The translations under genes were made by a program, and so were the position numbers. Source: Gemmatimonadaceae bacterium (GTDB taxonomy: Bacteria > Gemmatimonadota > Gemmatimonadetes > Gemmatimonadales > Gemmatimonadaceae). From it: 64,000 nt of DNA. Under the pieces are notes generated by a model. The model searched no databases. It worked only from the letters and a program-made list of their open reading frames with translations, and was not told where the DNA came from. Below, piece after piece: positions 1 to 64,000 of this stretch; position 1 is the stretch's first letter; every line of letters begins with the position of its first letter. The stretch is from assembly GCA_036273715.1 (NCBI GenBank), contig DASUHB010000069.1:1-64000 (forward strand), in the 5' to 3' direction.

Positions 1-250
1 GGAGCCGGAAGGCGGACAACACGGACAAAGCCGGAAAGCGAACAACGCGGACGGAGCCGGAAGGCGGACAACACGGACAAAGCCGGAAAGCGAACAACGC
101 GGACGGAGCCGGAAGGCGGACAACACGGACAAAGCCGGAAAGCGAACAACGCGGACGGAGCCGGAAGGCGGACAACACGGACAGAGCCGGAGCGGGACGG
201 ACCGATGAGGCGGACAACGCGGACCGAGCCGGAAGCCGGACAACTCCCTT
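1..250. repeat. 26/52-bp higher-order tandem repeat
   Basis: Two related 26-bp half-units alternate to make a 52-bp unit: A (1-26, GGAGCCGGAAGGCGGACAAC...) and B (27-52, AAAGCCGGAAAGCGAACAAC...). Copies of the 52-bp unit start at 1, 53, 105 and 157, and the first seven half-units match exactly. From 183 the array decays into degenerate copies up to about 250. It probably continues beyond the left edge of the window. It lies downstream of the stop of the TonB-like gene at 305. It has no unique spacers, so it is not a CRISPR array. Confidence 0.9.
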
Positions 251-271
251 CTCCGGCCGTGTCCGGATCGT

Positions 272-307
272 CCGGCCTTGTCCGCCTTACCGGCCTTGTC
301 CGCCTTA
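272..307. repeat. 18-bp direct duplication overlapping a stop codon
   Basis: CCGGCCTTGTCCGCCTTA occurs at 272-289 and again at 290-307. It carries the core of the neighbouring 26-bp repeats (GGCGGACAA) in inverted orientation, so transcripts leaving the minus-strand gene can fold against the array. The second copy supplies the TAA stop of the TonB-like gene (305-307). Confidence 0.8.
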
Positions 308-1123
308 AAGGATGAACTCCGTAACGAACACCGAAGCCACGGGCGTTCCGTCAGTCTTGTGCGCAGGCCTGAAGTGGTATTCTGACAGCCTCGACTTGAG
401 CTCGTGGTCGTAGCCGGAGTCACCGGTCGGATCGAACTCGAATTTCACCACACGCCCAGTTTGATCGATCGTGAATCGCAGCTGCACCGTCTTCCCGTGC
501 AATCCTTTGGGAACAGGCAATGGCGGGATCACCGCGAAGTCGGGCGTCGCGGGATACACCGTGCCTTCACCGCCTCCGGTGCCCGGTCCGTTCCCCGAGC
601 CGCGGCCAGGACCGTTGCCGGCGCCCACACCCCCTCCGGTGCCCGGACCGGCGCCATCAGAACCGTCAGTCCCGGCGCCGGCCGCAGGTGCGACCGCGAC
701 AACGGTCGGCGCCGTCGCCGTCGGAGTCGGCGCTTGTTCAGCCGGCGTGACGGTCGGCTGGACGACCGGCTTCTTCACGACGGGCTTGGGCTGCTTCTTG
801 ACCACCGGCGGCGTGATCGGCTGCGGCTTGGGCACCGCCGGCTTGGGCGTCGCGAGTCGCATGTACTTGACCCGCTGCTGGATCACGCGCTGGCCACCCA
901 GGCCGAGTCGGCCACCGCCGCCACCGCCGGCGGGCCCTGATCCGCCTGCGCCGCGCGCGATCTCCGCCTTCTCGACCGTAACGATGCCGCCGATCAGCAG
1001 CAGGATGATTATCGCGTGGATCACGAGCGAGGCGAGCAACCCCCAGCGCCCCGGCCGCTCGGTTGGAACGCCGATCGGCGGCCGGTACGGCGGCATGGGC
1101 CGCGGCTCAGGTGCGCTCGTCAC
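305..1123 (-). CDS. TonB family energy-transducing protein
   Basis: A TonB-type protein of 272 aa that should couple inner-membrane proton-motive force to outer-membrane receptors. It has a short cytoplasmic N-terminus, one membrane helix (about residues 27-49), a long flexible periplasmic spacer rich in Gly (58-76, 150-185) and Pro/Lys (90-130), and a TonB C-terminal domain (about 200-272) beginning near KTVQLRFTIDQTGRVV. It lies beyond the terminator that ends the exbB-exbD-exbD-tonB operon, so it is probably transcribed separately. The start is uncertain. The GTG at 1123 has no well-spaced ribosome site. An excellent GGAGGTG (1149-1155, minus strand) is about 24 nt upstream of it, with only an ATC codon in frame at the proper distance. 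Confidence 0.85.
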   Translation of the reverse strand: MTSAPEPRPMPPYRPPIGVPTERPGRWGLLASLVIHAIIILLLIGGIVTVEKAEIARGAGGSGPAGGGGGGRLGLGGQRVIQQRVKYMRLATPKPAVPKPQPITPPVVKKQPKPVVKKPVVQPTVTPAEQAPTPTATAPTVVAVAPAAGAGTDGSDGAGPGTGGGVGAGNGPGRGSGNGPGTGGGEGTVYPATPDFAVIPPLPVPKGLHGKTVQLRFTIDQTGRVVKFEFDPTGDSGYDHELKSRLSEYHFRPAHKTDGTPVASVFVTEFIL

Positions 1124-1376
1124 AGCGCGGTTCGAGTTGGCGATGGGCCACCTCCATGCACGATCCTATTCGAGCACGACCTCGAGGTTCCCTCAACATA
1201 ACGGAAAAGGAGCAATCGGCGGCTTTATGATCTTCCACATAAGGCCGGCCTTTGCGTTCGAGGTGTCCTGCGACGCCGACGAGACGACCGGTGGCGTGAG
1301 CCAGTGCGGATCCTGCGACGACACGGCTTCAAAAGAAGTCGTCCGAGATCGGCGCTGCACGGCCGGCCACGCGAAA
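1124..1376. other. intergenic region upstream of the TonB-like gene
   Basis: Together with the terminator at 1377-1409 this makes a 311-bp gap between genes. It should hold the promoter of the TonB-like gene, but I see no convincing -35/-10 pair. The only clear element is the SD-like GGAGGTG at 1149-1155 on the minus strand. Open frames through it on either strand have no recognisable protein content. Confidence 0.5.
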
Positions 1377-1409
1377 CGGGCTCGCCCGGCAAACGCCGCG
1401 GCGAGCCCG
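1377..1409 (-). terminator. Rho-independent-type terminator of the ton operon
   Basis: A perfect 10-bp stem (CGGGCTCGCC at 1377-1386, GGCGAGCCCG at 1400-1409) is extended inward by CGGC-AAAC-GCCG. On the minus strand it is followed by CCCGTTTC, so the U-tract is short. It lies 26 bp past the exbD stop and separates the ton operon from the second tonB. Confidence 0.75.
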
Positions 1410-1434
1410 TTCTCGGTTCTTCGAGCGATCCGAG

Positions 1435-1839
1435 TTACTTGGGCGGAATACCGATGATCTTGACTCCCGCGCCGCGCGCCACGTCCATGGCGTGAATCAC
1501 ATCCTGAAACGTCACGGCCGTATCGCCCTTCACGAAGATGATCTTGTCCGGGCGCCCGTCGTACACGTCGTGCAGTCTCTTGGCCAGGGCCGCCTTCGGC
1601 ACATCCTCGCTGTTGAGCTTGTACGCGCCGTTCGGCAGCACCTGCAGTACGATCTGGTCCGGATTGGGCTGCGGTGTCGTCGGTGGCGGATTCGGATCGG
1701 GCAGCTGCGTATCGATCGCCTTCCGCGCCAGCGGGACGGCCACCATGAAGATCACCAGCAGCACCAGCAGCACGTCGATCATCGGCGTGACGTTGATGTC
1801 GTTGGTGAGGCCGCGCTCGTTCGCGCCTGACATAGCCAT
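1435..1839 (-). CDS. exbD: ExbD/TolR biopolymer transport protein (second copy)
   Basis: A 134-aa ExbD/TolR subunit. ExbD forms the proton channel with ExbB and energises TonB in the inner membrane. The N-terminus NDINVTPMIDVLLVLLVIFM contains the single membrane helix, with the conserved proton-carrying Asp at residue 22; the rest is periplasmic. A good ribosome site (AGGAGA) precedes the ATG at 1839. It lies 17 bp downstream of the first exbD and is the last gene before the terminator. The two ExbD paralogues differ outside the membrane helix, so they may form a mixed dimer or serve different TonB partners (inference). Confidence 0.93.
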   Translation of the reverse strand: MAMSGANERGLTNDINVTPMIDVLLVLLVIFMVAVPLARKAIDTQLPDPNPPPTTPQPNPDQIVLQVLPNGAYKLNSEDVPKAALAKRLHDVYDGRPDKIIFVKGDTAVTFQDVIHAMDVARGAGVKIIGIPPK

Positions 1840-1856
1840 GGTCGCGGTCTCCTGTC

Positions 1857-2330
1857 CTACTGTTTGTTAGGCGTCGGCGACAAGATGTCGCCCGGCACCG
1901 TGGAGCGGGTTCCCGGCGTCTGGTCGGTGATGGCTGCCAGCACGCGCACCCCGTTGTGCTCGATGATGTCGATCGCGTCGAGCACCTTGGCGTACTTGAT
2001 GTTCCGGTCTGCCTTGAGGTACATGATGAACTCCTGCCGGCCCGGCGCATTGAAGATGTCCCGCGTGCGCGCGGCCAGCGTCGAGTTCTCGATCTTCTTC
2101 TTGTTCAGATAGTACTGTCCGTACGCATCGATCCCGAGCACGACGTCATCGTTCTCTTCGGGATGCGCCTTGATGTTGATGCCATCGGGCGGCTGCGCCT
2201 GGAAGCCGGAATTGATGAGCGGCGTCACGATCATGAAAATGATCAACAACACGAGCATGACGTCGATCAACGGCGTGACGTTGGGCTCCGCTTTGACCGC
2301 GCCGCTCGACCCTGTGGACGACATCGCCAT
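1857..2330 (-). CDS. exbD: ExbD/TolR biopolymer transport protein (first copy)
   Basis: A 157-aa ExbD/TolR family protein with the hallmark PNVTPLIDVMLVLLIIFMIV helix near the N-terminus (conserved Asp at 23) and a periplasmic domain longer than that of the next paralogue. It has a Ser/Thr/Pro-rich tail. GAGGAG lies about 8 nt before the ATG. The gene sits 29 bp after exbB and 17 bp before the second exbD, in the order tonB-exbB-exbD-exbD, a common arrangement for Ton motors driving uptake of siderophores, vitamins or glycans. Confidence 0.93.
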   Translation of the reverse strand: MAMSSTGSSGAVKAEPNVTPLIDVMLVLLIIFMIVTPLINSGFQAQPPDGINIKAHPEENDDVVLGIDAYGQYYLNKKKIENSTLAARTRDIFNAPGRQEFIMYLKADRNIKYAKVLDAIDIIEHNGVRVLAAITDQTPGTRSTVPGDILSPTPNKQ

Positions 2331-2359
2331 GACTCGACTCCTCGATCAGTGAGTGGCGA

Positions 2360-3106
2360 CTACTGGGAAATCGGGCCGCCCTGAGAGCTCGACGCCGAGG
2401 TGGCGTTGAACTCGCGGGTGAACCGCGACCGGCCGAACTCGCCGGCCACACCCTTGATCAGGTAGTCGATCATTTCCTTCGACGTGTACGTCATCTCGAC
2501 GGACAGGTTGTCGATCTTGGTCGAGAAGTAGTTGAAGAACCACACCGCCGGAATGGCGACGATGAGGCCGAAGGCCGTCGTGATGAGTGCCTCGGAAATA
2601 CCGGCCGACACCGAGCCTAACCCGCCGGCGCCCGACACCGCCATGCCCTGGAAGGCGTTCACGATGCCCATGACCGTTCCGAGCAGTCCGACGAACGGCG
2701 CCGTGGCGCCGACCGTCGCCAGCACGGCCAGACCGCGCTTGAGCTCGGACACGATGATCAACATGTTGCGCTCCACCGCGCGCTCGGCCGAGTTGATGTC
2801 GGCCACGGTCACCGATCCGTCCTGGAGCAGCGGCTTCACTTCGCCTAACGCACCGCCCAACACCCGGGCCACGTGCGATTTCTTGTAGCTCTCGGCGAGC
2901 TTGATGGCCTCGTTGAGGTTGTCCTCCTCGAGGAACTGCGAAAACTCCGGCGCGAACTTGCGGGTCTCCGACTGCGCCTTCCGCAGACGGATCCACTTCC
3001 CGATCGCGATGGTGAGCGAGAAGATCGACATGATCGCGAGCACGAACACGATGCCCTTGGCGAACCACCCCATCGTGCCCCACATGGATACCAGCGACAG
3101 ACTCAT
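2360..3106 (-). CDS. exbB: ExbB/TolQ/MotA proton channel family protein
   Basis: A 248-aa ExbB/TolQ-type inner-membrane protein. It has a first membrane helix at about 15-36, a basic cytoplasmic loop (IRLRKAQSE), and two further helices around 125-160 and 175-205 in the typical VGATAPFVGLLGTVMGIVNAF block of the MotA_ExbB family. It forms the pentameric channel around the ExbD dimer. GGAGGA is correctly placed before the ATG at 3106. It stands between tonB and the two exbD genes and is surely co-transcribed with them. Confidence 0.95.
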   Translation of the reverse strand: MSLSLVSMWGTMGWFAKGIVFVLAIMSIFSLTIAIGKWIRLRKAQSETRKFAPEFSQFLEEDNLNEAIKLAESYKKSHVARVLGGALGEVKPLLQDGSVTVADINSAERAVERNMLIIVSELKRGLAVLATVGATAPFVGLLGTVMGIVNAFQGMAVSGAGGLGSVSAGISEALITTAFGLIVAIPAVWFFNYFSTKIDNLSVEMTYTSKEMIDYLIKGVAGEFGRSRFTREFNATSASSSQGGPISQ

Positions 3107-3156
3107 GGATCAGGTCCTCCGACGGTGTGCGATTGGTGAACCTACGACACCCAGCT

Positions 3157-3870
3157 TCACGGCTTGGGCTTCGCGAACGAAAACGGGAACTGCACGAGCT
3201 CTTTCACTTTCCGGCCGCCGGTTTCGGCAGCATAGAACCGCATGCGCGGCAGCACGTTCTTCACGGAATTCGTGAACAGGTCGTTGGAGGACTTGAGCAC
3301 CTTGAACGTGCTCATGTCCGCCTTGCCCGTCGTGTCGATCACGAACTGCACGAGCACTTCGCCTTCGACGCCCGCGCTCTCCAGCATGCTCGGGTACTGC
3401 GGCTTCGGATTGTCTTCCTTGGCCAACGCCGGCTTCTCGACCTGGAACTCGAAATACGTCTGATCCGGGTTCACCGGACCCTTGCCGCCGACGACGCCTT
3501 TCGAGGTGCCGCCTTCGACGCCCTTGCCGGAGAAATCGGCTTCGTTAGTCACCGCCTTCGACAGGTCGACATCCGGAATCTTGGTCGGGATGTTGATCGG
3601 CGGCGTCAGCACCTGGAAGCCTTTGGGAGGCGGCGGCTGCACCGTCGTCTGCGGCGGCGGCGGCTTCGGCGGCTCCGGCTTCGGTGGAGGCGGTTTGGTT
3701 TGGACGAACTTGACGTCCTCTTCCCGGTGCTCTTTCTCGCTGCGCAGGCCCGCGTTCAACGTGACCGCGACGGCAAGTCCGATCAGTGCCGCGTGCACGA
3801 TGACGCTTGCGATGGCACCGCCCGGATTCTTGTCCCGTTTGGGCTTGGATTCGAGCAGCGTGGTGAACAT
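3157..3870 (-). CDS. tonB: TonB energy transducer
   Basis: A 237-aa classic TonB: cytoplasmic N-terminus, signal-anchor helix (about 20-39), a Pro/Lys-rich spacer (PPPPKPEPPKPPPPQ, about 55-80) that spans the periplasm, and a C-terminal TonB domain (about 150-237, beginning YPSMLESAGVEGEVLVQF) that binds the TonB box of outer-membrane receptors. It is the first gene of the operon tonB-exbB-exbD-exbD. The spacing of about 50 bp to exbB indicates one transcript. No TonB-dependent receptor is present in the window. Confidence 0.93.
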   Translation of the reverse strand: MFTTLLESKPKRDKNPGGAIASVIVHAALIGLAVAVTLNAGLRSEKEHREEDVKFVQTKPPPPKPEPPKPPPPQTTVQPPPPKGFQVLTPPINIPTKIPDVDLSKAVTNEADFSGKGVEGGTSKGVVGGKGPVNPDQTYFEFQVEKPALAKEDNPKPQYPSMLESAGVEGEVLVQFVIDTTGKADMSTFKVLKSSNDLFTNSVKNVLPRMRFYAAETGGRKVKELVQFPFSFAKPKP

Positions 3871-3927
3871 GCTCGATCACGCTCCGCTGTGAAGGGTTCC
3901 ACACCAGTCCGTAACGCTTCGAGAACT

Positions 3928-3952
3928 TTACCGGCGGCAAATGAGCCGGTAA
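3928..3952. promoter_or_regulatory. inverted repeat in the ton operon leader
   Basis: TTACCGGC (3928-3935) and GCCGGTAA (3945-3952) form a perfect 8-bp dyad with a 9-nt spacer. It sits in the 166-bp gap between the histidine kinase stop (4038) and the tonB start (3870). It could be an operator for the ton operon or a weak terminator for the kinase operon; no long U-tract follows on the minus strand. Confidence 0.45.
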
Positions 3953-4037
3953 TGCCGGCCACATTAAGAAACCGTGAAGCCGATGTTATTTTTCCCGAAC
4001 GACCAACCGTGACCGCGCTGTGCGCGCCGAGCATTGC

Positions 4038-5522
4038 TCAGGCTGCGGCTGGGCCCTCGGCGCGGTCACGCAAGACGTGGTCCGGTTCTTCGTCAGGCAC
4101 CGGGAGAGTCACGGTGAACGTGCTGCCGCGCCCGTATCGCGACCTGACGGAGATGGTGCCGCCGTGGGCTTCGGCAATCCACTGGCTGATGGCGAGTCCC
4201 AAACCGAACCCTGATCGTTCCGTGCCGCGCGAGCGCGCGCGATCCGCGCGATAGAAGCGCTCGAAAATGTGCGGCAGATCGGAGGCAGAGATCCCGATGC
4301 CGGTGTCGCGCACCGAGAACGCGGCGGTGTGCTCGTACGATGTGAGCGAGATTTCCACGCTGCCGCCGCGCGGCGTGTACTTGATCGCATTCGTGGTGAG
4401 GTTCAGGAAGAGTTGGCGCAGCCGCGCCCGGTCGCCGAGCACCGACACGCGCGCCGGCTCGGCCATGGTCACCGTTAGGCCTGCGGGCTCGGCCAGAATC
4501 GTCGCGGTCTCGTAGACTTCGCGCGCCAGCGGCTCGAGTGCCACGCGCTCGCGGTGCAGATCGAAGCGCCCTTCATCCGCCCGCGCCAGCGTGAGCAGGC
4601 TCTCCACCAGATCCGCCATCCGCGTCGTCTCGTGCAGCGCTTCCTCGAGCGCCACCATCCGTTCGGCGCGGGTCGACGCGCCGCTCATGGAGCGCTCGAC
4701 GTCGGCGCGCAGCACGGCCAACGGCGTCTTGAGCTCGTGGCTCGCATCCGCGGTGAATCTGCGCAACGCCGCGAACGACTTCTCGAGGCGTTCCATCATC
4801 TCGTTGAGCGTGATGCCGAGGCGGGCCATCTCTTCGTTGGCATCGTCGATCGGCAGACGCCGGTGCAGGCTGCGCCCGTCGGTGATGGCCTGCACTTCGT
4901 TGATCATCTGCCCAACGGGACGGAACGCACGCCCGGCGATGATGTACGCCAGCCCGACCGACGCCATGAGCAGGAGCGGCGCGACCGCGAAGCTGGTGCC
5001 GATGAGCTCGCGAATCGCGATGTCGGTGGAGGTGACCGACTCCGCGGCCACGACGCGCTGAACGTTAGGCACGTCCATGTCTTCGTTCACCGCCACCAGC
5101 AGCAGGCGGTCTTTGTCGAGATCGAGCAGGACGCCCTGGCCGCCCGGCTTCACCGAGATCGCCTCGCGCTGCAGTGTCGCGCGGTCGTCTTCGGACAGGC
5201 GCAGGTAGGCGAACGAGCCGTACAGCAGCCGCCCGCTCGGGTCGAGGACGAGCACGTACCCTTCCATGCCCTCGAACAGCGTCCGCAGCGTCGGCGAGAG
5301 AATCGGTCCCGACAGCGTGTCCTTCGTCACCGTGACGGGCCCCGACTTGCTCGCCTGCTCGATGATGTTGGACGCGAGATTCGCCTGCGCCAGCACATGC
5401 TTGGACAGCTCTTCGTAGGAGCTCGCACGGCGCGCCGTCCACAGCGCCGCGGTGAAGGCCACCATCGTGCCGACCATTGCGCCCGCGTAGGCAATCGTGA
5501 GGCGGGCCCGAATGCTTCTCAC
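4038..5522 (-). CDS. OmpR-partner sensor histidine kinase (HAMP-HisKA-HATPase)
   Basis: A 494-aa membrane sensor kinase. TM1 is at about 8-28, followed by a periplasmic sensing domain (30-172), TM2 (174-196), HAMP (197-248), a HisKA dimerisation domain with phospho-acceptor His262 in DASHELKTPL, and an HATPase_c domain with N box (LTTNAIKYTP), G1 box (DTGIGIS) and GFGLGLAISQWIAEAHGG. It phosphorylates the response regulator encoded 16 bp upstream. The ligand cannot be deduced from the sequence. It precedes the ton operon on the same strand, but a 166-bp gap with a dyad argues against co-transcription. Confidence 0.93.
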   Translation of the reverse strand: MRSIRARLTIAYAGAMVGTMVAFTAALWTARRASSYEELSKHVLAQANLASNIIEQASKSGPVTVTKDTLSGPILSPTLRTLFEGMEGYVLVLDPSGRLLYGSFAYLRLSEDDRATLQREAISVKPGGQGVLLDLDKDRLLLVAVNEDMDVPNVQRVVAAESVTSTDIAIRELIGTSFAVAPLLLMASVGLAYIIAGRAFRPVGQMINEVQAITDGRSLHRRLPIDDANEEMARLGITLNEMMERLEKSFAALRRFTADASHELKTPLAVLRADVERSMSGASTRAERMVALEEALHETTRMADLVESLLTLARADEGRFDLHRERVALEPLAREVYETATILAEPAGLTVTMAEPARVSVLGDRARLRQLFLNLTTNAIKYTPRGGSVEISLTSYEHTAAFSVRDTGIGISASDLPHIFERFYRADRARSRGTERSGFGLGLAISQWIAEAHGGTISVRSRYGRGSTFTVTLPVPDEEPDHVLRDRAEGPAAA

Positions 5523-5538
5523 CGCGATCCTCCGCGCA

Positions 5539-6207
5539 TCACTCGCGTATCACGTAGCCCACACCGCGGACGGTGTGGATCAGTTTCACGGGCGCGTTCG
5601 CGTCGACCTTCTTGCGGAGGTGGTTGATCACCACGTCCACGATGTTCGTCCCTGGATCGAAGTGATAGCCCCACGCGTACTCGGTGATGAGCGTCCGGCT
5701 CATCACGCGCCCCGTGTGACGCATCAGGTACTCCAGCACCGTGTATTCCTTGGGCGTGAGCTCGAGGTCGCGTCCCGCGCGCCTAACGGTGCGCGTGTTC
5801 TTGTCCAGCTCGAGATCCTTCACCCGCAGCTGCGGCTCGGCGATGGCCAGCGGCCGGCGGCTCAGCGCTTCGACGCGCGCCAGAAACTCCTCGAACGCGA
5901 ACGGCTTGGTGACGTAGTCGTCGGCGCCGGCGCGCAGCGCCTGCACCTTCGCGTCGACGGCGTCCTGCGCGGTGAGCACCAGCACCGGGCGCTGAAAGCC
6001 GCGCGCGCGCAGGTTGTGCAGCACTTCCATGCCCGATCGGCCGGGCAGCCGCATGTCCAGCACGATGAGATCGTACGCGTCCGAATGGGCCCGCCGTTCG
6101 CCCTCTTCGCCGTCGGGCACGAGATCGACGCCCCAGCGCTGCTCTTCGAGCCCGCGCTTGACGTACTGCCCAACGGTCGGATCATCCTCGATTACCAGAA
6201 TCTTCAT
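5539..6207 (-). CDS. OmpR/PhoB family response regulator
   Basis: A 222-aa regulator with a receiver domain (1-120; acidic pair in IEDD, phospho-acceptor Asp51 in IVLDMRLPG, Lys in YVTKPF) and a winged-helix DNA-binding domain (about 130-222) with the typical LTPKEYTVLEYLMRHTGRV recognition region. It is the first gene of an RR-HK operon with the kinase at 4038. The NtrC-type gene ends 17 bp upstream on the same strand, so all four two-component genes could be one transcript. Confidence 0.95.
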   Translation of the reverse strand: MKILVIEDDPTVGQYVKRGLEEQRWGVDLVPDGEEGERRAHSDAYDLIVLDMRLPGRSGMEVLHNLRARGFQRPVLVLTAQDAVDAKVQALRAGADDYVTKPFAFEEFLARVEALSRRPLAIAEPQLRVKDLELDKNTRTVRRAGRDLELTPKEYTVLEYLMRHTGRVMSRTLITEYAWGYHFDPGTNIVDVVINHLRKKVDANAPVKLIHTVRGVGYVIRE

Positions 6208-6223
6208 TGCCAGCGTCGCTCAG

Positions 6224-7575
<1,352 letters not shown>

Positions 7576-7579
<4 letters not shown>

Positions 7580-9216
7580 GTCGTTTTCTCCTTGCCCTGG
7601 CCGTCCGTCGTCGGCTTGGCCTGCGCCGCCGGCAAGTGCACGCGAAACGTGCTGCCCACACCGAGCTGGCTCTCCACTTCGATGCGCCCTCCATGATCGG
7701 CCACGATGCCGTAGCAGATGGACAATCCGAGACCGGTGCCCCGGCCCGGCGACTTGGTCGTATAGAACGGCTCGAACAACCTGCCTAAATCGCTGCCGGC
7801 GATGCCCCGCCCCTGGTCTTCCACTTCGATCACCACGCCGGACTCCGGCGCATCGTTCCGGCTCCGGATCGCGACGCGGCCCGCGCCATCCATGGCGTCG
7901 CTCGCGTTGAGCAAGAGCGCCATGAGCACCTGCGCCAATTGCTCGCGGCTGCCGAGCACCGGCGGCTCCGCATCCGCTTCGAGCGACGCTTCGACGCGAA
8001 CATGCCTGAAGCGCGGATGGTGCTTGAGCAGGAACAGCGTGTGCTCCACCACGTCGTTCGGATCCACCACCTCGCGCGTGTCGCCGCGCGGCCGGCTGAA
8101 GTCGAGCAGGCCATCGACGATGCGCTTGCTGCGATGCACTTCGTGATCGATGATGTGCGTGTACTCGGCGATCGCATCGTGCAACGGCGCCGGCACGCCG
8201 CTCTCGTTCAGCTGCAAGGCGAGGCTCTCGGCGCAGGCGGCGATCGTGGCGAGCGGATTGTTGATTTCGTGCATCACGCCGGCCGACAGCTGGCCTAACG
8301 CAGCCAGCCGCTGGGCCTCGGCCACGCGCTCGTGCGCGCGCTTCCATTCCGTGATGTCCTCGCCGATGGTGATCACGTGCGTCACCGCCGCGTCGTTGAT
8401 GCGCATGGGAATCTTCGACACGCGGTACGTGCGCAGCTCTCCCGCCGCCGTCGACGTCATCTCGAACTGCGTCATCGCGCCGGTCCGAAAGACGTCATCG
8501 AATTCCTGGCGCAGCATGTCGGCGGGTTGGCGGCGCAAGATCTCGAAGATCGTGCGGCCTAACGCTTCCTCGCGCAGCACGCCCTGCAGGCCGGTCTCCC
8601 GCTTCCGGTTCCACGCGTGCACGCGGTACTCGCGATCCACCACGTACAGACCCACCGGCAGCGAATCCACGATGCGCTCGATGAACCGGCGCTGCTCGTC
8701 GATCTGCCGCGTCCGCTCGACCACCGCTTCCGCGGCGCGCCGCGCACTCTCATCCGACGCGAGCGCCGACCCGACCAGAAATCCTGCCGTGGTCAGCACC
8801 GTGCGTTCGAGCGGCGACAGCGCAGCACCCCGGATCGTCGCCAACGTGCCGCCGCTGCCATCGCGATGCGACCCGCCAAGCGGCGTCAGAACGATCACAT
8901 CGGCTGCCCGCCCCGCGCGTGTCCCGTACGGCGCCGGCAGCTGATCGACGGTGAGCTCGATGGTTCCACCCGGCGCACGCGCCAACCGCTCGGCGCCCTC
9001 TTCGGTCGAGTCGGACGACACACGCCACAGCGAGCACTCATCCAGATCGAGACCGGATCGCAAGGTCTCGAGCAAATCATCCAGCGGGTCGGAAAGCGCT
9101 GAAGCCGCCGCTCCATTCGCGAGTCGCTGTGCGAGCGAAGCGATCAGAAGCAGGAGTTCACTGCACGAGCTATCGACTTGAGCATCCGACGGCGCCACAC
9201 GTGATTGACGAGGCAC
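7576..9216 (-). CDS. NtrB-like cytosolic sensor histidine kinase (GAF-PAS-HisKA-HATPase)
   Basis: A 546-aa soluble kinase with no membrane helix. An N-terminal GAF-like region (about 30-160) is followed by a short coiled linker, a PAS domain (about 178-290, DSLPVGLYVVDREYRVHAWN), HisKA with His316 in SAGVMHEINNPLATIA (the NtrB/PilS subtype), and HATPase_c (EVEDQGRGI, GTGLGLSICYGIVADHGG). It is the cognate kinase of the downstream sigma-54-type regulator, to which it is coupled by an ATGA overlap. The GTG start at 9216 is preceded by GAGGA at proper spacing. Confidence 0.92.
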
Positions 9217-9420
9217 GGATCCTCGAATTGGCAGGACTCATTAACCTAAGGCACAGACCCACCGACGGACAAGATGACCGAAGAACTCGGCGCCGCCCAT
9301 CTTCCTGCGAATTCGACAGTTGCCTGTCAGCCAGGCAGCGAATCGGGCAAAATCGGCAACAAATTCCGGTACGCCGGTTGCTTTGCGGGTCGGCGCAACC
9401 CTGATCACAGGAGATTATCT
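9217..9420 (+). promoter_or_regulatory. leader of the small heat-shock gene with several hairpins
   Basis: This gap lies between the divergent kinase and hsp20 genes. It contains TGCCTG-N5-CAGGCA (9321-9337), then GCAAC...GTTGC flanking CCGG-TAC-GCCGG, then GGGT-N7-ACCC just before the ribosome site. Such stacked hairpins before an hsp20 gene recall ROSE/fourU-type thermometers, but I see no diagnostic fourU or U(U/C)GCU element. No clear CIRCE element (TTAGCACTC-N9-GAGTGCTAA) is present. Confidence 0.35.
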
Positions 9421-9999
9421 ATGGCGTACCGTGGAAGCTCACTCGTTCCGTTCTTCGGCAGCGAAACGCGGCCGTTGTTCGGGCTCCGCCGTGAGATCGA
9501 CCGGCTGTTCGACGATATGACTGGAGGCAGCGAGCGGTCTCGTTGGACGCCCGCGGTGGACGTCCGTGAGACCGAGAAGTCGTTGGCCATCGACGTGGAG
9601 CTGCCGGGCATCAAGCCGGAAAACGTCGAAGTGAACGTCGAGAACGGTGTGCTCTCGATTACTGGAGAGAAGCGCTCCGAGCGCGCACACGACGAGAAGG
9701 ACCGCTACCACATGGTCGAACGGAGCTACGGCTCGTTCTTCCGGTCGTTCCAGTTACCGGCCGGCGTCGATGAGTCGCAGATCAAAGCGTCGTTTCACGA
9801 CGGTCTGTTGACGGTCGACATTCCGAAGGCTGCACTGCCGCAGCCGCGGAAGATCGAGATCGCCAAGCATGGCGAGAAGGAAGTCGCATCGCAGCCGGCG
9901 CGCGAGACGGCATCGCGCGGATCCAGCCCATCGGCATCGACCGGCGAGCGCATGGCGGCGAGCGGATCCGAGCCTGCGCCTAACGAAGCGCGCCGGTAG
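9421..9999 (+). CDS. Hsp20/alpha-crystallin small heat-shock protein
   Basis: A 192-aa holdase chaperone that binds unfolding proteins as large oligomers in the cytoplasm. The N-terminal arm (1-45) contains LRREIDRLFDDM. The alpha-crystallin domain (about 46-140) runs from WTPAVDVRETEKSLAIDVEL through LPGIKPENVEVNVENGVLSI to FHDGLLTVDIPKA. A Ser/Ala-rich, disordered C-terminal tail follows. The ATG at 9421 has a near-perfect ribosome site (AGGAGATTATCT-ATG), so I reject an in-frame start further upstream (9274). The tail after residue 145 is longer than usual. Confidence 0.95.
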   Translation: MAYRGSSLVPFFGSETRPLFGLRREIDRLFDDMTGGSERSRWTPAVDVRETEKSLAIDVELPGIKPENVEVNVENGVLSITGEKRSERAHDEKDRYHMVERSYGSFFRSFQLPAGVDESQIKASFHDGLLTVDIPKAALPQPRKIEIAKHGEKEVASQPARETASRGSSPSASTGERMAASGSEPAPNEARR

Positions 10000-10010
10000 G
10001 CTTCCGCCCG

Positions 10011-10052
10011 CGCCGCCACGGGATCGCCGCCCCGGTTCACGCCGTGGCGGCG
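10011..10052. terminator. bidirectional hairpin between hsp20 and peroxiredoxin
   Basis: Perfect 11-bp arms CGCCGCCACGG (10011-10021) and CCGTGGCGGCG (10042-10052) lie between two convergent genes. The right arm falls inside the last codons of the peroxiredoxin gene. No long T-run follows on either side, so it may stop transcription inefficiently in both directions. Confidence 0.6.
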
Positions 10053-10525
10053 ATTTGCGTCAGGATCTCGTCGTTGGTCCGCTTGTGCCCCGGCGAATCC
10101 TCGATGTGCCGCCACGCGATGCGGCCGTCGGTGCCGACGAGGAAATACGCGCGATTGGCGAAGAACCGCTCGGGGATCAACACCCCGTAGGCGCGCGACA
10201 CGTCGCGCTTGAAATCACTGAGCAGGTCGACCCGCATGTTGTGCTTGGCCTTGAACTCGCGCAACGTGGGCACCGAATCGACACTGATCGGCAGAATGAC
10301 GACGTCCTTGTCGAGGAACTGGTCGAAGTCGTCGCTCATGTCGCACAGCTCGGCCGTGCACGTGCTCGTGAAGGCGAGCGGGAAGAACGCGATGAGCACG
10401 CGCTTCTTTCCACGGAACGAGGAGAGCGTGACCGGCGACCCGGCGGTCGAATCAGCGGTGAAGTCGGGAGCGACGTCGCCGACGGCCGGGCTCGAGCCCG
10501 CGGTCGTTGGAGCTGGTGCGGACAT
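10037..10525 (-). CDS. peroxiredoxin (AhpC/TSA family, PrxQ/Bcp-like)
   Basis: A 162-aa thiol peroxidase that reduces hydrogen peroxide and organic peroxides. The thioredoxin-like fold carries the peroxidatic Cys56 in FPLAFTSTCTAELC. A second Cys lies five residues on (Cys61), the spacing of the resolving cysteine in PrxQ/Bcp enzymes, so an intramolecular disulfide regenerated by thioredoxin is likely. A thioredoxin is encoded at 14152. GGAGGA is well placed before the ATG at 10525. The first 14 residues are a low-complexity extension. Confidence 0.92.
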   Translation of the reverse strand: MSAPAPTTAGSSPAVGDVAPDFTADSTAGSPVTLSSFRGKKRVLIAFFPLAFTSTCTAELCDMSDDFDQFLDKDVVILPISVDSVPTLREFKAKHNMRVDLLSDFKRDVSRAYGVLIPERFFANRAYFLVGTDGRIAWRHIEDSPGHKRTNDEILTQIAATA

Positions 10526-10600
10526 CCGGGCTTATCCTCCGTTGGTCGGGTGCGCGGAAGCTAGAGCGATGCTCCGTCGCCGGCAACGATGGCCGTTGCG

Positions 10601-11269
10601 TCAGGGGCTTTCGCGGCGCGGTGATTCGCGGGTCGCCTCTCGCCGCGGCTCGACGCGCGGTGCGCTCGATGCAGCGCTCGACGGCGCGCGAATGAGTTCT
10701 TCGGCCGCGAGCAGGCTGCGCGACAGCTCGGCCATCGTCATGTTGCGGCTCTGACTCGTGCGCTGCAGCACCTTGTACGCCGCGCTCTCGCTGATCGAGT
10801 CGCGCTCCATGAGAATTCCCTTAGCACGCTCGATGATTTTCCGATCTTCGAGCCGCTTGCGCAGGTCGTCGGTCTCGTGGCGCTGCTTCATCCACTCTTC
10901 GTGCCGCGCTTCGGCGATGGCGATGGCGGCGCTCAGTTGGGCGGCCGTCACCGGCTTTACCAGGTAGTGAAACACCGGCAGCATTGCCGCTTGGCCCAAC
11001 GTCTCGGCGTCGCTGTACGCCGTGACGATGATGATCGGGACGGGCCGGTCGATGTGGATCCGTTCCGCCGCTTCCAGGCCCGAGAGATGGGGCATGCGGA
11101 CGTCGAGCAGCACGAGATCGGGGCTCAGGGTGCGCGCCATGGAGACGGCGGTCACGCCGTCGGCAGCAATGCCGATCACGCTGTGGCCGAGTGAGCGCAG
11201 ATCTTGCTCGAGGCCCAGCGCGGTGACGCTCTCATCCTCGGCGATCAAGATTCGTAGCGGCGATGGCAA
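10601..11269 (-). CDS. response regulator with ANTAR RNA-binding domain
   Basis: A 222-aa AmiR/NasR/EutV-type antiterminator. The receiver domain (1-120) has phospho-acceptor Asp56 in LVLLDVRMPHLSG and Lys in YLVKPV. A helical linker and an ANTAR domain (about 135-195) with ERAKGILMERDSISESAAYK follow. ANTAR domains bind twin-hexaloop RNA and prevent termination. The gene is divergent, with 102 bp between starts, from a HisKA_2 kinase at 11372, the partner class used by EutW and PdtaS. The target RNAs are unknown. The last 25 residues are a low-complexity Arg/Ser/Pro tail. Confidence 0.95.
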   Translation of the reverse strand: MPSPLRILIAEDESVTALGLEQDLRSLGHSVIGIAADGVTAVSMARTLSPDLVLLDVRMPHLSGLEAAERIHIDRPVPIIIVTAYSDAETLGQAAMLPVFHYLVKPVTAAQLSAAIAIAEARHEEWMKQRHETDDLRKRLEDRKIIERAKGILMERDSISESAAYKVLQRTSQSRNMTMAELSRSLLAAEELIRAPSSAASSAPRVEPRREATRESPRRESP

Positions 11270-11371
11270 TGGTGGCTCCGGCGTGGCATCTTGAATTGAC
11301 GTACAGCCTGCAAGACACGGACCCTCGACTCCATTGAGTCCGTTCTAGCCGGTCGACCAGCGAGTTCGTAC

Positions 11372-12433
11372 ATGTCCGAAGCACGCATCGTGATCGTGGC
11401 TCCCTCGAAAGCGAATGTGCGCGCCGCGGCGACGACGCGTGCGTTGGCCCGTGCGCTCGAGCGGATGGACTTTCGCGTCGCGCACGCAACGCCCGCCGAT
11501 GCCGTGGACTCGGTGGACGAGCGGGTGGAAGCCGTGATCGTCGCCGCGACTCGTCCTATTGTGCTGCCGATCGCGCGCCGCCTCAAGGCCCGCTTTCAGA
11601 TGCCGCTGCTGCCGATCGTGGCGCTCACGGCGGCCCCGCGGCAGCGGCCTAACGGTGCGGCGCCAGACGTGTGGCTGCGCGCATCCACGCCGTGCGCCGA
11701 AGTGGCCGACCGCGTCGAAGAGCTGGTGCGCATCCGGCACGCCGAGCGTGAGATGGTCCGCTTGAGCACCACGCTGGCGGAGCTCGCAGCGGAGAATGGG
11801 CGGTTGTACGAGCGCGCGCGGCGCGACGCCGAGGCCACCGCGCTGCTGTTGCGCGAGCTGCAGCATCGCGTGCGAAACAATCTTGCGGCGATCCAGGCGC
11901 TGCTGGTGCTCGAGCGCCATCGCGCGCCGCCGCGCGCGCTGCCCGAAGCGCTCGACGTCGCGATCGCCCGATTGCGCAGCATGGCGGCGCTGCAGGATTC
12001 GCTCTTGCCGCACGCCAGCGAAGTGGAGCTTGCGTCGCTCGCGCGCGCGGTGGCGAACGGCGCGCTCGATGTGTTTGGCGCCGGCGATCGCGTGCGCTGC
12101 GACGTGACTGGCGGCGCCACGTTGCCGGCGCGCAGCGCGAGCGCGGTGGCCATCGTGCTCAACGAGCTGATCACCAACGCACTCAAACACGCCGATGCGC
12201 AGACGGTCGACGTCACGATCCGGCAGAATGGTCGCGCCGTCGAATTGGATGTCGCAGACGATGGACGCGGCATGCCGGCGACGAGCGCGAGCGGCAGCGG
12301 CTTGGTGATCGTGCGGGCGGTGGTGCAGAACGAGTTGGGCGGCTCGTTGTCCTACGTGCCATCGGCGTGCGGGACGCGGGCACGAATTGCGATTCCAGCC
12401 GCGGCCGGCGACGGCGCGGCAGGCGCCGACTGA
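11372..12433 (+). CDS. HisKA_2 family sensor histidine kinase with pseudo-receiver N-terminus
   Basis: A 353-aa soluble kinase. Residues 1-120 look like a receiver fold without a convincing acidic pocket or phospho-acceptor Asp. A coiled linker (125-155) follows, then a HisKA_2 motif with His165 in LLRELQHRVRNNLAAIQALL, and an HATPase_c domain (NELITNALKHA, VADDGRGMP). HisKA_2 kinases typically pair with ANTAR regulators, and this gene is divergent from one. No input domain such as PAS or GAF is visible. Its last 82 bp overlap the 3' end of the convergent copCD gene. Confidence 0.9.
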   Translation: MSEARIVIVAPSKANVRAAATTRALARALERMDFRVAHATPADAVDSVDERVEAVIVAATRPIVLPIARRLKARFQMPLLPIVALTAAPRQRPNGAAPDVWLRASTPCAEVADRVEELVRIRHAEREMVRLSTTLAELAAENGRLYERARRDAEATALLLRELQHRVRNNLAAIQALLVLERHRAPPRALPEALDVAIARLRSMAALQDSLLPHASEVELASLARAVANGALDVFGAGDRVRCDVTGGATLPARSASAVAIVLNELITNALKHADAQTVDVTIRQNGRAVELDVADDGRGMPATSASGSGLVIVRAVVQNELGGSLSYVPSACGTRARIAIPAAAGDGAAGAD

Positions 12434-13872
12434 GCGGCGCTCATCTGCATGTCGGCGGGCGGGCTCGAGGCGACCAGCACGGCGGTCGCCGCGAGCACGG
12501 CCGCCCCGGCCAGGAGCTCCAGGGCCGCGGAGCGGCGCAGCCGCCGCGCCGCGGCCTCGCTGCCTAACGACGGCCGCATGAGGCGCCAGTTGATGGCGCC
12601 CAGCGCCAACACGGTCGCGACCAGCGCGAGCTTGATGAGCAGCGTGCGCCCGTAGTCGCTGTCGACGAAGGCGTGCCAGCTGCCCAGGTGCAGCCAGGCG
12701 GCGATGACGCCCGTGGCCACCACTACGCCGGCCGACACCAGCGCCACCGGCGAGAACGCGTTGACGAAGTCCGCGGCCGCCGGTCCCCGCGCGCCGGGGT
12801 CCTGCCCGAGGCAGGCGGGCATGGCGACGAGCGCCACGCCTAACAACGTGCCTAACCACGCCCCGGCGGCCAGGATGTGCAGCGCGTCCGCACAGACGGC
12901 CAGTTCCCGCAACGATCCGGCGTCGGCCGCGTGTCCGCTCATCGAAAACGACAGCGCGAGGAGCACGGCGCACACCTCGGCGAACCGCCAGTGCGCGGTC
13001 CCCGCGCGCCGCGATGGGACGCCTGCGGCAAGCGCGATGATCGCTGCCGCGACCTGCAGCAGCCACGCCCAGCCCCACACCGTCGTGGTCACGACGCCGC
13101 CCACGTCCACCGGCATCGGCGGATTGCCGCGCAGGGCGGCGATTTGCGCCGCGAGACGCAGCGCGGCGTCGATGACCAGAAGCGCAGCCGCAAGACGGAG
13201 CACACCGGCGGCGCGACTGTCCACGCGCCCGGCCAGCTCGGCGCGGCCGGCGCTCGCGCGCGGCGTCACCCACCGCGCGAGCACGATGGATCCGACTAAC
13301 GCAAGCATCGCGACGAAGCCGAGCCAACGCACGGCGACATACCAGAACGACTCGACGTCGAAGCCGCCGGCCGAGCTCGTGTCCATTGCGGCCATCGATG
13401 GAGGAGCGGGCGACGGCGTCATCGTGTCGGGCGGCGGCGACGCAGGGGGCGCAGCGGACGCCTGCGGCGCGACGGCCGCCGCATGAGCCGAGATCGTAAA
13501 CGCGAACGAGCCGTGCACCGGGTGTCCGTCGTCGGACGTGGTCCGCCAACGAACGGTGTACCTGCCCGGCGGCAACGCGTGTATGAGCCCGACCGTCAGT
13601 GTGTGTTTCGGAACCTGCACGAGGCGCGGCGGACCGGAGTCGACGCGCGCGCCGGCAGCATTCAGCACTTCGATGTGCGTTGGCGCGAGCTGCGGATCTT
13701 CGCTGAAGGACAGGCCGACCGCGGCGGGCGCTGCGTCGAGCGTCGAGCCGGCGGGCGGCGCGCTCGACACGAGGATGAGATGCGCAAACGCCGCGCGCGG
13801 AATCGCGAGGCCGGCCAGAAGCACGGCGACGAACGACGCAATGCGCGCGCGACGCAGGCGCCGGGCGGCCAA
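12352..13872 (-). CDS. CopC-CopD fusion, copper resistance/import protein
   Basis: A 506-aa fusion of periplasmic CopC and inner-membrane CopD. The signal peptide (1-30) ends AAFA, leaving His31 as the mature N-terminus, as required for the CopC copper-binding histidine brace. A second conserved site is DDGHPVHGSF. A Pro/Ala-rich linker precedes about eight membrane helices of the CopD fold. Such fusions are thought to take up copper, for example for cuproenzymes; export is also proposed. The start is TTG at 13872, with GGAG about 13 nt upstream, so it is a weakly initiated gene. The 3' end overlaps the convergent kinase gene by 82 bp. Confidence 0.88.
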   Translation of the reverse strand: MAARRLRRARIASFVAVLLAGLAIPRAAFAHLILVSSAPPAGSTLDAAPAAVGLSFSEDPQLAPTHIEVLNAAGARVDSGPPRLVQVPKHTLTVGLIHALPPGRYTVRWRTTSDDGHPVHGSFAFTISAHAAAVAPQASAAPPASPPPDTMTPSPAPPSMAAMDTSSAGGFDVESFWYVAVRWLGFVAMLALVGSIVLARWVTPRASAGRAELAGRVDSRAAGVLRLAAALLVIDAALRLAAQIAALRGNPPMPVDVGGVVTTTVWGWAWLLQVAAAIIALAAGVPSRRAGTAHWRFAEVCAVLLALSFSMSGHAADAGSLRELAVCADALHILAAGAWLGTLLGVALVAMPACLGQDPGARGPAAADFVNAFSPVALVSAGVVVATGVIAAWLHLGSWHAFVDSDYGRTLLIKLALVATVLALGAINWRLMRPSLGSEAAARRLRRSAALELLAGAAVLAATAVLVASSPPADMQMSAAQSAPAAPSPAAAGIAIRARVPHADGT

Positions 13873-13970
13873 TGAATTCAGCGGCGCTCCTCCGCGTTGC
13901 GAGTGGGCGGAGACTGACTACGCAAAAGGCCCGGCGGCACTGCATCCGCCAGGCCTGGGATGATTGGCGA

Positions 13971-14043
13971 TGGAGCGTGCGAGGTTCGAACTCGCGACCT
14001 TTCGGTTGCAAACCGAATGCTCTCCCAACTGAGCTAACGCCCC
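13971..14043 (-). tRNA. tRNA-Ala (anticodon UGC)
   Basis: A complete 73-nt cloverleaf reads on the minus strand. The acceptor arms GGGGCGT and ACGCTCC pair with the alanine identity wobble G3-U70. The D arm is GCTC...GAGC. The anticodon arm is TTCGG-TTTGCAA-CCGAA, with UGC at 34-36. The T arm is GCGAG-TTCGAAC-CTCGC, and the discriminator base is A. CCA is not encoded. It lies between copCD and the thioredoxin gene. Confidence 0.97.
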
Positions 14044-14151
14044 GATGCAAGACGAAAGATAAAATCGCCCGCGTCGCGCGCGCCAGAGCATGCTTCCACC
14101 GTTCGTGCGACGGGTCTACGTTTCGCGAAGTCCCTTCGGCAGGAGCAGGCG

Positions 14152-14607
14152 ATGAGCACCCAGCCAGATACCGCGGCGTCGACGCAGCATCTCACCGTGC
14201 GCTGTCCATTTTGCCGCACGTGGAACCGTGTCGCCGCGGCGCGGGTGAGCGACCGGCCCAAGTGCGGGAACTGCGCGCGTCCCCTGCTCCTGGATCGGCC
14301 GCTGGCGGTCGACGACGAGTCGTTTCAGCGCACGATTACCGAGACGGACGTGCCCGTCCTGGTCGACTTCTACGCGGACTGGTGCGGACCCTGCAAGATG
14401 ATGGCGCCGCTGCTCGATGAAGTTGCGGCGACCCATCAGGGCGCTCTGTTAGTCACGAAGCTCGACACGGATCGCGCGCCGCTGACATCGCAGCAATACA
14501 ACGTGCGCGGCATTCCAACCACCATTCTCTTCCGCGACGGGCGCGAGGTCGCGCGCGAAGTGGGCGCCGTTCCGAAGGCGCGCCTCGAGGCGTTGGCGTC
14601 GAAGTAG
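14152..14607 (+). CDS. trxC: thioredoxin 2-type protein with N-terminal zinc ribbon
   Basis: A 151-aa thioredoxin. The N-terminal zinc ribbon has CPFC (Cys18/21) and CGNC (Cys38/41), as in TrxC/thioredoxin-2. The thioredoxin fold (about 50-151) follows, with active site WCGPC (Cys78/81) and the cis-Pro motif VRGIPTT. It reduces protein disulfides in the cytoplasm, probably including the peroxiredoxin at 10037. AGGAG precedes the ATG. The gene stands alone between a tRNA and a large palindrome. Confidence 0.95.
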   Translation: MSTQPDTAASTQHLTVRCPFCRTWNRVAAARVSDRPKCGNCARPLLLDRPLAVDDESFQRTITETDVPVLVDFYADWCGPCKMMAPLLDEVAATHQGALLVTKLDTDRAPLTSQQYNVRGIPTTILFRDGREVAREVGAVPKARLEALASK

Positions 14608-15018
14608 CCTCGCTCGACCGTCTTCGCCCTCGCGATCGAACCGGAGGCCGGACGGGCAGAGTGCTACGCTCATGAAGACGCGGACACAGCACGGTCACAG
14701 CGGACACGACACGAGGCGTACTGAGCCCTGAGGCGCGAAGGCAGTGACCGCGTGGCGAGGCTCCGCCCAAACGCCACATGGAGGGATCTACGACAAAAGC
14801 TCAAAAGGATAAGAACAAGGATGCAAGAGATGGGGTCGGCGCACCTCCACGCTTAACGACGCGTCGTTGAGGTTGCATATGCACCGACCCCATCTCTTGT
14901 ATCCTTGTGGTTATCCTTCACACCAGAGCGAAGAAGCTCTCCACACAGGCCTCCAGTTAGCCCTCACGTCGCTCTTCCAGCGGCCATAGTGCGCCGACGT
15001 GTACCGACCTGCTTCCCC
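14608..15018. other. long intergenic region with palindromic element
   Basis: About 410 bp without a plausible gene. 14608-14804 shows nothing I can identify. 14805-14918 is a large palindrome, listed separately. 14919-15018 is featureless. No open frame here has recognisable protein content. Confidence 0.6.
14805..14918. repeat. 114-bp near-perfect palindrome (REP/MITE-like element)
   Basis: Two 39-nt arms (14805-14843 and 14880-14918) are inverted copies with only four mismatches. They begin AAGGATAA and contain AAGAGATGGGGTCGG. The midpoint of the arms (14861.5) coincides with an inner perfect 14-bp palindrome, AACGACGCGTCGTT (14855-14868). The element encodes nothing, has no visible target-site duplication, and is more AT-rich than its surroundings. 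It resembles a non-autonomous palindromic element of the REP/RAYT or MITE kind. Confidence 0.8.
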
Positions 15019-15045
15019 AAAAAAAGGGCCGCCTAACGGCGGCCC
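15019..15045 (-). terminator. Rho-independent terminator of the act operon
   Basis: On the minus strand: GGGCCGCC-GTTA-GGCGGCCC followed by seven T residues (stem 15026-15033/15038-15045, T-run 15019-15025). It lies 17 bp past the actF stop. The stem and loop contain the over-represented word GCCTAAC/GTTAGGC. Confidence 0.95.
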
Positions 15046-15062
15046 TGTGACGATGGGCGCGG

Positions 15063-16397
15063 CTACTCGTGCGCCGGAAGCGGCTCCATCGTGTCCGGAT
15101 TCACCGGCACCTGCACCTCGTCGCGATAGGGCGACGTCATGAGCGTCACCCGGACGCGCGGGAACGCATCCATGAACGCGCGGTAGCTGAGTCCCCACAG
15201 ACCGAGGAAGCCGAGCGTCATGCCGATCTCCCAGATCCCGAAGAGGAAATGCGGCGCGCCCGCGTGCAGCGACGGATACACCTCGATGTAGCGCAGCAGC
15301 CAGATGCCCACCACGCTGCTCAGGGCGAAGATGAAAAACGTCGGCAGATACACCTTCGCCGCGCGCGACAACAGGCCAAAGAACGGAATCACGAACGCCA
15401 GGAAGACGATCGCGAGCGTCGCCCACTCCCAGGGCGCTTCCAGACGGCCGTGGAACCAGTGCGTCTCCTCCGGCATGTTGCCGTACCAGATCACCAGGTA
15501 TTGCGCGAACGTGAGGTAGCCCCAGAACGCCGTGAACGCGAACCCCAGTTTGCCCAGGTCGTGGAAGTGGTGCTCGGTGATCAGCTCTTCGGCTGCCAGG
15601 TGTCTGCGCCACCACATCACGAGCAGCGACCACGACATGATCGCGGCCAGCCACGCCCCCATGTAGAACCACCAGCCGTACATCGTGCTCTGGAAGTACA
15701 TGTCGAGCGACATCGACAGATCCCAGGAGTGCATCAGATAGAAGAAGTTGAACAGCAGGCACATGACCACGGCCAGCCAGCCCTGCATTGAGTGCGTCGA
15801 GTGGATCTCGCGGCGCTCCTCGCCGAACCCGCGTCGCATGCGGTCGCGAATGCCCCTGGCCCAGGCGGCGCCGAAGTCGTTAGGCAACACGCCCACGTCC
15901 AGCCGCACACACTTGTAGATGTACCACAGGCTGAGCACGGTGAGGATGAGGAACATCCCGATCTCGCGCGCGGCGAAGAAGCCCGGGCTCAGCCAGAACC
16001 GCTTCTCGGGAATCGGCGCTTCGCCGGAAAACCAGGGGAAGATGTGCTTGCCGCCGAGGATGATCACGATGAGCAGCAGCAACGCCACCGGCATGAACGC
16101 TACGTAGCCTTCGATCATCCGCACGATGGTGCGCGACCAACGCGCGGTCGTGATGCGCTGCACCGCGACCACGATCACGCCCGCCTGCGACACGCTGGCG
16201 AAGAACAGCCAGTTGAAGTGCATTGCCTGCCACATGCGATCCTGTCCGGTGAACGCGCCGATCAGGAATACGATGAGTCCGATGATGGCGAAGATGGCAC
16301 TCCACGTCGTGACCCACGGCGGCATCGGTTTGGACGTCAGCCGGACGAGTTCCTCGCGGCTGGGCATGTCTCGATCGGTCGTCGCGTGCGAGCTCAC
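15063..16397 (-). CDS. actF: alternative complex III subunit ActF (quinol-binding membrane subunit 2)
   Basis: A 444-aa polytopic inner-membrane protein with about ten helices, the last gene of actABCDEF. ActF is related to NrfD/ActC-type subunits and belongs to the quinol:cytochrome c/cupredoxin oxidoreductase that replaces cytochrome bc1. Supporting features are the His-rich helix FWLSPGFFAAREIGMFLIL, MHSWDLSMSLDMYFQSTMYG and HFHDLGKLGFAFTAFWGYLTF, all typical of the family. The ATG at 16397 overlaps the actE stop (16394) by 4 nt (ATGA). A strong terminator follows. Confidence 0.93.
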   Translation of the reverse strand: MSSHATTDRDMPSREELVRLTSKPMPPWVTTWSAIFAIIGLIVFLIGAFTGQDRMWQAMHFNWLFFASVSQAGVIVVAVQRITTARWSRTIVRMIEGYVAFMPVALLLLIVIILGGKHIFPWFSGEAPIPEKRFWLSPGFFAAREIGMFLILTVLSLWYIYKCVRLDVGVLPNDFGAAWARGIRDRMRRGFGEERREIHSTHSMQGWLAVVMCLLFNFFYLMHSWDLSMSLDMYFQSTMYGWWFYMGAWLAAIMSWSLLVMWWRRHLAAEELITEHHFHDLGKLGFAFTAFWGYLTFAQYLVIWYGNMPEETHWFHGRLEAPWEWATLAIVFLAFVIPFFGLLSRAAKVYLPTFFIFALSSVVGIWLLRYIEVYPSLHAGAPHFLFGIWEIGMTLGFLGLWGLSYRAFMDAFPRVRVTLMTSPYRDEVQVPVNPDTMEPLPAHE

Positions 16398-17146
16398 GGG
16401 CGGCCTCCCTTGGATGCGGCGGACGGCTTGGTGGTGCTAACGCTGTCGGTCGGTGTCGCCGCCTGCGGCGGCAGCGCGGCCGTATCCTCGAGCTCCGACA
16501 TCCACGCCGCGACATCCTGCGGACGGTACGGGGCCGGTCGCGTTGGGCCGGTGCGCGTGTAGCCCGGCACCTGGCGTCCGTTCTCTCCGGGGAACCCGGG
16601 GGGCGAGGTGTCGGCGGTGACACCGGGGAGTTTGCCTTGCAGCGCGCGCACGTAATTCACCACGTCCCAGCGATCCATGTCTTCGATGCGGTCGTACGTG
16701 GGCATCAACCCGCGGCCGTTGCGGATCATGCCATAGATGTAGCCGTCGGTACGGTTCTTCGTGACATCGGTGAGCAAGCTCGGCGCGGGCACGCCGTACT
16801 GCACCGCTCTGCCGTTGCCCGCGCCGGATGCACCGTGACAGACCGCGCAGTTGATCTGGAAATACTTGCGGCCGTTGTCCAACGACGCGCGGGTCGGCGC
16901 ATGCGGATTCTGCAAGTTGGACATCGAGTCGATCGTGCCCGGCAGTTGCTGGTACGACACCACGTAGGCCGGTTCGGGATTTCCGGTGAGCGGCACCGAG
17001 TAGATGGGCGTGCCGCGCATCGGGGTCACCGTGTCGCCGGCATACTGCCATTGCCACGGCTTGATTTTGGGCTGCTGCTTGAAATCCGTGAACCACTCGC
17101 AGCCGGTAGCCGCGACGGTCGCGGCGAGCAGCAGCGCGACGCGCAT
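16394..17146 (-). CDS. actE: alternative complex III subunit ActE (monohaem cytochrome c lipoprotein)
   Basis: A 250-aa periplasmic cytochrome c anchored as a lipoprotein. The N-terminus MRVALLLAATVAATGC ends in a lipobox. A single haem motif, CAVCH, lies in the c-type domain, with a downstream methionine in GRGLMPTYDRIEDMDRWDVV as probable axial ligand. ActE passes electrons from the multihaem ActA/ActB side towards a terminal oxidase or carrier. I choose the ATG at 17146 because it creates the signal peptide. A longer in-frame extension would run back into actD coding sequence. The C-terminal tail after about 215 is low complexity. Confidence 0.92.
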   Translation of the reverse strand: MRVALLLAATVAATGCEWFTDFKQQPKIKPWQWQYAGDTVTPMRGTPIYSVPLTGNPEPAYVVSYQQLPGTIDSMSNLQNPHAPTRASLDNGRKYFQINCAVCHGASGAGNGRAVQYGVPAPSLLTDVTKNRTDGYIYGMIRNGRGLMPTYDRIEDMDRWDVVNYVRALQGKLPGVTADTSPPGFPGENGRQVPGYTRTGPTRPAPYRPQDVAAWMSELEDTAALPPQAATPTDSVSTTKPSAASKGGRP

Positions 17147-17159
17147 CGTGCCTAACGCT

Positions 17160-17660
17160 TTACCGCTCACCGCGCACCTCCACCGCCCCGTGCTTCTTGA
17201 GCGTATCTGAAACGTCGGTCTGCCGGTCCGGCGGGCATTCCACCCACACGCCGAAATTCGCGTTGCTGAACCGCTCATCGTAGCCCACCGTCATCGTGAT
17301 GCGCGGAATGCGCGATACGACGAACAAGCCGAGCACCGTCGCGAGCGAGCCGATGAGCACCATGACCTCGAAGCTGATGATCGTGTACGGCACCCACGAC
17401 GGCACCACCTTGCCGCCGACGACTAACGGCCAGTAGTCCGAGATCCAGATCGGAATCCAGTAGCCGAACGTCGCGCCGAGCAGTCCGCCGATGAGCGTGT
17501 AGCGGCGGACGACGCTCGGACCCGTGTTCAGCAAGTGCTCCAGCTCGTGGCGCGGCGCGGGCGAATACACCCGGATGTCTCCGGCCTTGAGCTTCTTGAC
17601 CGCTGCGACCGCATCGACCGTCGCGTCGAGCTCGCGGAATACTCCGACGATGCCTTCCAT
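17160..17660 (-). CDS. actD: alternative complex III subunit ActD
   Basis: A 166-aa protein matching ActD (DUF3341-type). The soluble N-terminus MEGIVGVFRELDATVDAVAA is followed by two membrane helices (about 60-80 and 92-118) and a cytoplasmic tail with TMTVGYDERFSNANFG. ActD is a structural subunit of alternative complex III without cofactors. The ATG at 17660 overlaps the actC stop by 1 nt (TGATG), showing translational coupling. The next gene, actE, starts 13 bp after its stop. Confidence 0.92.
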   Translation of the reverse strand: MEGIVGVFRELDATVDAVAAVKKLKAGDIRVYSPAPRHELEHLLNTGPSVVRRYTLIGGLLGATFGYWIPIWISDYWPLVVGGKVVPSWVPYTIISFEVMVLIGSLATVLGLFVVSRIPRITMTVGYDERFSNANFGVWVECPPDRQTDVSDTLKKHGAVEVRGER

Positions 17661-19111
17661 CAGTCGCGCTCCCCCGGCGTCTCCGGCTCGTACTCCAGGT
17701 GCATGCCCGCGACGTCGATGCCTTCCACCGCGTGCGCCACTCTGAGGGGCGGAGGGATGATCTCCTTGATCTCGGCGATCGCGACGACGGGGAAGTTCTT
17801 GATGAAGAGCAGGAACCACATCGCGAACCACCCGAAGCTGCCTAACAGAATCGCCCAGTCGATGTACGTGGGGGCATACCGCGTCCACTGCCACGGCTCG
17901 AATTCGTGGGACAGCGACGGATCGAAGATCACGAAGCGCTCGAACCACATGCCGAGGTTGATGAACAAGGACAGCGTGAACAGCCACGTCGTATTGCGAC
18001 GCAGTTTTTGCCAGAATAGCGTGAGCGGCAGAATGGTGTTGCAGGTGAGCATGATCCACGCCGCCCACCACCATTGGCCGAACACCCGGTTGTACCAGAA
18101 CGAGTGCTCGATCTCGTTGCCGCCGTACCAGCCGATGAAGAATTCGGTGATGTACGCCGTCGCCACCACGAGTGCCGTGAATAGACACAGCTTCGCCGCG
18201 GCGTCGAGGTGGTTGAGCGTGACGTAATGCTTGAGGTTGAACCAGCGCCGGATCGGGATGATGATGGTGAACACCATGCCGATGCCGGAGAAGATCGCGC
18301 CGGCCACGAAGTACGGTGCGAACAACGTCGCGTGCCAGCCCGGCGTGTTGGCCATGGCGAAGTCGAACGACACCGTGGAGTGCACCGACAGCACCAGCGG
18401 CGTCGAGAACGCGGCCAGGAACAGATACGCGCGCGCGAAGTGCCGCCACTCGAGGTCCGAGTTGCGCCATCCGAACGACAGCACCCCGTAGATCCGTTTG
18501 CGCAGGGGATCGCGCTCGCGGTCCCGGATGGCGGCGAAGTCGGGCAGGAGTCCCAGGTACAGGAACGTCGCCGAAACGGTCAGGTACGTGAGGATCGCGA
18601 ACACGTCCCAGACTAACGGAGACTTGAACTGCGGCCAGATGAGCCGCCAGTTCGGGTACGGGATCAGCCAGAAGAATTTCCACGGGCGCCCGAGGTGAAG
18701 AATCGGGAACAAGCCCGCGGTCATGATCGCGAACACGGTCATCGCTTCCGCGCACCGGTAAATCGTGGTGCGGAATCCCGCGCGGAAGAGATACAAGATC
18801 GCGGAGATCAGCGTGCCCGCGTGTCCGATACCGACCCAGAACACGAACGTGACGATGTACACGCCCCACATGACGGGCGGCGAATATCCTGCCACGCCCA
18901 GGCCCATGTACACCTGCCACATCCAGGCGCCAAGCCCGATCAGCAGGCAGACGACCGCCAGCAACAAGCCGGCGAGCCACGCCTTGGTCGGATTGAGAGT
19001 GCGGCGGATCTCCTCGGTGACCTGGTCGTACGTCTCGACCGACGGAAGCTGAATGTTCGCTTCCGGTATGTTAGGCCCGGTTTGGACTCGCGGTCGTGCG
19101 ACAGTGGCCAT
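17660..19111 (-). CDS. actC: alternative complex III subunit ActC (NrfD-like quinol-binding membrane subunit)
   Basis: A 483-aa NrfD/PsrC-like membrane protein with about ten helices. It is expected to hold the menaquinol oxidation site and to dock to the iron-sulfur part of ActB. Family blocks visible include GVYIVTFVFWVGIGHAGTLI, HLGRPWKFFWLIPYPN, HSTVSFDFAMANTPGWH and GIGMVFTIIIPIRRWF. It sits 3 bp after actB and is coupled by overlap to actD. The long soluble N-terminus (1-45) is typical of ActC. Confidence 0.94.
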   Translation of the reverse strand: MATVARPRVQTGPNIPEANIQLPSVETYDQVTEEIRRTLNPTKAWLAGLLLAVVCLLIGLGAWMWQVYMGLGVAGYSPPVMWGVYIVTFVFWVGIGHAGTLISAILYLFRAGFRTTIYRCAEAMTVFAIMTAGLFPILHLGRPWKFFWLIPYPNWRLIWPQFKSPLVWDVFAILTYLTVSATFLYLGLLPDFAAIRDRERDPLRKRIYGVLSFGWRNSDLEWRHFARAYLFLAAFSTPLVLSVHSTVSFDFAMANTPGWHATLFAPYFVAGAIFSGIGMVFTIIIPIRRWFNLKHYVTLNHLDAAAKLCLFTALVVATAYITEFFIGWYGGNEIEHSFWYNRVFGQWWWAAWIMLTCNTILPLTLFWQKLRRNTTWLFTLSLFINLGMWFERFVIFDPSLSHEFEPWQWTRYAPTYIDWAILLGSFGWFAMWFLLFIKNFPVVAIAEIKEIIPPPLRVAHAVEGIDVAGMHLEYEPETPGERD

Positions 19112-19114
19112 GTG

Positions 19115-22100
19115 CTATGCTCCAGCCGGCGCGGATCCGGGCGCCGGGTGATTGACCTTCTTCAGATACACGACGGCCGGGAACGTATTGAGCTGCTCCT
19201 GGAACACGTGATAGCCGCGCCGGTCCTGTGCGAGCTGGGCAACCGTCCACTGGTTGTCGGCGGCGTCGCCGAAGGTGATCGCCTTGGACGGACACGCCTG
19301 GGCGCACGACGACGTGAATTCGTCCGGCCTAACTTCACGGTTCTCGGCTTTCGCGCGGTGCTCCGCTTCGCGGATGCGCTGCACGCAGAACGTGCACTTC
19401 TCCATCACGCCCTTGCCGCGCACCGTCACGTCGGGATTGAGCTGCCAGTTCATCCGCTCCGGCCACGCGTATTGCGGCCGGTGCGGCTCGCCGTAGCCGA
19501 ACCAGTTGAAGTAGCGAACCTTGTACGGGCAGTTATTCGAGCAGTAGCGCGTTCCGACGCAGCGGTTGTAGACCTGCACGTTCAGCCCGTCGGGCGAGTG
19601 ATACGTCGCGTACACCGGACAGACCGGCTCGCACGGCGCGTTGCCGCAGTGTTGACACAACATCGGGACGAAGCGCGCCTCGAAATCGCCGCCGTCTTCT
19701 CCGCCCTCCCAGTAGCGCTCGAGACGAATCCAGTTCATCTCGCGGCCCTTGAGCACGTTGCCGCCCGGCACGCCGTGCAAGAACGCTGTGTGTACCTGCT
19801 GATACGGCGCGCCGACGATTGGAATGTTGTTCTCGGCGTAGCAGGCGGTGACGCATGCTTGGCATCCCGTGCAGCGCGCCAGGTCAATCGTCATCGCCCA
19901 ACGGCGCTTCGCCATCTGGCTCCAATTCTTGGGGTCGTACATCCCCATTTCTTTGGTCTTGATCGATGACTGGATGGCGCCCTGCGCATCCGCGGCCACG
20001 GGCGACCGGAGTCCCGGGAGGTACTCGTGCGACGCGTCGCCCGGCATCTTGTCGGGCGCTTCAGGCTTTGGCGGCGCCTCGAGCTCATCCACCGTCATCG
20101 CGAGGGCGATGCCGCGGTTGTATTGCCGCGATGAGCCCTCGACCGTGACGACCTGCGTGAACTTGCCGGTCTGGGTGACTTTGACTTTGGTCGATGCCCA
20201 ACGGAAGCCGCCCGAGGCGGGATCGAAGCTCGCCGGGAGCAGATCGCCGGCGTTCGAGCCGACGTTGGCCGCATAGCGGCCATAGGCGGTGTGTCCCTGG
20301 CCGAACGCGATCGCCACCGTCTCGGGCTGAATGCCCATGTAGACGTAGGCCGGCAGTTCCAGCGCTCCGTCAGGCGACTCGATGCGCAGGATGTCGCCGG
20401 AGTCGATGCCCAGCCGCTGCGCCGTCTGCTCGTTCACCTCGACCCACGTCTGCCAGAAGATCTTGGTGACCGGATCGGGGAATTCCTGGAGCCACGGCTT
20501 GTTGGCGCCGCTGCCGTCGCCTAACGACGCCGACGGGTAGACGACGAGGAAAAAGTCGCCGCTGCCCGCGGCCGCCGGCGCCGCCGCTGCGGGCGCCGCC
20601 GCACGCGCGGGCGCCGGGCGGGGCGGCAGCGCTCCCGAGCCGACGCCCTTCTGCAGCGCCGCCGTGAACGCCGCGGTGCCGCCCGGAAAATGGTCGATCA
20701 ACCAGCGCATGTAGTTAGGCGCCGCGAACTGCGCCGCCGCCTTCGGATTCGACTTGCCCACCTGCAACAGCACGTCCGCGGTCTGGCGCGTGTCGTACAC
20801 CGGGTCCATCCCCGGCTGCTGCAGCGTGATCACGTCCGGCACGGGCTGCGCATCGCCCCACGATTCGATCGGATGGTGATCGGGCAGCACGAGATCGCAG
20901 AGCTCGCTCGTCTCGTCCGGATAGCTCGAGAAGCTCACCTTGAACGGCACTTTAGCGAGCGCCTCGGCCACCTTCGCCGACTTGGGGCTCGTGAACACCG
21001 GATTCACGCCGCGCACCATCAGGATCGGCACGTCGCCGCTGCGCATGCGCTCGACCGCCGCCGCGACGTCCGCATCCGAGGAGATTCCCTCGACACTCGC
21101 CACCGGCTTGGCCGGCAGCACCGTCACGCCGACGTTGCCTAACGACTTGTTCCACTCGTTCACCGCGCTCACGAGCGCGCTGCCGCCGCCGTTCATCCCG
21201 CTCGCGACCAGCAGGCTGGGCTTGGCGCGCTGAATCTCCTGCTGCAGCGACTGCAGCACCGCCTGCGACGCGCCGCTCGCCTGCGCCGCATCGGCAAGTG
21301 AACCCTGGCCGCGAAGCGCGTTGACGATCGCGAGCTCCGTGCCCGGACGGCATCCGATCCACGTGTCGGCGTTGCATCCCGTGAGCGAGCGCCGCGGACC
21401 GACGTACACGAAGCGCGGCGCATTGGTGAGCTTCGCGCGCGCGTCGGCAAACTCGAGCTGCTGCGGAACGGTCACGCCCCACGTATCGAGGAAGTCCGCG
21501 CCGAACGACACGATCAACGTCGCCGCGCCGAAGGCGAGTGAGGGCCACGCCACCCCATACGACTTCTGATTCGCGTCGATCGCGCCGTTATCGGCTAACG
21601 CATCGTGACTCAGATGCGGCGGCATGCCGAACGCGGCCAACCACTGATCGAGGAACGCCGGGAAGCTGCCCGACTCGTGCCGATTGATGAAGACCGCCTT
21701 CGATGCCGAGCCCGCGCTCTGCGCCTCGGTGAGCTTGTCCGTTAGGAGCTTGATCGCATCGTCCCACTTCGCCGGCACGAGCGCGTTGCCTTTGCGAATG
21801 CGCGGCCCGCGATAGCGATCCGGATTGTACAGTCCCTGCACCGCTGCCTGTCCGCGCGCGCACAGCGCGCCGCGATTCAGCGGATGATCGGGATTGCCCT
21901 CGAGCTTGAACGTCCGGCCGTCACGCGTTTCCATCAGCACGCCGCACGACGCGGAGCATTCGCGGCACGTCGACGCGTAGTAGTTCGAGACCATCGGGAC
22001 GGTCTCGTCCGGATTGTTCAGATACGGAATCAGCTTGTCCACGCGATCGGTGCTGCAGCCGATCGCCGCGGTTGCGGCGCCTGTGGCGCCGAGGATCTTC

Positions 22101-22147
22101 AGAAACTCGCGCCGGTGAACGCCGGCCGGCGTAGACGTCTCGGTCAT
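19115..22147 (-). CDS. actB: alternative complex III subunit ActB (molybdopterin-like + ferredoxin fusion)
   Basis: A 1010-aa periplasmic subunit with a Tat-like signal (HRREFLKILGAT). A molybdopterin-oxidoreductase-like domain (about 40-690) follows, with an N-terminal cysteine set (CRECSASCGV, CARGQAAV). The C-terminal four-cluster ferredoxin domain (about 760-1010) has CTGCQACVTACYAENN, CQHCGNAPCEPVCP, CVGTRYCSNNCPYKVRYFNW and CAQACPSKAI. In known ActB proteins the large domain lacks molybdenum cofactor, and electrons flow through the iron-sulfur clusters. An Ala/Pro-rich insertion interrupts it near residues 510-535. It lies 9 bp after actA. Confidence 0.95.
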   Translation of the reverse strand: MTETSTPAGVHRREFLKILGATGAATAAIGCSTDRVDKLIPYLNNPDETVPMVSNYYASTCRECSASCGVLMETRDGRTFKLEGNPDHPLNRGALCARGQAAVQGLYNPDRYRGPRIRKGNALVPAKWDDAIKLLTDKLTEAQSAGSASKAVFINRHESGSFPAFLDQWLAAFGMPPHLSHDALADNGAIDANQKSYGVAWPSLAFGAATLIVSFGADFLDTWGVTVPQQLEFADARAKLTNAPRFVYVGPRRSLTGCNADTWIGCRPGTELAIVNALRGQGSLADAAQASGASQAVLQSLQQEIQRAKPSLLVASGMNGGGSALVSAVNEWNKSLGNVGVTVLPAKPVASVEGISSDADVAAAVERMRSGDVPILMVRGVNPVFTSPKSAKVAEALAKVPFKVSFSSYPDETSELCDLVLPDHHPIESWGDAQPVPDVITLQQPGMDPVYDTRQTADVLLQVGKSNPKAAAQFAAPNYMRWLIDHFPGGTAAFTAALQKGVGSGALPPRPAPARAAAPAAAAPAAAGSGDFFLVVYPSASLGDGSGANKPWLQEFPDPVTKIFWQTWVEVNEQTAQRLGIDSGDILRIESPDGALELPAYVYMGIQPETVAIAFGQGHTAYGRYAANVGSNAGDLLPASFDPASGGFRWASTKVKVTQTGKFTQVVTVEGSSRQYNRGIALAMTVDELEAPPKPEAPDKMPGDASHEYLPGLRSPVAADAQGAIQSSIKTKEMGMYDPKNWSQMAKRRWAMTIDLARCTGCQACVTACYAENNIPIVGAPYQQVHTAFLHGVPGGNVLKGREMNWIRLERYWEGGEDGGDFEARFVPMLCQHCGNAPCEPVCPVYATYHSPDGLNVQVYNRCVGTRYCSNNCPYKVRYFNWFGYGEPHRPQYAWPERMNWQLNPDVTVRGKGVMEKCTFCVQRIREAEHRAKAENREVRPDEFTSSCAQACPSKAITFGDAADNQWTVAQLAQDRRGYHVFQEQLNTFPAVVYLKKVNHPAPGSAPAGA

Positions 22148-22156
22148 CAGGCAGTC

Positions 22157-22780
22157 TCAGTAGTGACAGACGCTGCAGTCGTAACGCGCCTTCCAGGCAG
22201 GATTCACGTTTCCGACGTGACAATTGATGCACCAGCCCATGTTGAGCGGCGCGTATTGATAGACACGCGACATCTTCTGCACTTGTCCGTGGCAAGTCTG
22301 GCACGTGACGCCCGCGTTGATGTGCGGCATGTGCGCGAAATTCACGTAGTCGGGCACGTAGTGGATGCGCACCCACGGAATCGCCTGCTTCTTGTTCCAG
22401 TAGTCCTGGAGCTTTTGGATTTCCGCGCTCTTGCGTGCCGGCCGGCCATTCTCGGCGGGACGATTGGGACCCACAACTAAATGGCATCCCATACAAGTGC
22501 TCATCGCCGGGAAGCCGGGGTCGGGCGACTTGTTCGCGGAGAAGTGACAATAGAGACAGTTCATGCCGAGCGTTTGCACGTGCGTCGGGTGCGGAAACGC
22601 GATCGGCTGAACAGGAGCGCGACCTTGCGGCGAGGAACCCGCGCTGTAGCCCCATGGGCCGCGATCGGTGATGACAGTGTCGGGTGCACTTGCGGCGCCC
22701 GTGTAGGCGGATAACAGCACGGCGATCGTGCCCAGAGCAACGAGCCCCGGGATGACCGCCCACTTCCTCCTTGAAGTCAT
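22157..22780 (-). CDS. actA: alternative complex III subunit ActA (pentahaem cytochrome c)
   Basis: A periplasmic multihaem cytochrome of 207 aa with an N-terminal membrane anchor (WAVIPGLVALGTIAVLLSAY) and five CxxCH motifs (CLYCH, CMGCH, CQTCH, CINCH, CSVCH), the last at the extreme C-terminus. It is the electron exit chain of alternative complex III and the first gene of the operon. I choose the ATG at 22780. The alternative ATG at 22834 lies inside a perfect TGTGA-N6-TCACA operator and would add a hydrophilic stretch before the membrane helix. Confidence 0.93.
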   Translation of the reverse strand: MTSRRKWAVIPGLVALGTIAVLLSAYTGAASAPDTVITDRGPWGYSAGSSPQGRAPVQPIAFPHPTHVQTLGMNCLYCHFSANKSPDPGFPAMSTCMGCHLVVGPNRPAENGRPARKSAEIQKLQDYWNKKQAIPWVRIHYVPDYVNFAHMPHINAGVTCQTCHGQVQKMSRVYQYAPLNMGWCINCHVGNVNPAWKARYDCSVCHY

Positions 22781-22816
22781 CGCGACCTGAAGATGTGGAG
22801 GGCGGATAGTCACCCA

Positions 22817-22838
22817 ATTTGTGAAGATTTTCACAAAT
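22817..22838. promoter_or_regulatory. CRP/FNR-type palindromic operator upstream of actA
   Basis: ATTTGTGA-AGATTT-TCACAAAT is a perfect 22-bp palindrome whose core TGTGA-N6-TCACA (22820-22835) equals the CRP consensus. It is AT-rich in a GC-rich context. It ends exactly at the stop codon of the upstream amidohydrolase and is centred about 47 bp upstream of the actA start. A CRP/FNR-superfamily regulator controlling the respiratory operon is likely. No such regulator gene is in the window. Confidence 0.85.
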
Positions 22839-23614
22839 CAAGCGGAACGCGCGGGAATCTGCGCCGCGTCACCAAGTGGCGCAAGAGGCGATCGCAATTC
22901 ATCCGGCAACAAGTCGAGATTTGCGCGCGGTGTTTGTGAAAGCCTGAGCGGCCAGCCTGTGCCGAAGACGAAACGCCGCGATCCGATCGTGCGCAGCAGA
23001 TGTGCGAGCTCGTCTTCGGGCGGGCCCCAGATCCACGAGATGTCCCACCACACTCGCGCTCGCTCCTCGGGCGTGAGGCCCCAATGCACTTCTTCGATGA
23101 GTGCACGACCCGCGGCGGTGACGAGCAGTCGCACGCGCGCGCCGGCGCGTGCTAACGCACGAACCGTTGCCGCCGGCAAATCGCCAGCCGTGTCCATCGG
23201 GTGGCGTTGACGCAGATCTTCGAATCGCGTCGTGAGCACCAGCGGCACACCGGACTCGCCGCACGCGAGCGCGAGCTCGGCGAGCGCTGGGTGGTGCGTG
23301 CCGAATCCCCATTGCTGCGGGTACGCACGCACCGCGACCGCACCGCGCTCGATCACCGACGCGAGCGCCTGCTCCCAGCGCGGCCAGTCGGGACGGATTG
23401 CCGGCACCGGAGCGAGACGTCCCTCGTACGGCGACAGCGCATCGAACAAGGCCTCGTTGCCCGCGCCCGGATCTCGATAAAACGCCGACGGCAGATGCCC
23501 AACCCAAGCCCTGTCGATGTGCTCGCGCTCGATCACGCGGACGAGCACATCGGGATCCGGATGTGGAACGTAGCGAAATGGGTACGGACCGATGAACGTG
23601 TTGGCGTCGATCAT
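22838..23614 (-). CDS. amidohydrolase-related (TIM-barrel) protein, second of a pair
   Basis: A 258-aa protein that looks like a divergent amidohydrolase-2 family member. It opens MIDANTFIGPYPFRYV and contains EREHIDRAWVGHLPSAFY, YPQQWGFGTHHP and a C-terminal RRFVFGTGWPLRL, the counterpart of the family's WGSD/GTD strand. The canonical HxH metal pair near the N-terminus is absent (DANTF), so it may be metal-poor or non-catalytic. Its ATG overlaps the stop of the preceding amidohydrolase by 4 nt (ATGA), so the two probably act together, perhaps as a complex. The substrate is unknown. Confidence 0.75.
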   Translation of the reverse strand: MIDANTFIGPYPFRYVPHPDPDVLVRVIEREHIDRAWVGHLPSAFYRDPGAGNEALFDALSPYEGRLAPVPAIRPDWPRWEQALASVIERGAVAVRAYPQQWGFGTHHPALAELALACGESGVPLVLTTRFEDLRQRHPMDTAGDLPAATVRALARAGARVRLLVTAAGRALIEEVHWGLTPEERARVWWDISWIWGPPEDELAHLLRTIGSRRFVFGTGWPLRLSQTPRANLDLLPDELRSPLAPLGDAAQIPARSA

Positions 23615-24507
23615 CGTGCGTGTTCGGCGAACGCCGGTTGGGCGTCGGGCGCCGGCACACCCGGCAGCGTGCCCGCGGGGAAAATGCGCGCGGCGTTGCG
23701 CCAGCGCACATCGCTCATGCCTGCCGCATCGAGACGCGGCTCGACGAATTCGAGCGCGCGCAATTTCGCGAGACCGGTTTCCATCGTGATGTCGCTGCCC
23801 CAGAGCAATCGTCGCGCGCCGACGGCGCGCACGGCGCCATCGAGCATGCCGCGATCGACGCCGCTGCCAGAGAGATCGAGGTACACGTTCGGGATGTGCG
23901 CGACGGCGGCAAACGTGTGCCGATAGTCGCCTCCGCCGCCGATATGGGCGAGGATGAACGCGACACGCGGATGCCGGAGGGCGAGGCGGCCGAGGTCCGC
24001 GCCATCGGAGATTTCCTGGCCGGGCCACTCGCGCGTGCGATGCTGCCAGATGTGATGCAGAATCGGAAAGTGCCGGCGCTCGGCCGCGGCGGCGATCGGA
24101 TCGAGCAGCGGGTCGTCGGCGCGGCGGCTCGCGGCAAGCTTCACGCCCACCGCGCCGCGTTCGGCGCACCGCGCGATTTCCTCGAGCGCGTGGGCGGTAT
24201 CGTTCGGGTTCACGGTGACGTACGCGCGGACGCGCTGCGCATCCCGGTCCTGGAGGGCGAGCATCTCGTCGTTGCCTAACGTGACGTCGCGCGGCGATGG
24301 AAAGTAGACCGGCGACGTGTGGCCCCAGGTGCCGAGAATGGACGCGACGTGGACGGTGATGCCGATTCGCTCGCCGGCGCGCATCCGGGCTCGGTTAGGC
24401 AACTCCCAATCGCGGCGTCCGGCGCGCGCGTGCAGAAAGTGCGCGTGCACGTCCACGAGCGGCTCCGATCCGGCGAGCGGCGCCGTGCGCGGCGCCGGCT
24501 CAACCAC
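23611..24507 (-). CDS. amidohydrolase family metal-dependent hydrolase
   Basis: A 298-aa TIM-barrel hydrolase of the amidohydrolase-2 type. It has the metal site VDVHAHF near the N-terminus, AVGVKLAAS, ILHHIWQH, FILAHIGGGGDY (metal His) and the C-terminal RLLWGSDITMETG with the catalytic Asp. Such enzymes cleave C-N, C-O or C-C bonds of carboxylates and lactones. The GTG at 24507 has a strong AGGAGG just upstream and overlaps the aminotransferase stop by 8 nt. The ATG 27 nt earlier has no ribosome site. It forms a translationally coupled module with the genes on both sides. Confidence 0.85.
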   Translation of the reverse strand: MVEPAPRTAPLAGSEPLVDVHAHFLHARAGRRDWELPNRARMRAGERIGITVHVASILGTWGHTSPVYFPSPRDVTLGNDEMLALQDRDAQRVRAYVTVNPNDTAHALEEIARCAERGAVGVKLAASRRADDPLLDPIAAAAERRHFPILHHIWQHRTREWPGQEISDGADLGRLALRHPRVAFILAHIGGGGDYRHTFAAVAHIPNVYLDLSGSGVDRGMLDGAVRAVGARRLLWGSDITMETGLAKLRALEFVEPRLDAAGMSDVRWRNAARIFPAGTLPGVPAPDAQPAFAEHAR

Positions 24508-25729
24508 GCGCTCCCTCCTCGGCCAGCGACGCAACGGCGTGTCGCGCGGCAGCCTCGATCTGCTCGATGGCGGCGTCGTCGTGTGCGACCGATGCGAAGT
24601 TGTACGCGCCCCGCTTGAACAACACGCCGTGCTCGAGCGCCAGCGCGACGAACCGCGACAGCCGGCGCTCGTCCCCGGCGTCGACCAGCCACATGGGTGG
24701 AATGCCGCGCATCCGCACGTTCGATGCGCCCGACGCGCTCATCGCGCGCCCCACCGCCCGCTGGATGGACTCACCCCGTTCCCAGAGCGCGGCGCACACA
24801 TCGGTGCGCGAATGTGCGTCGAGCACCGCCCGCGCCGCGGCGAGCGCGGCCGCTTCGCCCGCCAGCGTCGACGAGATCCACGTGGTGCGCGCCGCGCGCA
24901 TCACGCGCTCGCGCCCAACCACGGCCGAGAGCGGGAACCCGTTCGCCAGCGCCTTGCCGAACACGGCGATGTCGACCTCCACGCCCGCCATCTCCTGAAA
25001 GCCGCCGGTGCGCAGCCGGAACCCCGTCTTCATCTCGTCGAACACGAGCACCGCGCCTAACGCATCGCACGCGCGGCGCGCTTCGGCCAGCCACTCGCCC
25101 GACGGGAGCCGCTCGATCACCGGCTCGATGATGATCGCCGCCAGACGGTCGCCGGCGGCGCGCGCCGCGTCGGCAAGCGCATCGACGTCGTCGAACGGCA
25201 CCGGGCGAAAGTCTTCGTGGGCGCCCGCGGGAACGCCGGCCGCACTGCTCCACCAGTCGAGCCACCCGAAGTAGCCGGCGCCGATCACGACCGGCCGGCC
25301 CGTGCACGCGCGCGCGATGCGAATCGCCGCGGCGACGCCTTCGGCGCCGCTCTTGAGGAATCGCACCTGCTCCGCGCATGGAATCACTTCGCACAGTCGC
25401 TCGGCAACCTCCACCTCGAGCACGTGCGAGAGCCCCGCCACGTTGCCCTGCCTCACGACGTCCGTCACGGCCTGCGTCACGCCTTCGTGTGCGTAGCCCA
25501 ACGCAACCGCGCCGAGGGCCATCGTGCAATCCACGAGCTCGGTGCCGCGCGTCGTGGTGAGGCGGCATCCCGATGCGCGTACGAAGTGTGTGAGCGAGCC
25601 ATCCCAGTCGGGACCGACGAGTGCGTCCGGCCGTTTGCTTCCCGTCGACGCCCCGCCCGGGATCACCGCGGCAGCGCGTGCGCGCCAGTCGGCATCCACG
25701 ACGGTTGTTGACGGAGACGGCAGAGCCAT
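24500..25729 (-). CDS. class-III aminotransferase, glutamate-1-semialdehyde aminomutase-like
   Basis: A 409-aa PLP enzyme of the GSAM/omega-aminotransferase family. Features are GGASTGSKRPDAL near the N-terminus, LKSGAEGVAAAIRIAR (PLP phosphate), FDEMKTGFRLRTGG, the Schiff-base Lys in FGKALANGFP, and AARTTWISSTLAGEA. The context (amidohydrolases, heparinase, ABC transporter) suggests catabolism of an amino compound rather than haem synthesis; this is inferred. I choose the ATG at 25729; the frame is open further upstream but only as shadow of trmJ. It lies 32 bp after trmJ. Confidence 0.86.
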   Translation of the reverse strand: MALPSPSTTVVDADWRARAAAVIPGGASTGSKRPDALVGPDWDGSLTHFVRASGCRLTTTRGTELVDCTMALGAVALGYAHEGVTQAVTDVVRQGNVAGLSHVLEVEVAERLCEVIPCAEQVRFLKSGAEGVAAAIRIARACTGRPVVIGAGYFGWLDWWSSAAGVPAGAHEDFRPVPFDDVDALADAARAAGDRLAAIIIEPVIERLPSGEWLAEARRACDALGAVLVFDEMKTGFRLRTGGFQEMAGVEVDIAVFGKALANGFPLSAVVGRERVMRAARTTWISSTLAGEAAALAAARAVLDAHSRTDVCAALWERGESIQRAVGRAMSASGASNVRMRGIPPMWLVDAGDERRLSRFVALALEHGVLFKRGAYNFASVAHDDAAIEQIEAAARHAVASLAEEGARG

Positions 25730-25761
25730 GTGATGGAAAAAGTCCGGACCGCGCTCGTGCG

Positions 25762-26511
25762 TCAAGGGTCGGTGCGGGAGCGGTCGAGCGCTCGCAACGT
25801 TTCGAGCGCGATAGCGCGCAGCAGCTCGATCTCGCGCGCATCGGGCGCGGCGCGATACGACAGCGACCGCACGGTGCGCAGGATGAGCTCGGCGTTGCGG
25901 GTGCGAAAGAAGTCGAGGCTTGCGAGTGCGCGCTCGACGTCGGCGAAGAGGCGCTCGAATTGCGCCGATGTCGCGGGCGGTGCGTCCTTGCGCGGCGGCG
26001 CGACGCGGCGCGACGCGATCGCGGCGGTCAGGTGCAGCTCGTACAGCGCGACCAACACGGCCTGCGCGAGATTGAGGGACGCGTGCTCCGTGGTCGGGAT
26101 GGTGACCACGACATGCGCCCGATCCAGCGCCTCGTTGGACAGTCCCTTGTCCTCGCGACCGAAGAGCAGCGCGACGGGATGTTCGGCGGCGTGCGTCAAG
26201 GCGTCGGCCGCCGCTTCGCGCGGCGCGGCCACCCGCCACTTGGCGCTGCGCCGGCGCGCCGTGAAGCCGGCCACGAACACGCAGTCGCCTAACGCATCGT
26301 CCAGTGTGTCGTAATGTTCGATCCGCTCGGCCACGTCCCTGGTGTCGTGTGCCACGCGTTCGATGCGCGATCGATCGTATTCGACCGGGCGCACGAGGCG
26401 CAGGATGGTCACGCCCATGTTCTTCATCGCGCGCACGGTGGCCGCGATGTTCACCGGATCCTGCGGCTCGTCCAGCACGAGCCGGACGCGCGCGAGTGCC
26501 GACTCAGCCAT
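25762..26511 (-). CDS. trmJ: TrmJ-like tRNA 2'-O-methyltransferase (SPOUT superfamily)
   Basis: A 249-aa SpoU/TrmH-family enzyme matching TrmJ, which methylates the ribose of residue 32 in tRNAs using S-adenosylmethionine bound in a trefoil knot. Motif 1 is EPQDPVNIAATVRAMKNMG. Motif 2 is VALLFGREDKGLSNEAL. Motif 3 is IPTTEHASLNLAQAVLVALYE. The C-terminal helical extension (about 175-249) is as in TrmJ. It overlaps the end of the heparinase gene by 8 nt, so a housekeeping tRNA modifier appears embedded in a catabolic operon. Confidence 0.92.
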   Translation of the reverse strand: MAESALARVRLVLDEPQDPVNIAATVRAMKNMGVTILRLVRPVEYDRSRIERVAHDTRDVAERIEHYDTLDDALGDCVFVAGFTARRRSAKWRVAAPREAAADALTHAAEHPVALLFGREDKGLSNEALDRAHVVVTIPTTEHASLNLAQAVLVALYELHLTAAIASRRVAPPRKDAPPATSAQFERLFADVERALASLDFFRTRNAELILRTVRSLSYRAAPDAREIELLRAIALETLRALDRSRTDP

Positions 26512-29236
26512 CGATCTCGAACCGCAACGCGCGCGATGGCGATTCGCGGTCGCCGCGAAGGTAGACGCGGTCGCCGGCGCCGCCGCTCAGCACGAGCTGG
26601 CCGCGGCGTCGTTCGCGTTCCGGACCCATGTCGTTGACCACGACTTGAATCGCGACGGTGCGATCCGGCGCATCGAGCGCGCCCAACGGAACGTCAAGGC
26701 GCATGGCGTATCCGTCGGCGGTGCGGTTCCAGGTCGCGACGAGCGGGACGTCGTCGCGCGCGCCGTCGGCGACGTGGAGGCGCACGTCGTGCGGCTCGAT
26801 CTGCGGCACGGCGAGCCACGCCATCGGTCTCGACTCGGCGTCGGTCCAGATGTGCAGCTGCACGCCGTCGCTGTTGATGTCCGGGTACTCGTTGTCCAAT
26901 CGCGGATCCACGGCCTCGGGCGGGCGAAAGATCACGGGCGATTTCCGCACCCGCACCGTGACGACCAACGCGGCATGCTCGATGCCCAACGAGACCTGCG
27001 CGGCGGGTGAGCCGGCATCGCGCCACGCGTCCTCCGACGCGCGGTAGGCCTGCTCGCCCAGCGTGAACGCCACGGGCGGCGCCGGCGCCGCCGGCAGCCG
27101 GGTCGGCGGCGCGGCGGGCGCCGGTGGTCGCGGCTCGGCGCGTGCCGGCGCCGAGACGCGCCCGCCTAACGCAATGCTGCTCCGGGCGCCGCGCGTTTCA
27201 AAGGCGATGGTCCACTCGTCGTGCCCGAGACGGTGCGTGTGGGTGGACCCATCGGCGAGGGTGGCAACGAGCGCGTCGCCGTCGATGCGTGCGGCGGTTA
27301 CCGCGCCATCCCAGTTCCAGAGCGTCGTCACGGCGCCGGCCGCGCCGCGGCTGCGGACCAGATAAAACGCGCGTTCATCCTGTCCGGGCGCGCCGGGGCC
27401 CGTCGCGCGCCAGAGCTCGGCGGGCGCGGCCGGAATGACGAACGCTGCCGCCATACTGCGCCGATCGATGACGATGGCCGCTCCGCCTAACGCATGCGCC
27501 ACTTCGGCGCCGCGAACGAACACGAATCCATCCGTGGTCGACGGCCCGCCGTCGAGCGGGTGCGGCTCGAACGTGGCGCCGCGCGCCGTGCCCTCGAGGT
27601 GCAGCGGCAGATCGATCTGCACCGGATGGCCGCAGTCCCACGACAGCCGGTCCACCGCATAGTCGGGCATGGCGACGAGCGAGCGCCGGAGCCGCGTCGC
27701 GTCCGCGCCTTCGCCTAACACGACGCCGGCATCCACCCACCCCGCGCCGCCGCGCTCGTCGTACGCGCGCAGCGTCCCATCCGCTTCCGCTTGCGAGCGA
27801 CCGTCCACGAGCGGCGCGTTGTGCGCCAGCGTGCTCCGGTACCAGTGGAGCGACGGATCGACGTACGAACCGGTGCCCATGTCGTCCAGCCAGCGGTCCG
27901 CGCCGCGCGAGAGCAGCAGATTCAGGCGATCCGGATGTCCGTGGCCACCGCCGGAATGGCCGTAGTCGAGCGCGAGGTACGTCCGGCCGGCATCGCGCCG
28001 CAGCACGGCCAACCCCTGGCCGGCGAGCAACGCCGAGCGCGCGGGCACGGGAGCGAGCCGGGGCAGCGTTTCCCGCGCCAGGAGCAACGATCGCCAGCCG
28101 AGGTCGGCTCTGCCTAACGCTGTCGCCGCCTCGTTCCGCTCCGAGTCGGCCGTCGAGCGCCAGCGGCCGCTGTCGCCGCGCGGCAGGTCGCATCCCTCGT
28201 ACAGCATCCAGAGCGCACCCAGCAGCCGCGGGTCGTCGCGCCGGGCCACGCCCAGTTCGCACGACTCGGCAAACCGCCACTGCCGCAGCGACACCGCGTA
28301 CTGCGAATCGCGCCGCGACGGAAACGTGAAGTCGGGCAGCGCCGACGCCAGCGGCGTGGCAAATCCCTCGGCGAATCTGTCGCCTAACGACGGCGGCACG
28401 GGCACGCCGACCCGCTCCATCATCGTCACCCCGTACCAGAGTCCGCGGTGCGCGAACAGGTGATAATTCTCGCCCTCGTACCAGGTGCCGTCGGTTAGGA
28501 GCCCGCTCTCGAGCTGCGCGAGCACGCCGGTTGGACTCGCAATCGCCCGCTGCGCCAGACGCGACTCGCCCAGCAGCGTCCCGCCAGCCAGCAACGCGGC
28601 ATCGTTCCACACCTGGCGATTGGAGCCGCCCTCGTCGTACGACGCGATCAGCGCCATGCTCGGCTCGATGAGGCGATCGCGGACCCGCGCGCCAAGCGAG
28701 CCGGCCGCGCCGATCGCTTCGAGCAGATCGAGGGCGATCGCGAGCTGCAGCACCCAGATCGACTCGAGGTAGGTGGAGAAAAACGGACGCGATGGCCCGA
28801 GCACGTTGTCGCGGTTCGGATACGCGAGGTAGCGCTCGCTGTATTCCTCGAGCACCTGCCGCGCGAACGACGCGAGCGACGCATCGACGCCGAGCGCGGC
28901 CAGCGTCGCCGCGTGTACGGCGCGTTCGGCCAGCCAGAGCTGGTACCACGTGATCCACCACCGGTCGTGGCGCTCGCCGCGCCAGACGGCGCCATCAACC
29001 GGGCAGCGGTGCGCGTGCGCGTCGAACGGATCGAAGGCAAGCGGAGCGCCGTGTTCCGGACAGCGGCCGCCATCGCTGGAAAGGAGCGCTTTCTCGGCAG
29101 GAATGGCCAGCGGACGCCGGGCGGCCGCGTGCGCGTCGGCGCGGAGCGATTCGCCTAACGCTGCCAGCGGCGCACCGGGAACGGCCAGGGCCGCCGCACG
29201 CGCGGCGAGCGCGTCTGCGCCGATGAGGAGGCTCAC
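26504..29236 (-). CDS. heparinase II/III-like polysaccharide lyase with C-terminal CBM9-like domain
   Basis: A 910-aa protein. An alpha/alpha-barrel (about 90-430; ERYLAYPNRDNVLGPSRPF, YEGENYHLFAHRGLWY) is followed by the heparinase II/III beta-sandwich (about 455-740; YGHSGGGHGHPDRLNLLLS, STLAHNAPLVDG). The C-terminal domain (about 770-910) resembles a CBM9-type sugar-binding sandwich (DPRLDNEYPDINSDGVQLHI). The family cleaves uronic-acid glycans by elimination. No signal peptide is evident, so it may act on imported oligosaccharides. The GTG at 29236 overlaps the binding-protein stop by 4 nt (GTGA), so the frame upstream of it is rejected. Confidence 0.85.
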   Translation of the reverse strand: MSLLIGADALAARAAALAVPGAPLAALGESLRADAHAAARRPLAIPAEKALLSSDGGRCPEHGAPLAFDPFDAHAHRCPVDGAVWRGERHDRWWITWYQLWLAERAVHAATLAALGVDASLASFARQVLEEYSERYLAYPNRDNVLGPSRPFFSTYLESIWVLQLAIALDLLEAIGAAGSLGARVRDRLIEPSMALIASYDEGGSNRQVWNDAALLAGGTLLGESRLAQRAIASPTGVLAQLESGLLTDGTWYEGENYHLFAHRGLWYGVTMMERVGVPVPPSLGDRFAEGFATPLASALPDFTFPSRRDSQYAVSLRQWRFAESCELGVARRDDPRLLGALWMLYEGCDLPRGDSGRWRSTADSERNEAATALGRADLGWRSLLLARETLPRLAPVPARSALLAGQGLAVLRRDAGRTYLALDYGHSGGGHGHPDRLNLLLSRGADRWLDDMGTGSYVDPSLHWYRSTLAHNAPLVDGRSQAEADGTLRAYDERGGAGWVDAGVVLGEGADATRLRRSLVAMPDYAVDRLSWDCGHPVQIDLPLHLEGTARGATFEPHPLDGGPSTTDGFVFVRGAEVAHALGGAAIVIDRRSMAAAFVIPAAPAELWRATGPGAPGQDERAFYLVRSRGAAGAVTTLWNWDGAVTAARIDGDALVATLADGSTHTHRLGHDEWTIAFETRGARSSIALGGRVSAPARAEPRPPAPAAPPTRLPAAPAPPVAFTLGEQAYRASEDAWRDAGSPAAQVSLGIEHAALVVTVRVRKSPVIFRPPEAVDPRLDNEYPDINSDGVQLHIWTDAESRPMAWLAVPQIEPHDVRLHVADGARDDVPLVATWNRTADGYAMRLDVPLGALDAPDRTVAIQVVVNDMGPERERRRGQLVLSGGAGDRVYLRGDRESPSRALRFEIDG

Positions 29237-30837
29237 GGCCGGGCGGCCGTCCGTTCGCCCAACGACCAGTCGTGCACCGTCACGAGCTCGCCGCGCAGGT
29301 CCATCCGCACGCCCGCCAGCCGCCGCGACAGCCCCTGCACGCCCTGCGCATCGTACACCCACGCCGCCGGCGCATCGCGTTCGAGCTCGGCCTGCACCGC
29401 CAGCCACGACGCGCGCGCGCGTTGGGCACCGGTCGCCGCGCGGGCGGCCGCCAAGAGCGAGTCGAGCCGCGGCGTATGATAGCCGCCATAGTCGAGCGCG
29501 CTGCCCGCCTGGTGCGCGTCGTACATGGCCGAGAGATACGCGAGCGAGAGGTCGCCGGGGATGCCGGTGAACAACGCATCGAATGTCGCCGGCCGCGCGC
29601 GCGCCTCGACGAGAAACGACGCCAGGTCGCGCTGGCGGATGCGCATCGCGATCCCGATCGCCGCCATGTCGGACTGCAGCAGCTGCTCGACCGCATTGTC
29701 GCCGCTGCCCACCGTGAGCAGCGCGAAGCCTAACGCTACGCCGCGGCGCGCGCGCATGCCGGTTGTGCCGCGGCGCCAGCCGGCGGCATCGAGCAGCGAG
29801 TCTGCGGCCGCCGTATCGTGGACCGCCGTGTCCGGCGACGCATCGGGATGCGCCGCCGGCACCGGCCCGGCCGCCGGCGTCCCGAATCCATAGAGCGCCG
29901 CGTTCACGATGCGGGGCCGGTCGATGGCGACGCTGATCGCCCGCCGCACGCGCGCATCGTCGAACGGGGCGCGCGTCGTGTTGAAGATGAGCCCGTACGT
30001 CACGAGCGTCGGGTAGCGGAGCACGCGCAGCGACGGGTCGCGCGATGCCAGACCGGCCATCGCCGGCGAAATGCCGGCCACATCCAGCTCGCCGCTCACC
30101 AGTCCCGCGAACTTGGTCGACGGTTCGTTCACGATGGCGACCACCACCCGCCTAACGCGCGGCGGTCCGCCCAACGCTGCCGGAAACGCATCGTTCCGGG
30201 CGAACACCCAGCGCTCGCCCGGCCGCCGCTCGACGAACCGGAACGGCCCGTTGCCCACCGGCAGCGTGTCGAACGGCGCGCGCCGCATGTCGGCACGAGG
30301 AACGGCTGCCAGGAGATGCGCCGGGACGATCGGCAGCTCGCACAGCACCAGCGGGAAATCGGCCTGCGCCCGCGCGAAGTGCACGGTGATCGTGGTGTCG
30401 TTAGGCGTGTCGAGGCGCGTGATGCCGGCGAGGTCGGCGTATCGCGGATATCCGGTACGCGGGTCGCGCGCGGCGGTCAGCGTGAACGCCACGTCCCGCG
30501 ACGTCGTCCTCTGCCCGTCCTGCCACGAAAGTCCCGAGACCAACGTGAACGTGAGCGCCGTGCGATCGGCCGACCAGCTCCATCGCTTCGCATAATACGA
30601 AACAGGTCGAAGCGCGCTGTCGTACCGCGCCAACGTCACGAACAACATGTAGCGCTGGATCTGCTGGGCGAGCGGATGGATGGTCACGAGCGGATTGCCC
30701 GACTCGAGGTCCGCACCCGAGGCGTAGACGACCGTATCGACCGGTGTCGCCGACGCGGCGCAACCGGCGAGCGCACCGACGGCGAGCGCAAGAAGACACG
30801 TCCCCACGGTTGACGCGCGCGTGCGGCGACGCATCAT
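29233..30837 (-). CDS. ABC transporter substrate-binding lipoprotein (family 5)
   Basis: A 534-aa extracytoplasmic solute-binding protein of the peptide/nickel/oligosaccharide family. The lipoprotein signal ends in LAVGALAGC (lipobox). Family-5 blocks are visible: SGLSWQDGQRTTSRDVAFTL, VGNGPFRFVERRPGERWVF, NEPSTKFAGLVSGELDVAG and FDDARVRRAISVAIDRPRIV. It delivers substrate to the two divergently encoded permeases. ATG ATG at 30837 has GAGGAG upstream, and that ribosome site lies inside the first codons of the opposite permease gene. Given the heparinase, the substrate may be an oligosaccharide (inference). Confidence 0.92.
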   Translation of the reverse strand: MMRRRTRASTVGTCLLALAVGALAGCAASATPVDTVVYASGADLESGNPLVTIHPLAQQIQRYMLFVTLARYDSALRPVSYYAKRWSWSADRTALTFTLVSGLSWQDGQRTTSRDVAFTLTAARDPRTGYPRYADLAGITRLDTPNDTTITVHFARAQADFPLVLCELPIVPAHLLAAVPRADMRRAPFDTLPVGNGPFRFVERRPGERWVFARNDAFPAALGGPPRVRRVVVAIVNEPSTKFAGLVSGELDVAGISPAMAGLASRDPSLRVLRYPTLVTYGLIFNTTRAPFDDARVRRAISVAIDRPRIVNAALYGFGTPAAGPVPAAHPDASPDTAVHDTAAADSLLDAAGWRRGTTGMRARRGVALGFALLTVGSGDNAVEQLLQSDMAAIGIAMRIRQRDLASFLVEARARPATFDALFTGIPGDLSLAYLSAMYDAHQAGSALDYGGYHTPRLDSLLAAARAATGAQRARASWLAVQAELERDAPAAWVYDAQGVQGLSRRLAGVRMDLRGELVTVHDWSLGERTAARP

Positions 30838-30843
30838 CACTCG

Positions 30844-31824
30844 ATGCGTCTCCTCGTTCGCCGGCTGCTCGATGCCGTCGTGCTGCTCTGGCTGGTTCTC
30901 ACGCTCACGTTCCTCCTCCTCCGCGCGGCGCCGGGTGATCCAACGGCGCTGCTCGTGTCTCCCGCCGCCAGCGCGGCCGATGCGGCCCGCGCCCGAGCGC
31001 GTCTCGGACTCGACCGTCCGCTGTGGGTACAATATGCGCGCTGGACAGGGGGCATTCTCAAGGGCGATCTCGGCGAGAGCTTCGCACAGCATCGTCCGGT
31101 GTCGCAGTTGCTCGCGCGCGCGCTGCCCGTCTCGCTCGGACTCGGCCTTTCGTCGCTGGCGCTGACGTTTCTGTTCGGCATTGCGCTCGGCGCCGCGCAC
31201 GCCGCGCGACGCGGAACGGCGAGCGACACCGTGCTCACGATATTCACGACGTCGGTGTACGCCGCGCCAAGTTACTGGCTGGCGCTCGCGTTGGTGGCGT
31301 GTTTCACGTACGGCGCCGCGCGATGGGGATTTCCTCGAGCGCTCCGCCTGCCCGCATTCGGCGTGCGCGATCCGGCATCGACATCGAGCGGCCTTGCCGC
31401 GACGGCAGACGTGTTGCGACACGCGATCCTGCCCGTGTTCACCCTCACGGCGATCGGCGCGGCCGGCATCGCGCGGTACACGCGCACGATTGCCGCCGAC
31501 TTGCTGCGCGCCGACTTCGTGCGGACGGCGCGTGCGAAGGGCGTGCGACCGGTGGTGGTCTACGCGCGCCACGTGATGACCAACGCAATGCCGCCGCTCA
31601 TCGTGTTGTTCGCGCTGGCGCTCCCCGGCGTGCTGGCTGGCTCGGTGTTCGTCGAGGTCGTCTTCGCGTGGCCGGGCATGGGCCGCTTGATGGTGGATTC
31701 GATTTTCGCGCGCGACTATCCGGTGGTGATGGGCGCCGCGGCGCTCTACGCCGCGTTAGTCATCCTGGCCAACCTCGCCGGCGACCTCGCCCTGCCGCTG
31801 GTCGATCCGAGGCGCCGCTCGTGA
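30844..31824 (+). CDS. ABC transporter permease (DppB/OppB family)
   Basis: A 326-aa inner-membrane permease with the OppB signature: MRLLVRRLLDAVVLLWLVLT at the N-terminus, PGDPTALL, LGLDRPLWVQYARWTGGILKGDLGES, and the EAA-loop region RTARAKGVRPVVVYARHVMTNAMPP. It has about six helices. Its ATG is only 6 bp from the start of the divergent binding-protein gene, so its promoter must lie inside that gene. No strong ribosome site is visible. It overlaps the next permease by 4 nt (GTGA). Confidence 0.94.
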   Translation: MRLLVRRLLDAVVLLWLVLTLTFLLLRAAPGDPTALLVSPAASAADAARARARLGLDRPLWVQYARWTGGILKGDLGESFAQHRPVSQLLARALPVSLGLGLSSLALTFLFGIALGAAHAARRGTASDTVLTIFTTSVYAAPSYWLALALVACFTYGAARWGFPRALRLPAFGVRDPASTSSGLAATADVLRHAILPVFTLTAIGAAGIARYTRTIAADLLRADFVRTARAKGVRPVVVYARHVMTNAMPPLIVLFALALPGVLAGSVFVEVVFAWPGMGRLMVDSIFARDYPVVMGAAALYAALVILANLAGDLALPLVDPRRRS

Positions 31825-32654
31825 CCCGTGGCGGCCGGCGCCTCGACCGCCCCGCGCGCGCGGCGCTCGTCGTGCTCGGTGCGCTCGTCCTGGCTGCCAT
31901 CATCGTGCCGCCGCTTGTGCCGACGGACCCGCGCGCGATCGGCAACGTGTTGGCCCTCCGGTTCCTGCCGCCGCTCGCCACCGATCCGTTAGGCCACTGG
32001 CATCTCCTGGGCACGGATGCCTTTGGCCGCGACCTGTTCACGCGGATGATGCTGGCCTCGCGCGTCTCGCTGCTCGTCGGGTTCGCCGGCTCATTGCTGG
32101 CCGGCGTCGCCGGAATTGCCGTCGGCGCGGTGGCCGCGTGGGCCGGCGGCGCGGTGGACCGCGTGACCATGGCCGTGAGCGACACGCTGCTGGCGATCCC
32201 CCGTCTCGTGCTGCTCCTCGTCGCCGCGGCCTTGTGGCCGCCGGGCGCAGTGATGGTGGTGCTGATACTCACCGCCACCGGATGGATGGGCGTCGCGCGC
32301 CTGGTGCGCGCCGAAGTGCTGGGCGTGCGCACGCACGCGTACGTCGAAGCGGCGCACGCACTCGGCGCCCGCTCGCGCCGGGTGCTCTGGCGTCACGTGC
32401 TGCCTAACGCACTGGGGCCGGCGATCGTGGCCATCACGCTCGGCGTCGGCAGCGCGATCCTGCTCGAGAGCGGCCTCTCGTTCCTCGGACTCGGCATCCA
32501 GCCGCCGAATCCGAGCTGGGGCAACATGATCGCCGATGGTCGAGAGGCCATCGTGATGGCGCCGTGGGCTGCGCTGGCGCCGGGCCTCGCCCTCATTGCC
32601 ACGGTGACGTGCTGCACGCTGTTGGGCGACTCGCTCTCCGACGCCGGCGCCTAA
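31821..32654 (+). CDS. ABC transporter permease (DppC/OppC family)
   Basis: A 277-aa partner permease of the OppC type: HLLGTDAFGRDLFTRMMLASRVSLL, RVTMAVSDTLLAIPRLVL, the EAA motif EAAHALGARSRRVLWRHVLPNALGP, and LGLGIQPPNPSWGNMI. The GTG at 31821 overlaps the previous stop by 4 nt, with GAGG about 11 nt upstream. Its stop codon TAA is the TAA of a GCCTAACG word. No ATPase genes (DppD/DppF-type) follow, so the transporter must borrow ATPases encoded elsewhere. Confidence 0.94.
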   Translation: MTRGGRRLDRPARAALVVLGALVLAAIIVPPLVPTDPRAIGNVLALRFLPPLATDPLGHWHLLGTDAFGRDLFTRMMLASRVSLLVGFAGSLLAGVAGIAVGAVAAWAGGAVDRVTMAVSDTLLAIPRLVLLLVAAALWPPGAVMVVLILTATGWMGVARLVRAEVLGVRTHAYVEAAHALGARSRRVLWRHVLPNALGPAIVAITLGVGSAILLESGLSFLGLGIQPPNPSWGNMIADGREAIVMAPWAALAPGLALIATVTCCTLLGDSLSDAGA

Positions 32655-32698
32655 CGTCACATTCCCGGGCGCCGACGCGGCGCGCCGAGCCGAGCGCG

Positions 32699-35365
32699 TC
32701 AGCGCACGAGCACGGTGACGATCTCGCGTGGCCCCGCCACGAAGGCCAGCCGGCCGCCTGCTGTCTCGATCGAGACGGGCGACGTTTCGTCCAGGCGCGC
32801 GCGCACCGCGCGCGCGATCGGGAAGCCGCACCGCCACGCCCCGGCAACCGGCTGCTCGGTGAGATTCACGCACCGCAGTACCGTCCACTCGCCGTCCTCG
32901 CTCGCCTTGCACGCAAGGAATGCGAGGCCGGCGCCCTCGAGCTCGACGCCTGTCGTCTCGCGCAACTCGCCGATGGCCGCCCGCAGCGTTAGGCCCGCGA
33001 GCAGCAGGAGCACATCATCGGCCGTGTGCTCGATCACGTCGATCGTATCGGCGTTGCGCTCGCCGTGGGGGAAGATCGCGAACTCTGCCGTGAACGCGCC
33101 AAGACACTGCGCACCGGGTGTCGGCGTCGGCCAGCCGGCGTGTCCCGGCCGCTCCGGCAGATCGCTGCGCGACAGTTCGCCGACCGACCGCACGAGCGTG
33201 ATCGCCACGCCACCGTCTTCCATACTCTCGTACTCGGCGAGTCCATCAGAGTAGATCGTCACCCCGCGGTCGCCGGCGTCGCGTGTCACGTAGCGCGCGA
33301 GCGGCGCCGTGGCCGGCGGCGTCTCGTCCGTATCGGGAGGCGCGGTGATCGCGCGGCGCTCGACAGGACCGAACGCCGCGTCTGCGATCGTGGCCGCGCC
33401 TGCGAGTCCCGTGCGCAAGACGAGCCGCAGGCGGTGGTCACGGCACGTGTTGTCGCCCGTCACCCGCAGCCGCAGAAATCGTTCGGACGCATCCAACGTC
33501 AGCGCCACGTCGATACCCATCCGATGTGTTTCCGCGAGGCGCGAGCGGCGGTCCGCGGCCAGCGCTACGGGCACCTGCAACTCGAGACGCCCCATCAGCT
33601 CGGCTCGCAGGGGACCGGCTTGCGTTAGGCGCACATCATCGAGCCGATCGGCGCACAGCGTCGGCGGTCGGGCGGAATGTGTGTACAGATCGCCGCCGTC
33701 GCCCACGTCTTCGACGGCAAGCAGCGCCTCGATCGCGATGCCCGTCGACCGCGACGTCACGCGCACTGCCCCGCTCGCATCGACCTCGACGCGCAGCCAC
33801 TCGTTCTCCACCCAGCGGTCACCCGCCCGAACGGACGACGGCGCGCACGCCACACTCTCCTCGGTATGGATCGTCAGCGCGGAGGTCCCGTATCCACCCA
33901 CCACCGGCATCCACGCGAGCACCGTTGCCGATTCGACGAGCGCATCATCCGGATAGTCGAGCGGCGACTCGATGCGATCGTGCCGCACCGTCCGATCGAT
34001 CACTTGCATGGCGACCGGCTCCCCGCGATGCCGCAACGAAAATTCCGCCGGCAACGGCGCAGGCTCCGACTCCGGGCCGCTGCCCGGCCCAACGCGCACG
34101 TGCGCCATCGTACGCACGACGTCCAGGCACGCGAGACCGCCGCGCGGCCGGGCGGCGCGGTTGCGCACGACCACGCGCGGAGACCACTCGCTGCGCCGGC
34201 CGCGCGTCGCGGCAGCATCATGCCCAACGAGATCGGCAAGCGCATCGTCGCGCACACCGAGCGCCTGCGCCATCGCATCCTCCAGGCGCACGTCCATGGC
34301 TCTGGCGACCTGGTCGATCGAGCATCCGCACAGCGTGTCGTGCGGGTGACAGCGCAGCAGTGTCGTCCACGCCGAGGCCAGGAGATCGCGCCGGTCGCGC
34401 CCGCCAAGATGCAACGCGAGCGCCGCCCACGGTTCCGCGTCTCGCAGCAACGCGCGTTCGATGATCGCGTTCGCCCGCTTCTGGTACGCCCGCGTGCCGA
34501 ACGTTCCCTGCAGCGTCCATGTGTAGCCGTATGAATTGCGCAGCTCGCCACTCACCACGCCCAACGGCGCGCCGGCGGCGCGCCGCTCGAGCTCGCGCGC
34601 GAACCCGGTGAGGGATCCGGCCTCGACGCGCGCCGGCGCAGCGGCGGCCGCGAGCGCCGCCAGCGCCCGCGGCCGCTGGCGCTGCCGCGCATGATGGTCG
34701 GCTCCGTTAGGCAGCATCACCAGGGCGAGGGATGCGCGACGGCCTAACGCAGCGCCGAGGCGCCGCCACCGCTCGCGCGCCGCCGCGTCCTCCGGCGGCA
34801 GCGACGACCCGGCCTCGTAGCCGTCCGGAGGCAGATGATACAACAATGATTCCTGCCCGTCGGGCGCGCGCCAGCGAACCGTGTCGCCAGGCGGCCACGC
34901 CGAACCGCCGTACCCGCGCCAGAGAATGATCAGGCCGCAGCCGAACCCCCGCGCCACCGACGGCATCGCCGCCGGATGCCCAAACGCGTCAGGTGAGTAC
35001 AACACCGGCGGCGCGGTTGCGCCCAGCGCCGCCAGCACTCTCCGCCCCGCGAACAGATTGCGCACGAGCGATTCGCCCGATGGTATGAGCTCATCCGCGA
35101 GCACGTACCACGGGCCCGCCTCGATCGCCCCGTCGCGCAGTCGCGCCTCGAGCTCCCGCCGCCGATCGGGACGCACGGCCAGGTAGTCTTCGAGCACCAC
35201 GGCCTGCCCGTCCAACAGAAAGCTGTCGCCCGCTTCGGGCGGGTCGTCGAGCACCTCGTCGATCAATGCCACCAGACGCTGCCGGAACCGGCCGAGCGGT
35301 TGGTACCACTCCCGGTCCCAGTGCGTGTGCGACACCACGTACACGATCAGCTCTGTCCCTGGCAT
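32699..35365 (-). CDS. glycoside hydrolase family 38 alpha-mannosidase-like protein
   Basis: An 888-aa GH38 enzyme. The N-terminal (beta/alpha)7 barrel has zinc ligands in VSHTHWDREW (His13, Asp17) and the probable nucleophile Asp126 in VLYSPDAFGHPAAMP. A central helical domain (about 260-360) contains WTTLLRCHPHDTLCGCSIDQV (the barrel-closing zinc His). C-terminal beta-sandwich domains follow to 888. GH38 enzymes cleave alpha-mannosides, and some act on other sugars. No signal peptide suggests cytoplasmic action on imported oligosaccharides. It is convergent with the permease genes. Confidence 0.92.
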   Translation of the reverse strand: MPGTELIVYVVSHTHWDREWYQPLGRFRQRLVALIDEVLDDPPEAGDSFLLDGQAVVLEDYLAVRPDRRRELEARLRDGAIEAGPWYVLADELIPSGESLVRNLFAGRRVLAALGATAPPVLYSPDAFGHPAAMPSVARGFGCGLIILWRGYGGSAWPPGDTVRWRAPDGQESLLYHLPPDGYEAGSSLPPEDAAARERWRRLGAALGRRASLALVMLPNGADHHARQRQRPRALAALAAAAAPARVEAGSLTGFARELERRAAGAPLGVVSGELRNSYGYTWTLQGTFGTRAYQKRANAIIERALLRDAEPWAALALHLGGRDRRDLLASAWTTLLRCHPHDTLCGCSIDQVARAMDVRLEDAMAQALGVRDDALADLVGHDAAATRGRRSEWSPRVVVRNRAARPRGGLACLDVVRTMAHVRVGPGSGPESEPAPLPAEFSLRHRGEPVAMQVIDRTVRHDRIESPLDYPDDALVESATVLAWMPVVGGYGTSALTIHTEESVACAPSSVRAGDRWVENEWLRVEVDASGAVRVTSRSTGIAIEALLAVEDVGDGGDLYTHSARPPTLCADRLDDVRLTQAGPLRAELMGRLELQVPVALAADRRSRLAETHRMGIDVALTLDASERFLRLRVTGDNTCRDHRLRLVLRTGLAGAATIADAAFGPVERRAITAPPDTDETPPATAPLARYVTRDAGDRGVTIYSDGLAEYESMEDGGVAITLVRSVGELSRSDLPERPGHAGWPTPTPGAQCLGAFTAEFAIFPHGERNADTIDVIEHTADDVLLLLAGLTLRAAIGELRETTGVELEGAGLAFLACKASEDGEWTVLRCVNLTEQPVAGAWRCGFPIARAVRARLDETSPVSIETAGGRLAFVAGPREIVTVLVR

Positions 35366-35445
35366 GAGCGTTCGGAGCGGGATTTCCGGGCAAACGGCAA
35401 CCTGAGGAACGATTCTCGCGGCGACGAAACGGCCCGCCGGGCCGG

Positions 35446-36042
35446 CTACAACTCGGTCTGTTCAGGAGGATAGTAGAGCACGCCATCCCTGACGACGGCG
35501 AACGGTGTCAGGTGATGTGGTTCGGTTCGCGCATCGAGAATGTGCTGCACGTTCACGCCGCGCGCGACCAGCGCATCCGAGATCAGCGACCGATGGCATC
35601 GCCACGGCACGGCCTCGGCGCACATGATCGCGGTGCGTTGCCGGGCGGCGAGGTCGAGCAATGCATCGAGAGCCGTCGCGAACGCCGGAGTCAGCATGTA
35701 ATCGGCGTATCCGCGGAAACTGTCGTTGCGCCACGCCCCGTTGGGCGAGTCGGGACGTGTGCGCCGGCGGCCGCCCAACTCTGGATGATGCGAGTAACCA
35801 ATGCCGTGCTCGGTCAATGATGCGGCTAACGCCTCGCGACCGTATTGCGGATTGCGACGCGAGCCGGGGAAGCTGCGAACATCGGCGATGTGTTGAATGT
35901 GCTCGCGCTCAAGCAGCGCGATGAACCGATCGATGTCCCGAGTCGAGTGACCGATGGTGAACACGACCGGCAATGCCGGCGGTTGACCGGGCCCCGGAAC
36001 GGGTGGAACTTGCGTGACCGTCTTGTTCCGAACCATCACCAT
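35446..36042 (-). CDS. DUF488 family protein
   Basis: A 198-aa DUF488 protein. Family hallmarks are FTIGHSTRDIDRFIALLERE, IADVRSFPGSRRNPQYG, WRNDSFRGYADYM and the Cys/His cluster CAEAVPWRCHRSLISDAL. The biochemical function of DUF488 is not established. The ATG at 36042 (or 36036) has GAGG just upstream, and that ribosome site lies in the first codons of the opposite dedA gene. The starts of the two genes are only 8 bp apart. Confidence 0.9.
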   Translation of the reverse strand: MVMVRNKTVTQVPPVPGPGQPPALPVVFTIGHSTRDIDRFIALLEREHIQHIADVRSFPGSRRNPQYGREALAASLTEHGIGYSHHPELGGRRRTRPDSPNGAWRNDSFRGYADYMLTPAFATALDALLDLAARQRTAIMCAEAVPWRCHRSLISDALVARGVNVQHILDARTEPHHLTPFAVVRDGVLYYPPEQTEL

Positions 36043-36050
36043 GGAACCTC

Positions 36051-36698
36051 ATGCACCGTCTGCTCGAACTCTGGCACCAACTGTACAATCTCGAGGCGCT
36101 GATCCGATGGGGCGGCTACTTCGTGCTCACCACCGTGGTGTTCACGGAGACGGGATTGCTGGTTGGCTTTTTTCTGCCGGGCGATTCGTTGATGGTGACG
36201 GCGGGGTTGTTGGCATCGCAGGGGTTTCTCAACGTCTATCTCATGGGCGTGATCCTGTCGATCGCGGCCATTGCCGGCGACAGCGTCGGCTATGCGATCG
36301 GTAAGGCAACCGGGCCGCGCATCTTCACGCGCGAAAATTCGCTGCTGTTCAATAAGAAACATCTGCACCGTGCTCACGCGTTCTACGAGAAATATGGCGG
36401 CAAAACGATCGTGCTCGCGCGTTTCATGCCGATCATTCGAACGTTCGCGCCCGTTGTGGCTGGCGTCGGCGAAATGCGCTACCGCACGTTCGTCATGTAC
36501 AATTCGCTTGGCGGCATTGGATGGGTGTGGTCAATGCTGTTCATTGGATACTTCCTGGGTCGTACGGTCCCCGGTGTGGGCAAGCACATCGATGTGATCA
36601 TCCTGGCAGTGATCTTCTTGTCTATCTTGCCGGGCTTCATCAGCTGGCTGCGCGAGCGCGGCGCATCCCGGGTGCAGCCCGACAGCACCGCGCCGTAA
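36051..36698 (+). CDS. DedA family inner-membrane protein
   Basis: A 215-aa DedA (SNARE-associated/VTT) protein. Family motifs are FTETGLLVGFFLPGDSLMVTAG, GDSVGYAIGKATGPRIF, HAFYEKYGGKTIVLARFMPIIRTFAPVVAG and the C-terminal helix LAVIFLSILPGFISWL. DedA proteins recycle the lipid carrier undecaprenyl phosphate or flip phospholipids, and affect envelope stress and pH homeostasis. It is divergent from DUF488 and lies 27 bp before the superoxide dismutase gene, probably co-transcribed. Confidence 0.95.
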   Translation: MHRLLELWHQLYNLEALIRWGGYFVLTTVVFTETGLLVGFFLPGDSLMVTAGLLASQGFLNVYLMGVILSIAAIAGDSVGYAIGKATGPRIFTRENSLLFNKKHLHRAHAFYEKYGGKTIVLARFMPIIRTFAPVVAGVGEMRYRTFVMYNSLGGIGWVWSMLFIGYFLGRTVPGVGKHIDVIILAVIFLSILPGFISWLRERGASRVQPDSTAP

Positions 36699-36725
36699 GG
36701 CGCATGGCACTCTCGGAGGCACGAC

Positions 36726-37343
36726 ATGGCATTCGCACTTCCCCCGTTGCCCTATGACTACGCCGCTCTGGAGCCGCACATCGATGCGCGCACCATGGAA
36801 ATCCATCATACCAAGCATCATCAGGCGTACGTGAACAACCTGAATGCGGCGTTGGAGAAGGCGCCCGAGTTCCAGCAGAAGAGTCTCGATGACATCGTCG
36901 CCAATCTGTCCAAGGTACCCGAGGCCGTGCGCACGGCGGTGCGCAACAACGCGGGCGGACACTGGAATCACTCGATGTTCTGGCTGATCATGAGCCCGAA
37001 AGGCGGCGGAGATCCCAGCGGCAACCTGGGCGACGCCATCGCGGAGTCGTTCGGGGACGTGTCCAAGCTCAAAGAGCAATTCAACGCCGCCGCGGCGTCG
37101 CGCTTCGGCTCGGGCTGGGCGTGGGTGGTGGCGAATGGCTCAGGCGCGCTCAAGATCGAGAGCACGCCTAACCAGGACAATCCGGCAATGGACGGACGGT
37201 ACCCGATCCTCGGTCTGGATGTCTGGGAGCACGCGTATTACTTGAAGTATCAGAACCGCCGCGCCGACTACATCAACGCGTGGTGGAACGTCGTGAACTG
37301 GCCGGAGGTGGCCAAGCGGTACGAAGCGCGGCCCAAGAAGTAA
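36726..37343 (+). CDS. superoxide dismutase [Mn/Fe]
   Basis: A 205-aa Fe/Mn superoxide dismutase. The four metal ligands are visible: His27, His82 ([10 protein letters not shown]), Asp165 and His169 ([15 protein letters not shown]). The second-sphere glutamine sits in TPNQDNP (Gln150), the position typical of Mn enzymes, so manganese or cambialistic use is likely. No signal peptide is present. AGGCACGAC before the ATG is a weak ribosome site. A hairpin follows 13 bp after the stop. Confidence 0.95.
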
Positions 37344-37356
37344 CTGCGATGCGATG

Positions 37357-37377
37357 GACGGGGCCTCCCGCCCCGTC
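37357..37377. terminator. bidirectional terminator hairpin between sod and speA
   Basis: GACGGGGC-CTCCC-GCCCCGTC is a perfect 8-bp stem with a 5-nt loop. It lies between convergent genes, and its last base belongs to the speA stop codon. No U-tract is obvious, so efficiency is uncertain. Confidence 0.7.
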
Positions 37378-39314
37378 TATTCGCCGTCGCCCTCGAGGTA
37401 CGTGTAGCCTTCCAGCCCGGCCACGTACTCGGCGATGAACATGTTCGCTTCCTGGCGTGTCAGCGATTTCGCCGCGCCGACTTTGCGCCGGAAGGTGGCC
37501 AGCAGGTCCGAGGCACGGAACTGCACGTACGCCAGGACTTCCGTTACCGTGTCGCCGTGCACGAGGTCCGACACCTCATACCCGCCGTTGGACAACCGCA
37601 CGTGCACCGCGTTCGTGTCGCCGAACAGGTTGTGCAGGTCGCCCAGAATCTCCTGGTAGGCGCCCGTTAGGAAAATGCCAAGCACGTAGCGCTCGCCCTC
37701 GCGGTACGGGTGCAGCTCGAGGCGCGCCTGGCCGTGCCGGCCGCCCGCGAAGCGATCGATCTTGCCGTCCGAGTCGCACGTCACGTCCTGCAGCGTGCCG
37801 CGGCGCGCGGGCTCCTCGTCAAGCCGGTGCACCGGCATGATGGGGAAGAGCTGATCGATGGCCCAACTGTCGGGCAGCGACTGGAAAATGCTGAAGTTGC
37901 AAAAGTACCGATCGACGAGCTGCGCCTCGAGGTCGTCGATGATGTCCGAGTATTCCTCACGGTCGCGTTGCGCGATGCGCGCCACGGCATTGAGCGTGGC
38001 CGTGTACAACTGCTCCGCCAGCGCCCGGCCCCGCAGCGTTAGGACGCCGGAGTTGAACAACGCCTGCGCGCGCTCCTTGGCGAAGGTCGCGTCGTGATAG
38101 ACCTCGCGCACCGAGCGGTTGGATACCGTCTCGTATCCTTCCTTGAGCTCGTGCAAAATGCCGTGATCGTCGTCGCCCAACTCCGGCACCTGCACCTCCT
38201 GCTGCGACTCGACGTCGATGACATCCAACAGCAGCAGCGCGTGGTGCGCCGTGAGCGCCCGGCCCGATTCGGAGATGACGTGCGGCATCGGCAGGTTCGC
38301 TTCCCGGCACGCCTCGGCGAGCGTGTAGATCACATCGTTCGCATATTCCTGCACCGAGTAGTTCACGCTTGCCGCGACCGTGGAGCCCGATCCGTCGTAG
38401 TCCACGCCTAACCCGCCGCCGACGTCGACGTGCGTGATGTCCACACCGGCCGCGTGGAGCTCGGCGTAGAAGCGCGCCACTTCCTGCAACCCCGCCTTGA
38501 TGTACCGGATGTCGGTGATCTGGGAGCCGAGGTGGAAGTGGATGAGCTTGAGCACATCGAGGCGTCCCATCGCCTGCAGCTTGTCGATCATCTTGACGAG
38601 CTCGCTCGCGTTGAGACCGAACTTCGACTTTTCGCCGCCGCTCTCCGCCCACCGGCCGAATCCTTCCGACGCCAGCTTGATGCGCACGCCGGCGGTCGGC
38701 ACCACGTTCATCTGGTCGGCCACGCGGAGCAGCGTATCGAGCTCGGCCATCTGCTCGAGCACGATGAAGACCTGATGGCCTAACTTCTGGCCCATGAGGG
38801 CGAGTCGCATGAACTCCTCGTCCTTGTAGCCGTTGCACACGATCATGTGGTTGGTCGACTCGGTGAGCGCGAGCACCGCCTGCAGCTCCGGCTTGCTTCC
38901 GCACTCGAGGCCGACGCCGTGCGACGCGCCGAACTGCACGATCTCTTCGACCACGTGGCGCTGCTGGTTCACTTTGATCGGATAGACCAGCGTGTACGCG
39001 CCTTCGTACCCGAATTCACGGATCGCAGTTTGAAACCGTCCGCTCAACGTCTCGACGCGCGACCGGAGAATGTCGGAAAACCTGAGCAGGAGCGGCAGCG
39101 TCACGCCTTGCTCGGCGAGGTCCGTTGCCAGCTCGTAGAGATCCAGCTCGCGATCGGGCCGCGCCTTGTCCGGACGCACCACGACGTGGCCGCGCTCGTT
39201 GATGTCGAAGAATCCGATGCCCCAGCCTTCGACGTTGTAGAGCGTGCGCGAGTCTTCGATCGTCCACGGCGCGGCCGGCTGCGCGCCGATCGGTTCCACA
39301 ACTCGGGTTGCCAT
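37377..39314 (-). CDS. speA: biosynthetic arginine decarboxylase
   Basis: A 645-aa PLP enzyme of the alanine-racemase-fold SpeA family, converting arginine to agmatine for polyamine synthesis. The Schiff-base Lys114 is in LVYPIKVNQQRHVV. Other SpeA blocks are GLECGSKPELQAVLAL, CNGYKDEEFMRLAL, SKFGLNASELV, HFHLGSQITDIRYI, DVGGGLGVDYDGS and ISESGRALTAHHA. The length fits bacterial SpeA (about 630-660). I choose the ATG at 39314 because the frame upstream is only the shadow of pdxH. No agmatinase or agmatine deiminase gene is nearby. Confidence 0.95.
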   Translation of the reverse strand: MATRVVEPIGAQPAAPWTIEDSRTLYNVEGWGIGFFDINERGHVVVRPDKARPDRELDLYELATDLAEQGVTLPLLLRFSDILRSRVETLSGRFQTAIREFGYEGAYTLVYPIKVNQQRHVVEEIVQFGASHGVGLECGSKPELQAVLALTESTNHMIVCNGYKDEEFMRLALMGQKLGHQVFIVLEQMAELDTLLRVADQMNVVPTAGVRIKLASEGFGRWAESGGEKSKFGLNASELVKMIDKLQAMGRLDVLKLIHFHLGSQITDIRYIKAGLQEVARFYAELHAAGVDITHVDVGGGLGVDYDGSGSTVAASVNYSVQEYANDVIYTLAEACREANLPMPHVISESGRALTAHHALLLLDVIDVESQQEVQVPELGDDDHGILHELKEGYETVSNRSVREVYHDATFAKERAQALFNSGVLTLRGRALAEQLYTATLNAVARIAQRDREEYSDIIDDLEAQLVDRYFCNFSIFQSLPDSWAIDQLFPIMPVHRLDEEPARRGTLQDVTCDSDGKIDRFAGGRHGQARLELHPYREGERYVLGIFLTGAYQEILGDLHNLFGDTNAVHVRLSNGGYEVSDLVHGDTVTEVLAYVQFRASDLLATFRRKVGAAKSLTRQEANMFIAEYVAGLEGYTYLEGDGE

Positions 39315-39367
39315 GCGGGCGAAGTTTAGATGGTGCAGACGCTGCTGAATAGGTCCAGCGGGTCGCT

Positions 39368-39988
39368 CTAGGGAAAGAGACGACGCACGCGCCAGCCCGT
39401 GTCGTCGCGCTCGTACAGCAGACGCTCGTGGAGGCGATACGGCCGGCCGCGCCAGAACTCGATGCGCTGCGGCACGACGCGAAATCCCGACCAGTTGGGC
39501 GGCCGCGGCACCTCGCCGCCCGCAAAGCGCGCTTCCACCTCCTGCACTCGCCGCTGCAGCTCGGCGTCGCTCTCGAGCGTCGCGCTCTGCCGAGATGCCC
39601 ACGCGCCGATGCGGCTCATGCGCGCGCGTGAAGCGAAGTAGGCGTCCGCTTCGGAGTCGCTCACACGCTCGACCGGACCCTCGACGCGCACCTGGCGCTC
39701 CATCGGTTGCCAGTGAAAGCACAGCGCCGCCCAGGGATGCGCGAGCAGCTCGCGTCCCTTGCGGCTCTCGTAATTGGTGTAGAACACGAACCCGCGTGCA
39801 TCGACGTCCTTGAGCAGGACGATGCGCGCCGACGGATGTCCGGCGTCGTCGACGGTGGCGAGCGTCATGGCGGTGGGCTCCGGCAGGAGCGTCCGATCCA
39901 CGCGGCGTGCCTCGGCGAGCAGCGCGGTGAAGTGCGCGATCGGATCGGCCGGCGGCGACTGATCGTTAGGCGGCTGCGTCGCGCTCAC
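39368..39988 (-). CDS. pdxH: pyridoxamine 5'-phosphate oxidase
   Basis: A 206-aa FMN enzyme that oxidises pyridoxine/pyridoxamine phosphate to pyridoxal phosphate. Typical blocks are [66 protein letters not shown] and the C-terminal [15 protein letters not shown]. Its product is the cofactor of the neighbouring arginine decarboxylase and of the window's aminotransferases. The GTG start at 39988 overlaps the stop of the Sel1 gene by 4 nt (GTGA), which fixes the start and rejects the longer frame. Confidence 0.94.
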
Positions 39989-41943
39989 GGCGTGATGCCG
40001 CGCTGCTTCAACTCCTTTTTCGCATCGCTCCAGCCGGCAGCGGCCGCCTTGCGGAACCAGGCGACCGCCTGCGAATCGTCCTGCGCCACGCCGCGTCCGT
40101 TGGCGTACATGAATCCGACGTTGTACTCGGCCTGCGGGTCGCCCTGGCCGGCCGCCTGACGGAAGTACTTCATCGCCTGTGCGTCGTCGCGCGGGACGCC
40201 CTTCCCCATGCCGTACAACCATCCCAAGCGATTCTGCGCCCACGCGCTTCCCTGGTCGGCTGCCTTACGGTACCACGACAGGCTCTGATCCATGTCCACA
40301 TCCACGCCGGTCCCGTTTTCGTACGCCATGCCGACTTTCACCTGGGCATCGACGTCGCCCAACGCCGCGGCCTTCTTGTACCAGGCCGTCGCCTGTGCTG
40401 CATCGCGCGGCACACCGCGGCCCGCATCATACATGACGCCGAGCTGATACGCGCCATCGCGGCTGCCCGCATCGGCCGCCTTCTTGAACCAGGAGAACGC
40501 CTGCGTCGGATCGCGCGTCACGCCGGAGCCCTGGAGATACATCACGCCGAGGTCCCGTTGGGCATTGGCATCTCCGGCCTGCGCCTCGCGCGTACAGGCG
40601 GCGATGGCGGTCGTCCAGTCTTTGGCGCCGTAGGCGCTCGCGCACGTCGCGGCGGGAGGCGGCGGCGCCGCCGCGGCGACGGCCGCCGGTGCGGTTGTCG
40701 CGGGCGTACTCGCCTTGGCCGCGCGCCGCGCCGACTCCTTGTGCGCCGGCGCGCGACTCACCGCAACCGGTCGCGCCGGGCGCTCGCGCGGCGACGGCAG
40801 CGCGGGCGACCAGAGCAGCGTCTGTCCGGGTTTGAGCGAGACCGTCTCGGTGATCGGCGCGGCGCCGGCGATTTCCGCGCCTAACGTGTAGGTGCCGGGC
40901 GGCAGCGCGATCACCGGCGGTTGCCACGGGATCCCGTTCACCGTCAGGCGGGTGCCCAGCGGCACGCGATCGCTGACCATGAGGCGCGCGGTGTCGATCG
41001 GCGGCAGCGCGAGCCGCCCCTGCGCCGACGGCGCGGCGACGCTGTCCATGCGCGTCGCATCGGGCGCCGTTAGGCGCTGGTGCACGAACATCGCCGCCGC
41101 GAGCACGACCACCAGCCCGACGACGCCCGCGCCGATCATCCACGGCGGAATCGGCTTCGCGGGGCGCGGCGGCAGCGTTTCGTCCACCGGCATCTGGTCC
41201 GCCGGGATGAGCACTTCCTGCGGCGCGAGTCGCGGGACGGACATCCGGCCCAGCGTGAGCGTGGGCGGCTGCAACGGCGCAGGCGTGGCCGGCACGGAAG
41301 CCGAGCCGTTCGCCGACGTGGCCGACGCCGCCGACGTCCCGCCGCCGATCGAGGCGACCAACGGCCGCAGCACCCGCGTCTCGCCTAACGAATACGACTC
41401 GGCCCCCGCGCTCGTGTCTCGCTCCTTGCGCAGCCGGAGCGCCACCAGCTTGCGAGAGGCCAGCTCGCGCGCGAAGTACACCACGCCGCCGCCATCGGCG
41501 TGATCCATTTCGCCGAGGATCTCGTATTGGTCCCGCGACGCCGCTTTCACGGCATCGAGCAGCTCCTCCCGCGACGCGCTGCTCGCGGCCGGCGGCGCAA
41601 TGTCGGCGCCGCATTGCGAACAGAACTTCGCGCCGCGCACGAGCGCTGCGCCGCAGCGCTCGCAGCCGGACCCGACCGCTCGCCCAACCGCGGCGTCCAG
41701 TGTGCGCGCGACATCCAGCACGTACTCGCCTTCGGCGCCGTCCAGCCGCAGCGCCACCAGCGCCGCCGATTCAAGGTCCCGCGCCAGATAAATGATGTGA
41801 CCGCCCGCGTCCCGGCCTAACTCGCCCAGCACTTCGTGGCTGCCGAACGCGGCGTCCTGAACGGCTCGGAGCAAATCGTCGTTCGGTTGGCCATTGCCCA
41901 CCGGGACGGCGGTTACTCGACTTGGCCCATCGTGTTGCTGCAT
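39985..41943 (-). CDS. Sel1-repeat membrane protein with zinc ribbon and degenerate kinase-N-lobe-like repeats
   Basis: A 652-aa mosaic protein. Near the N-terminus, two similar segments (about 30-65 and 130-175) read [20 protein letters not shown]...LVALRL and [20 protein letters not shown]...LVALRL. They resemble the glycine loop and beta-3 strand of Ser/Thr kinases, but with Arg in place of the catalytic Lys and no C-lobe. Between them is a zinc ribbon (CERCG...CSQCG). A membrane helix (about 270-290), a PEGA-like beta domain, an Ala/Pro linker and about five Sel1 repeats (AxxxLGxMYxxGxGV) follow. The ATG at 41943 has GGAG at good spacing. Confidence 0.85.
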
Positions 41944-42035
41944 GACGTCTCCGGCGATTCGCTTCGCGGTCAACTTCCAACTCTATGCCAGGTACGACTC
42001 AAGGGAAAGATGGCTCCGTCACCCCTCGATGCGCG

Positions 42036-42065
42036 CGTGCCCGCAACACGGGTGTCGCGGGCACG
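42036..42065. terminator. hairpin between TPR and Sel1 genes
   Basis: CGTGCCCGC-N12-GCGGGCACG is a perfect 9-bp stem in the 161-bp gap after the TPR gene stop (42105, minus strand). No U-tract follows, so this could be a weak terminator or an RNA-processing site. Confidence 0.45.
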
Positions 42066-42104
42066 GGCAGCCGTCGTGCGCATTGGGAGGCGTCGCGGAC
42101 GGCG

Positions 42105-43907
42105 TTACGGCTGAGGAGGCTTGGACTTGTCGAACGTCGGCGGCTTCACCGTGATCGCGCGGCCAACGGAGTCGACGCGCTGCTTCGCCTTTTCCGTCAT
42201 TCTGCTCGTGACGGCGTTCAGTTCGATGGATGGTATGGCCGCCGATGGCAGAGTCGCACTATCACCCACGCCGGTTCGCGCAGTCCGGCTTTCGCTGTGC
42301 GCTTTGGGCGCCGACGACTTGGCTTCCGCGGTCTTGGCATCGGCAGGTTTGCCATCCACCGGCTCGTGCGGCTCGACAGGATGTTGATCTGCATGCGATG
42401 ACTCGGATGCCGGACCTGTGGACGGCGGAGACGCACCCGGCTCGGTGTGCGTTGCCGGTGCGTGTCTCGCCTTCGCGTGCAGCGCGACGCTGCCGGCTGT
42501 CGCCGACACCGTGCTCGGATCACTGGCCGCAGGGTGCTCCATGAAGAATGCCCAACTGGCGGCTCCGATCACGATCACCGCAGCTGCTCCCGCAAAGACC
42601 TTCACCCAGTTCCGCCGCGGCGCTGGCGTCCACTCGACGACGTCCGAGGGGTCGTCACCCGGCGCCTCGCGCTCACGCTGCTCGTGCGACTCGGATTGTT
42701 GCGGCGCGTGCTGCACCTGCTCCCACGCCGTGCTCTCGGCGCGGGGTTGAGACGCCTCGACGCGCGGCGCCATCGGCGGCGTGAAGCGAGTGACCTCGGG
42801 AGCCGCGGGCGCCGTGATCGACGCATAGGCCGGCGACGCAGGCATCGGGAGGTCGGGCGCCGGCGCGGGCGCTTGGCGACGCAAGGCCGGGGAGGTAGGC
42901 GGCTCGATCCACGGGAGCGTCGTCGACTTGGTCACCGATGAGCGCATCGGTCCGGTGCGCGGTTCCGTGCGCTCGGCGCGCGCCACGCTGCCCGACGTGC
43001 GCGCTCCGTTAGGCGCGGCCGCGGGCGCGGCCGGCGCCGGCGTCGCATCAGCCTGCGGCGACGGGCCGCTCGTGCGACCGGCCGGGGCGGCGCCGGCCGC
43101 GACGGGCCGCATCTCGACCGTGAGCGACCCGGCCGGCGACGGCGTCCCGTTAGGCACTTGGCCGCGCAGCCGCGCCGCCCGCTCGCGGAGGGGCCCCGCT
43201 TCGGCGGCGGCGCCCCGCGCCGCCAGTACGTCCGCCAACGCCTCGATGCTCGGCGCGAGCGACGGGTCGTCCGCCTGCACCGCCGCTTCTCGAGATGCGA
43301 GCGCCCGACGCGCCAACTCCTCGGCCGCGTCCAGATTGCCTTCGGCGGCGCGAACCTTCGCCAGACTCGCGACGATCGCCGCCACCTCGGGATGGTTCGG
43401 CCCGAGCGCGAACTCCTTGATCGACAGGAGCCGGAGGAGCAGCGGCGCGGCCGACGTAAAGTCGTTCTTTCGGAAGTAGAGCCGCGCGAGATTGCTCAGC
43501 GTAACCGCCACATCGGGATGCGATTCGCCTAACGTCTTCTCGCTGATCGCGAGCGCGCGCCGAAACAGCGGTTCGGCCTGCGCCAGCTCACCGCGCGTGT
43601 AGTGCAGCGCGGCCAGATTGTTGATGTTCTGAACGAGTCCGACGTGATCCCCGCCCAGCATGCGCTCGCGAATCGCCAGCGAACGCCGGAACAGCGCTTC
43701 GGCCTGCGCGAGATCTTTCTGTCGGTACTTGAGCTGCGCGAGGTTGCTCAGGCTCGTCGCCAAGCGCGCGTTGTCGGCGCCGAGCAGCGTCGCCTCGCGG
43801 ATCGCTGCGATGAACGACTGCTCTGCCTGCGCGTAGTCGCCTTGTGTGAACGCACGGCGACCATTCTCGTTGTGGCCTTCCCAGCGCGTCTCGACGGTTT
43901 CGGTCAT
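42105..43907 (-). CDS. TPR-repeat membrane-anchored protein
   Basis: A 600-aa protein. The N-terminal half (about 10-255) is an array of kinesin-light-chain-type tetratricopeptide repeats (LATSLSNLAQLKYRQKDLAQAE, VAVTLSNLARLYFRKNDFTSA). A long Pro/Ala-rich disordered region (260-425), a membrane helix (NWVKVFAGAAAVIVIGAASWAFF, about 435-455) and a low-complexity C-terminus rich in Ser/Pro/Lys follow. There is no signal peptide, so the TPR domain is cytoplasmic and the tail periplasmic. TPRs mediate protein contacts; the partner is unknown. The next gene downstream (39985) has a similar soluble-TM-soluble plan. Confidence 0.85.
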   Translation of the reverse strand: MTETVETRWEGHNENGRRAFTQGDYAQAEQSFIAAIREATLLGADNARLATSLSNLAQLKYRQKDLAQAEALFRRSLAIRERMLGGDHVGLVQNINNLAALHYTRGELAQAEPLFRRALAISEKTLGESHPDVAVTLSNLARLYFRKNDFTSAAPLLLRLLSIKEFALGPNHPEVAAIVASLAKVRAAEGNLDAAEELARRALASREAAVQADDPSLAPSIEALADVLAARGAAAEAGPLRERAARLRGQVPNGTPSPAGSLTVEMRPVAAGAAPAGRTSGPSPQADATPAPAAPAAAPNGARTSGSVARAERTEPRTGPMRSSVTKSTTLPWIEPPTSPALRRQAPAPAPDLPMPASPAYASITAPAAPEVTRFTPPMAPRVEASQPRAESTAWEQVQHAPQQSESHEQREREAPGDDPSDVVEWTPAPRRNWVKVFAGAAAVIVIGAASWAFFMEHPAASDPSTVSATAGSVALHAKARHAPATHTEPGASPPSTGPASESSHADQHPVEPHEPVDGKPADAKTAEAKSSAPKAHSESRTARTGVGDSATLPSAAIPSIELNAVTSRMTEKAKQRVDSVGRAITVKPPTFDKSKPPQP

Positions 43908-43974
43908 CCGGACTCCTCCCGTGTACAGACGCGGAGGAGGTGAGGCCTGTAACCGCTTGACGAATCAGCGTTCC

Positions 43975-43991
43975 GCACCCATCGCGGGTGC
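43975..43991. other. small inverted repeat upstream of the TPR gene
   Basis: GCACCC-ATCGC-GGGTGC lies in the 189-bp gap between the TPR gene start (43907) and the small membrane gene stop (44097). It could end the upstream transcript or sit in the TPR promoter region. Nothing else is recognisable there. Confidence 0.35.
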
Positions 43992-44096
43992 GCGGCGATC
44001 GCTCACGGGCGCTCGGTCATCATCGAACCTTTCGACCGCAACTCCGACACGTTTCGAGGCAGAACGTCCGAGCGCACACGCGCTGCTGCGCGCGAA

Positions 44097-44333
44097 TCAG
44101 AGACCGAAATGCTTGCCGCGCGCGGCTGCAAGCAGAATCCGTGCGTAGATCACGTGGCTGAGCACGAGCGCCAGGAACAGCAGGCCGACGCTGCAGATAG
44201 CGATGAACGACTCGGTGCGATCGATGCCATATGGCAGGCTGATGAACACGACGAGCACAAAGATCGCGACGAGTGCAGACGCCGCCCCCAAGGCACCGAG
44301 TCCCGCGAGCAAGCGCAACCGTGATAACGACAT
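44097..44333 (-). CDS. small two-helix membrane protein, unknown function
   Basis: A 78-aa hydrophobic protein with two membrane helices (GALGAASALVAIFVLVVFIS and AICSVGLLFLALVLSHVIYA) and a basic C-terminus (AARGKHFGL). I choose the ATG at 44333 because GGAG lies about 9 nt upstream; the ATG at 44348 has no ribosome site. It lies 75 bp after the stop of the following peptidase-like gene and is not obviously linked to it. No family recognised. Confidence 0.65.
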   Translation of the reverse strand: MSLSRLRLLAGLGALGAASALVAIFVLVVFISLPYGIDRTESFIAICSVGLLFLALVLSHVIYARILLAAARGKHFGL

Positions 44334-44408
44334 CACTGCGTTCTCCATTCAGTTAGTGTGAGACCCACTCTCTGCTTTGTGCTGCATGCGCCGTGCGCGC
44401 GACGTGGT

Positions 44409-47303
44409 TCATGGTCGATAGCGCCACTCCAGGTAAACGCTCGTTCGGTGACGTGTCGGGCGGTCGAGCGAATACGCGATGCCGCCCAGCACGTGCACGT
44501 TCGGCACGTGGATGGCCCAGATGCCGGTTTCATCCAGCGACGCTTCGAGTCCTACATATCGGTGCCAGTCGTGCAGCTCGTTGCCGGCGCTGCCGCCCCA
44601 GAGATATGGGCTGAACAACCAGAGTGGAAGGTCGACGCGATAGGTCGCGACGCGCTCGCCGCCAGCGAGGCCGAGCGGCGCGGCCGGCATCGCGGCGCGC
44701 TGCGACGCCAGCGCATCGTCGAAGAGCGACGGGCTCGTCCCGCCGAGAACGAACTGCTCGTACGCCGGTGCGCCGCGCGCCGACTGTCCGACCATGGCCT
44801 GCGCGCCGAGCCTCCAACCGGCGCGCGACACCTCGAATGCACCCGAGACCGTGCCGCGCGTCCACGATGTGTCTGCCGTCCGGCCGGCGGCTCCGGCGAT
44901 TCCGACGCGCTCGCCGAACCGCCATTCGTTAGGCGTTTGCCGGAACGCACCGCGATAGTCGGCGAATGCGACCATGCGCGTTTGGCGCGCGTATGCGTCG
45001 CCGTCCAGTTGCCCGAGTGAGATGCCGGTCCGGATAGCGTGCGCGGCGCCCGTGTACTGTCGTTCGAGCGACGCGACGGCGTCGCCGCCGGCATAGCGAG
45101 CGTCGAGAAATACCGGCGCCGCGAGGCCGCCGTGCTGGCGCGACGGATGTTCGTCCGCGTAGAAGCCTTCGGCGGCAATGGTGACGGGCCATCCGCGCCA
45201 GGCGGCGGCGAGCGATCCGCCGCGCCAGGTGCCGCGATCTCCGTACACGCCGGTCGCGATCCACGTTAGGCGCCCGACCGGATCCGTGCCCGCCACCACG
45301 GCGCCCAGCGACTTGCCCTCGGCCCCGACGCCGAGCGTCGGCAGGACGATGACGTTGCGCGGCCCGAGGCCGTAGCTGCGCGACGGCTCGAGCGCCGCGC
45401 GGGGAAACGAGTCGGCCGGCGCTCGCGGCGGTATCGTCGCCGGCTGGAGCGCCGGGGATGTCGCGAGCGTCGCCGGCAGCAGCGCCGTGTCGGCAACTGC
45501 AGCGAGGTCGAGCCCATCGGCGTGGAGGCGCAGGAAATAGACGGTGTGGCCCGCGTGACCGGGCTCCGGATCGGACGCCGCGCTGGCCAGCGCCGTCAGC
45601 GCGCGCGACGTGCCCGTCGCCAGCTCGACCACGGCGACGTTCGGAATGCCGCCGGAATCGGTGATGCAGACGACCGACGTGTCGCCCGGCAGAAACGCCG
45701 CCTCGTACCGGTTGACACCATCGTCAGGCCCAACTGGGTTAGGCACCAGCGCCGGCGCGCGCAGATCGATCGACGCCAGCCGCCACGCGCCGTCGCGCTG
45801 CACGCTCACGATCGCCCGGCCCCCGTCGCTCGAGTAGCGCGGCCGGTAGTACACGACGTGCGGAGACCCGGCGACGATGGTCCGCATGGCGCCGGTCGCC
45901 AGGTCGACGACCACCACGTCGCACACCCCGCCGACGCACCGGTCGGCAATCGCGTGCCGGCCGTCCGGCGACGGATCGGCCGTGCGGATGCCCGCGTCGT
46001 GCGTGATCCGCCGGACCGCGCCGGTGGCGATGTTCCACGCGAACAGGTCGTCGCGCTGCGCGCCGTCGCCGCGTCCGGTCCGCCGGACGAGCAGGATCTC
46101 GCGCCCGTTAGGCATGAATCGCGGTTCGCCGTACGCCGCGCCGGCGCTCGGATACAGCACCGCGAGCGGCGCCTTGGGCTTCGGCCGCCAGGCGATCGCC
46201 GGAACGTCCTCGGGATCGCGCGACAGCAGCGCCGCACGCGCCCGCGCCGCCGCCGCGTCCGGCGTATCCGTCGCCGTCTTCCATACCACCACGCGGCTCG
46301 GCGCATTGCGTTGGGCGAGCACGATCGCCATGAGCGATCCGTCCTGCGAGACCGCGGGAGCGCCCGTGCTCCACGCCAGCGCCTGCACGCTGGTGCCCCG
46401 CCCGGAGTCCGGTCGCATCGCCACCCGGCGCGCCACGTCGCGCTCCACCTCCAACGCGGCACCAGTGAGCTCGACGCTGAATCGCCCATAGAGATCGGCG
46501 GGATAGCCGCCGAACACGCCGGCGAACGCGTCGTCGAAGCTGCGATCGCGGCGCGCGCTCATGCGGCGCCAGAGATGCACCAGGCTCGAGTCGCCGCGCC
46601 GCGCCACGAGCCAGTCGAGAAACGCGCTGCCCGCCAGGTACGCCATCTCGCCGCCCTCGAAGCGCGGGTCCACGTCGAGCTGCGCATAGTTAGGCAACTT
46701 CCCTTCGAGCGCCCATTCGCGCAGCACCGCGGCACGCCAGGCGCTGTGTGGTCGCCCCGATCCGGTGAGCTTCCCCTCGATGTAGGTGGCGTAGCCCTCG
46801 TCCACCCAGCGCGGCGCTTTGATCGCGATGGGCCCCAGCCGCAGCGGCGAGAGACGGGTCAACCACCGCTCGACGGGGTTTCTCGTCGGCCGCGCAAGAT
46901 GCGCGATGTGCGTGTACTCGTGCACCGAGAGCAGCTCGGCCCAACCGCGGCTGTCGCCGATGCCGCTCGTCGGGTCCGGAGGGGTCGGCCAGAAGAAGAT
47001 GACCGGATCCTCGAGCAGCGGCACCGCAAAACCATTCGAGAGATTGTTCGGATCCTCGACCACCAGCGTCACGCGATGCGCCGGCGCGTTGCCGACCGCC
47101 GCGCTCACCGCATCGTGTACAGCGTCGATGCGCGACGCCATGTCGAGCGTCCACGATGCCGCGGACGCCGGATAGTGAATCACGAAGTACCTGGTCTCGA
47201 TCGTGCGCCACGCGAGAGACGGAATGGTGAGCGCCTGCGCCGGCAACGGCCGATGGCTGCACAGCAGCGCGGCCGCGCACGCGAGGAAGGTCGTGAGACG
47301 CAT
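44409..47303 (-). CDS. secreted peptidase-like / beta-propeller / outer-membrane barrel protein
   Basis: A 964-aa exported protein. The signal peptide (1-23) ends PLPAQA. An N-terminal gluzincin-like domain (about 30-290) has HEYTH (an HExxH zinc motif) and a downstream WVDEGYATYIEG with the third-ligand Glu. A central TolB/WD40-like (PD40) beta-propeller (about 300-620) has repeats such as PRFMPNGREILLVRR and ADPSPDGRHAI. The C-terminal 300 residues alternate in the pattern of an outer-membrane beta-barrel and end in YLEWRYRP. The function is unknown; a surface-anchored protease is plausible. I choose the ATG at 47303 because it creates the signal peptide. Confidence 0.82.
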   Translation of the reverse strand: MRLTTFLACAAALLCSHRPLPAQALTIPSLAWRTIETRYFVIHYPASAASWTLDMASRIDAVHDAVSAAVGNAPAHRVTLVVEDPNNLSNGFAVPLLEDPVIFFWPTPPDPTSGIGDSRGWAELLSVHEYTHIAHLARPTRNPVERWLTRLSPLRLGPIAIKAPRWVDEGYATYIEGKLTGSGRPHSAWRAAVLREWALEGKLPNYAQLDVDPRFEGGEMAYLAGSAFLDWLVARRGDSSLVHLWRRMSARRDRSFDDAFAGVFGGYPADLYGRFSVELTGAALEVERDVARRVAMRPDSGRGTSVQALAWSTGAPAVSQDGSLMAIVLAQRNAPSRVVVWKTATDTPDAAAARARAALLSRDPEDVPAIAWRPKPKAPLAVLYPSAGAAYGEPRFMPNGREILLVRRTGRGDGAQRDDLFAWNIATGAVRRITHDAGIRTADPSPDGRHAIADRCVGGVCDVVVVDLATGAMRTIVAGSPHVVYYRPRYSSDGGRAIVSVQRDGAWRLASIDLRAPALVPNPVGPDDGVNRYEAAFLPGDTSVVCITDSGGIPNVAVVELATGTSRALTALASAASDPEPGHAGHTVYFLRLHADGLDLAAVADTALLPATLATSPALQPATIPPRAPADSFPRAALEPSRSYGLGPRNVIVLPTLGVGAEGKSLGAVVAGTDPVGRLTWIATGVYGDRGTWRGGSLAAAWRGWPVTIAAEGFYADEHPSRQHGGLAAPVFLDARYAGGDAVASLERQYTGAAHAIRTGISLGQLDGDAYARQTRMVAFADYRGAFRQTPNEWRFGERVGIAGAAGRTADTSWTRGTVSGAFEVSRAGWRLGAQAMVGQSARGAPAYEQFVLGGTSPSLFDDALASQRAAMPAAPLGLAGGERVATYRVDLPLWLFSPYLWGGSAGNELHDWHRYVGLEASLDETGIWAIHVPNVHVLGGIAYSLDRPTRHRTSVYLEWRYRP

Positions 47304-47402
47304 GAGTCGATAATGATGGGCCGGCGCACACGCCCAAACAACGCGCCCCTCCACGCGCACCCGATTTGGTGTCATCTTGCGGTGCGGCCGACCAGGAGAT
47401 GA

Positions 47403-47882
47403 GTGGTGAGCAGTACGACGCTGGACTCCGTTCTCGCGAATGTCCCGTACGGCACCTGTCCGCTTCCCGGAATCGGCGCCGCCGGCCAACCGCGCGCGAA
47501 CGATTGGCAGGCGCTCGCCGATGCCGGCGTGCGCACGATCGTCGATTTGCGTCCGGAGACCGAGCCGCACGGACACGACGAGCCTGCCGCCGTGCGCGCG
47601 GCCGGGATGACGTACGTGACGCTGCCGGTCACGCAGTTCACGTTGGGCGATGCACAGTTCGATGCGCTCCGCGAGCTGTTGCGCGACCCCGCGCGCCGGC
47701 CGATCGTGGTGCACTGCGCATCATCGAATCGCGTCGGCGCATTGCTGTTGCCGTATTTCGCGTTGGACGAGGGGCGGCCGCTGGAGCAGGCGCTCGAGCT
47801 GGCGGTCGACGCGGGACTGCGGAGCCAGGATCTGGCGTCCATGGCCGTGGACTACGTGCGACGCCACGCGGCGTCCGCCTAA
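47403..47882 (+). CDS. DUF442/protein-tyrosine-phosphatase-like sulfur transferase
   Basis: A 159-aa phosphatase-fold protein. The active-site loop VVHCASSNRVGALL has a Cys-X4-Arg spacing, as in DUF442 proteins, rather than the Cys-X5-Arg of true tyrosine phosphatases. DUF442 domains are fused to persulfide dioxygenases in Blh proteins of sulfide-detoxification operons, and a persulfide dioxygenase-like gene follows here after 10 bp. The start is GTG at 47403 or 47406. AGGAG (47394-47398) favours the second. The stop TAA belongs to a GCCTAACG word. Confidence 0.82.
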   Translation: MVSSTTLDSVLANVPYGTCPLPGIGAAGQPRANDWQALADAGVRTIVDLRPETEPHGHDEPAAVRAAGMTYVTLPVTQFTLGDAQFDALRELLRDPARRPIVVHCASSNRVGALLLPYFALDEGRPLEQALELAVDAGLRSQDLASMAVDYVRRHAASA

Positions 47883-47892
47883 CGGAGGCACC

Positions 47893-49320
47893 GTGTTTTT
47901 GCGCCGGTTCTACGAGGATCACATCGCCCAGGCCAGCTACCTGCTGGGCTCCGAGTCCACCGGCGAGGCGGTGGTGGTGGATCCGAATCGCGACGTCGAA
48001 CAGTACGTGGCCGCGGCGGCTTCCGAAGGCATGCGCATCACGCACGTCACCGAAACGCACATTCATGCCGATTTCGTGTCCGGGAGCCGCGAGCTCGCCG
48101 AACGCACCGGAGCCACGCTGTTGCTCTCGTCGGCCGGCGATCCCTCGTGGCAGTATGCGTTCGCACGCCAATCCGGCGCGCGGCTGCTCGGGGACGGCGA
48201 TCGCTTCGAGGTCGGCGCCGTCCGAGTCGACGCGATGCACACGCCGGGACACACGCCCGAGCATCTCACGTTTCTCATCACCGACACGGCCAGCGCCGAT
48301 CGCCCGATGGCGGCGATCACCGGCGACTTCGTGTTCGTCGGCGACGTTGGACGTCCCGACCTGCTCGAGCGCGCCGCCAAGGTGGCGGGTACGATGGAAT
48401 CGGGCGCGCATGAGTTGTTCCGCGCGCTGCAGCGGTTCAAGACCCTGCCCGACTATCTGCAACTCTGGCCCGGACACGGCGCCGGCTCGGCCTGCGGCAA
48501 AGCGTTAGGCGCGATGCCGCAATCCACGTTGGGCTACGAGCGGTTGTTCAACTGGGGACTGGCCGAGGAGGACGAGCTGCGCTTCGTGGCCACGGTGCTC
48601 GACGGACAACCGGAGCCGCCGGCCTACTTCGCGACGATGAAGCGCGTCAACCGGGAGGGCCCGCTCGTGTTAGGCGGGCTGCCCCACCCCGAACGCCTCG
48701 GCGCCGCGCGACTCAAGCCCGCCCTCGATGGAGGCGCGACGGTCATCGACACCCGACACGCCGCCGACTTCGCAGCCGGCCATGTGCCGGGCACGATCAA
48801 CATTCCGCTCAACCGCTCGTTCGCCACCTGGGCGGGATCGCTGCTGCCGTTGGACCGGCCATGTCACGTCATCGTCGACGACGAGGACGCACCGCTGCTC
48901 GCCGCGCGGGCCGCGCGCGTGCTGGCCCTCATCGGATTCGATCACATCGGCGGGTATTTCGGCGCCGAATCGATCGACGAGTGGCATGCATCGAGCGGCG
49001 CGCTCCAAACGGTGCCGACGCTCACTGCGTCGGAGCTGCGTTCACGCCTGGCGGAGGGTGGCGTCACGGTGATCGATGTCCGCAACGACCACGAATGGCA
49101 GGCGGGCCATCTGCACGGTGCGCAGTGGATCCCGCTCGGATCGCTCGCGCAGCGCGCCGACGAGCTGCCCCGCACCGGCACGCTTGTGGTGCACTGCCAG
49201 GGCGGCGCCCGCTCGTCGATCGCCGCGAGCCTGCTGCTGGCGGCGGGGCGGCCGCACGTGGCCAATCTGGCCGGCGGGTTCTCGGAGTGGGCCGCGGGCG
49301 GCTTCCCGGTGGAGCGCTAA
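47893..49320 (+). CDS. CstB-like persulfide dioxygenase with pseudo-rhodanese and rhodanese domains
   Basis: A 475-aa three-domain protein. The metallo-beta-lactamase domain (1-245) is of the ETHE1 type: THIHADFVSG, HTPGHTPEHL, GDFVFVGDVGRPDL and LWPGHGAGSACGKA. A first rhodanese-like domain (about 265-365) lacks the catalytic Cys (IVDDEDAPLL). A second rhodanese domain (about 380-475) has it (VVHCQGGARSSIA). This matches the CstB arrangement that oxidises persulfides to thiosulfate in sulfide detoxification. The GTG at 47893 has GGAGG just upstream. No BigR/CstR-type repressor is nearby. Confidence 0.9.
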   Translation: MFLRRFYEDHIAQASYLLGSESTGEAVVVDPNRDVEQYVAAAASEGMRITHVTETHIHADFVSGSRELAERTGATLLLSSAGDPSWQYAFARQSGARLLGDGDRFEVGAVRVDAMHTPGHTPEHLTFLITDTASADRPMAAITGDFVFVGDVGRPDLLERAAKVAGTMESGAHELFRALQRFKTLPDYLQLWPGHGAGSACGKALGAMPQSTLGYERLFNWGLAEEDELRFVATVLDGQPEPPAYFATMKRVNREGPLVLGGLPHPERLGAARLKPALDGGATVIDTRHAADFAAGHVPGTINIPLNRSFATWAGSLLPLDRPCHVIVDDEDAPLLAARAARVLALIGFDHIGGYFGAESIDEWHASSGALQTVPTLTASELRSRLAEGGVTVIDVRNDHEWQAGHLHGAQWIPLGSLAQRADELPRTGTLVVHCQGGARSSIAASLLLAAGRPHVANLAGGFSEWAAGGFPVER

Positions 49321-50117
49321 GTCAGCGCCCGGCGCTCGAAGCTCCGGATGCCTAACGTCCAGAAGAGCGCGATGAGCGCGATCAGCGCGCCGCAGACGGC
49401 CAACAAACTCATGTGGGGCAGCGCCGGCGTCAGCGCGCCGCGCATCCCTTCGGCGACGTAGACGAGCGGATTCACCAGCACCGCGTATTTCATCACGGGC
49501 ACCGCCTGCAACCCCTGCCACGGATAATACGCGCAGCCGAAGAAAATCATCGGTGCAAGGACGACACTGAACATCAGGCCGATTTGCTGGGGATTGATGC
49601 CCGTCCCCATGAGCAATCCCAAATTCGAAAACGCGGCCGCACCGAGGATCGTGATCAGCAGCACGGACGCGATGTGCGCGCCGCCGAGCGCGGCGATCGG
49701 GCCCATGATGAGACGCGACATGGGCAGCACCACGGCCGCCGCAATGAGCCCCTGGAACACGCCCATCACGATCTTCTCGAAGGCAATCATGCGCATCGGC
49801 ACCGGCGCCAACAGCCGGTCTTCGATTTCGTGCGTGTATCCGAAGTCCTGAACCATCGGCAGCGCGACCGACTGAACGCTCGACAGCGTTAGGCTGACGG
49901 CGATGATGCCCGGCAGCAGCGCCGCGCCGTAGCCATGCCCAACGAAACCCATCCGCGGCAGCAGATACCCGAACACGACGATGAACAGCAGCGGCTGGAG
50001 GGTCGTGCGCACCAGGAAGTACGGCAGCTCGCGCTTCGTGACGTGGATGTCCCGGCGCAAGAGCGCGCCGAAAATCCGCAGGGTGCTCGGCGGCGGTGGA
50101 ACCAACGGGGTCGGCAT
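49317..50117 (-). CDS. ABC-2 type transporter permease
   Basis: A 266-aa inner-membrane permease with six helices in the ABC-2 pattern. It opens with a cytoplasmic N-terminus (LRRDIHVTKRELPYFLVRTTLQP) and contains FGYTHEIEDRLLAPVPMRMIAFEK and YYPWQGLQAVPVMKYAVLVNPLVYVAEGMRG. It exports a drug, lipid or polysaccharide with the ATPase encoded immediately upstream (1-nt TGATG overlap). The stop codon overlaps the stop of the convergent cstB-like gene by a few bases. Confidence 0.93.
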   Translation of the reverse strand: MPTPLVPPPPSTLRIFGALLRRDIHVTKRELPYFLVRTTLQPLLFIVVFGYLLPRMGFVGHGYGAALLPGIIAVSLTLSSVQSVALPMVQDFGYTHEIEDRLLAPVPMRMIAFEKIVMGVFQGLIAAAVVLPMSRLIMGPIAALGGAHIASVLLITILGAAAFSNLGLLMGTGINPQQIGLMFSVVLAPMIFFGCAYYPWQGLQAVPVMKYAVLVNPLVYVAEGMRGALTPALPHMSLLAVCGALIALIALFWTLGIRSFERRALT

Positions 50118-51097
50118 CAGTCGAGTTTTCGTCCGGTGAGAGAGATGAACAGCGTTTCCAGACTTGGCGGCGACAGGTGGATGTCGCGCACTTCGCGTCC
50201 TTCGGCGCCAGCGGTTTGAATGAGGATCGGAATGATCTCGCCTCCGCGATCCGAATAAATCCGCAGCACGGCGCCGAGCGTCTCGGCGCTCGCCACGCCG
50301 GGCAGCATACGCACGCGCGCCGCGGCGGCGGTGGCATCGCCATCGAGGACGAGCTCGATCAGCGTGCCGCCCGGCGCTCGAGATTTGAGCAGCCGCGGCG
50401 TGTCGAGCGCCAACAGGCGCCCCTGGTGCATGATGGCCACGCGTTCACACAGCAGGTCGGCTTCTTCCATGTAGTGCGTGGTCATGATGATCGTGCGGCC
50501 TTCGGCGTGCAGGCCGCGCAGGATGTCCCACAGGTCGTGTCGCGCCTGGGGGTCGAGGCCCACGGTGGGCTCGTCGAGGAAGAGCACGCGTGGTTCGTGG
50601 ATGAGGGCGCGCGCGATCATGAGCCGCTGCTGCTGGCCGCCCGACAGTTGATCCACCTTCGCCTCGGCCTTGTCGGCGATGCCTAACTGCGTGAGCAACT
50701 CGACGGCCCGGCGCGCCGCCACCGATCGCGCGATGCCGAAGTAGGCGGCATGGAAGACGAGATTCTCGCGCACGTTCAGGCTGCGATCCGGATTCGGCCG
50801 CTGCGGCACCACGCCGATGCGCTGGCGGACGACCACCTCGTTCGCGACGACATCGGCGCCGGCAACCGTCGCCGTGCCGCTCGTGGGCTTCACGCGTGTG
50901 GTGAGGATCCCGATCGTCGTCGTCTTGCCGGCGCCGTTCGGACCCAGCAAGCCGAAAAACTCGCCATCGCGCACGGCGAGATCGAGTCCGATGAGGGCGA
51001 CGATGTCGGGTCGCACCTCGCGGCCGCGCCGCGTGCCCGGAGCAGGATACACTTTGCGCAGCGCGAGCGTGCGGATGGCGTCCGGTGTGTCGTGCAT
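50117..51097 (-). CDS. ABC transporter ATP-binding protein (ABC-2/DrrA type)
   Basis: A 326-aa ATPase: Walker A GPNGAGKTTT, Q-loop region VVPQRPNPDRSLNVRENL, signature LSGGQQQR, Walker B VLFLDEPTVGLDP, H-loop TTHYMEEAD. The C-terminal extension (240-326) is like that of the DrrA family. It energises the permease downstream. No marker of the substrate is visible. Confidence 0.95.
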   Translation of the reverse strand: MHDTPDAIRTLALRKVYPAPGTRRGREVRPDIVALIGLDLAVRDGEFFGLLGPNGAGKTTTIGILTTRVKPTSGTATVAGADVVANEVVVRQRIGVVPQRPNPDRSLNVRENLVFHAAYFGIARSVAARRAVELLTQLGIADKAEAKVDQLSGGQQQRLMIARALIHEPRVLFLDEPTVGLDPQARHDLWDILRGLHAEGRTIIMTTHYMEEADLLCERVAIMHQGRLLALDTPRLLKSRAPGGTLIELVLDGDATAAAARVRMLPGVASAETLGAVLRIYSDRGGEIIPILIQTAGAEGREVRDIHLSPPSLETLFISLTGRKLD

Positions 51098-51205
51098 GCG
51101 GCTCTGCGCGAAGGGAACGACGCGATGCGGCGTCGAGCAACGGCGCGCGTAAGGTACACGCGCGCCGGCGCTCGACAGAAGCGCCGCAGTCAGTTGTCCG
51201 GGCGA

Positions 51206-51994
51206 CTACGGGGCAGGATGGTTGTTCACGAAACCGAACGTGAACGTCTGCTCGGTGAGTTGGCGAATCTTGGTGCCCTGCACGCTGGCCGGCTCATACT
51301 TGAGATTCGGCAGCACGGCGCGCACGGCTTCCGTGAACGGATCGCCGGACGTCTGCAGTACCTGCACCGAATTCTCGTCCAACGTCCCATCTTCGTTCAC
51401 CATGAACTGCACGCGCACGAACCCGCGCACGTCTTGCGACTGCATGTCGGGCGGATAACGCGGCTGCGGATTGTTGCCGAGCGGCCACGCCGGACACGTG
51501 GTGCGCTTCTCGAGGTACGGCTTGCTGTCGCCGTTGGCGTGACGACCGGCATACAGCGACACCACCAGCGTGTCTGCTGTGACCGCGGCTGGAATCGGGG
51601 CGATCGATCGCGTCGACGCCGCCGATGCGATCGCGTTGGTCAGCGCGCTGTCGAAATCCGCCATGCCCGATGGCGTGACCAACCGGCTCGCCGTGATGCG
51701 GCCGTCGCGATGCAGCGTGAATTGGGCGACGGCGAACCGCGGCGTGCGCCACTCGACCGGGCTGAAATAGAAAAAGACCGCGTCGTTGAGATGGCGCAGA
51801 TACGTCGCCGGCAGCGCGGCGCTCTCCTGGCCACTCGCGAGCTGGGCATCGATCATCTCGATCTTGGGACTCTGGCATGCCCGGCGGTAGGACACGGGGC
51901 GTCCGGTACCGTTCTCCTGGACCAGCCCGGCTTGCGCGGGAAGTGCGCCGGCGCCGACGATCGCGGCAAGCGCGAGACAGAAGGTGAGTCGCAT
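51206..51994 (-). CDS. exported protein with two TonB-C-like domains, no membrane anchor
   Basis: A 262-aa protein with a cleavable signal peptide (MRLTFCLALAAIVGAGALPAQA). It has two TonB C-terminal-like domains: about 75-150 (AVAQFTLHRDGRITASRLVT) and about 175-262 (PRYPPDMQSQDVRGFVRVQF). It lacks the transmembrane anchor and Pro-rich spacer of a true TonB, so it should be a soluble periplasmic protein rather than an energy transducer. The function is unknown. It is divergent from the serine hydrolase at 52171, with a 176-bp gap between them. Confidence 0.82.
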   Translation of the reverse strand: MRLTFCLALAAIVGAGALPAQAGLVQENGTGRPVSYRRACQSPKIEMIDAQLASGQESAALPATYLRHLNDAVFFYFSPVEWRTPRFAVAQFTLHRDGRITASRLVTPSGMADFDSALTNAIASAASTRSIAPIPAAVTADTLVVSLYAGRHANGDSKPYLEKRTTCPAWPLGNNPQPRYPPDMQSQDVRGFVRVQFMVNEDGTLDENSVQVLQTSGDPFTEAVRAVLPNLKYEPASVQGTKIRQLTEQTFTFGFVNNHPAP

Positions 51995-52170
51995 CGTTTC
52001 GCTCCATCACTCTGTAAGATTGGCATCGCCAGCGCCGGGGGCCCGGCACGCAATGAGGATTTGCGCCGCCCCTTGGCGCAGGGGCGTGCTCAACACTGCT
52101 GTTTTAGGCGCACGCGCGCAAGTCCCGGCGCGCGCCGTTGCCCAACGCAGTCAGCGGTCGTCGCTGGACG

Positions 52171-53415
52171 ATGCTCCCGATCCCCGCCCCGCTCGTCGCG
52201 CTCGTCCTCTCGCTCCACGCCGGCTGTCCCGCCAACCCCGAGCGCTGCGTGCTGAAGAACGTTCCACCGGATTCGGTCGGGATGTCGGCCGATCGCTTGG
52301 CGGCGATCTCGCGCGTCGCCGATCGAGGGTTAGACGCGCACGGCTATCCCGGGCTCACGGTCATCGTTGGGCGGCACGGCGGCCTCGTGTGGGAACAGGG
52401 CTACGGCTCTGTCGATTGGAATCCGGCCAGCCCCACGGCGGACCCGTTGCACACGATGTACGATCTCGCGTCGCTCACCAAGGTGATCGCGACGACGGCG
52501 GCGATCATGGTCCTGTACGACGAGCATCGCATCCGCCTCGACGATCCGGTGTCGAAGTACCTGCGTGCCTATCGCCGCGGCGCCAAACGGCAGGTGACGA
52601 TCCGCATGCTGCTCGAGCATCGCGCGGGCCTGCCGCCGGGTCGCAACGTGTACCGGCGCGGACGACCGGCGGCGGTTGCGCGGCAGATGATTCTGGCGAC
52701 GCCGCTCGAGTATCCGCCCGACCAGCGCGAGGTGTATTCGGACGTCGGCGCCGACATCCTGGGCTTCGTGGTCGAGGCGGTGAGCGGGCAGCGGCTCGAT
52801 GCATTCGTGCAGGCCCACGTCTTTCGCCCGTTAGGCATGCGGTCGACGATGTTCCGCCCGCCGCGCCGCCTGCGCACGCGCGTCGCGCCGACGGAGATCG
52901 CGTCCAGCCGCGGGCATCCACTTCGCGGCGAAGTGCACGACGAGACGGCTGACGCGTTAGGCGGTGTGGCGGGCAACGCCGGACTCTTCTCGACCGCCGC
53001 CGACCTTGCCGTGTTCGCCCAGATGATGCTCGACGGCGGCACCTACCGCGGGATCCGCATCGTCCGCGACTCGACCGTCGCGCTGTTCACGCGCCGCGCC
53101 GCGGGCTGGCGCGCGTTGGGATGGGAAACCTGCGCCGGCGGCGCGAGCTGCGGCCGCTACATGAGCGACCTCGCGTACGGCCACACCGGGTTCACCGGCA
53201 CGTCCATCTGGATCGACCCCGAGAACGACCTGTTCGTCATCGTCCTCGCGAATCGCATGCACGAGCTGCCGGATGGACGCGCGCCGGAGTCGGCGGTGCT
53301 GGCCGACGTTCGCGCCGACATCGCCGACATCGCCGAGCTCGCGGTCGCCGACGACAGCGTCCGCCGCGACATGCCCGCCATGCGGGCCGACCTCGCGATC
53401 GGCTGGACGCCGTGA
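52171..53415 (+). CDS. beta-lactamase family serine hydrolase
   Basis: A 414-aa penicillin-binding-protein-like (class C fold) hydrolase. Its N-terminus MLPIPAPLVALVLSLHAGC forms a lipoprotein-type signal. Catalytic motifs are SLTK (SxxK, in MYDLASLTKVIATT), YSD (YxN position, EVYSDVGADILG) and HTGFTG (KTG position). The family includes D-aminopeptidases, esterases and cell-wall amidases. I choose the ATG at 52171, which gives the lipobox. An upstream TTG (52138) would bury the signal peptide. The GCGGTCGTCGCTGGACG leader has no good ribosome site. Confidence 0.87.
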   Translation: MLPIPAPLVALVLSLHAGCPANPERCVLKNVPPDSVGMSADRLAAISRVADRGLDAHGYPGLTVIVGRHGGLVWEQGYGSVDWNPASPTADPLHTMYDLASLTKVIATTAAIMVLYDEHRIRLDDPVSKYLRAYRRGAKRQVTIRMLLEHRAGLPPGRNVYRRGRPAAVARQMILATPLEYPPDQREVYSDVGADILGFVVEAVSGQRLDAFVQAHVFRPLGMRSTMFRPPRRLRTRVAPTEIASSRGHPLRGEVHDETADALGGVAGNAGLFSTAADLAVFAQMMLDGGTYRGIRIVRDSTVALFTRRAAGWRALGWETCAGGASCGRYMSDLAYGHTGFTGTSIWIDPENDLFVIVLANRMHELPDGRAPESAVLADVRADIADIAELAVADDSVRRDMPAMRADLAIGWTP

Positions 53416-53422
53416 TCGCTCG

Positions 53423-53914
53423 TTAGGCGGAGTCGGCGGCCGCGAGCGCGTGTGCCGTCTTCACCGCCCGCCGCAGCGCGCTCACCACCAGCCCGAGCTC
53501 GCGGCTGCTCACGCCGAACGGAAAGCCCGTCACGTTGCCCGTCGAAAAGAAGAAGCGATAGCTGCTCGCGCCCTTCGTGATGTGGCGCGCGAACTGAATG
53601 CCGGCTCCGGTCGACGGATCGGTCGCCACCGTCCGATAGACGCGCGTGCTGCGCGCACCGACGCGACGCGCCGCGATGCGCGCGATGGAATCCGTCAATT
53701 CCTTGGCCGCGTCTGAAGCGAGGCTCACCGTCGCGTTGCCGGCGTCGGTCGACGCGGCGACCACCACGCGCCCGGTGCTCACCGCCTCGACCCCGATGAC
53801 GCCATGCTGCAGCGGAAGCGTCGCCACCTTGCGATGCACCGCCTGCGCGGATGCCGGTCCCGCCAGCGCGACGAGCATCGTGGCGGCGGCACGCCACCGC
53901 CGCCACCTGATCAC
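53423..53914 (-). CDS. exported protein of unknown function
   Basis: A 163-aa protein with a basic N-terminus and signal peptide (RRWRAAATMLVALAGPASAQA). The mature part has two short beta-rich stretches (GVIGVEAVSTGRVVVAASTD, SYRFFFSTGNVTGFPFGVSS). No family recognised. The GTG at 53914 follows the CtpA stop by 1 nt (TGAGGTG), so it is translationally coupled to the protease and may be its partner or substrate (inference). The TAA stop is part of a GCCTAACG word on the minus strand. Confidence 0.7.
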   Translation of the reverse strand: MIRWRRWRAAATMLVALAGPASAQAVHRKVATLPLQHGVIGVEAVSTGRVVVAASTDAGNATVSLASDAAKELTDSIARIAARRVGARSTRVYRTVATDPSTGAGIQFARHITKGASSYRFFFSTGNVTGFPFGVSSRELGLVVSALRRAVKTAHALAAADSA

Positions 53915-53915
53915 C

Positions 53916-55487
53916 TCAGTGCGAGGCCGACGCGGTGGCGAGAAGGTCGGCTTGCGTCTGTCCCTTGCGGATGATGTCGATGGCGCGCTCCAACTGCACG
54001 TCGTCGCCCAGCTCGCGCCGCTTGGCCGTGGAATCGCCGAACGCCAGCCGCGCCACGCGATCGCCCAGCAGGCGATCCACTTCGCTCGAGGCACGGTCGT
54101 ACAGCCCGCGATCCAGCGAGACGCCGGCGGCCGTAAGGCGCTTGTAGAACTCGTCCCGCCACGCCGGGCTAACGGAGAAGTCGGGGCGCACCTTGTCCTT
54201 GAGATCGAACGCGTAGTTATAGAGCGTGACATAGAACTCCTGCGACTTCGGCGTCACTGCCTTCACGAACTCCTGCTCCGTGCTGTCGAGCGTATCCGGT
54301 CGCACCACCACATCCGGCGTGATGCCGCCGCCGCCGTACACCACGCGTCCCGCATCGCTCTTGTACATCGGCCGCGCGCGGCGGGCCGAATCGCTCTCCA
54401 CCGAGTCGGGTTCGTCGATCAACCGGCCATCGATGAACTTGCGCTCCTTCTGAATCGACCGGCCGCTCGGCGTGTACCACTTGGCCGTGGTCAGCTTGAG
54501 CGCCCACCCGCCGTCGAGCGGGAACAACGACTGCACGAGCCCCTTCCCGAACGACGTCGTGCCTAACAGAAGCGCGCGGTCGTGGTCCTGCAGCGCGCCG
54601 GCCACGATCTCGCTGGCGGACGCCGTGTAGCCATCCGTGAGCACCACCAACGGAATCGTCGGCGCCACGGGATCGCCCTTCGCCGTATAAACCTGCGTGT
54701 CGCCGCCGCGCGCCCGCACGCTCGCAATCTGCTGGCCGTTGCGCAAGAACAGGTTGCTGATCGCAATCGCCTGGTCGACGATCCCGCCGCCGTTGCCGCG
54801 CAGATCGATCACGATGCCCCGCGCCCCTTCTCGCGAGAGGCGACGCACCGCGTCCGCGAACTCATTGGCCGACGTCTCGTTGAACTGCTGCAGCGGAATG
54901 TAGCCGACCTTGCCGTCGAACATGATCGCGAACGGCACCGCGGGAATGCGAATCACCGCGCGCGTCAACGTGAGATCCAGCGCCGCCTGCGTGCCCGGAC
55001 GCGCGAACGACACCTTCACCGTCGTCCCCGGCGTCCCTTTGAGCAGGTCCGTGACCTGCACGAGCTTCATGCCGCGCGTCGACTGCTGGTCGACCCCGAC
55101 GATGCGATCGCCCTCGTGCACCCCCGCGCCTTCCGCCGGCGTATGCGGGTAGACCTTGGTCACGACGATCGTGCCTTCCTGATCTTCAACCAACATCCCG
55201 AGACCGCCATACCGGCCGCCCGTCATGCGCGTGAAATCCTGCAGCTCTTTCGGCGAATAGAGCGCGGCATACGGATCCTGCAGCTCACGCACGAGACCGC
55301 GCGCCGCCTTCTCGTAGAGCGCGGCGCTGCTCACGGTGTCCACGAAGCGGTCGGACACGAGCGACAACACTTCATCGAACAGATGTGGACCGCTGCGCTC
55401 GCGCGCAGATTCCACGATGAACGCGCTCGCGGCCAGGGGCAGCAATGCGACGCCGACGATGGCGGCTCGACGAAATGGGTGCGTCAT
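53916..55487 (-). CDS. C-terminal processing peptidase (S41 family)
   Basis: A 523-aa CtpA/Prc-type protease. The N-terminal signal-anchor is RRAAIVGVALLPLAASAFIV. A PDZ domain (about 90-180; GGLGMLVEDQEGTIVV, PAEGAGVHEGDRIVGVD) is followed by the S41 catalytic core with the nucleophile Ser in DGYTASASEIVAGAL and the general-base Lys in TTSFGKGLVQSL. The C-terminal helical extension (about 400-523) contains YDRASSEVDRLLGDRVARLA. It acts in the periplasm on protein C-termini. I choose the ATG at 55487, giving the signal-anchor. It is divergent from thrC. Confidence 0.93.
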   Translation of the reverse strand: MTHPFRRAAIVGVALLPLAASAFIVESARERSGPHLFDEVLSLVSDRFVDTVSSAALYEKAARGLVRELQDPYAALYSPKELQDFTRMTGGRYGGLGMLVEDQEGTIVVTKVYPHTPAEGAGVHEGDRIVGVDQQSTRGMKLVQVTDLLKGTPGTTVKVSFARPGTQAALDLTLTRAVIRIPAVPFAIMFDGKVGYIPLQQFNETSANEFADAVRRLSREGARGIVIDLRGNGGGIVDQAIAISNLFLRNGQQIASVRARGGDTQVYTAKGDPVAPTIPLVVLTDGYTASASEIVAGALQDHDRALLLGTTSFGKGLVQSLFPLDGGWALKLTTAKWYTPSGRSIQKERKFIDGRLIDEPDSVESDSARRARPMYKSDAGRVVYGGGGITPDVVVRPDTLDSTEQEFVKAVTPKSQEFYVTLYNYAFDLKDKVRPDFSVSPAWRDEFYKRLTAAGVSLDRGLYDRASSEVDRLLGDRVARLAFGDSTAKRRELGDDVQLERAIDIIRKGQTQADLLATASASH

Positions 55488-55655
55488 GTGCCAGATTCCA
55501 CGTGAGGAGGTGGGGCGTGCAGGGGGCTCGATACAGTGTAGCGCGACGCGTGTCCTTCGGGCAACGTCGTCATGCTCCAACGACAAGGACCACCAGGCCC
55601 GCCGACACGTTTCGAGCTAGTTTCCAGTGCAACGGAACGGAAGCCCGCCGATTCA

Positions 55656-56921
55656 ATGCAAGACGCTGACAAACCTCTGATAATGCGGTGCTCGCGATGC
55701 GCCGCCGAAGTTTCCGCGGACTCGCATCACGTCGACTGTCCCGCATGCGGCGGCCTGCTCGAAGTCATCGCTCCGCCGCCCGATGTTCGCTTCGACGCGC
55801 TACGCCGGGTGTTCTCCGAGCGCCGCGGGGCGGTTGCGGGACGCGACGCATCCGGTGTCTGGCGGTACCGCGAATTACTGGCCGCGTGCGCCGAGGACGT
55901 CGTCACGTTCCCCGAGGGGAACACGCCGCTGGTACACGCGGGGAGCGCGTCGCGTTGGGCAGGATGTCCGGCGCTTCGGGTCAAACACGAAGGCCTCAAT
56001 CCCACCGGCTCCTTCAAAGATCGCGGCATGACCGTCGGCATGTCGCACGCGCGACATGTGCGCGCGCGCGCCGTTGCCTGCGCATCAACCGGGAATACCG
56101 CTGCGTCGCTTGCCGCGTACGCGGCGCGCGCGGGAATTCCTGCGTTCGTGTTCATCCCAGCCGGCAAAGTGGCCACGGGCAAACTGGCGCAGGCGCTCGC
56201 CTATGGGGCGCAAACGCTCCTCGTGCGCGGCGACTTCGACGCGTGCCTGTCGCTTGCCCGCACCGCGGCGCACGAGCTCGGCGTCTACCTGCTCAATTCG
56301 ATCAATCCGTATCGTCTCGAGGGACAGAAGACCATCGTGATCGAGATGCTCGAGCAATGCGGTTGGCAGTCGCCCGATTGGATCGCGCTGCCGGCGGGGA
56401 ACCTGGGCAACACGGCCGCATTTGGTATGGCCCTGGTCGCGGCGCGGGACGCGGGATTGATCGAGCAGCTGCCGCGCCTGCTCGCCGTCCAAGCCGATGG
56501 CGCGGCGCCGTTCGCTCGCGCGTTCGCTGGCGGCTTCGCATCGCTCCAGCGCGTCACGCCTAACACAGTGGCGACGGCGATCAACATCGGGGATCCGGCG
56601 TCGTACGATCGCGCTGTCCGATCGATTCGAGAAACGAACGGTGTCGTGATCAGCGTGAGCGACGACGAGATTCTCGAGGCCAAGGCCGCGATCGACGCGG
56701 CCGGGATCGGATGCGAGCCAGCGAGCGCGGCCTCGGTCGCAGGAGTGCGCCGAATGGTCGCGGACGGTACCATCGCGCCGGGCGAAGACGTCGTCTGTGT
56801 GCTGACGGGTCACCTGCTCAAGGATCCGGAGGCAGTCGTCAGGAACCCGGCCCGGTCTAACCAGCTTCATGAGGTCGACGCGACGATCGACGCTGTGCGT
56901 CTCGTTATGGGGCTGGATTGA
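55656..56921 (+). CDS. thrC: threonine synthase
   Basis: A 421-aa PLP enzyme that makes threonine from O-phosphohomoserine. A short zinc-ribbon-like N-terminus (CSRCAAE...CPACGG) precedes the type II PLP fold. The Schiff-base Lys is in LNPTGSFKDRGM. Other sites are CASTGNTAASLAAYAARAG, the phosphate-binding PAGNLGNTAAFG and GCEPASAASVAG. This is the shorter plant/archaeal-like threonine synthase subfamily. The start is ATG at 55656 (or 55683). Neither has a strong ribosome site. Confidence 0.93.
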   Translation: MQDADKPLIMRCSRCAAEVSADSHHVDCPACGGLLEVIAPPPDVRFDALRRVFSERRGAVAGRDASGVWRYRELLAACAEDVVTFPEGNTPLVHAGSASRWAGCPALRVKHEGLNPTGSFKDRGMTVGMSHARHVRARAVACASTGNTAASLAAYAARAGIPAFVFIPAGKVATGKLAQALAYGAQTLLVRGDFDACLSLARTAAHELGVYLLNSINPYRLEGQKTIVIEMLEQCGWQSPDWIALPAGNLGNTAAFGMALVAARDAGLIEQLPRLLAVQADGAAPFARAFAGGFASLQRVTPNTVATAINIGDPASYDRAVRSIRETNGVVISVSDDEILEAKAAIDAAGIGCEPASAASVAGVRRMVADGTIAPGEDVVCVLTGHLLKDPEAVVRNPARSNQLHEVDATIDAVRLVMGLD

Positions 56922-56994
56922 GGCGCCGCGGCACGACGGCCGGTGCGGGTAAAGTGTCGTCGGGCAAGGGGTAGGCAGCCGCGCAAAAAAGACT

Positions 56995-57000
56995 TAATAT
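56995..57000 (+). promoter_or_regulatory. candidate -10 element of the class-III aminotransferase operon
   Basis: TAATAT stands in a short AT-rich island (GCAAAAAAGACTTAATATCG) in otherwise GC-rich DNA, about 180 bp before the aminotransferase start. No convincing -35 is present at the proper distance. If it is used, the transcript has a leader of about 170 nt with the hairpins listed next. Confidence 0.4.
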
Positions 57001-57010
57001 CGTCCTCGCT

Positions 57011-57069
57011 CGCTGGCGCAGCGACTAGCAGCCCGTCACCTTTCCACCTGCTCCAGGTGAGGAGACGGG
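57011..57069 (+). ncRNA. structured 5' leader (riboswitch or attenuator candidate)
   Basis: The first hairpin is CGCTG-GCG-CAGCG (57011-57023). The second is two-tiered: outer stem CCCGTC (57032-57037) with GACGGG (57064-57069), an asymmetric internal loop, and inner stem CACCTG-CTC-CAGGTG (57045-57059). It lies between a possible -10 element and the aminotransferase. It matches no riboswitch consensus that I recognise. Confidence 0.4.
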
Positions 57070-57178
57070 CCCGGGTGCCGCAAGCGCACTTCCGTGTTTG
57101 CCGCGTCGCCCCTCACCCGCTTTGCGTGCTTCCGATTCACCCGCCCGCTGCTCCCTTTCACCTCCTCGGAAGGTATCT

Positions 57179-58516
57179 GTGACGGAAATAGCATCACCCG
57201 CGTGGCTTGCCGGTGAGAAATCCAGAGAAATTTTTGACGCGGAGCAGGAGTTTCTTGCGCCAGGTGCGCAGAGCTTCGCGTTGTTCAGCAAAATTTGCAT
57301 CGACCATGGCGAAGGCGCGTTGCTGTTCGATGTCGACGGAAACCGCTACATCGACCTCATGGCGGGCATCGGCGTGGCGAGTCTCGGCTACGCGCATCCG
57401 CGGTACGTGGCCGCTCTCCAGAAACAGATCTCGCGGATCCACGTCGGCAGCTTCACGTCGGAGAATCGCTCCGTGCTCGTGCGCATGCTCGCCGAGCTCG
57501 CACCAGGCGATGTGAATCGCACGCAGTTCTATTCGAGCGGCGCCGAGGCGGTGGAGTCCGCCCTGCGACTCGCCAAGTCGTACACGGGCAAAGATGAATT
57601 CGTGGGCTTCTGGGGCGGCTTCCACGGCAAGACCGCGGGCGTGCTTCCCCTGTTGGGCAGCACCTTCAAGCACGGACTCGGCCCGCTCATGCCGGGCCGG
57701 TATTCGTCGCCCTACGCCTCGTGCTCGCGCTGCCCGTTCGAGAAAAACTTCCCGGCGTGCGATTGGGCGTGCGTCGATTTCCTGCGCAAGAAGATCGAGC
57801 TGGAAACGGCGGGCAACATTGCCGCCATCATCGTCGAGCCGATCCAGGGGACAGCCGGCAACATCGTACCGCCCATTGGATTCCTGAAGGCGTTGCGCGA
57901 GCTCGCTGACGAGTTGGATGCGCTGCTCATTGCCGACGAGATGATCACGGGCTTCGGCCGCACGGGCAAAATGTGGGGCGTCGAGCACGAAGGGATCGTC
58001 CCGGACATCATGAGCGTGGGCAAGGGATTCGGCGGCGGGTTTCCCATGAGCGGCTTGCTCATTCGCGATGAAGTCGCCTTCGCGAAGCCGTGGGCCAATC
58101 CGAGCGGCAGCTCGTCGAGTTACGGCGGCAACCCGATGGCGGCCGCGGCGGCGCGCGCCACGCTCGAAACGATCCTCGAGGAGAACCTCGTAGCCCACAG
58201 CCGCGATCTCGGCGAGAAGATGATGACCGAGATGCAGAAGTGGGAAAGCGAGATTCCGATCGTGAGCGACGTGCGCGGACGCGGGCTCATGATCGGCATG
58301 GACCTCGTGGTCCCCGGCACGCGGACGCTGCTCGACAAGAAGATCACGCGGTGGATCTTCGACACGCTGCTGTCGCGGGGCGTGCTGGCGATGATCTACA
58401 ACCCCGAGGTGCGCATCAATCCGCCGTTAGTCATTCCGGAAGACCTGGCGATGGATGCGTTGGCCACCATGAAGGACGTGTTGACGGAGGCAGCGGACAT
58501 GGCGGTGCGCAGTTGA
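57179..58516 (+). CDS. class-III aminotransferase (acetylornithine/GABA aminotransferase family)
   Basis: A 445-aa PLP aminotransferase: FDVDGNRYIDLMAGIGVASLGY near the N-terminus, YSSGAEAVESALRLAKSYTG, FWGGFHGKTAG, LLIADEMITGFGRTGK, the Schiff-base Lys in SVGKGFGGGFPMSG, and SSSYGGNPMAAAAA. An insertion with four cysteines (CSRCPFEKNFPACDWAC) is shared by a subgroup of GABA-type enzymes and may bind metal or form disulfides. The substrate is not certain. The GTG at 57179 has GGAAGG 5 nt upstream. The stop overlaps the next gene by 4 nt (TTGA). Confidence 0.9.
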   Translation: MTEIASPAWLAGEKSREIFDAEQEFLAPGAQSFALFSKICIDHGEGALLFDVDGNRYIDLMAGIGVASLGYAHPRYVAALQKQISRIHVGSFTSENRSVLVRMLAELAPGDVNRTQFYSSGAEAVESALRLAKSYTGKDEFVGFWGGFHGKTAGVLPLLGSTFKHGLGPLMPGRYSSPYASCSRCPFEKNFPACDWACVDFLRKKIELETAGNIAAIIVEPIQGTAGNIVPPIGFLKALRELADELDALLIADEMITGFGRTGKMWGVEHEGIVPDIMSVGKGFGGGFPMSGLLIRDEVAFAKPWANPSGSSSSYGGNPMAAAAARATLETILEENLVAHSRDLGEKMMTEMQKWESEIPIVSDVRGRGLMIGMDLVVPGTRTLLDKKITRWIFDTLLSRGVLAMIYNPEVRINPPLVIPEDLAMDALATMKDVLTEAADMAVRS

Positions 58517-59598
58517 GACCGACGCCGACGTCCGCGACGCGGATTGGCGAGCTCACTCCACATCCATCGGCGCCGGGACACATCCCGGCGCCGCGCGTCT
58601 ATCGGGGCGCGGTCATCGGCCTGGGCGGTATCGCGCGCAACGCGCATCTGCCGGGGTTCGAGCGCGATCCGTTAGTCAGCACGCGGTTCAAGATCGTCGC
58701 GACCATGGACGGCGGTCCGGGCGTCGCACCGATGCCGAACGTTGCGCACTTCACCCGGCTCGATGCGATGCGCGACGCGGGGCACATCGATTTCGTGGAC
58801 ATCTGCACGCCCACGGCATCGCATCTCGAGATCACGCTGTGGGCGCTCGAGCAGGGCTATCACGTAATGTGCGAGAAGCCGGTGGCGTTGAATCGCGCCG
58901 AAGCGGCCCGCATCTCGTCGGCTGCGCGCGCAGCCGGTCGCGTCGTGATGCCGTGCCACCAGTACCGGTACAACCCCGTGTGGCTCAAAGTGCGCGAATG
59001 GCTGCACCACGGCGCCATTGGACGCTGGCATCTGGCGGAGTTCCAGGTGCATCGCATGATGGCCGACCGCGGGACGGGCGCCGCGACCGAGACGCCGTGG
59101 CGCGGCCTCGCCGAGCACAGTCGCGGCGGCGTGCTGCTCGACCACGGGACGCATCTCATCTACCAGATGCTCGATGCCGCGGGAATGCCCGAGTCGGTGC
59201 GCGCATGGACGGGACAGCTGCGCCACTCCGATTACGACGTCGAGGACAGCGCGCAACTCCTGTTCGAGTATCCGGAGCGGTTAGGCGTGATGTTCCTCAC
59301 CTGGGCGGCGCGGCACCGCGAGAACCGCGTGCGGTTCGTCGGCGAGCACGGCGCGATCGAATGGGTGGGCGGCATTCTGCGCCTCGAGCGCGAGGGCGAG
59401 GTGACGTCCTACGATTATTCGGCGGAGTTGGACAAGTCGTCGTATCCCGGGTGGTTTGCCGGATTGTTCGGCGCCTTCGCCAGCGCCATGGACACGGGAG
59501 CGGCCGAGCCGCATCTCGAGGACATCCGCAATGTGGCGGCGGTGCTCGAGGCGGCGTACCGGTCCGCGGCGAGCGGCTGCCGGGTCAGCGACCTGTAG
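58513..59598 (+). CDS. Gfo/Idh/MocA family oxidoreductase
   Basis: A 361-aa NAD(P)-dependent dehydrogenase. The Rossmann nucleotide site is VIGLGGIARNAHLPGF. VDICTPTASHLEITLWALEQ and HVMCEKPVALNRAEA hold the conserved EKP Lys. The C-terminal alpha/beta domain has GGVLLDHGTHLIYQMLD. The family oxidises or reduces sugars, cyclitols and related alcohols. The start appears to be TTG at 58513, overlapping the aminotransferase stop by 4 nt (TTGA); no ATG or GTG exists before the Rossmann motif. The coupling suggests the two enzymes act on one substrate, for instance an amino sugar (inference). Confidence 0.88.
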   Translation: MRPTPTSATRIGELTPHPSAPGHIPAPRVYRGAVIGLGGIARNAHLPGFERDPLVSTRFKIVATMDGGPGVAPMPNVAHFTRLDAMRDAGHIDFVDICTPTASHLEITLWALEQGYHVMCEKPVALNRAEAARISSAARAAGRVVMPCHQYRYNPVWLKVREWLHHGAIGRWHLAEFQVHRMMADRGTGAATETPWRGLAEHSRGGVLLDHGTHLIYQMLDAAGMPESVRAWTGQLRHSDYDVEDSAQLLFEYPERLGVMFLTWAARHRENRVRFVGEHGAIEWVGGILRLEREGEVTSYDYSAELDKSSYPGWFAGLFGAFASAMDTGAAEPHLEDIRNVAAVLEAAYRSAASGCRVSDL

Positions 59599-59608
59599 CG
59601 CTCTTCGC

Positions 59609-60373
59609 CTAACTGGCGAGAACCAGGAACACGTCGTAGAGGGCGTGGGTCCAGGCGTCGATGCCGAACCCGCGCCAGAGATAGATCGCGCTGAAGAACA
59701 CGCCGCTGATCGCGCGGAACACGAACGACTGCAGCGTGAACTGGTCGCCGAGGGCGCCCACGTAATGGGCGGTGGAGAACAACAGCGCGCCCACGAGCGT
59801 GGCGAACACGTTGGCTGCGCCCGGCCGCCATCGAAATGCGCGTCGCGCCAGCAGTGCGAGCGCCGACACCAAAATCACCCGGAACAGCAGCTCCTCGTAC
59901 AACCCGGCGCCGAGCGATACCATGATGCGCGTTGGCGTGTCGAGCGTCTGCATGGGCGCGATACTCGCCGCGCCGAACACGCCGAGCAGGCGCGCCGTGA
60001 TCGTGCCGACGATCACGCCGAACACGAGCGCGAGCAGCACCGATTCCACGCTCATGCCGAGGAAAATGCGCCCGCGCATGGCGTGGAATCCGCCGTGCGA
60101 CTCGAGGTCGCGGCGCACGAGCCACACGCACACCGCGATGAGCACGATCTCGAACACGAGCGGCCCGTGCCGGCCGGCGACGAGCGAGAAGACCGACTTG
60201 AGGATGACGTCCGCGCCGTTCCGGACGCCCCGCGTTTCGCGCATCGGCAGGAACGCCGCCATGCCCTCGTAGAGGAGCAATAGCGGGAGCGCGAAGATGA
60301 GGCTGTATCTCGACTGGCGCGTCGCGCGCCAGTAGCTGGACGCGCCTCGCGAGGGAACGGCAGGAGCGGGCAT
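59609..60373 (-). CDS. CPBP family intramembrane glutamic protease
   Basis: A 254-aa polytopic membrane protein with about seven helices and the CPBP/Abi (CAAX-protease-like) motifs: GAGLYEELLFRVIL (EExxxR), FSTAHYVG and WTHALYD. Family members cleave within membranes or process peptides and are often linked to stress or self-immunity. The substrate is unknown. The stop TAG is part of a GTTAGGC word that forms the hairpin TCGCC-TAACT-GGCGA with the end of the convergent oxidoreductase gene. Confidence 0.92.
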   Translation of the reverse strand: MPAPAVPSRGASSYWRATRQSRYSLIFALPLLLLYEGMAAFLPMRETRGVRNGADVILKSVFSLVAGRHGPLVFEIVLIAVCVWLVRRDLESHGGFHAMRGRIFLGMSVESVLLALVFGVIVGTITARLLGVFGAASIAPMQTLDTPTRIMVSLGAGLYEELLFRVILVSALALLARRAFRWRPGAANVFATLVGALLFSTAHYVGALGDQFTLQSFVFRAISGVFFSAIYLWRGFGIDAWTHALYDVFLVLAS

Positions 60374-60441
60374 GGGGAGCAGCGACGCGAGGCCGCCGCG
60401 GCTAGAGGATCACGGTGCGGCGCCGGCTCGCCCGCTCACGC

Positions 60442-60663
60442 CTAACGAGCCGGATGCTCGAGCTCCGGCGCCTCGTACACCGTCACGCCGTGGCGCGAGT
60501 TGGCGATGTTCTTGCCTTTAATCACCGCGCCCCCGATCAGCAGTATGCCGATGATGAAAAGCACGAGACCGGACGTGAATTTGCGCAAGCCGACGGCGTA
60601 CGCGAACGCGAAGACGATCACGCACGCACCGAGAGCGTAGAACAGGACCAGGGGCCAGAGCAC
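60442..60663 (-). CDS. small two-helix membrane protein
   Basis: A 73-aa protein with two membrane helices (WPLVLFYALGACVIVFAFAYA and GLVLFIIGILLIGGAVI), a short basic loop between them and a cytoplasmic or periplasmic tail (KGKNIANSRHGVTVYEAPEL). The GTG at 60663 has GGAGG 5 nt upstream, which decides the start. A longer frame upstream lacks membrane character. It lies 68 bp downstream of the CPBP start on the same strand. No family recognised. Confidence 0.72.
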   Translation of the reverse strand: MLWPLVLFYALGACVIVFAFAYAVGLRKFTSGLVLFIIGILLIGGAVIKGKNIANSRHGVTVYEAPELEHPAR

Positions 60664-60779
60664 GGCGCCTCCGAAAGGATCAGATCGAGCCGGGCGCGGT
60701 TCGTCCGCGCGACCGTCCGGAAACTGTGCGCACGACGGCAGAAAGGAAAGGGGGCACGCGCGGGCTCGCACCCGCTCCG

Positions 60780-61421
60780 CTACACGATGTTGTGCGCGAC
60801 GGCGTAGCGCATCAGCGCGGCGTTGCTGCTCAGGCCGAGTGTCTTCTTGATGCGCGTCTTGTGAAACTCCACCGCTTTCTCGCTCACGCCCAACTCTTGT
60901 GCCACCTCGAACGTCGTGAGCCCCCGCCCGACCAGCTGCAACACCTCGAGCTGACGCGCCGTGAGCGGCGGCCCGTCCGTCGCCAGCGAGGTTGCGGCAT
61001 CGGCCGACGTCGACGCACCGGCCGCACTCGCGAGGAGCGGCGTGACGTACGTCCGGCCGGCCAGCACTTCGCTCACCGCAAACCTGAGCTCCGCGCCCGA
61101 CGCGAGCTTGAGGAGAAACGCGCGGGCGCCCGCGCGCAGCGCTTCGTCGGCGTAGAGGCGTTCGGCGTGCATGGTGAGAATGATGATGCGCTGGTCGGGA
61201 CGCACGGCCCGCAGCTCGCGGGTCAACGTTAGGCCGTCTTTCCCGGGCAGCGAGATGTCCAGCATCACGAGGTCGGGATCGAGGCGCTCCACGGTTTCGA
61301 CCACATCGCGTCCATCGTGGACGACGCCGACCACGTCGTTGTCGGGTTCGAGCAGCCCGCGCAGACCCTCGCAGAGCAGGCTGTGGTCGTCGGCGAGCAA
61401 CAGGCGCGGTCGGGCGGTCAT
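60780..61421 (-). CDS. NarL/FixJ family response regulator
   Basis: A 213-aa regulator. The receiver domain (1-120) has phospho-acceptor Asp54 in LVMLDISLPGKDG, and Leu-Lys in FLLKLASG. The LuxR-type HTH (about 150-213) is LTARQLEVLQLVGRGLTTFEVAQELGVSEKAVEFHKTRI. It is the output of the kinase encoded just upstream; the ATG at 61421 overlaps the kinase stop by 4 nt (ATGA). The candidate operator at 63227-63246 may be its own target. Confidence 0.95.
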   Translation of the reverse strand: MTARPRLLLADDHSLLCEGLRGLLEPDNDVVGVVHDGRDVVETVERLDPDLVMLDISLPGKDGLTLTRELRAVRPDQRIIILTMHAERLYADEALRAGARAFLLKLASGAELRFAVSEVLAGRTYVTPLLASAAGASTSADAATSLATDGPPLTARQLEVLQLVGRGLTTFEVAQELGVSEKAVEFHKTRIKKTLGLSSNAALMRYAVAHNIV

Positions 61422-62218
61422 GCCGGCTGGTCGCCTAACGGAATCCACGCCACCACCCGCGTCCCCGCTCCCGGCCGCGACTGCACCGCCACGCGGCCGC
61501 CGAACTGGCGCGCGCGCTCCGTGATGCTCGTGAGGCCGATCCCCCCGGCGCCGTTTCCGGCGGCTCCCGGCGGCGCTCCGGTGTCGAAGCCGACGCCGTT
61601 GTCTTCGATCACGAGCTGCACGCCGCCATCCGACCGCGCCAGGCGCACGATCGCGCTCGACGCCCCGGCGTGCTTCACGACGTTGCGCAGCGACTCCTGC
61701 GCAATCCGGTAGAGTCCTGCGGCGATCGCGGGCGGGACGTCCACCGGACTGCGGTCGAGATCCAGCCCTACGCGCAGACGCGAGGCAGTCCACATCTCTC
61801 CGGCCAGCGTGGACAGTGCCGCCGGGAGGCCGAGATGATCGAGCACCGGCGGATGCATGCGGTGCGCGAGCGCGCGAATCTCATCGGCGAAGTCCACGAG
61901 CTCGGCGCGCAGGCCGCGCACGCGCCGCTCGAATTGCCGGTCGCCATCGTGCGAGAACGCCGCCAGGTCGTCTAACGACTGGCCGAGCAGCGCGACGCGC
62001 TGAATCACGTCATCGTGCAGCTCGCGCGCGATCCGCGCGCGTTCTTCTTCCTGCGCGGCGAGCAGCTTGCCGCTGAAAGACCGCGTCGCCGTCAGGTATC
62101 GCCGCTGCTGGATGATGATCGACGCGACGATGGCCGCGGTCAGGATTCCAGCTGCCAGGGCGGCACCGACGAAGACCCACCAGAGCTCGGGTGACGCCGT
62201 TCGCACAAGATTCCCCAC
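61418..62218 (-). CDS. HisKA_3 sensor histidine kinase
   Basis: A kinase of about 266 aa with one N-terminal membrane helix (WWVFVGAALAAGILTAAIVASIII), a HisKA_3 domain with the phospho-acceptor His in ARIARELHDDVIQRV, and an HATPase_c domain (LRNVVKHAGASSAIVRL, EDNGVGFDTG, GGIGLTSITERARQFGG). It has no sensing domain of its own; the seven-helix protein encoded upstream is the likely sensor. The start is GTG at 62218 (or 62206), so the gene overlaps the membrane-protein gene by about 79 nt in another frame. Confidence 0.88.
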   Translation of the reverse strand: MGNLVRTASPELWWVFVGAALAAGILTAAIVASIIIQQRRYLTATRSFSGKLLAAQEEERARIARELHDDVIQRVALLGQSLDDLAAFSHDGDRQFERRVRGLRAELVDFADEIRALAHRMHPPVLDHLGLPAALSTLAGEMWTASRLRVGLDLDRSPVDVPPAIAAGLYRIAQESLRNVVKHAGASSAIVRLARSDGGVQLVIEDNGVGFDTGAPPGAAGNGAGGIGLTSITERARQFGGRVAVQSRPGAGTRVVAWIPLGDQPA

Positions 62219-62805
62219 GTCGACAGCGAATAGGAGAGAATACTCACCACGCCGAAGGCCTGGAAGATCAGGTCGCTTCGCTCGTGCGTCGCGATCAGGA
62301 TGTTGGCGATCGGGTTGAGCGCCACCTGGCTCCCCATGTCGATGATCATGCCGGCCGAAATCCAGAACCACGGCTGCCGCCAACCTGGCTCGGACGTTCG
62401 CGCTGATTTCGACACGAGCGTGAATGCCGCGACCGCCAGTACGAGCAGATAGCTCATCGGTCCCGCATACTGGCTCAGGCGGTCGAGTCGTTCAACGAAT
62501 AATTGCAGCACCAGCCACACCACGGCGTAGATCGGAATGACGAGCACGATGGCCCGACGCGCCATCTCGCTGTCCTGCCAGAGCGAAAACGCCCAGAGCA
62601 GGAGCGCGGCCTCGAACGGCATGGTGAGATGCAACAGCCAGTTGTTGTTGTGGTGCAGGTGGATCAGCAGCACTTGCGCGAGATCCTCGCAGAACCACAA
62701 GACGAACAGGGCGACCACCAGGCGTGATGGACGCGACAAGCTCCGTCCAACCATCACGCCCGCGACGACCGGCAGCAGCTCGGCGAGGATGGCCAGCTTG
62801 TCCAC
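62140..62805 (-). CDS. seven-helix integral membrane protein, probable sensor subunit
   Basis: A 221-aa membrane protein with seven predicted helices, from LAILAELLPVVAGVMVG to AFGVVSILSYSLSTWGIL. It has a short basic C-terminus and no enzymatic motif. HHNNN after helix 2 and aromatic residues in the loops are notable. It lies between a small soluble protein and a sensor kinase that lacks an input domain, so I infer a membrane-embedded sensory role. The start is ATG at 62805. The 3' end overlaps the kinase by about 79 nt. Confidence 0.8.
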   Translation of the reverse strand: MDKLAILAELLPVVAGVMVGRSLSRPSRLVVALFVLWFCEDLAQVLLIHLHHNNNWLLHLTMPFEAALLLWAFSLWQDSEMARRAIVLVIPIYAVVWLVLQLFVERLDRLSQYAGPMSYLLVLAVAAFTLVSKSARTSEPGWRQPWFWISAGMIIDMGSQVALNPIANILIATHERSDLIFQAFGVVSILSYSLSTWGILCERRHPSSGGSSSVPPWQLES

Positions 62806-62815
62806 CAGCCCCGCC

Positions 62816-63124
62816 TCAGCCGCCTAACGTCGTGCCGCTGCAGTTCGGCGGACACGGCAGGTGATTCTCGATGACCGGTCCGTCGAGCATGTCTACGTGC
62901 TCTCCGGTCACGCCGATGAAGACCAGCGTCGCCTTCCCGCTCGCGTCGCGACCGTGATAAAAGCGAAGGCCCGCGCATCCGGGCTGCGCCAGTATCTCGT
63001 CGAACGCCTCGCGAGCGAAATAGCCGCACCGCTCGCTGCCCGCCGGCGCCGTGCGGTGATGGTTCTGCACGAGCTGCTTCGCGACGTCGAGGGAAATGCC
63101 GTGGTCGTGCTTGCGCGGGGACAT
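62816..63124 (-). CDS. small soluble protein of unknown function, first gene of the signalling operon
   Basis: A 102-aa protein with no signal or membrane helix. It has an N-terminal helix (ISLDVAKQLVQNHHRT), then a conserved-looking core, AREAFDEILAQPGCAGLRFYHG, and VFIGVTGEHVDMLDG. A C-terminal CPPNC pair follows. I do not know a function. Located upstream of a seven-helix protein, kinase and NarL-type regulator, it could be a ligand-binding or accessory signalling subunit (inference). The ATG at 63124 has a GGAGGAG just upstream. Confidence 0.78.
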   Translation of the reverse strand: MSPRKHDHGISLDVAKQLVQNHHRTAPAGSERCGYFAREAFDEILAQPGCAGLRFYHGRDASGKATLVFIGVTGEHVDMLDGPVIENHLPCPPNCSGTTLGG

Positions 63125-63226
63125 AACTCCTCCTGCGAGGGAGACGGCCGATACGCGCCGCGTCGTGCGCTCGACCGGAATCGAAACGATGCACGAGTAC
63201 TCCTAACGACAAACAGCGATCGGAGC

Positions 63227-63246
63227 AACTAGGGTTTTCCCTAGTT
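63227..63246. promoter_or_regulatory. palindromic operator candidate in the divergent promoter region
   Basis: AACTAGGG-TTTT-CCCTAGTT is a perfect 8-bp inverted repeat with a 4-nt spacer. CTAG is a tetramer usually avoided in bacteria, which makes two copies conspicuous. A further GCTAGGC lies at about 63252. It sits in the 225-bp gap between the signalling operon (63124, minus) and the unknown gene (63350, plus), the expected place for the operon's own NarL-type regulator to bind. Confidence 0.6.
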
Positions 63247-63349
63247 CTTCGCGCTAGGCAATTTGGCAGCTTGCGCGCATCTCCCGGCCGTTGCTTCGTG
63301 TGGCCGCGCAGAACGGTGGCGACGACGCAGGAGCAACGGAGACGTCCCG

Positions 63350-63922
63350 ATGACCATGCTGGCAGAGCAGTTTCAGATCTCGAGCGCCCATCCCGTGGAC
63401 CCCGATGTGGTGAGTCCAACGCTGGGACACAGGCGCCAGAGCCCAACGACATCCATGTGGCCCGATCCTCGCGACGACCAGCGGCGTCCCGCGCTCACGC
63501 TCGATCACGAGGCGGCCGGCGCGGCCTCGCCGGCGCGGGCCCTGACCCAGTTCGACGTCGAGCTGCACGAGCTGACCGAGCCGCAGCGGCGCGTGTTGCG
63601 CCTGATGCTGACCGGCGCGCGGATCGCGCTGGTGGCGGGCGCCGCGGGCGAAGGACGGCGCGCCGTGTCCCGATGGTTAGGCGCCGAGCGCGTCTATCTC
63701 CCGGCGCTGCGGGCCATCCAGCGGGACATCGATCCGGCGTCGCGCGCCCGGCTGCACGGCTACGTGACGCGCGAGCTGGTGTGGGAGAACGACGAGTCGC
63801 TCGACGCCGAGGCCTGGGCGACGCTGGCCGTGATTCGCGCGTTAGGCCGACTGGATGCGGAAACGAATCTCCTCGAGCCATCCGTGTTGCGCGCCACGTT
63901 CTGGAGCACGACCAAACCGTAG
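63350..63922 (+). CDS. protein of unknown function
   Basis: A 190-aa soluble protein. Residues 1-70 are low complexity. A helical region follows (TEPQRRVLRLMLTGARIALV, about 80-105), then a small Gly-rich turn (AGAAGEGRRAVSRWLGAERV) that recalls an HTH, and WENDESLDAEAWATLAVIRAL. No family recognised. The ATG at 63350 has GGAG 8 nt upstream. It is divergent from the NarL-type signalling operon, with the palindromic operator candidate between them, so it may be under the same control. Confidence 0.65.
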   Translation: MTMLAEQFQISSAHPVDPDVVSPTLGHRRQSPTTSMWPDPRDDQRRPALTLDHEAAGAASPARALTQFDVELHELTEPQRRVLRLMLTGARIALVAGAAGEGRRAVSRWLGAERVYLPALRAIQRDIDPASRARLHGYVTRELVWENDESLDAEAWATLAVIRALGRLDAETNLLEPSVLRATFWSTTKP

Positions 63923-63932
63923 CGGCGCACCG

Positions 63933-63966
63933 CCGCGGCCCCAGCCGCTTCGGGAGGGGGCCGCGG
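63933..63966 (+). terminator. hairpin after the last gene
   Basis: CCGCGGCCCC-N14-GGGGCCGCGG is a perfect 10-bp stem starting about 11 bp past the stop at 63922. It is followed by GGTGTGTGT rather than a U-tract, so termination efficiency is uncertain. Confidence 0.55.
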
Positions 63967-64000
63967 GGTGTGTGTAGGACCCACGGGGCATGCGGCTCTC

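Follow-up and report, generated by a model that had tools for sequence, protein, structure and literature searches.

A divergent Gemmatimonadota protein with a gluzincin-type peptidase domain, a TolB-like propeller and a predicted Omp85-derived barrel

The protein described here is encoded within the window, the whole 64,000-nucleotide stretch of Gemmatimonadaceae DNA that was analysed, and belongs, judged by its sequence, as a divergent member to a family that spans the Gemmatimonadota and is related to the published WD40-Omp85 class. Its single chain would carry a zinc-peptidase domain, a TolB-like β-propeller and a C-terminal outer-membrane (OM) barrel, and its probable role is that of a housekeeping enzyme of the cell envelope, not of a surface weapon. 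The original prediction had proposed these three domains and a protease placed on the outer membrane, with surface proteolysis among the possible roles; profile comparisons support the three-domain reading, while the surface location is unsupported. We refer to the window protein's own type as A-type and to its sister paralogs as B-type and C-type.

Results

The coding sequence

44409..47303, minus strand: whole A-type coding sequence, 964 aa; gluzincin, TolB-like propeller and Omp85-like barrel; 48 relatives, three of them partial
47235..47303, minus strand: putative signal peptide recognised by inspection, residues 1-23 with LPAQ at the end; 29 of 31 aligned rows have Q23

The open reading frame starts with an ATG at 47303 and stops at 44409-44411, and the frame, the repeats and the C-terminal alternation noted earlier at 44409-47303 are confirmed as real observations. 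GC content by codon position in this frame is 0.71/0.57/0.86. The coding strand is confirmed because relatives exist at the protein level, and we regard a 626-aa frame on the opposite strand (45522-47402) as a shadow frame. A Pfam search with the whole window protein by itself returned no match, and the domain assignment therefore rests on its relatives. The A1 alignment comprises 30 rows, leaving out L012, whose frame a TGA interrupts, together with two partial proteins, L032 and L033. No conserved lipobox cysteine was seen in the A-type N termini inspected.

The zinc-peptidase domain

46434..47222, minus strand: gluzincin-type zinc-peptidase domain, approximately residues 28-290, from profile-profile matches and weak family and structure matches
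46908..46922, minus strand: HExxH zinc-binding/catalytic motif HEYTH, residues 128-132, in 45/45 A-type, 30/30 B-type and 30/30 C-type proteins
46797..46799, minus strand: third zinc ligand E169, within a W-x-x-E-G-Y-A-T motif, likewise in 45/45, 30/30 and 30/30

The suggestion of a gluzincin-like N-terminal domain, made from HEYTH and DEGYATY (residues 168-174), is borne out: both motifs were located, and the HExxH and downstream glutamate ligand that characterise gluzincins (clan MA) are conserved in every relative covering the peptidase region, to which the A-type motif counts are confined. The spacing from H132 to the third-ligand glutamate is 36 residues in 28 of the 30 A1 rows, with one row each at 35 and 38. 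In profile-profile comparison the A-type domain matches the N-domains of the B-type at 100% and of the C-type at 95.9%. An alignment of 88 peptidase domains, which omits two of 30 A-type rows and one of 30 B-type rows with short N termini, shows W166, G170, A172, G183, Y222 and G225 to be identical throughout; since its rows were excised by their HExxH motif, it is no independent test of HExxH itself. In a FastTree tree of these domains, A-type and B-type each form one branch, and no conclusion is drawn from it because support for the A branch is low (0.447).

No single named gluzincin family covers all members. Flagellinolysin is matched by 26 of 51 at E<=0.1 (best 1.5e-11), BSP and Peptidase_MA_2 by 18 each and M9 by 14, against three for M48, and the BSP, M9 and flagellinolysin matches are inconsistent between members. 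Gluzincin family matches of the window protein and of the A4 profile are marginal or below curated cut-offs, and the window protein's domain scores 12.9 bits for Peptidase_MA_2, whose cut-off is 32.4. The peptidase profile also aligns weakly (E 0.006-0.06) with structures of a putative hydrolase and of collagenase G, at the HExxH and (W)xxEG positions.

The propeller

45465..46406, minus strand: TolB/PD40-type β-propeller, approximately residues 300-613, from TolB, PD40 and solved-TolB profile matches
45921..45938, minus strand: cysteine pair C456/C461 (CVGGVC) in the propeller, both invariant in 30/30 A1 rows

The central repeats had been read as PD40-type, and three lines of evidence agree: NCBIfam TolB matches the window protein itself (E=8.4e-10), PD40 is matched in 25 of the 30 aligned A1 members (E<=1) and a profile search finds solved TolB chains at about 2e-16. 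The TolB equivalog cut-off is not reached by the window protein (38.1 against 343.15 bits). A TolB/WD40-like propeller thus precedes the barrel, as in the WD40-Omp85 class. AlphaFold reaches a mean pLDDT of about 80 only across residues 431-480, a part of the propeller. The conservation of C456 and C461 points to a possible disulfide.

The C-terminal domain

44412..45386, minus strand: predicted C-terminal Omp85-derived OM barrel, approximately residues 640-964, from profile comparison and strand alternation, with low-confidence AlphaFold models
44412..44414, minus strand: C-terminal proline P964, where an aromatic residue is usual; P in 46 of 48 relatives

The A-type and B-type C termini align end to end over 304 columns in HHalign (90%, P=1.6e-6), scoring 54.2 where none of 25 shuffles exceeded 20.3. 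The 47 A-type rows used are the window protein and 46 of its 48 relatives (L012 and L144 were omitted), including three partial proteins with a complete C terminus (L033, L154 and L155). The B-type C terminus in turn matches BamA-like Omp85 barrels at 94.6%, and C-type proteins have above-cut-off Pfam Omp85 matches. Compared directly, the A-type C terminus resembles Omp85 weakly (4%, P=0.01, 62 columns with 47 rows; 0.7% with 30 rows), Pfam Omp85 matched none of 30 A1 members at E<=1, and the profile comparison with the C-type barrel gave no match (0.1%). The profiles thus support an Omp85-type barrel in the A-type, the homology being reached convincingly only through the B-type paralog (90%, then 94.6%). 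The possibility that this region is instead a second propeller was checked, and no match to the protein's own propeller profile was found (0.1%), as against the 90% to the B-type C terminus.

An hmmsearch of 1605 sequences with the A-type C-terminal profile recovered none of the B-type proteins at E<1e-3. The matches below E=1 were three B-type proteins (0.026, 0.06 and 0.55), one BamA-like protein (0.59) and six unrelated frames (0.034-0.86), with no reversed decoy among them; because these E-values overlap those of unrelated frames, hmmsearch fails to separate the B-type from noise. The barrel-like alternation reported for the last 300 or so residues does stand up, with 17 strand-like windows in the last ~320 residues against 10.2 +- 2.1 (maximum 16) in 200 column shuffles, and neither the propeller (9 against 12.4) nor the peptidase region (11 against 12.0) rises above its shuffles. 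The test is weak by itself because known BamA-like barrels stay within shuffle range (22 against 18.0 +- 2.6, maximum 24). AlphaFold runs on four and three close sequences gave pLDDT values of 37.5 and 26.5, with no reliable model for the C terminus or the peptidase domain.

The Omp85 signature motif in the barrel is (V/I/L)RG(F/Y), and OM β-barrel proteins usually end in an aromatic residue. The window protein's branch is odd in both respects. The motif is absent from the last 300 residues of the window protein; with F also allowed at the first position, it occurs in 3 of 48 A-type relatives when the final 250 residues are scanned, all three in the final strand and away from its usual place, compared with 20/30 B-type, 27/30 C-type and 20/20 BamA-like proteins. 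A terminal F, W or Y is found in all 60 sister-type (B and C) proteins, the B-type ending in F in 30/30. The BamA-like set (20 of 30 loci) was chosen for the longest reading frame ending in F, so that its terminal residue is not evidence. MPAxPxG was considered as an A-type substitute for VRGF and dropped, occurring in just 5 of 48.

Distribution and gene neighbours

A search for the same domain order across Gemmatimonadota, as had been suggested, found the architecture to be widespread there, with C-type matches in 99 of 101 genomes; the source genome encodes four proteins of protease-propeller-barrel architecture. Viral contigs scanned with the A1 profile yielded no relative. A contig scan by short exact patterns gave three loci and has no bearing on absence from other phyla.

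The B-type gene follows an Amidase_3 (cell-wall amidase) gene in 24 of 30 loci. Upstream of the A-type gene, a divergent tilS-hpt-ftsH cluster is present in 21 of 38 loci and lemA-htpX (htpX encoding an M48 protease) lies directly adjacent in 5 of 38; three other loci have a gap of ~2.4 kb to tilS, filled by glnK-amtB-like genes in the two inspected. An operon of lemA, htpX and the target gene was considered, at first from 4 of 18 loci and then from 5 of 38, and the link is weak. The window's own locus has no ftsH or htpX neighbours and carries instead a TPR gene and a metallo-beta-lactamase/rhodanese gene. The ftsH link is also weak, because tilS-hpt-ftsH is an ordinary housekeeping cluster and because ftsH and htpX are missing at the window's locus.

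Discussion

We propose the following account, to which we give about an even chance of being right: the A-type protein would be an OM-anchored periplasmic zinc protease with a propeller, serving envelope quality control or maturation and held in place by its barrel. The chain would be exported by Sec and its C-terminal Omp85-derived barrel inserted into the OM by BAM, leaving the propeller and peptidase to hang into the periplasm. There the propeller may recruit or position a partner or substrate, for which TolB and BamB serve as models, and the HExxH...E zinc site would cleave envelope proteins near the OM. The most likely role would be quality control or maturation of such proteins, as with BepA in E. 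coli; this precedent and the upstream tilS-hpt-ftsH (21/38) and lemA-htpX (5/38) genes were the points counted in its favour. We read the barrel as a putative anchor rather than a working insertase because the Omp85 signature motif and the terminal aromatic are both lost in the A-type branch.

The nearest peptidase profiles include M9 collagenase, among the structures, and flagellinolysin, both of which are extracellular enzymes, and the four proteins of the same architecture in the source genome could fit a degradative lifestyle. These observations would suit a surface or secreted protease, its barrel carrying the propeller and peptidase out of the cell to work on extracellular proteins, a route formerly suggested for PlpD. 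We nevertheless consider this unlikely. In Omp85 proteins the domains N-terminal to the barrel normally stay on the periplasmic side, as does that of PlpD according to the portions of PMC11116518 drawn on here, so that the surface location raised by the original prediction is not supported; furthermore, the B-type gene adjoins a cell-wall amidase gene (24/30), and C-type matches in 99 of 101 genomes suit a housekeeping role more than a nutritional one. The best reading, drawn from the analogy of PlpD and BepA, is that the protease faces the periplasm and not the surface, the points counted for that side being the PlpD precedent and the Amidase_3 neighbour.

A different possibility, and in our view an improbable one, is that the protein is mainly an assembly factor, its peptidase fold acting as a binding or scaffold module, and that it inserts or exports OM proteins as a fusion resembling BamA and BamB, an idea that Heinz and Lithgow put forward for WD40-Omp85 proteins in the sections of PMC4104836 consulted. 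Characterised Omp85 proteins, as far as the cited sources go, mostly assemble or translocate proteins, and C-type and many B-type barrels retain a VRGF/Y-type motif. Against this, every covering relative keeps the zinc-site residues, for which a mere scaffold would have no use, the signature motif is absent from the A-type barrel and the ~27 residues between propeller and barrel are too few for a POTRA domain. Least probable, and by some way a long shot, is a C terminus that is a soluble β-rich domain, either a sandwich or an extra propeller, in a free or peripheral protease of the periplasm or beyond the cell. The missing Pfam Omp85 matches (0/30 A1 members), the missing terminal aromatic and the poor AlphaFold models (pLDDT 37.5 and 26.5) would agree with it, but the C terminus matches end to end that of the B-type, which ends in F in 30/30 and matches BamA-like barrels, leaves the propeller profile unmatched (0.1%) and exceeds its shuffles in strand alternation.

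Taking the favoured account of a periplasmic, barrel-anchored protease further, we tentatively entertain, as a possible rather than a probable case, a phylum-wide quality-control machine built from an Omp85 barrel, a TolB-like propeller and a catalytic gluzincin, of which the window's branch would be a non-insertase anchor ending in proline and carrying a non-standard BAM signal. If so, the BAM of A-type hosts must recognise a non-standard C-terminal signal with a near-invariant terminal proline. The conserved proline allows the stringency of the C-terminal assembly signal of barrels to be tested directly. The occurrence of the C-type in nearly all genomes points to a core envelope function in a phylum whose OM biology has been little studied.

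Comparison with known systems

With the gluzincins (M9 collagenase ColG, flagellinolysin, Peptidase_MA_2 and BSP) the window protein has in common an HExxH followed by W-x-x-E-G. To TolB it is related by its propeller, which matches the TolB family and solved TolB chains; this is the only shared part, and the score lies far under the equivalog cut-off (38 against 343 bits). BepA (YfgC), the periplasmic M48 metallopeptidase on the BAM complex of E. coli, stands as a protein of its own and lacks both propeller and barrel, whereas the window protein joins protease, propeller and barrel in one chain and its family members match M48 less often (3/51) than BSP, Peptidase_MA_2 or M9. The likeness is that of a zinc protease at work beside an Omp85 protein at the OM, as PMC8423444 describes for BepA.

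PlpD, a patatin-like Omp85 protein, also places an enzyme domain N-terminal to an Omp85 barrel; the passages of PMC11116518 used here state that this domain, once thought to be exported, stays periplasmic. It differs in having patatin and POTRA domains where the window protein has a protease and a propeller.

The closest published class is WD40-Omp85, a subfamily named in 2014 among the non-POTRA architectures (Heinz and Lithgow, PMC4104836, in the sections considered) and still listed as not well characterised in a 2024 paper. On the description in those sections, both have a TolB-like propeller followed by an Omp85-type barrel. The A-type barrel differs in lacking the signature motif and the terminal aromatic, and in the window protein a complete zinc-peptidase domain sits ahead of the propeller; the main text of PMC4104836 contains no word beginning 'peptidase', and its results on WD40-Omp85, in the portion considered, describe no protease. 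A protease fused onto a WD40-Omp85-type propeller-barrel, a feature unmentioned for the class in that portion, would with its conserved N-terminal site give WD40-Omp85 proteins a concrete and testable function, namely proteolysis at the OM.

Domain architecture of the window protein

The minus-strand open reading frame at 44409-47303 encodes 964 residues and belongs to a Gemmatimonadota genome of 4.34 Mb in 81 contigs. The phylum is read from named relatives: the product is 78% identical, across the whole chain, to a protein of one Gemmatimonadaceae metagenome-assembled genome (MAG) and 94% identical, in two partial pieces, to that of one Gemmatimonadetes MAG. The domain boundaries, verified against the translated DNA, are as follows.

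Residues 1-23, signal peptide
Residues about 28-290, zinc-peptidase domain
Residues about 300-613, TolB/PD40 propeller
Residues about 640-964, C-terminal domain

A protease-propeller-barrel architecture is very probable. Four proteins of this kind are present in the window's genome, and we distinguish the window's own A-type from two paralogous sister types, represented there by L061 (B-type) and L062 (C-type), with an additional paralog, L063, counted with the C-type. The barrel of L061 is assigned by comparison with the B-type rather than by Pfam.

Zinc site and propeller

HEYTH (residues 128-132) and a downstream DEGYATY were originally read as the mark of a gluzincin, and conservation of the zinc site bears this out. 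HExxH and WxxEGYAT, the latter containing the third ligand E169, are kept in all 45 A-type relatives that cover the region (48 in total, the remaining three being partial), as well as in 30/30 B-type and 30/30 C-type proteins. Across 88 peptidase domains excised by the HExxH motif (28 A-type, 29 B-type and 31 C-type, L063 included), W166, E169, G170, A172, G183, Y222 and G225 are identical in every member. Among known structures, a 51-row peptidase profile finds a putative hydrolase (3cmn, E=0.006) and collagenase G (E=0.02-0.06), aligned in both cases at HExxH and the W-x-x-E-G region. Among the 51 members, Pfam (E<=0.1) finds BSP in 18, Peptidase_MA_2 in 18 and M9 in 14, and NCBIfam finds flagellinolysin in 26. 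Given the conserved motifs and profile matches, but a Peptidase_MA_2 score of 12.9 bits against a cut-off of 32.4, the window's peptidase domain is, by motif and profile, a gluzincin outside any named family.

The PD40-type repeats predicted for the middle of the chain are recovered by the TolB model (8.4e-10), by PD40 matches in 25 of the 30 members of the A-type alignment (A1) and by the A1 profile, which retrieves solved TolB chains at about 2e-16. The propeller carries a cysteine pair, C456/C461, that is invariant across A1.

The C-terminal domain

AlphaFold runs with few input sequences gave no usable C-terminus, either for the full-length chain (pLDDT 37.5) or for residues 636-964 alone (pLDDT 26.5), and the barrel assignment was therefore made through sequence comparison. 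The most revealing comparison is that with the B-type paralog: HHalign aligns the A-type C-terminus (47 rows) with that of the B-type (30 rows) at a probability of 90% (P=1.6e-6) over 304 columns (31-340 of 343 to 25-396 of 399), with a score of 54.2 against 14.7 +- 2.6 (maximum 20.3) in 25 column shuffles. With only 30 A-type rows the probability falls to 25.8% and the score to 35.4, still above 23.0, the highest value among 60 shuffles. The B-type C-terminus in turn matches 20 BamA-like barrels at 94.6% over 195 columns, and Pfam Omp85 exceeds its 24-bit cut-off in the C-type proteins L062 (34.9 bits) and L063 (25.7 bits).

The original prediction weighed a membrane barrel against a second propeller or a sandwich at this end of the chain. 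A propeller finds no match in HHalign with 47 rows, which gives 0.1% against the protein's own propeller profile (and 0.2% against its peptidase profile), and a barrel, by way of the B-type, is the more probable reading. The predicted barrel-like alternation is also seen, with 17 amphipathic, strand-like windows where shuffles give 10.2 +- 2.1, compared with 9 against 12.4 for the propeller and 11 against 12.0 for the peptidase; we treat this as supportive only, since known barrels give 22 against 18.0 +- 2.6. Direct comparison of the A-type C-terminus with Omp85 is weak (4%, P=0.01, 62 columns), HHalign finds no match to the C-type C-terminus (0.1%), Pfam Omp85 matches none of the A1 members, and plain hmmsearch with the A-type C-terminus does not raise the B-type above noise.

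Omp85 barrels are characterised by a (V/I/L/F)RG(F/Y) motif. The window protein has none in its last 300 residues, and within the last 250 the motif is found in 3/48 A-type, 20/30 B-type, 27/30 C-type and 20/20 BamA-like proteins; the A-type exceptions (L011, L015 and L023) carry LRGY within the last 14 residues, away from the motif's usual place. The window protein and 46 of its 48 A-type relatives end in proline, the others being L012, which has an interrupted frame, and L144. The last residue is F in 30/30 B-type proteins; among 30 C-type proteins (L176-L205) it is W in 27, an unusual though aromatic ending, F in 2 and Y in 1. With the signature motif rare and a terminal proline replacing the aromatic residue, the A-type barrel would be an Omp85 derivative or divergent relative without two usual marks.

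Distribution and gene neighbourhoods

A search of Gemmatimonadota for the same domain order, as originally proposed, found it to be widespread. With the window protein as query and two candidates scored per genome, 194/298 genomes match at 1e-5, many through the paralogs' peptidase domain only, and the A-type proper is found in 53/298 at better than 1e-80, the window's own included. A B-type query matches 62/101 genomes at 1e-20 and a C-type query 99/101 at 1e-40, although many C-type matches, L063 among them, span peptidase and propeller only and one (genome G075) covers the barrel end only.

We examined 38 A-type loci (the window, L031 and 36 others), five of which have less than 3.3 kb upstream. 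A divergent tilS-hpt-ftsH cluster, whose products we take from their sequences to be TilS, Hpt and FtsH, lies upstream in 21/38, and lemA-htpX immediately upstream in 5/38. In 3/38, the window among them, the A-type gene lies between a TPR gene and one for a lactamase-fold/rhodanese protein; LemA, M48, TPR, rhodanese and lactamase-fold names are from Pfam. The window's divergent neighbour (47650-49320) combines a lactamase fold and two rhodanese-domain stretches in one protein (Pfam), resembling a persulfide dioxygenase-rhodanese fusion. At L166 and L167, genes that we take from sequence to be glnK-amtB-like lie between the A-type gene and the tilS cluster.

At 24/30 B-type loci an N-acetylmuramoyl-L-alanine amidase gene (Amidase_3, 8.7e-32) lies just upstream on the same strand; of the six others, one has only 0.3 kb of upstream sequence. 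This suggests that a peptidoglycan amidase and an outer-membrane protease form a conserved operon. In the window's genome, the B-type frame (L061, contig C5, 1455-6289) overlaps the end of an Amidase_3 gene on the same strand. Both the amidase link and the presence of protease genes next to some A-type genes fit an envelope role without settling it.

Elsewhere in the window, AT skew reaches 0.173 at 12001-16000, marked against the rest. An rRNA operon there is ruled out, because tRNA-Ala (13971-14043) is the sole Rfam match between 10000 and 18000 at gathering thresholds.

Proposed function and comparison with known systems

We take PF00149 to be a phosphoesterase family. It defines the separate 'metalloprotease' class in passages of the paper that defined the WD40-Omp85 subfamily and likened it to a BamA-BamB fusion (Heinz and Lithgow 2014, PMC4104836). 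The main text of that paper contains no word starting with 'peptidase', and among the open-licence PMC papers listed, none other describes, by title and start of abstract, a protease-propeller-Omp85 architecture; we therefore regard the window protein as a variant of the WD40-Omp85-like kind with a protease not known from that class.

An export signal, a conserved zinc site, a TolB-type propeller and barrel homology through a paralog could all be shown by sequence comparison. The window protein would be an outer-membrane protein whose propeller and protease probably face the periplasm, since, according to PMC11116518, Omp85 proteins keep their N-terminal domains there and PlpD's enzyme domain, which had long been assumed to be exported, was detected only in that compartment. 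The likeliest job of the zinc protease would be to cut envelope proteins near the outer membrane, for which the propeller could provide a docking site, and we tentatively suggest envelope quality control as a possible role. The model for such cleavage is BepA, which, as PMC8423444 describes, cleaves LptD on BAM.
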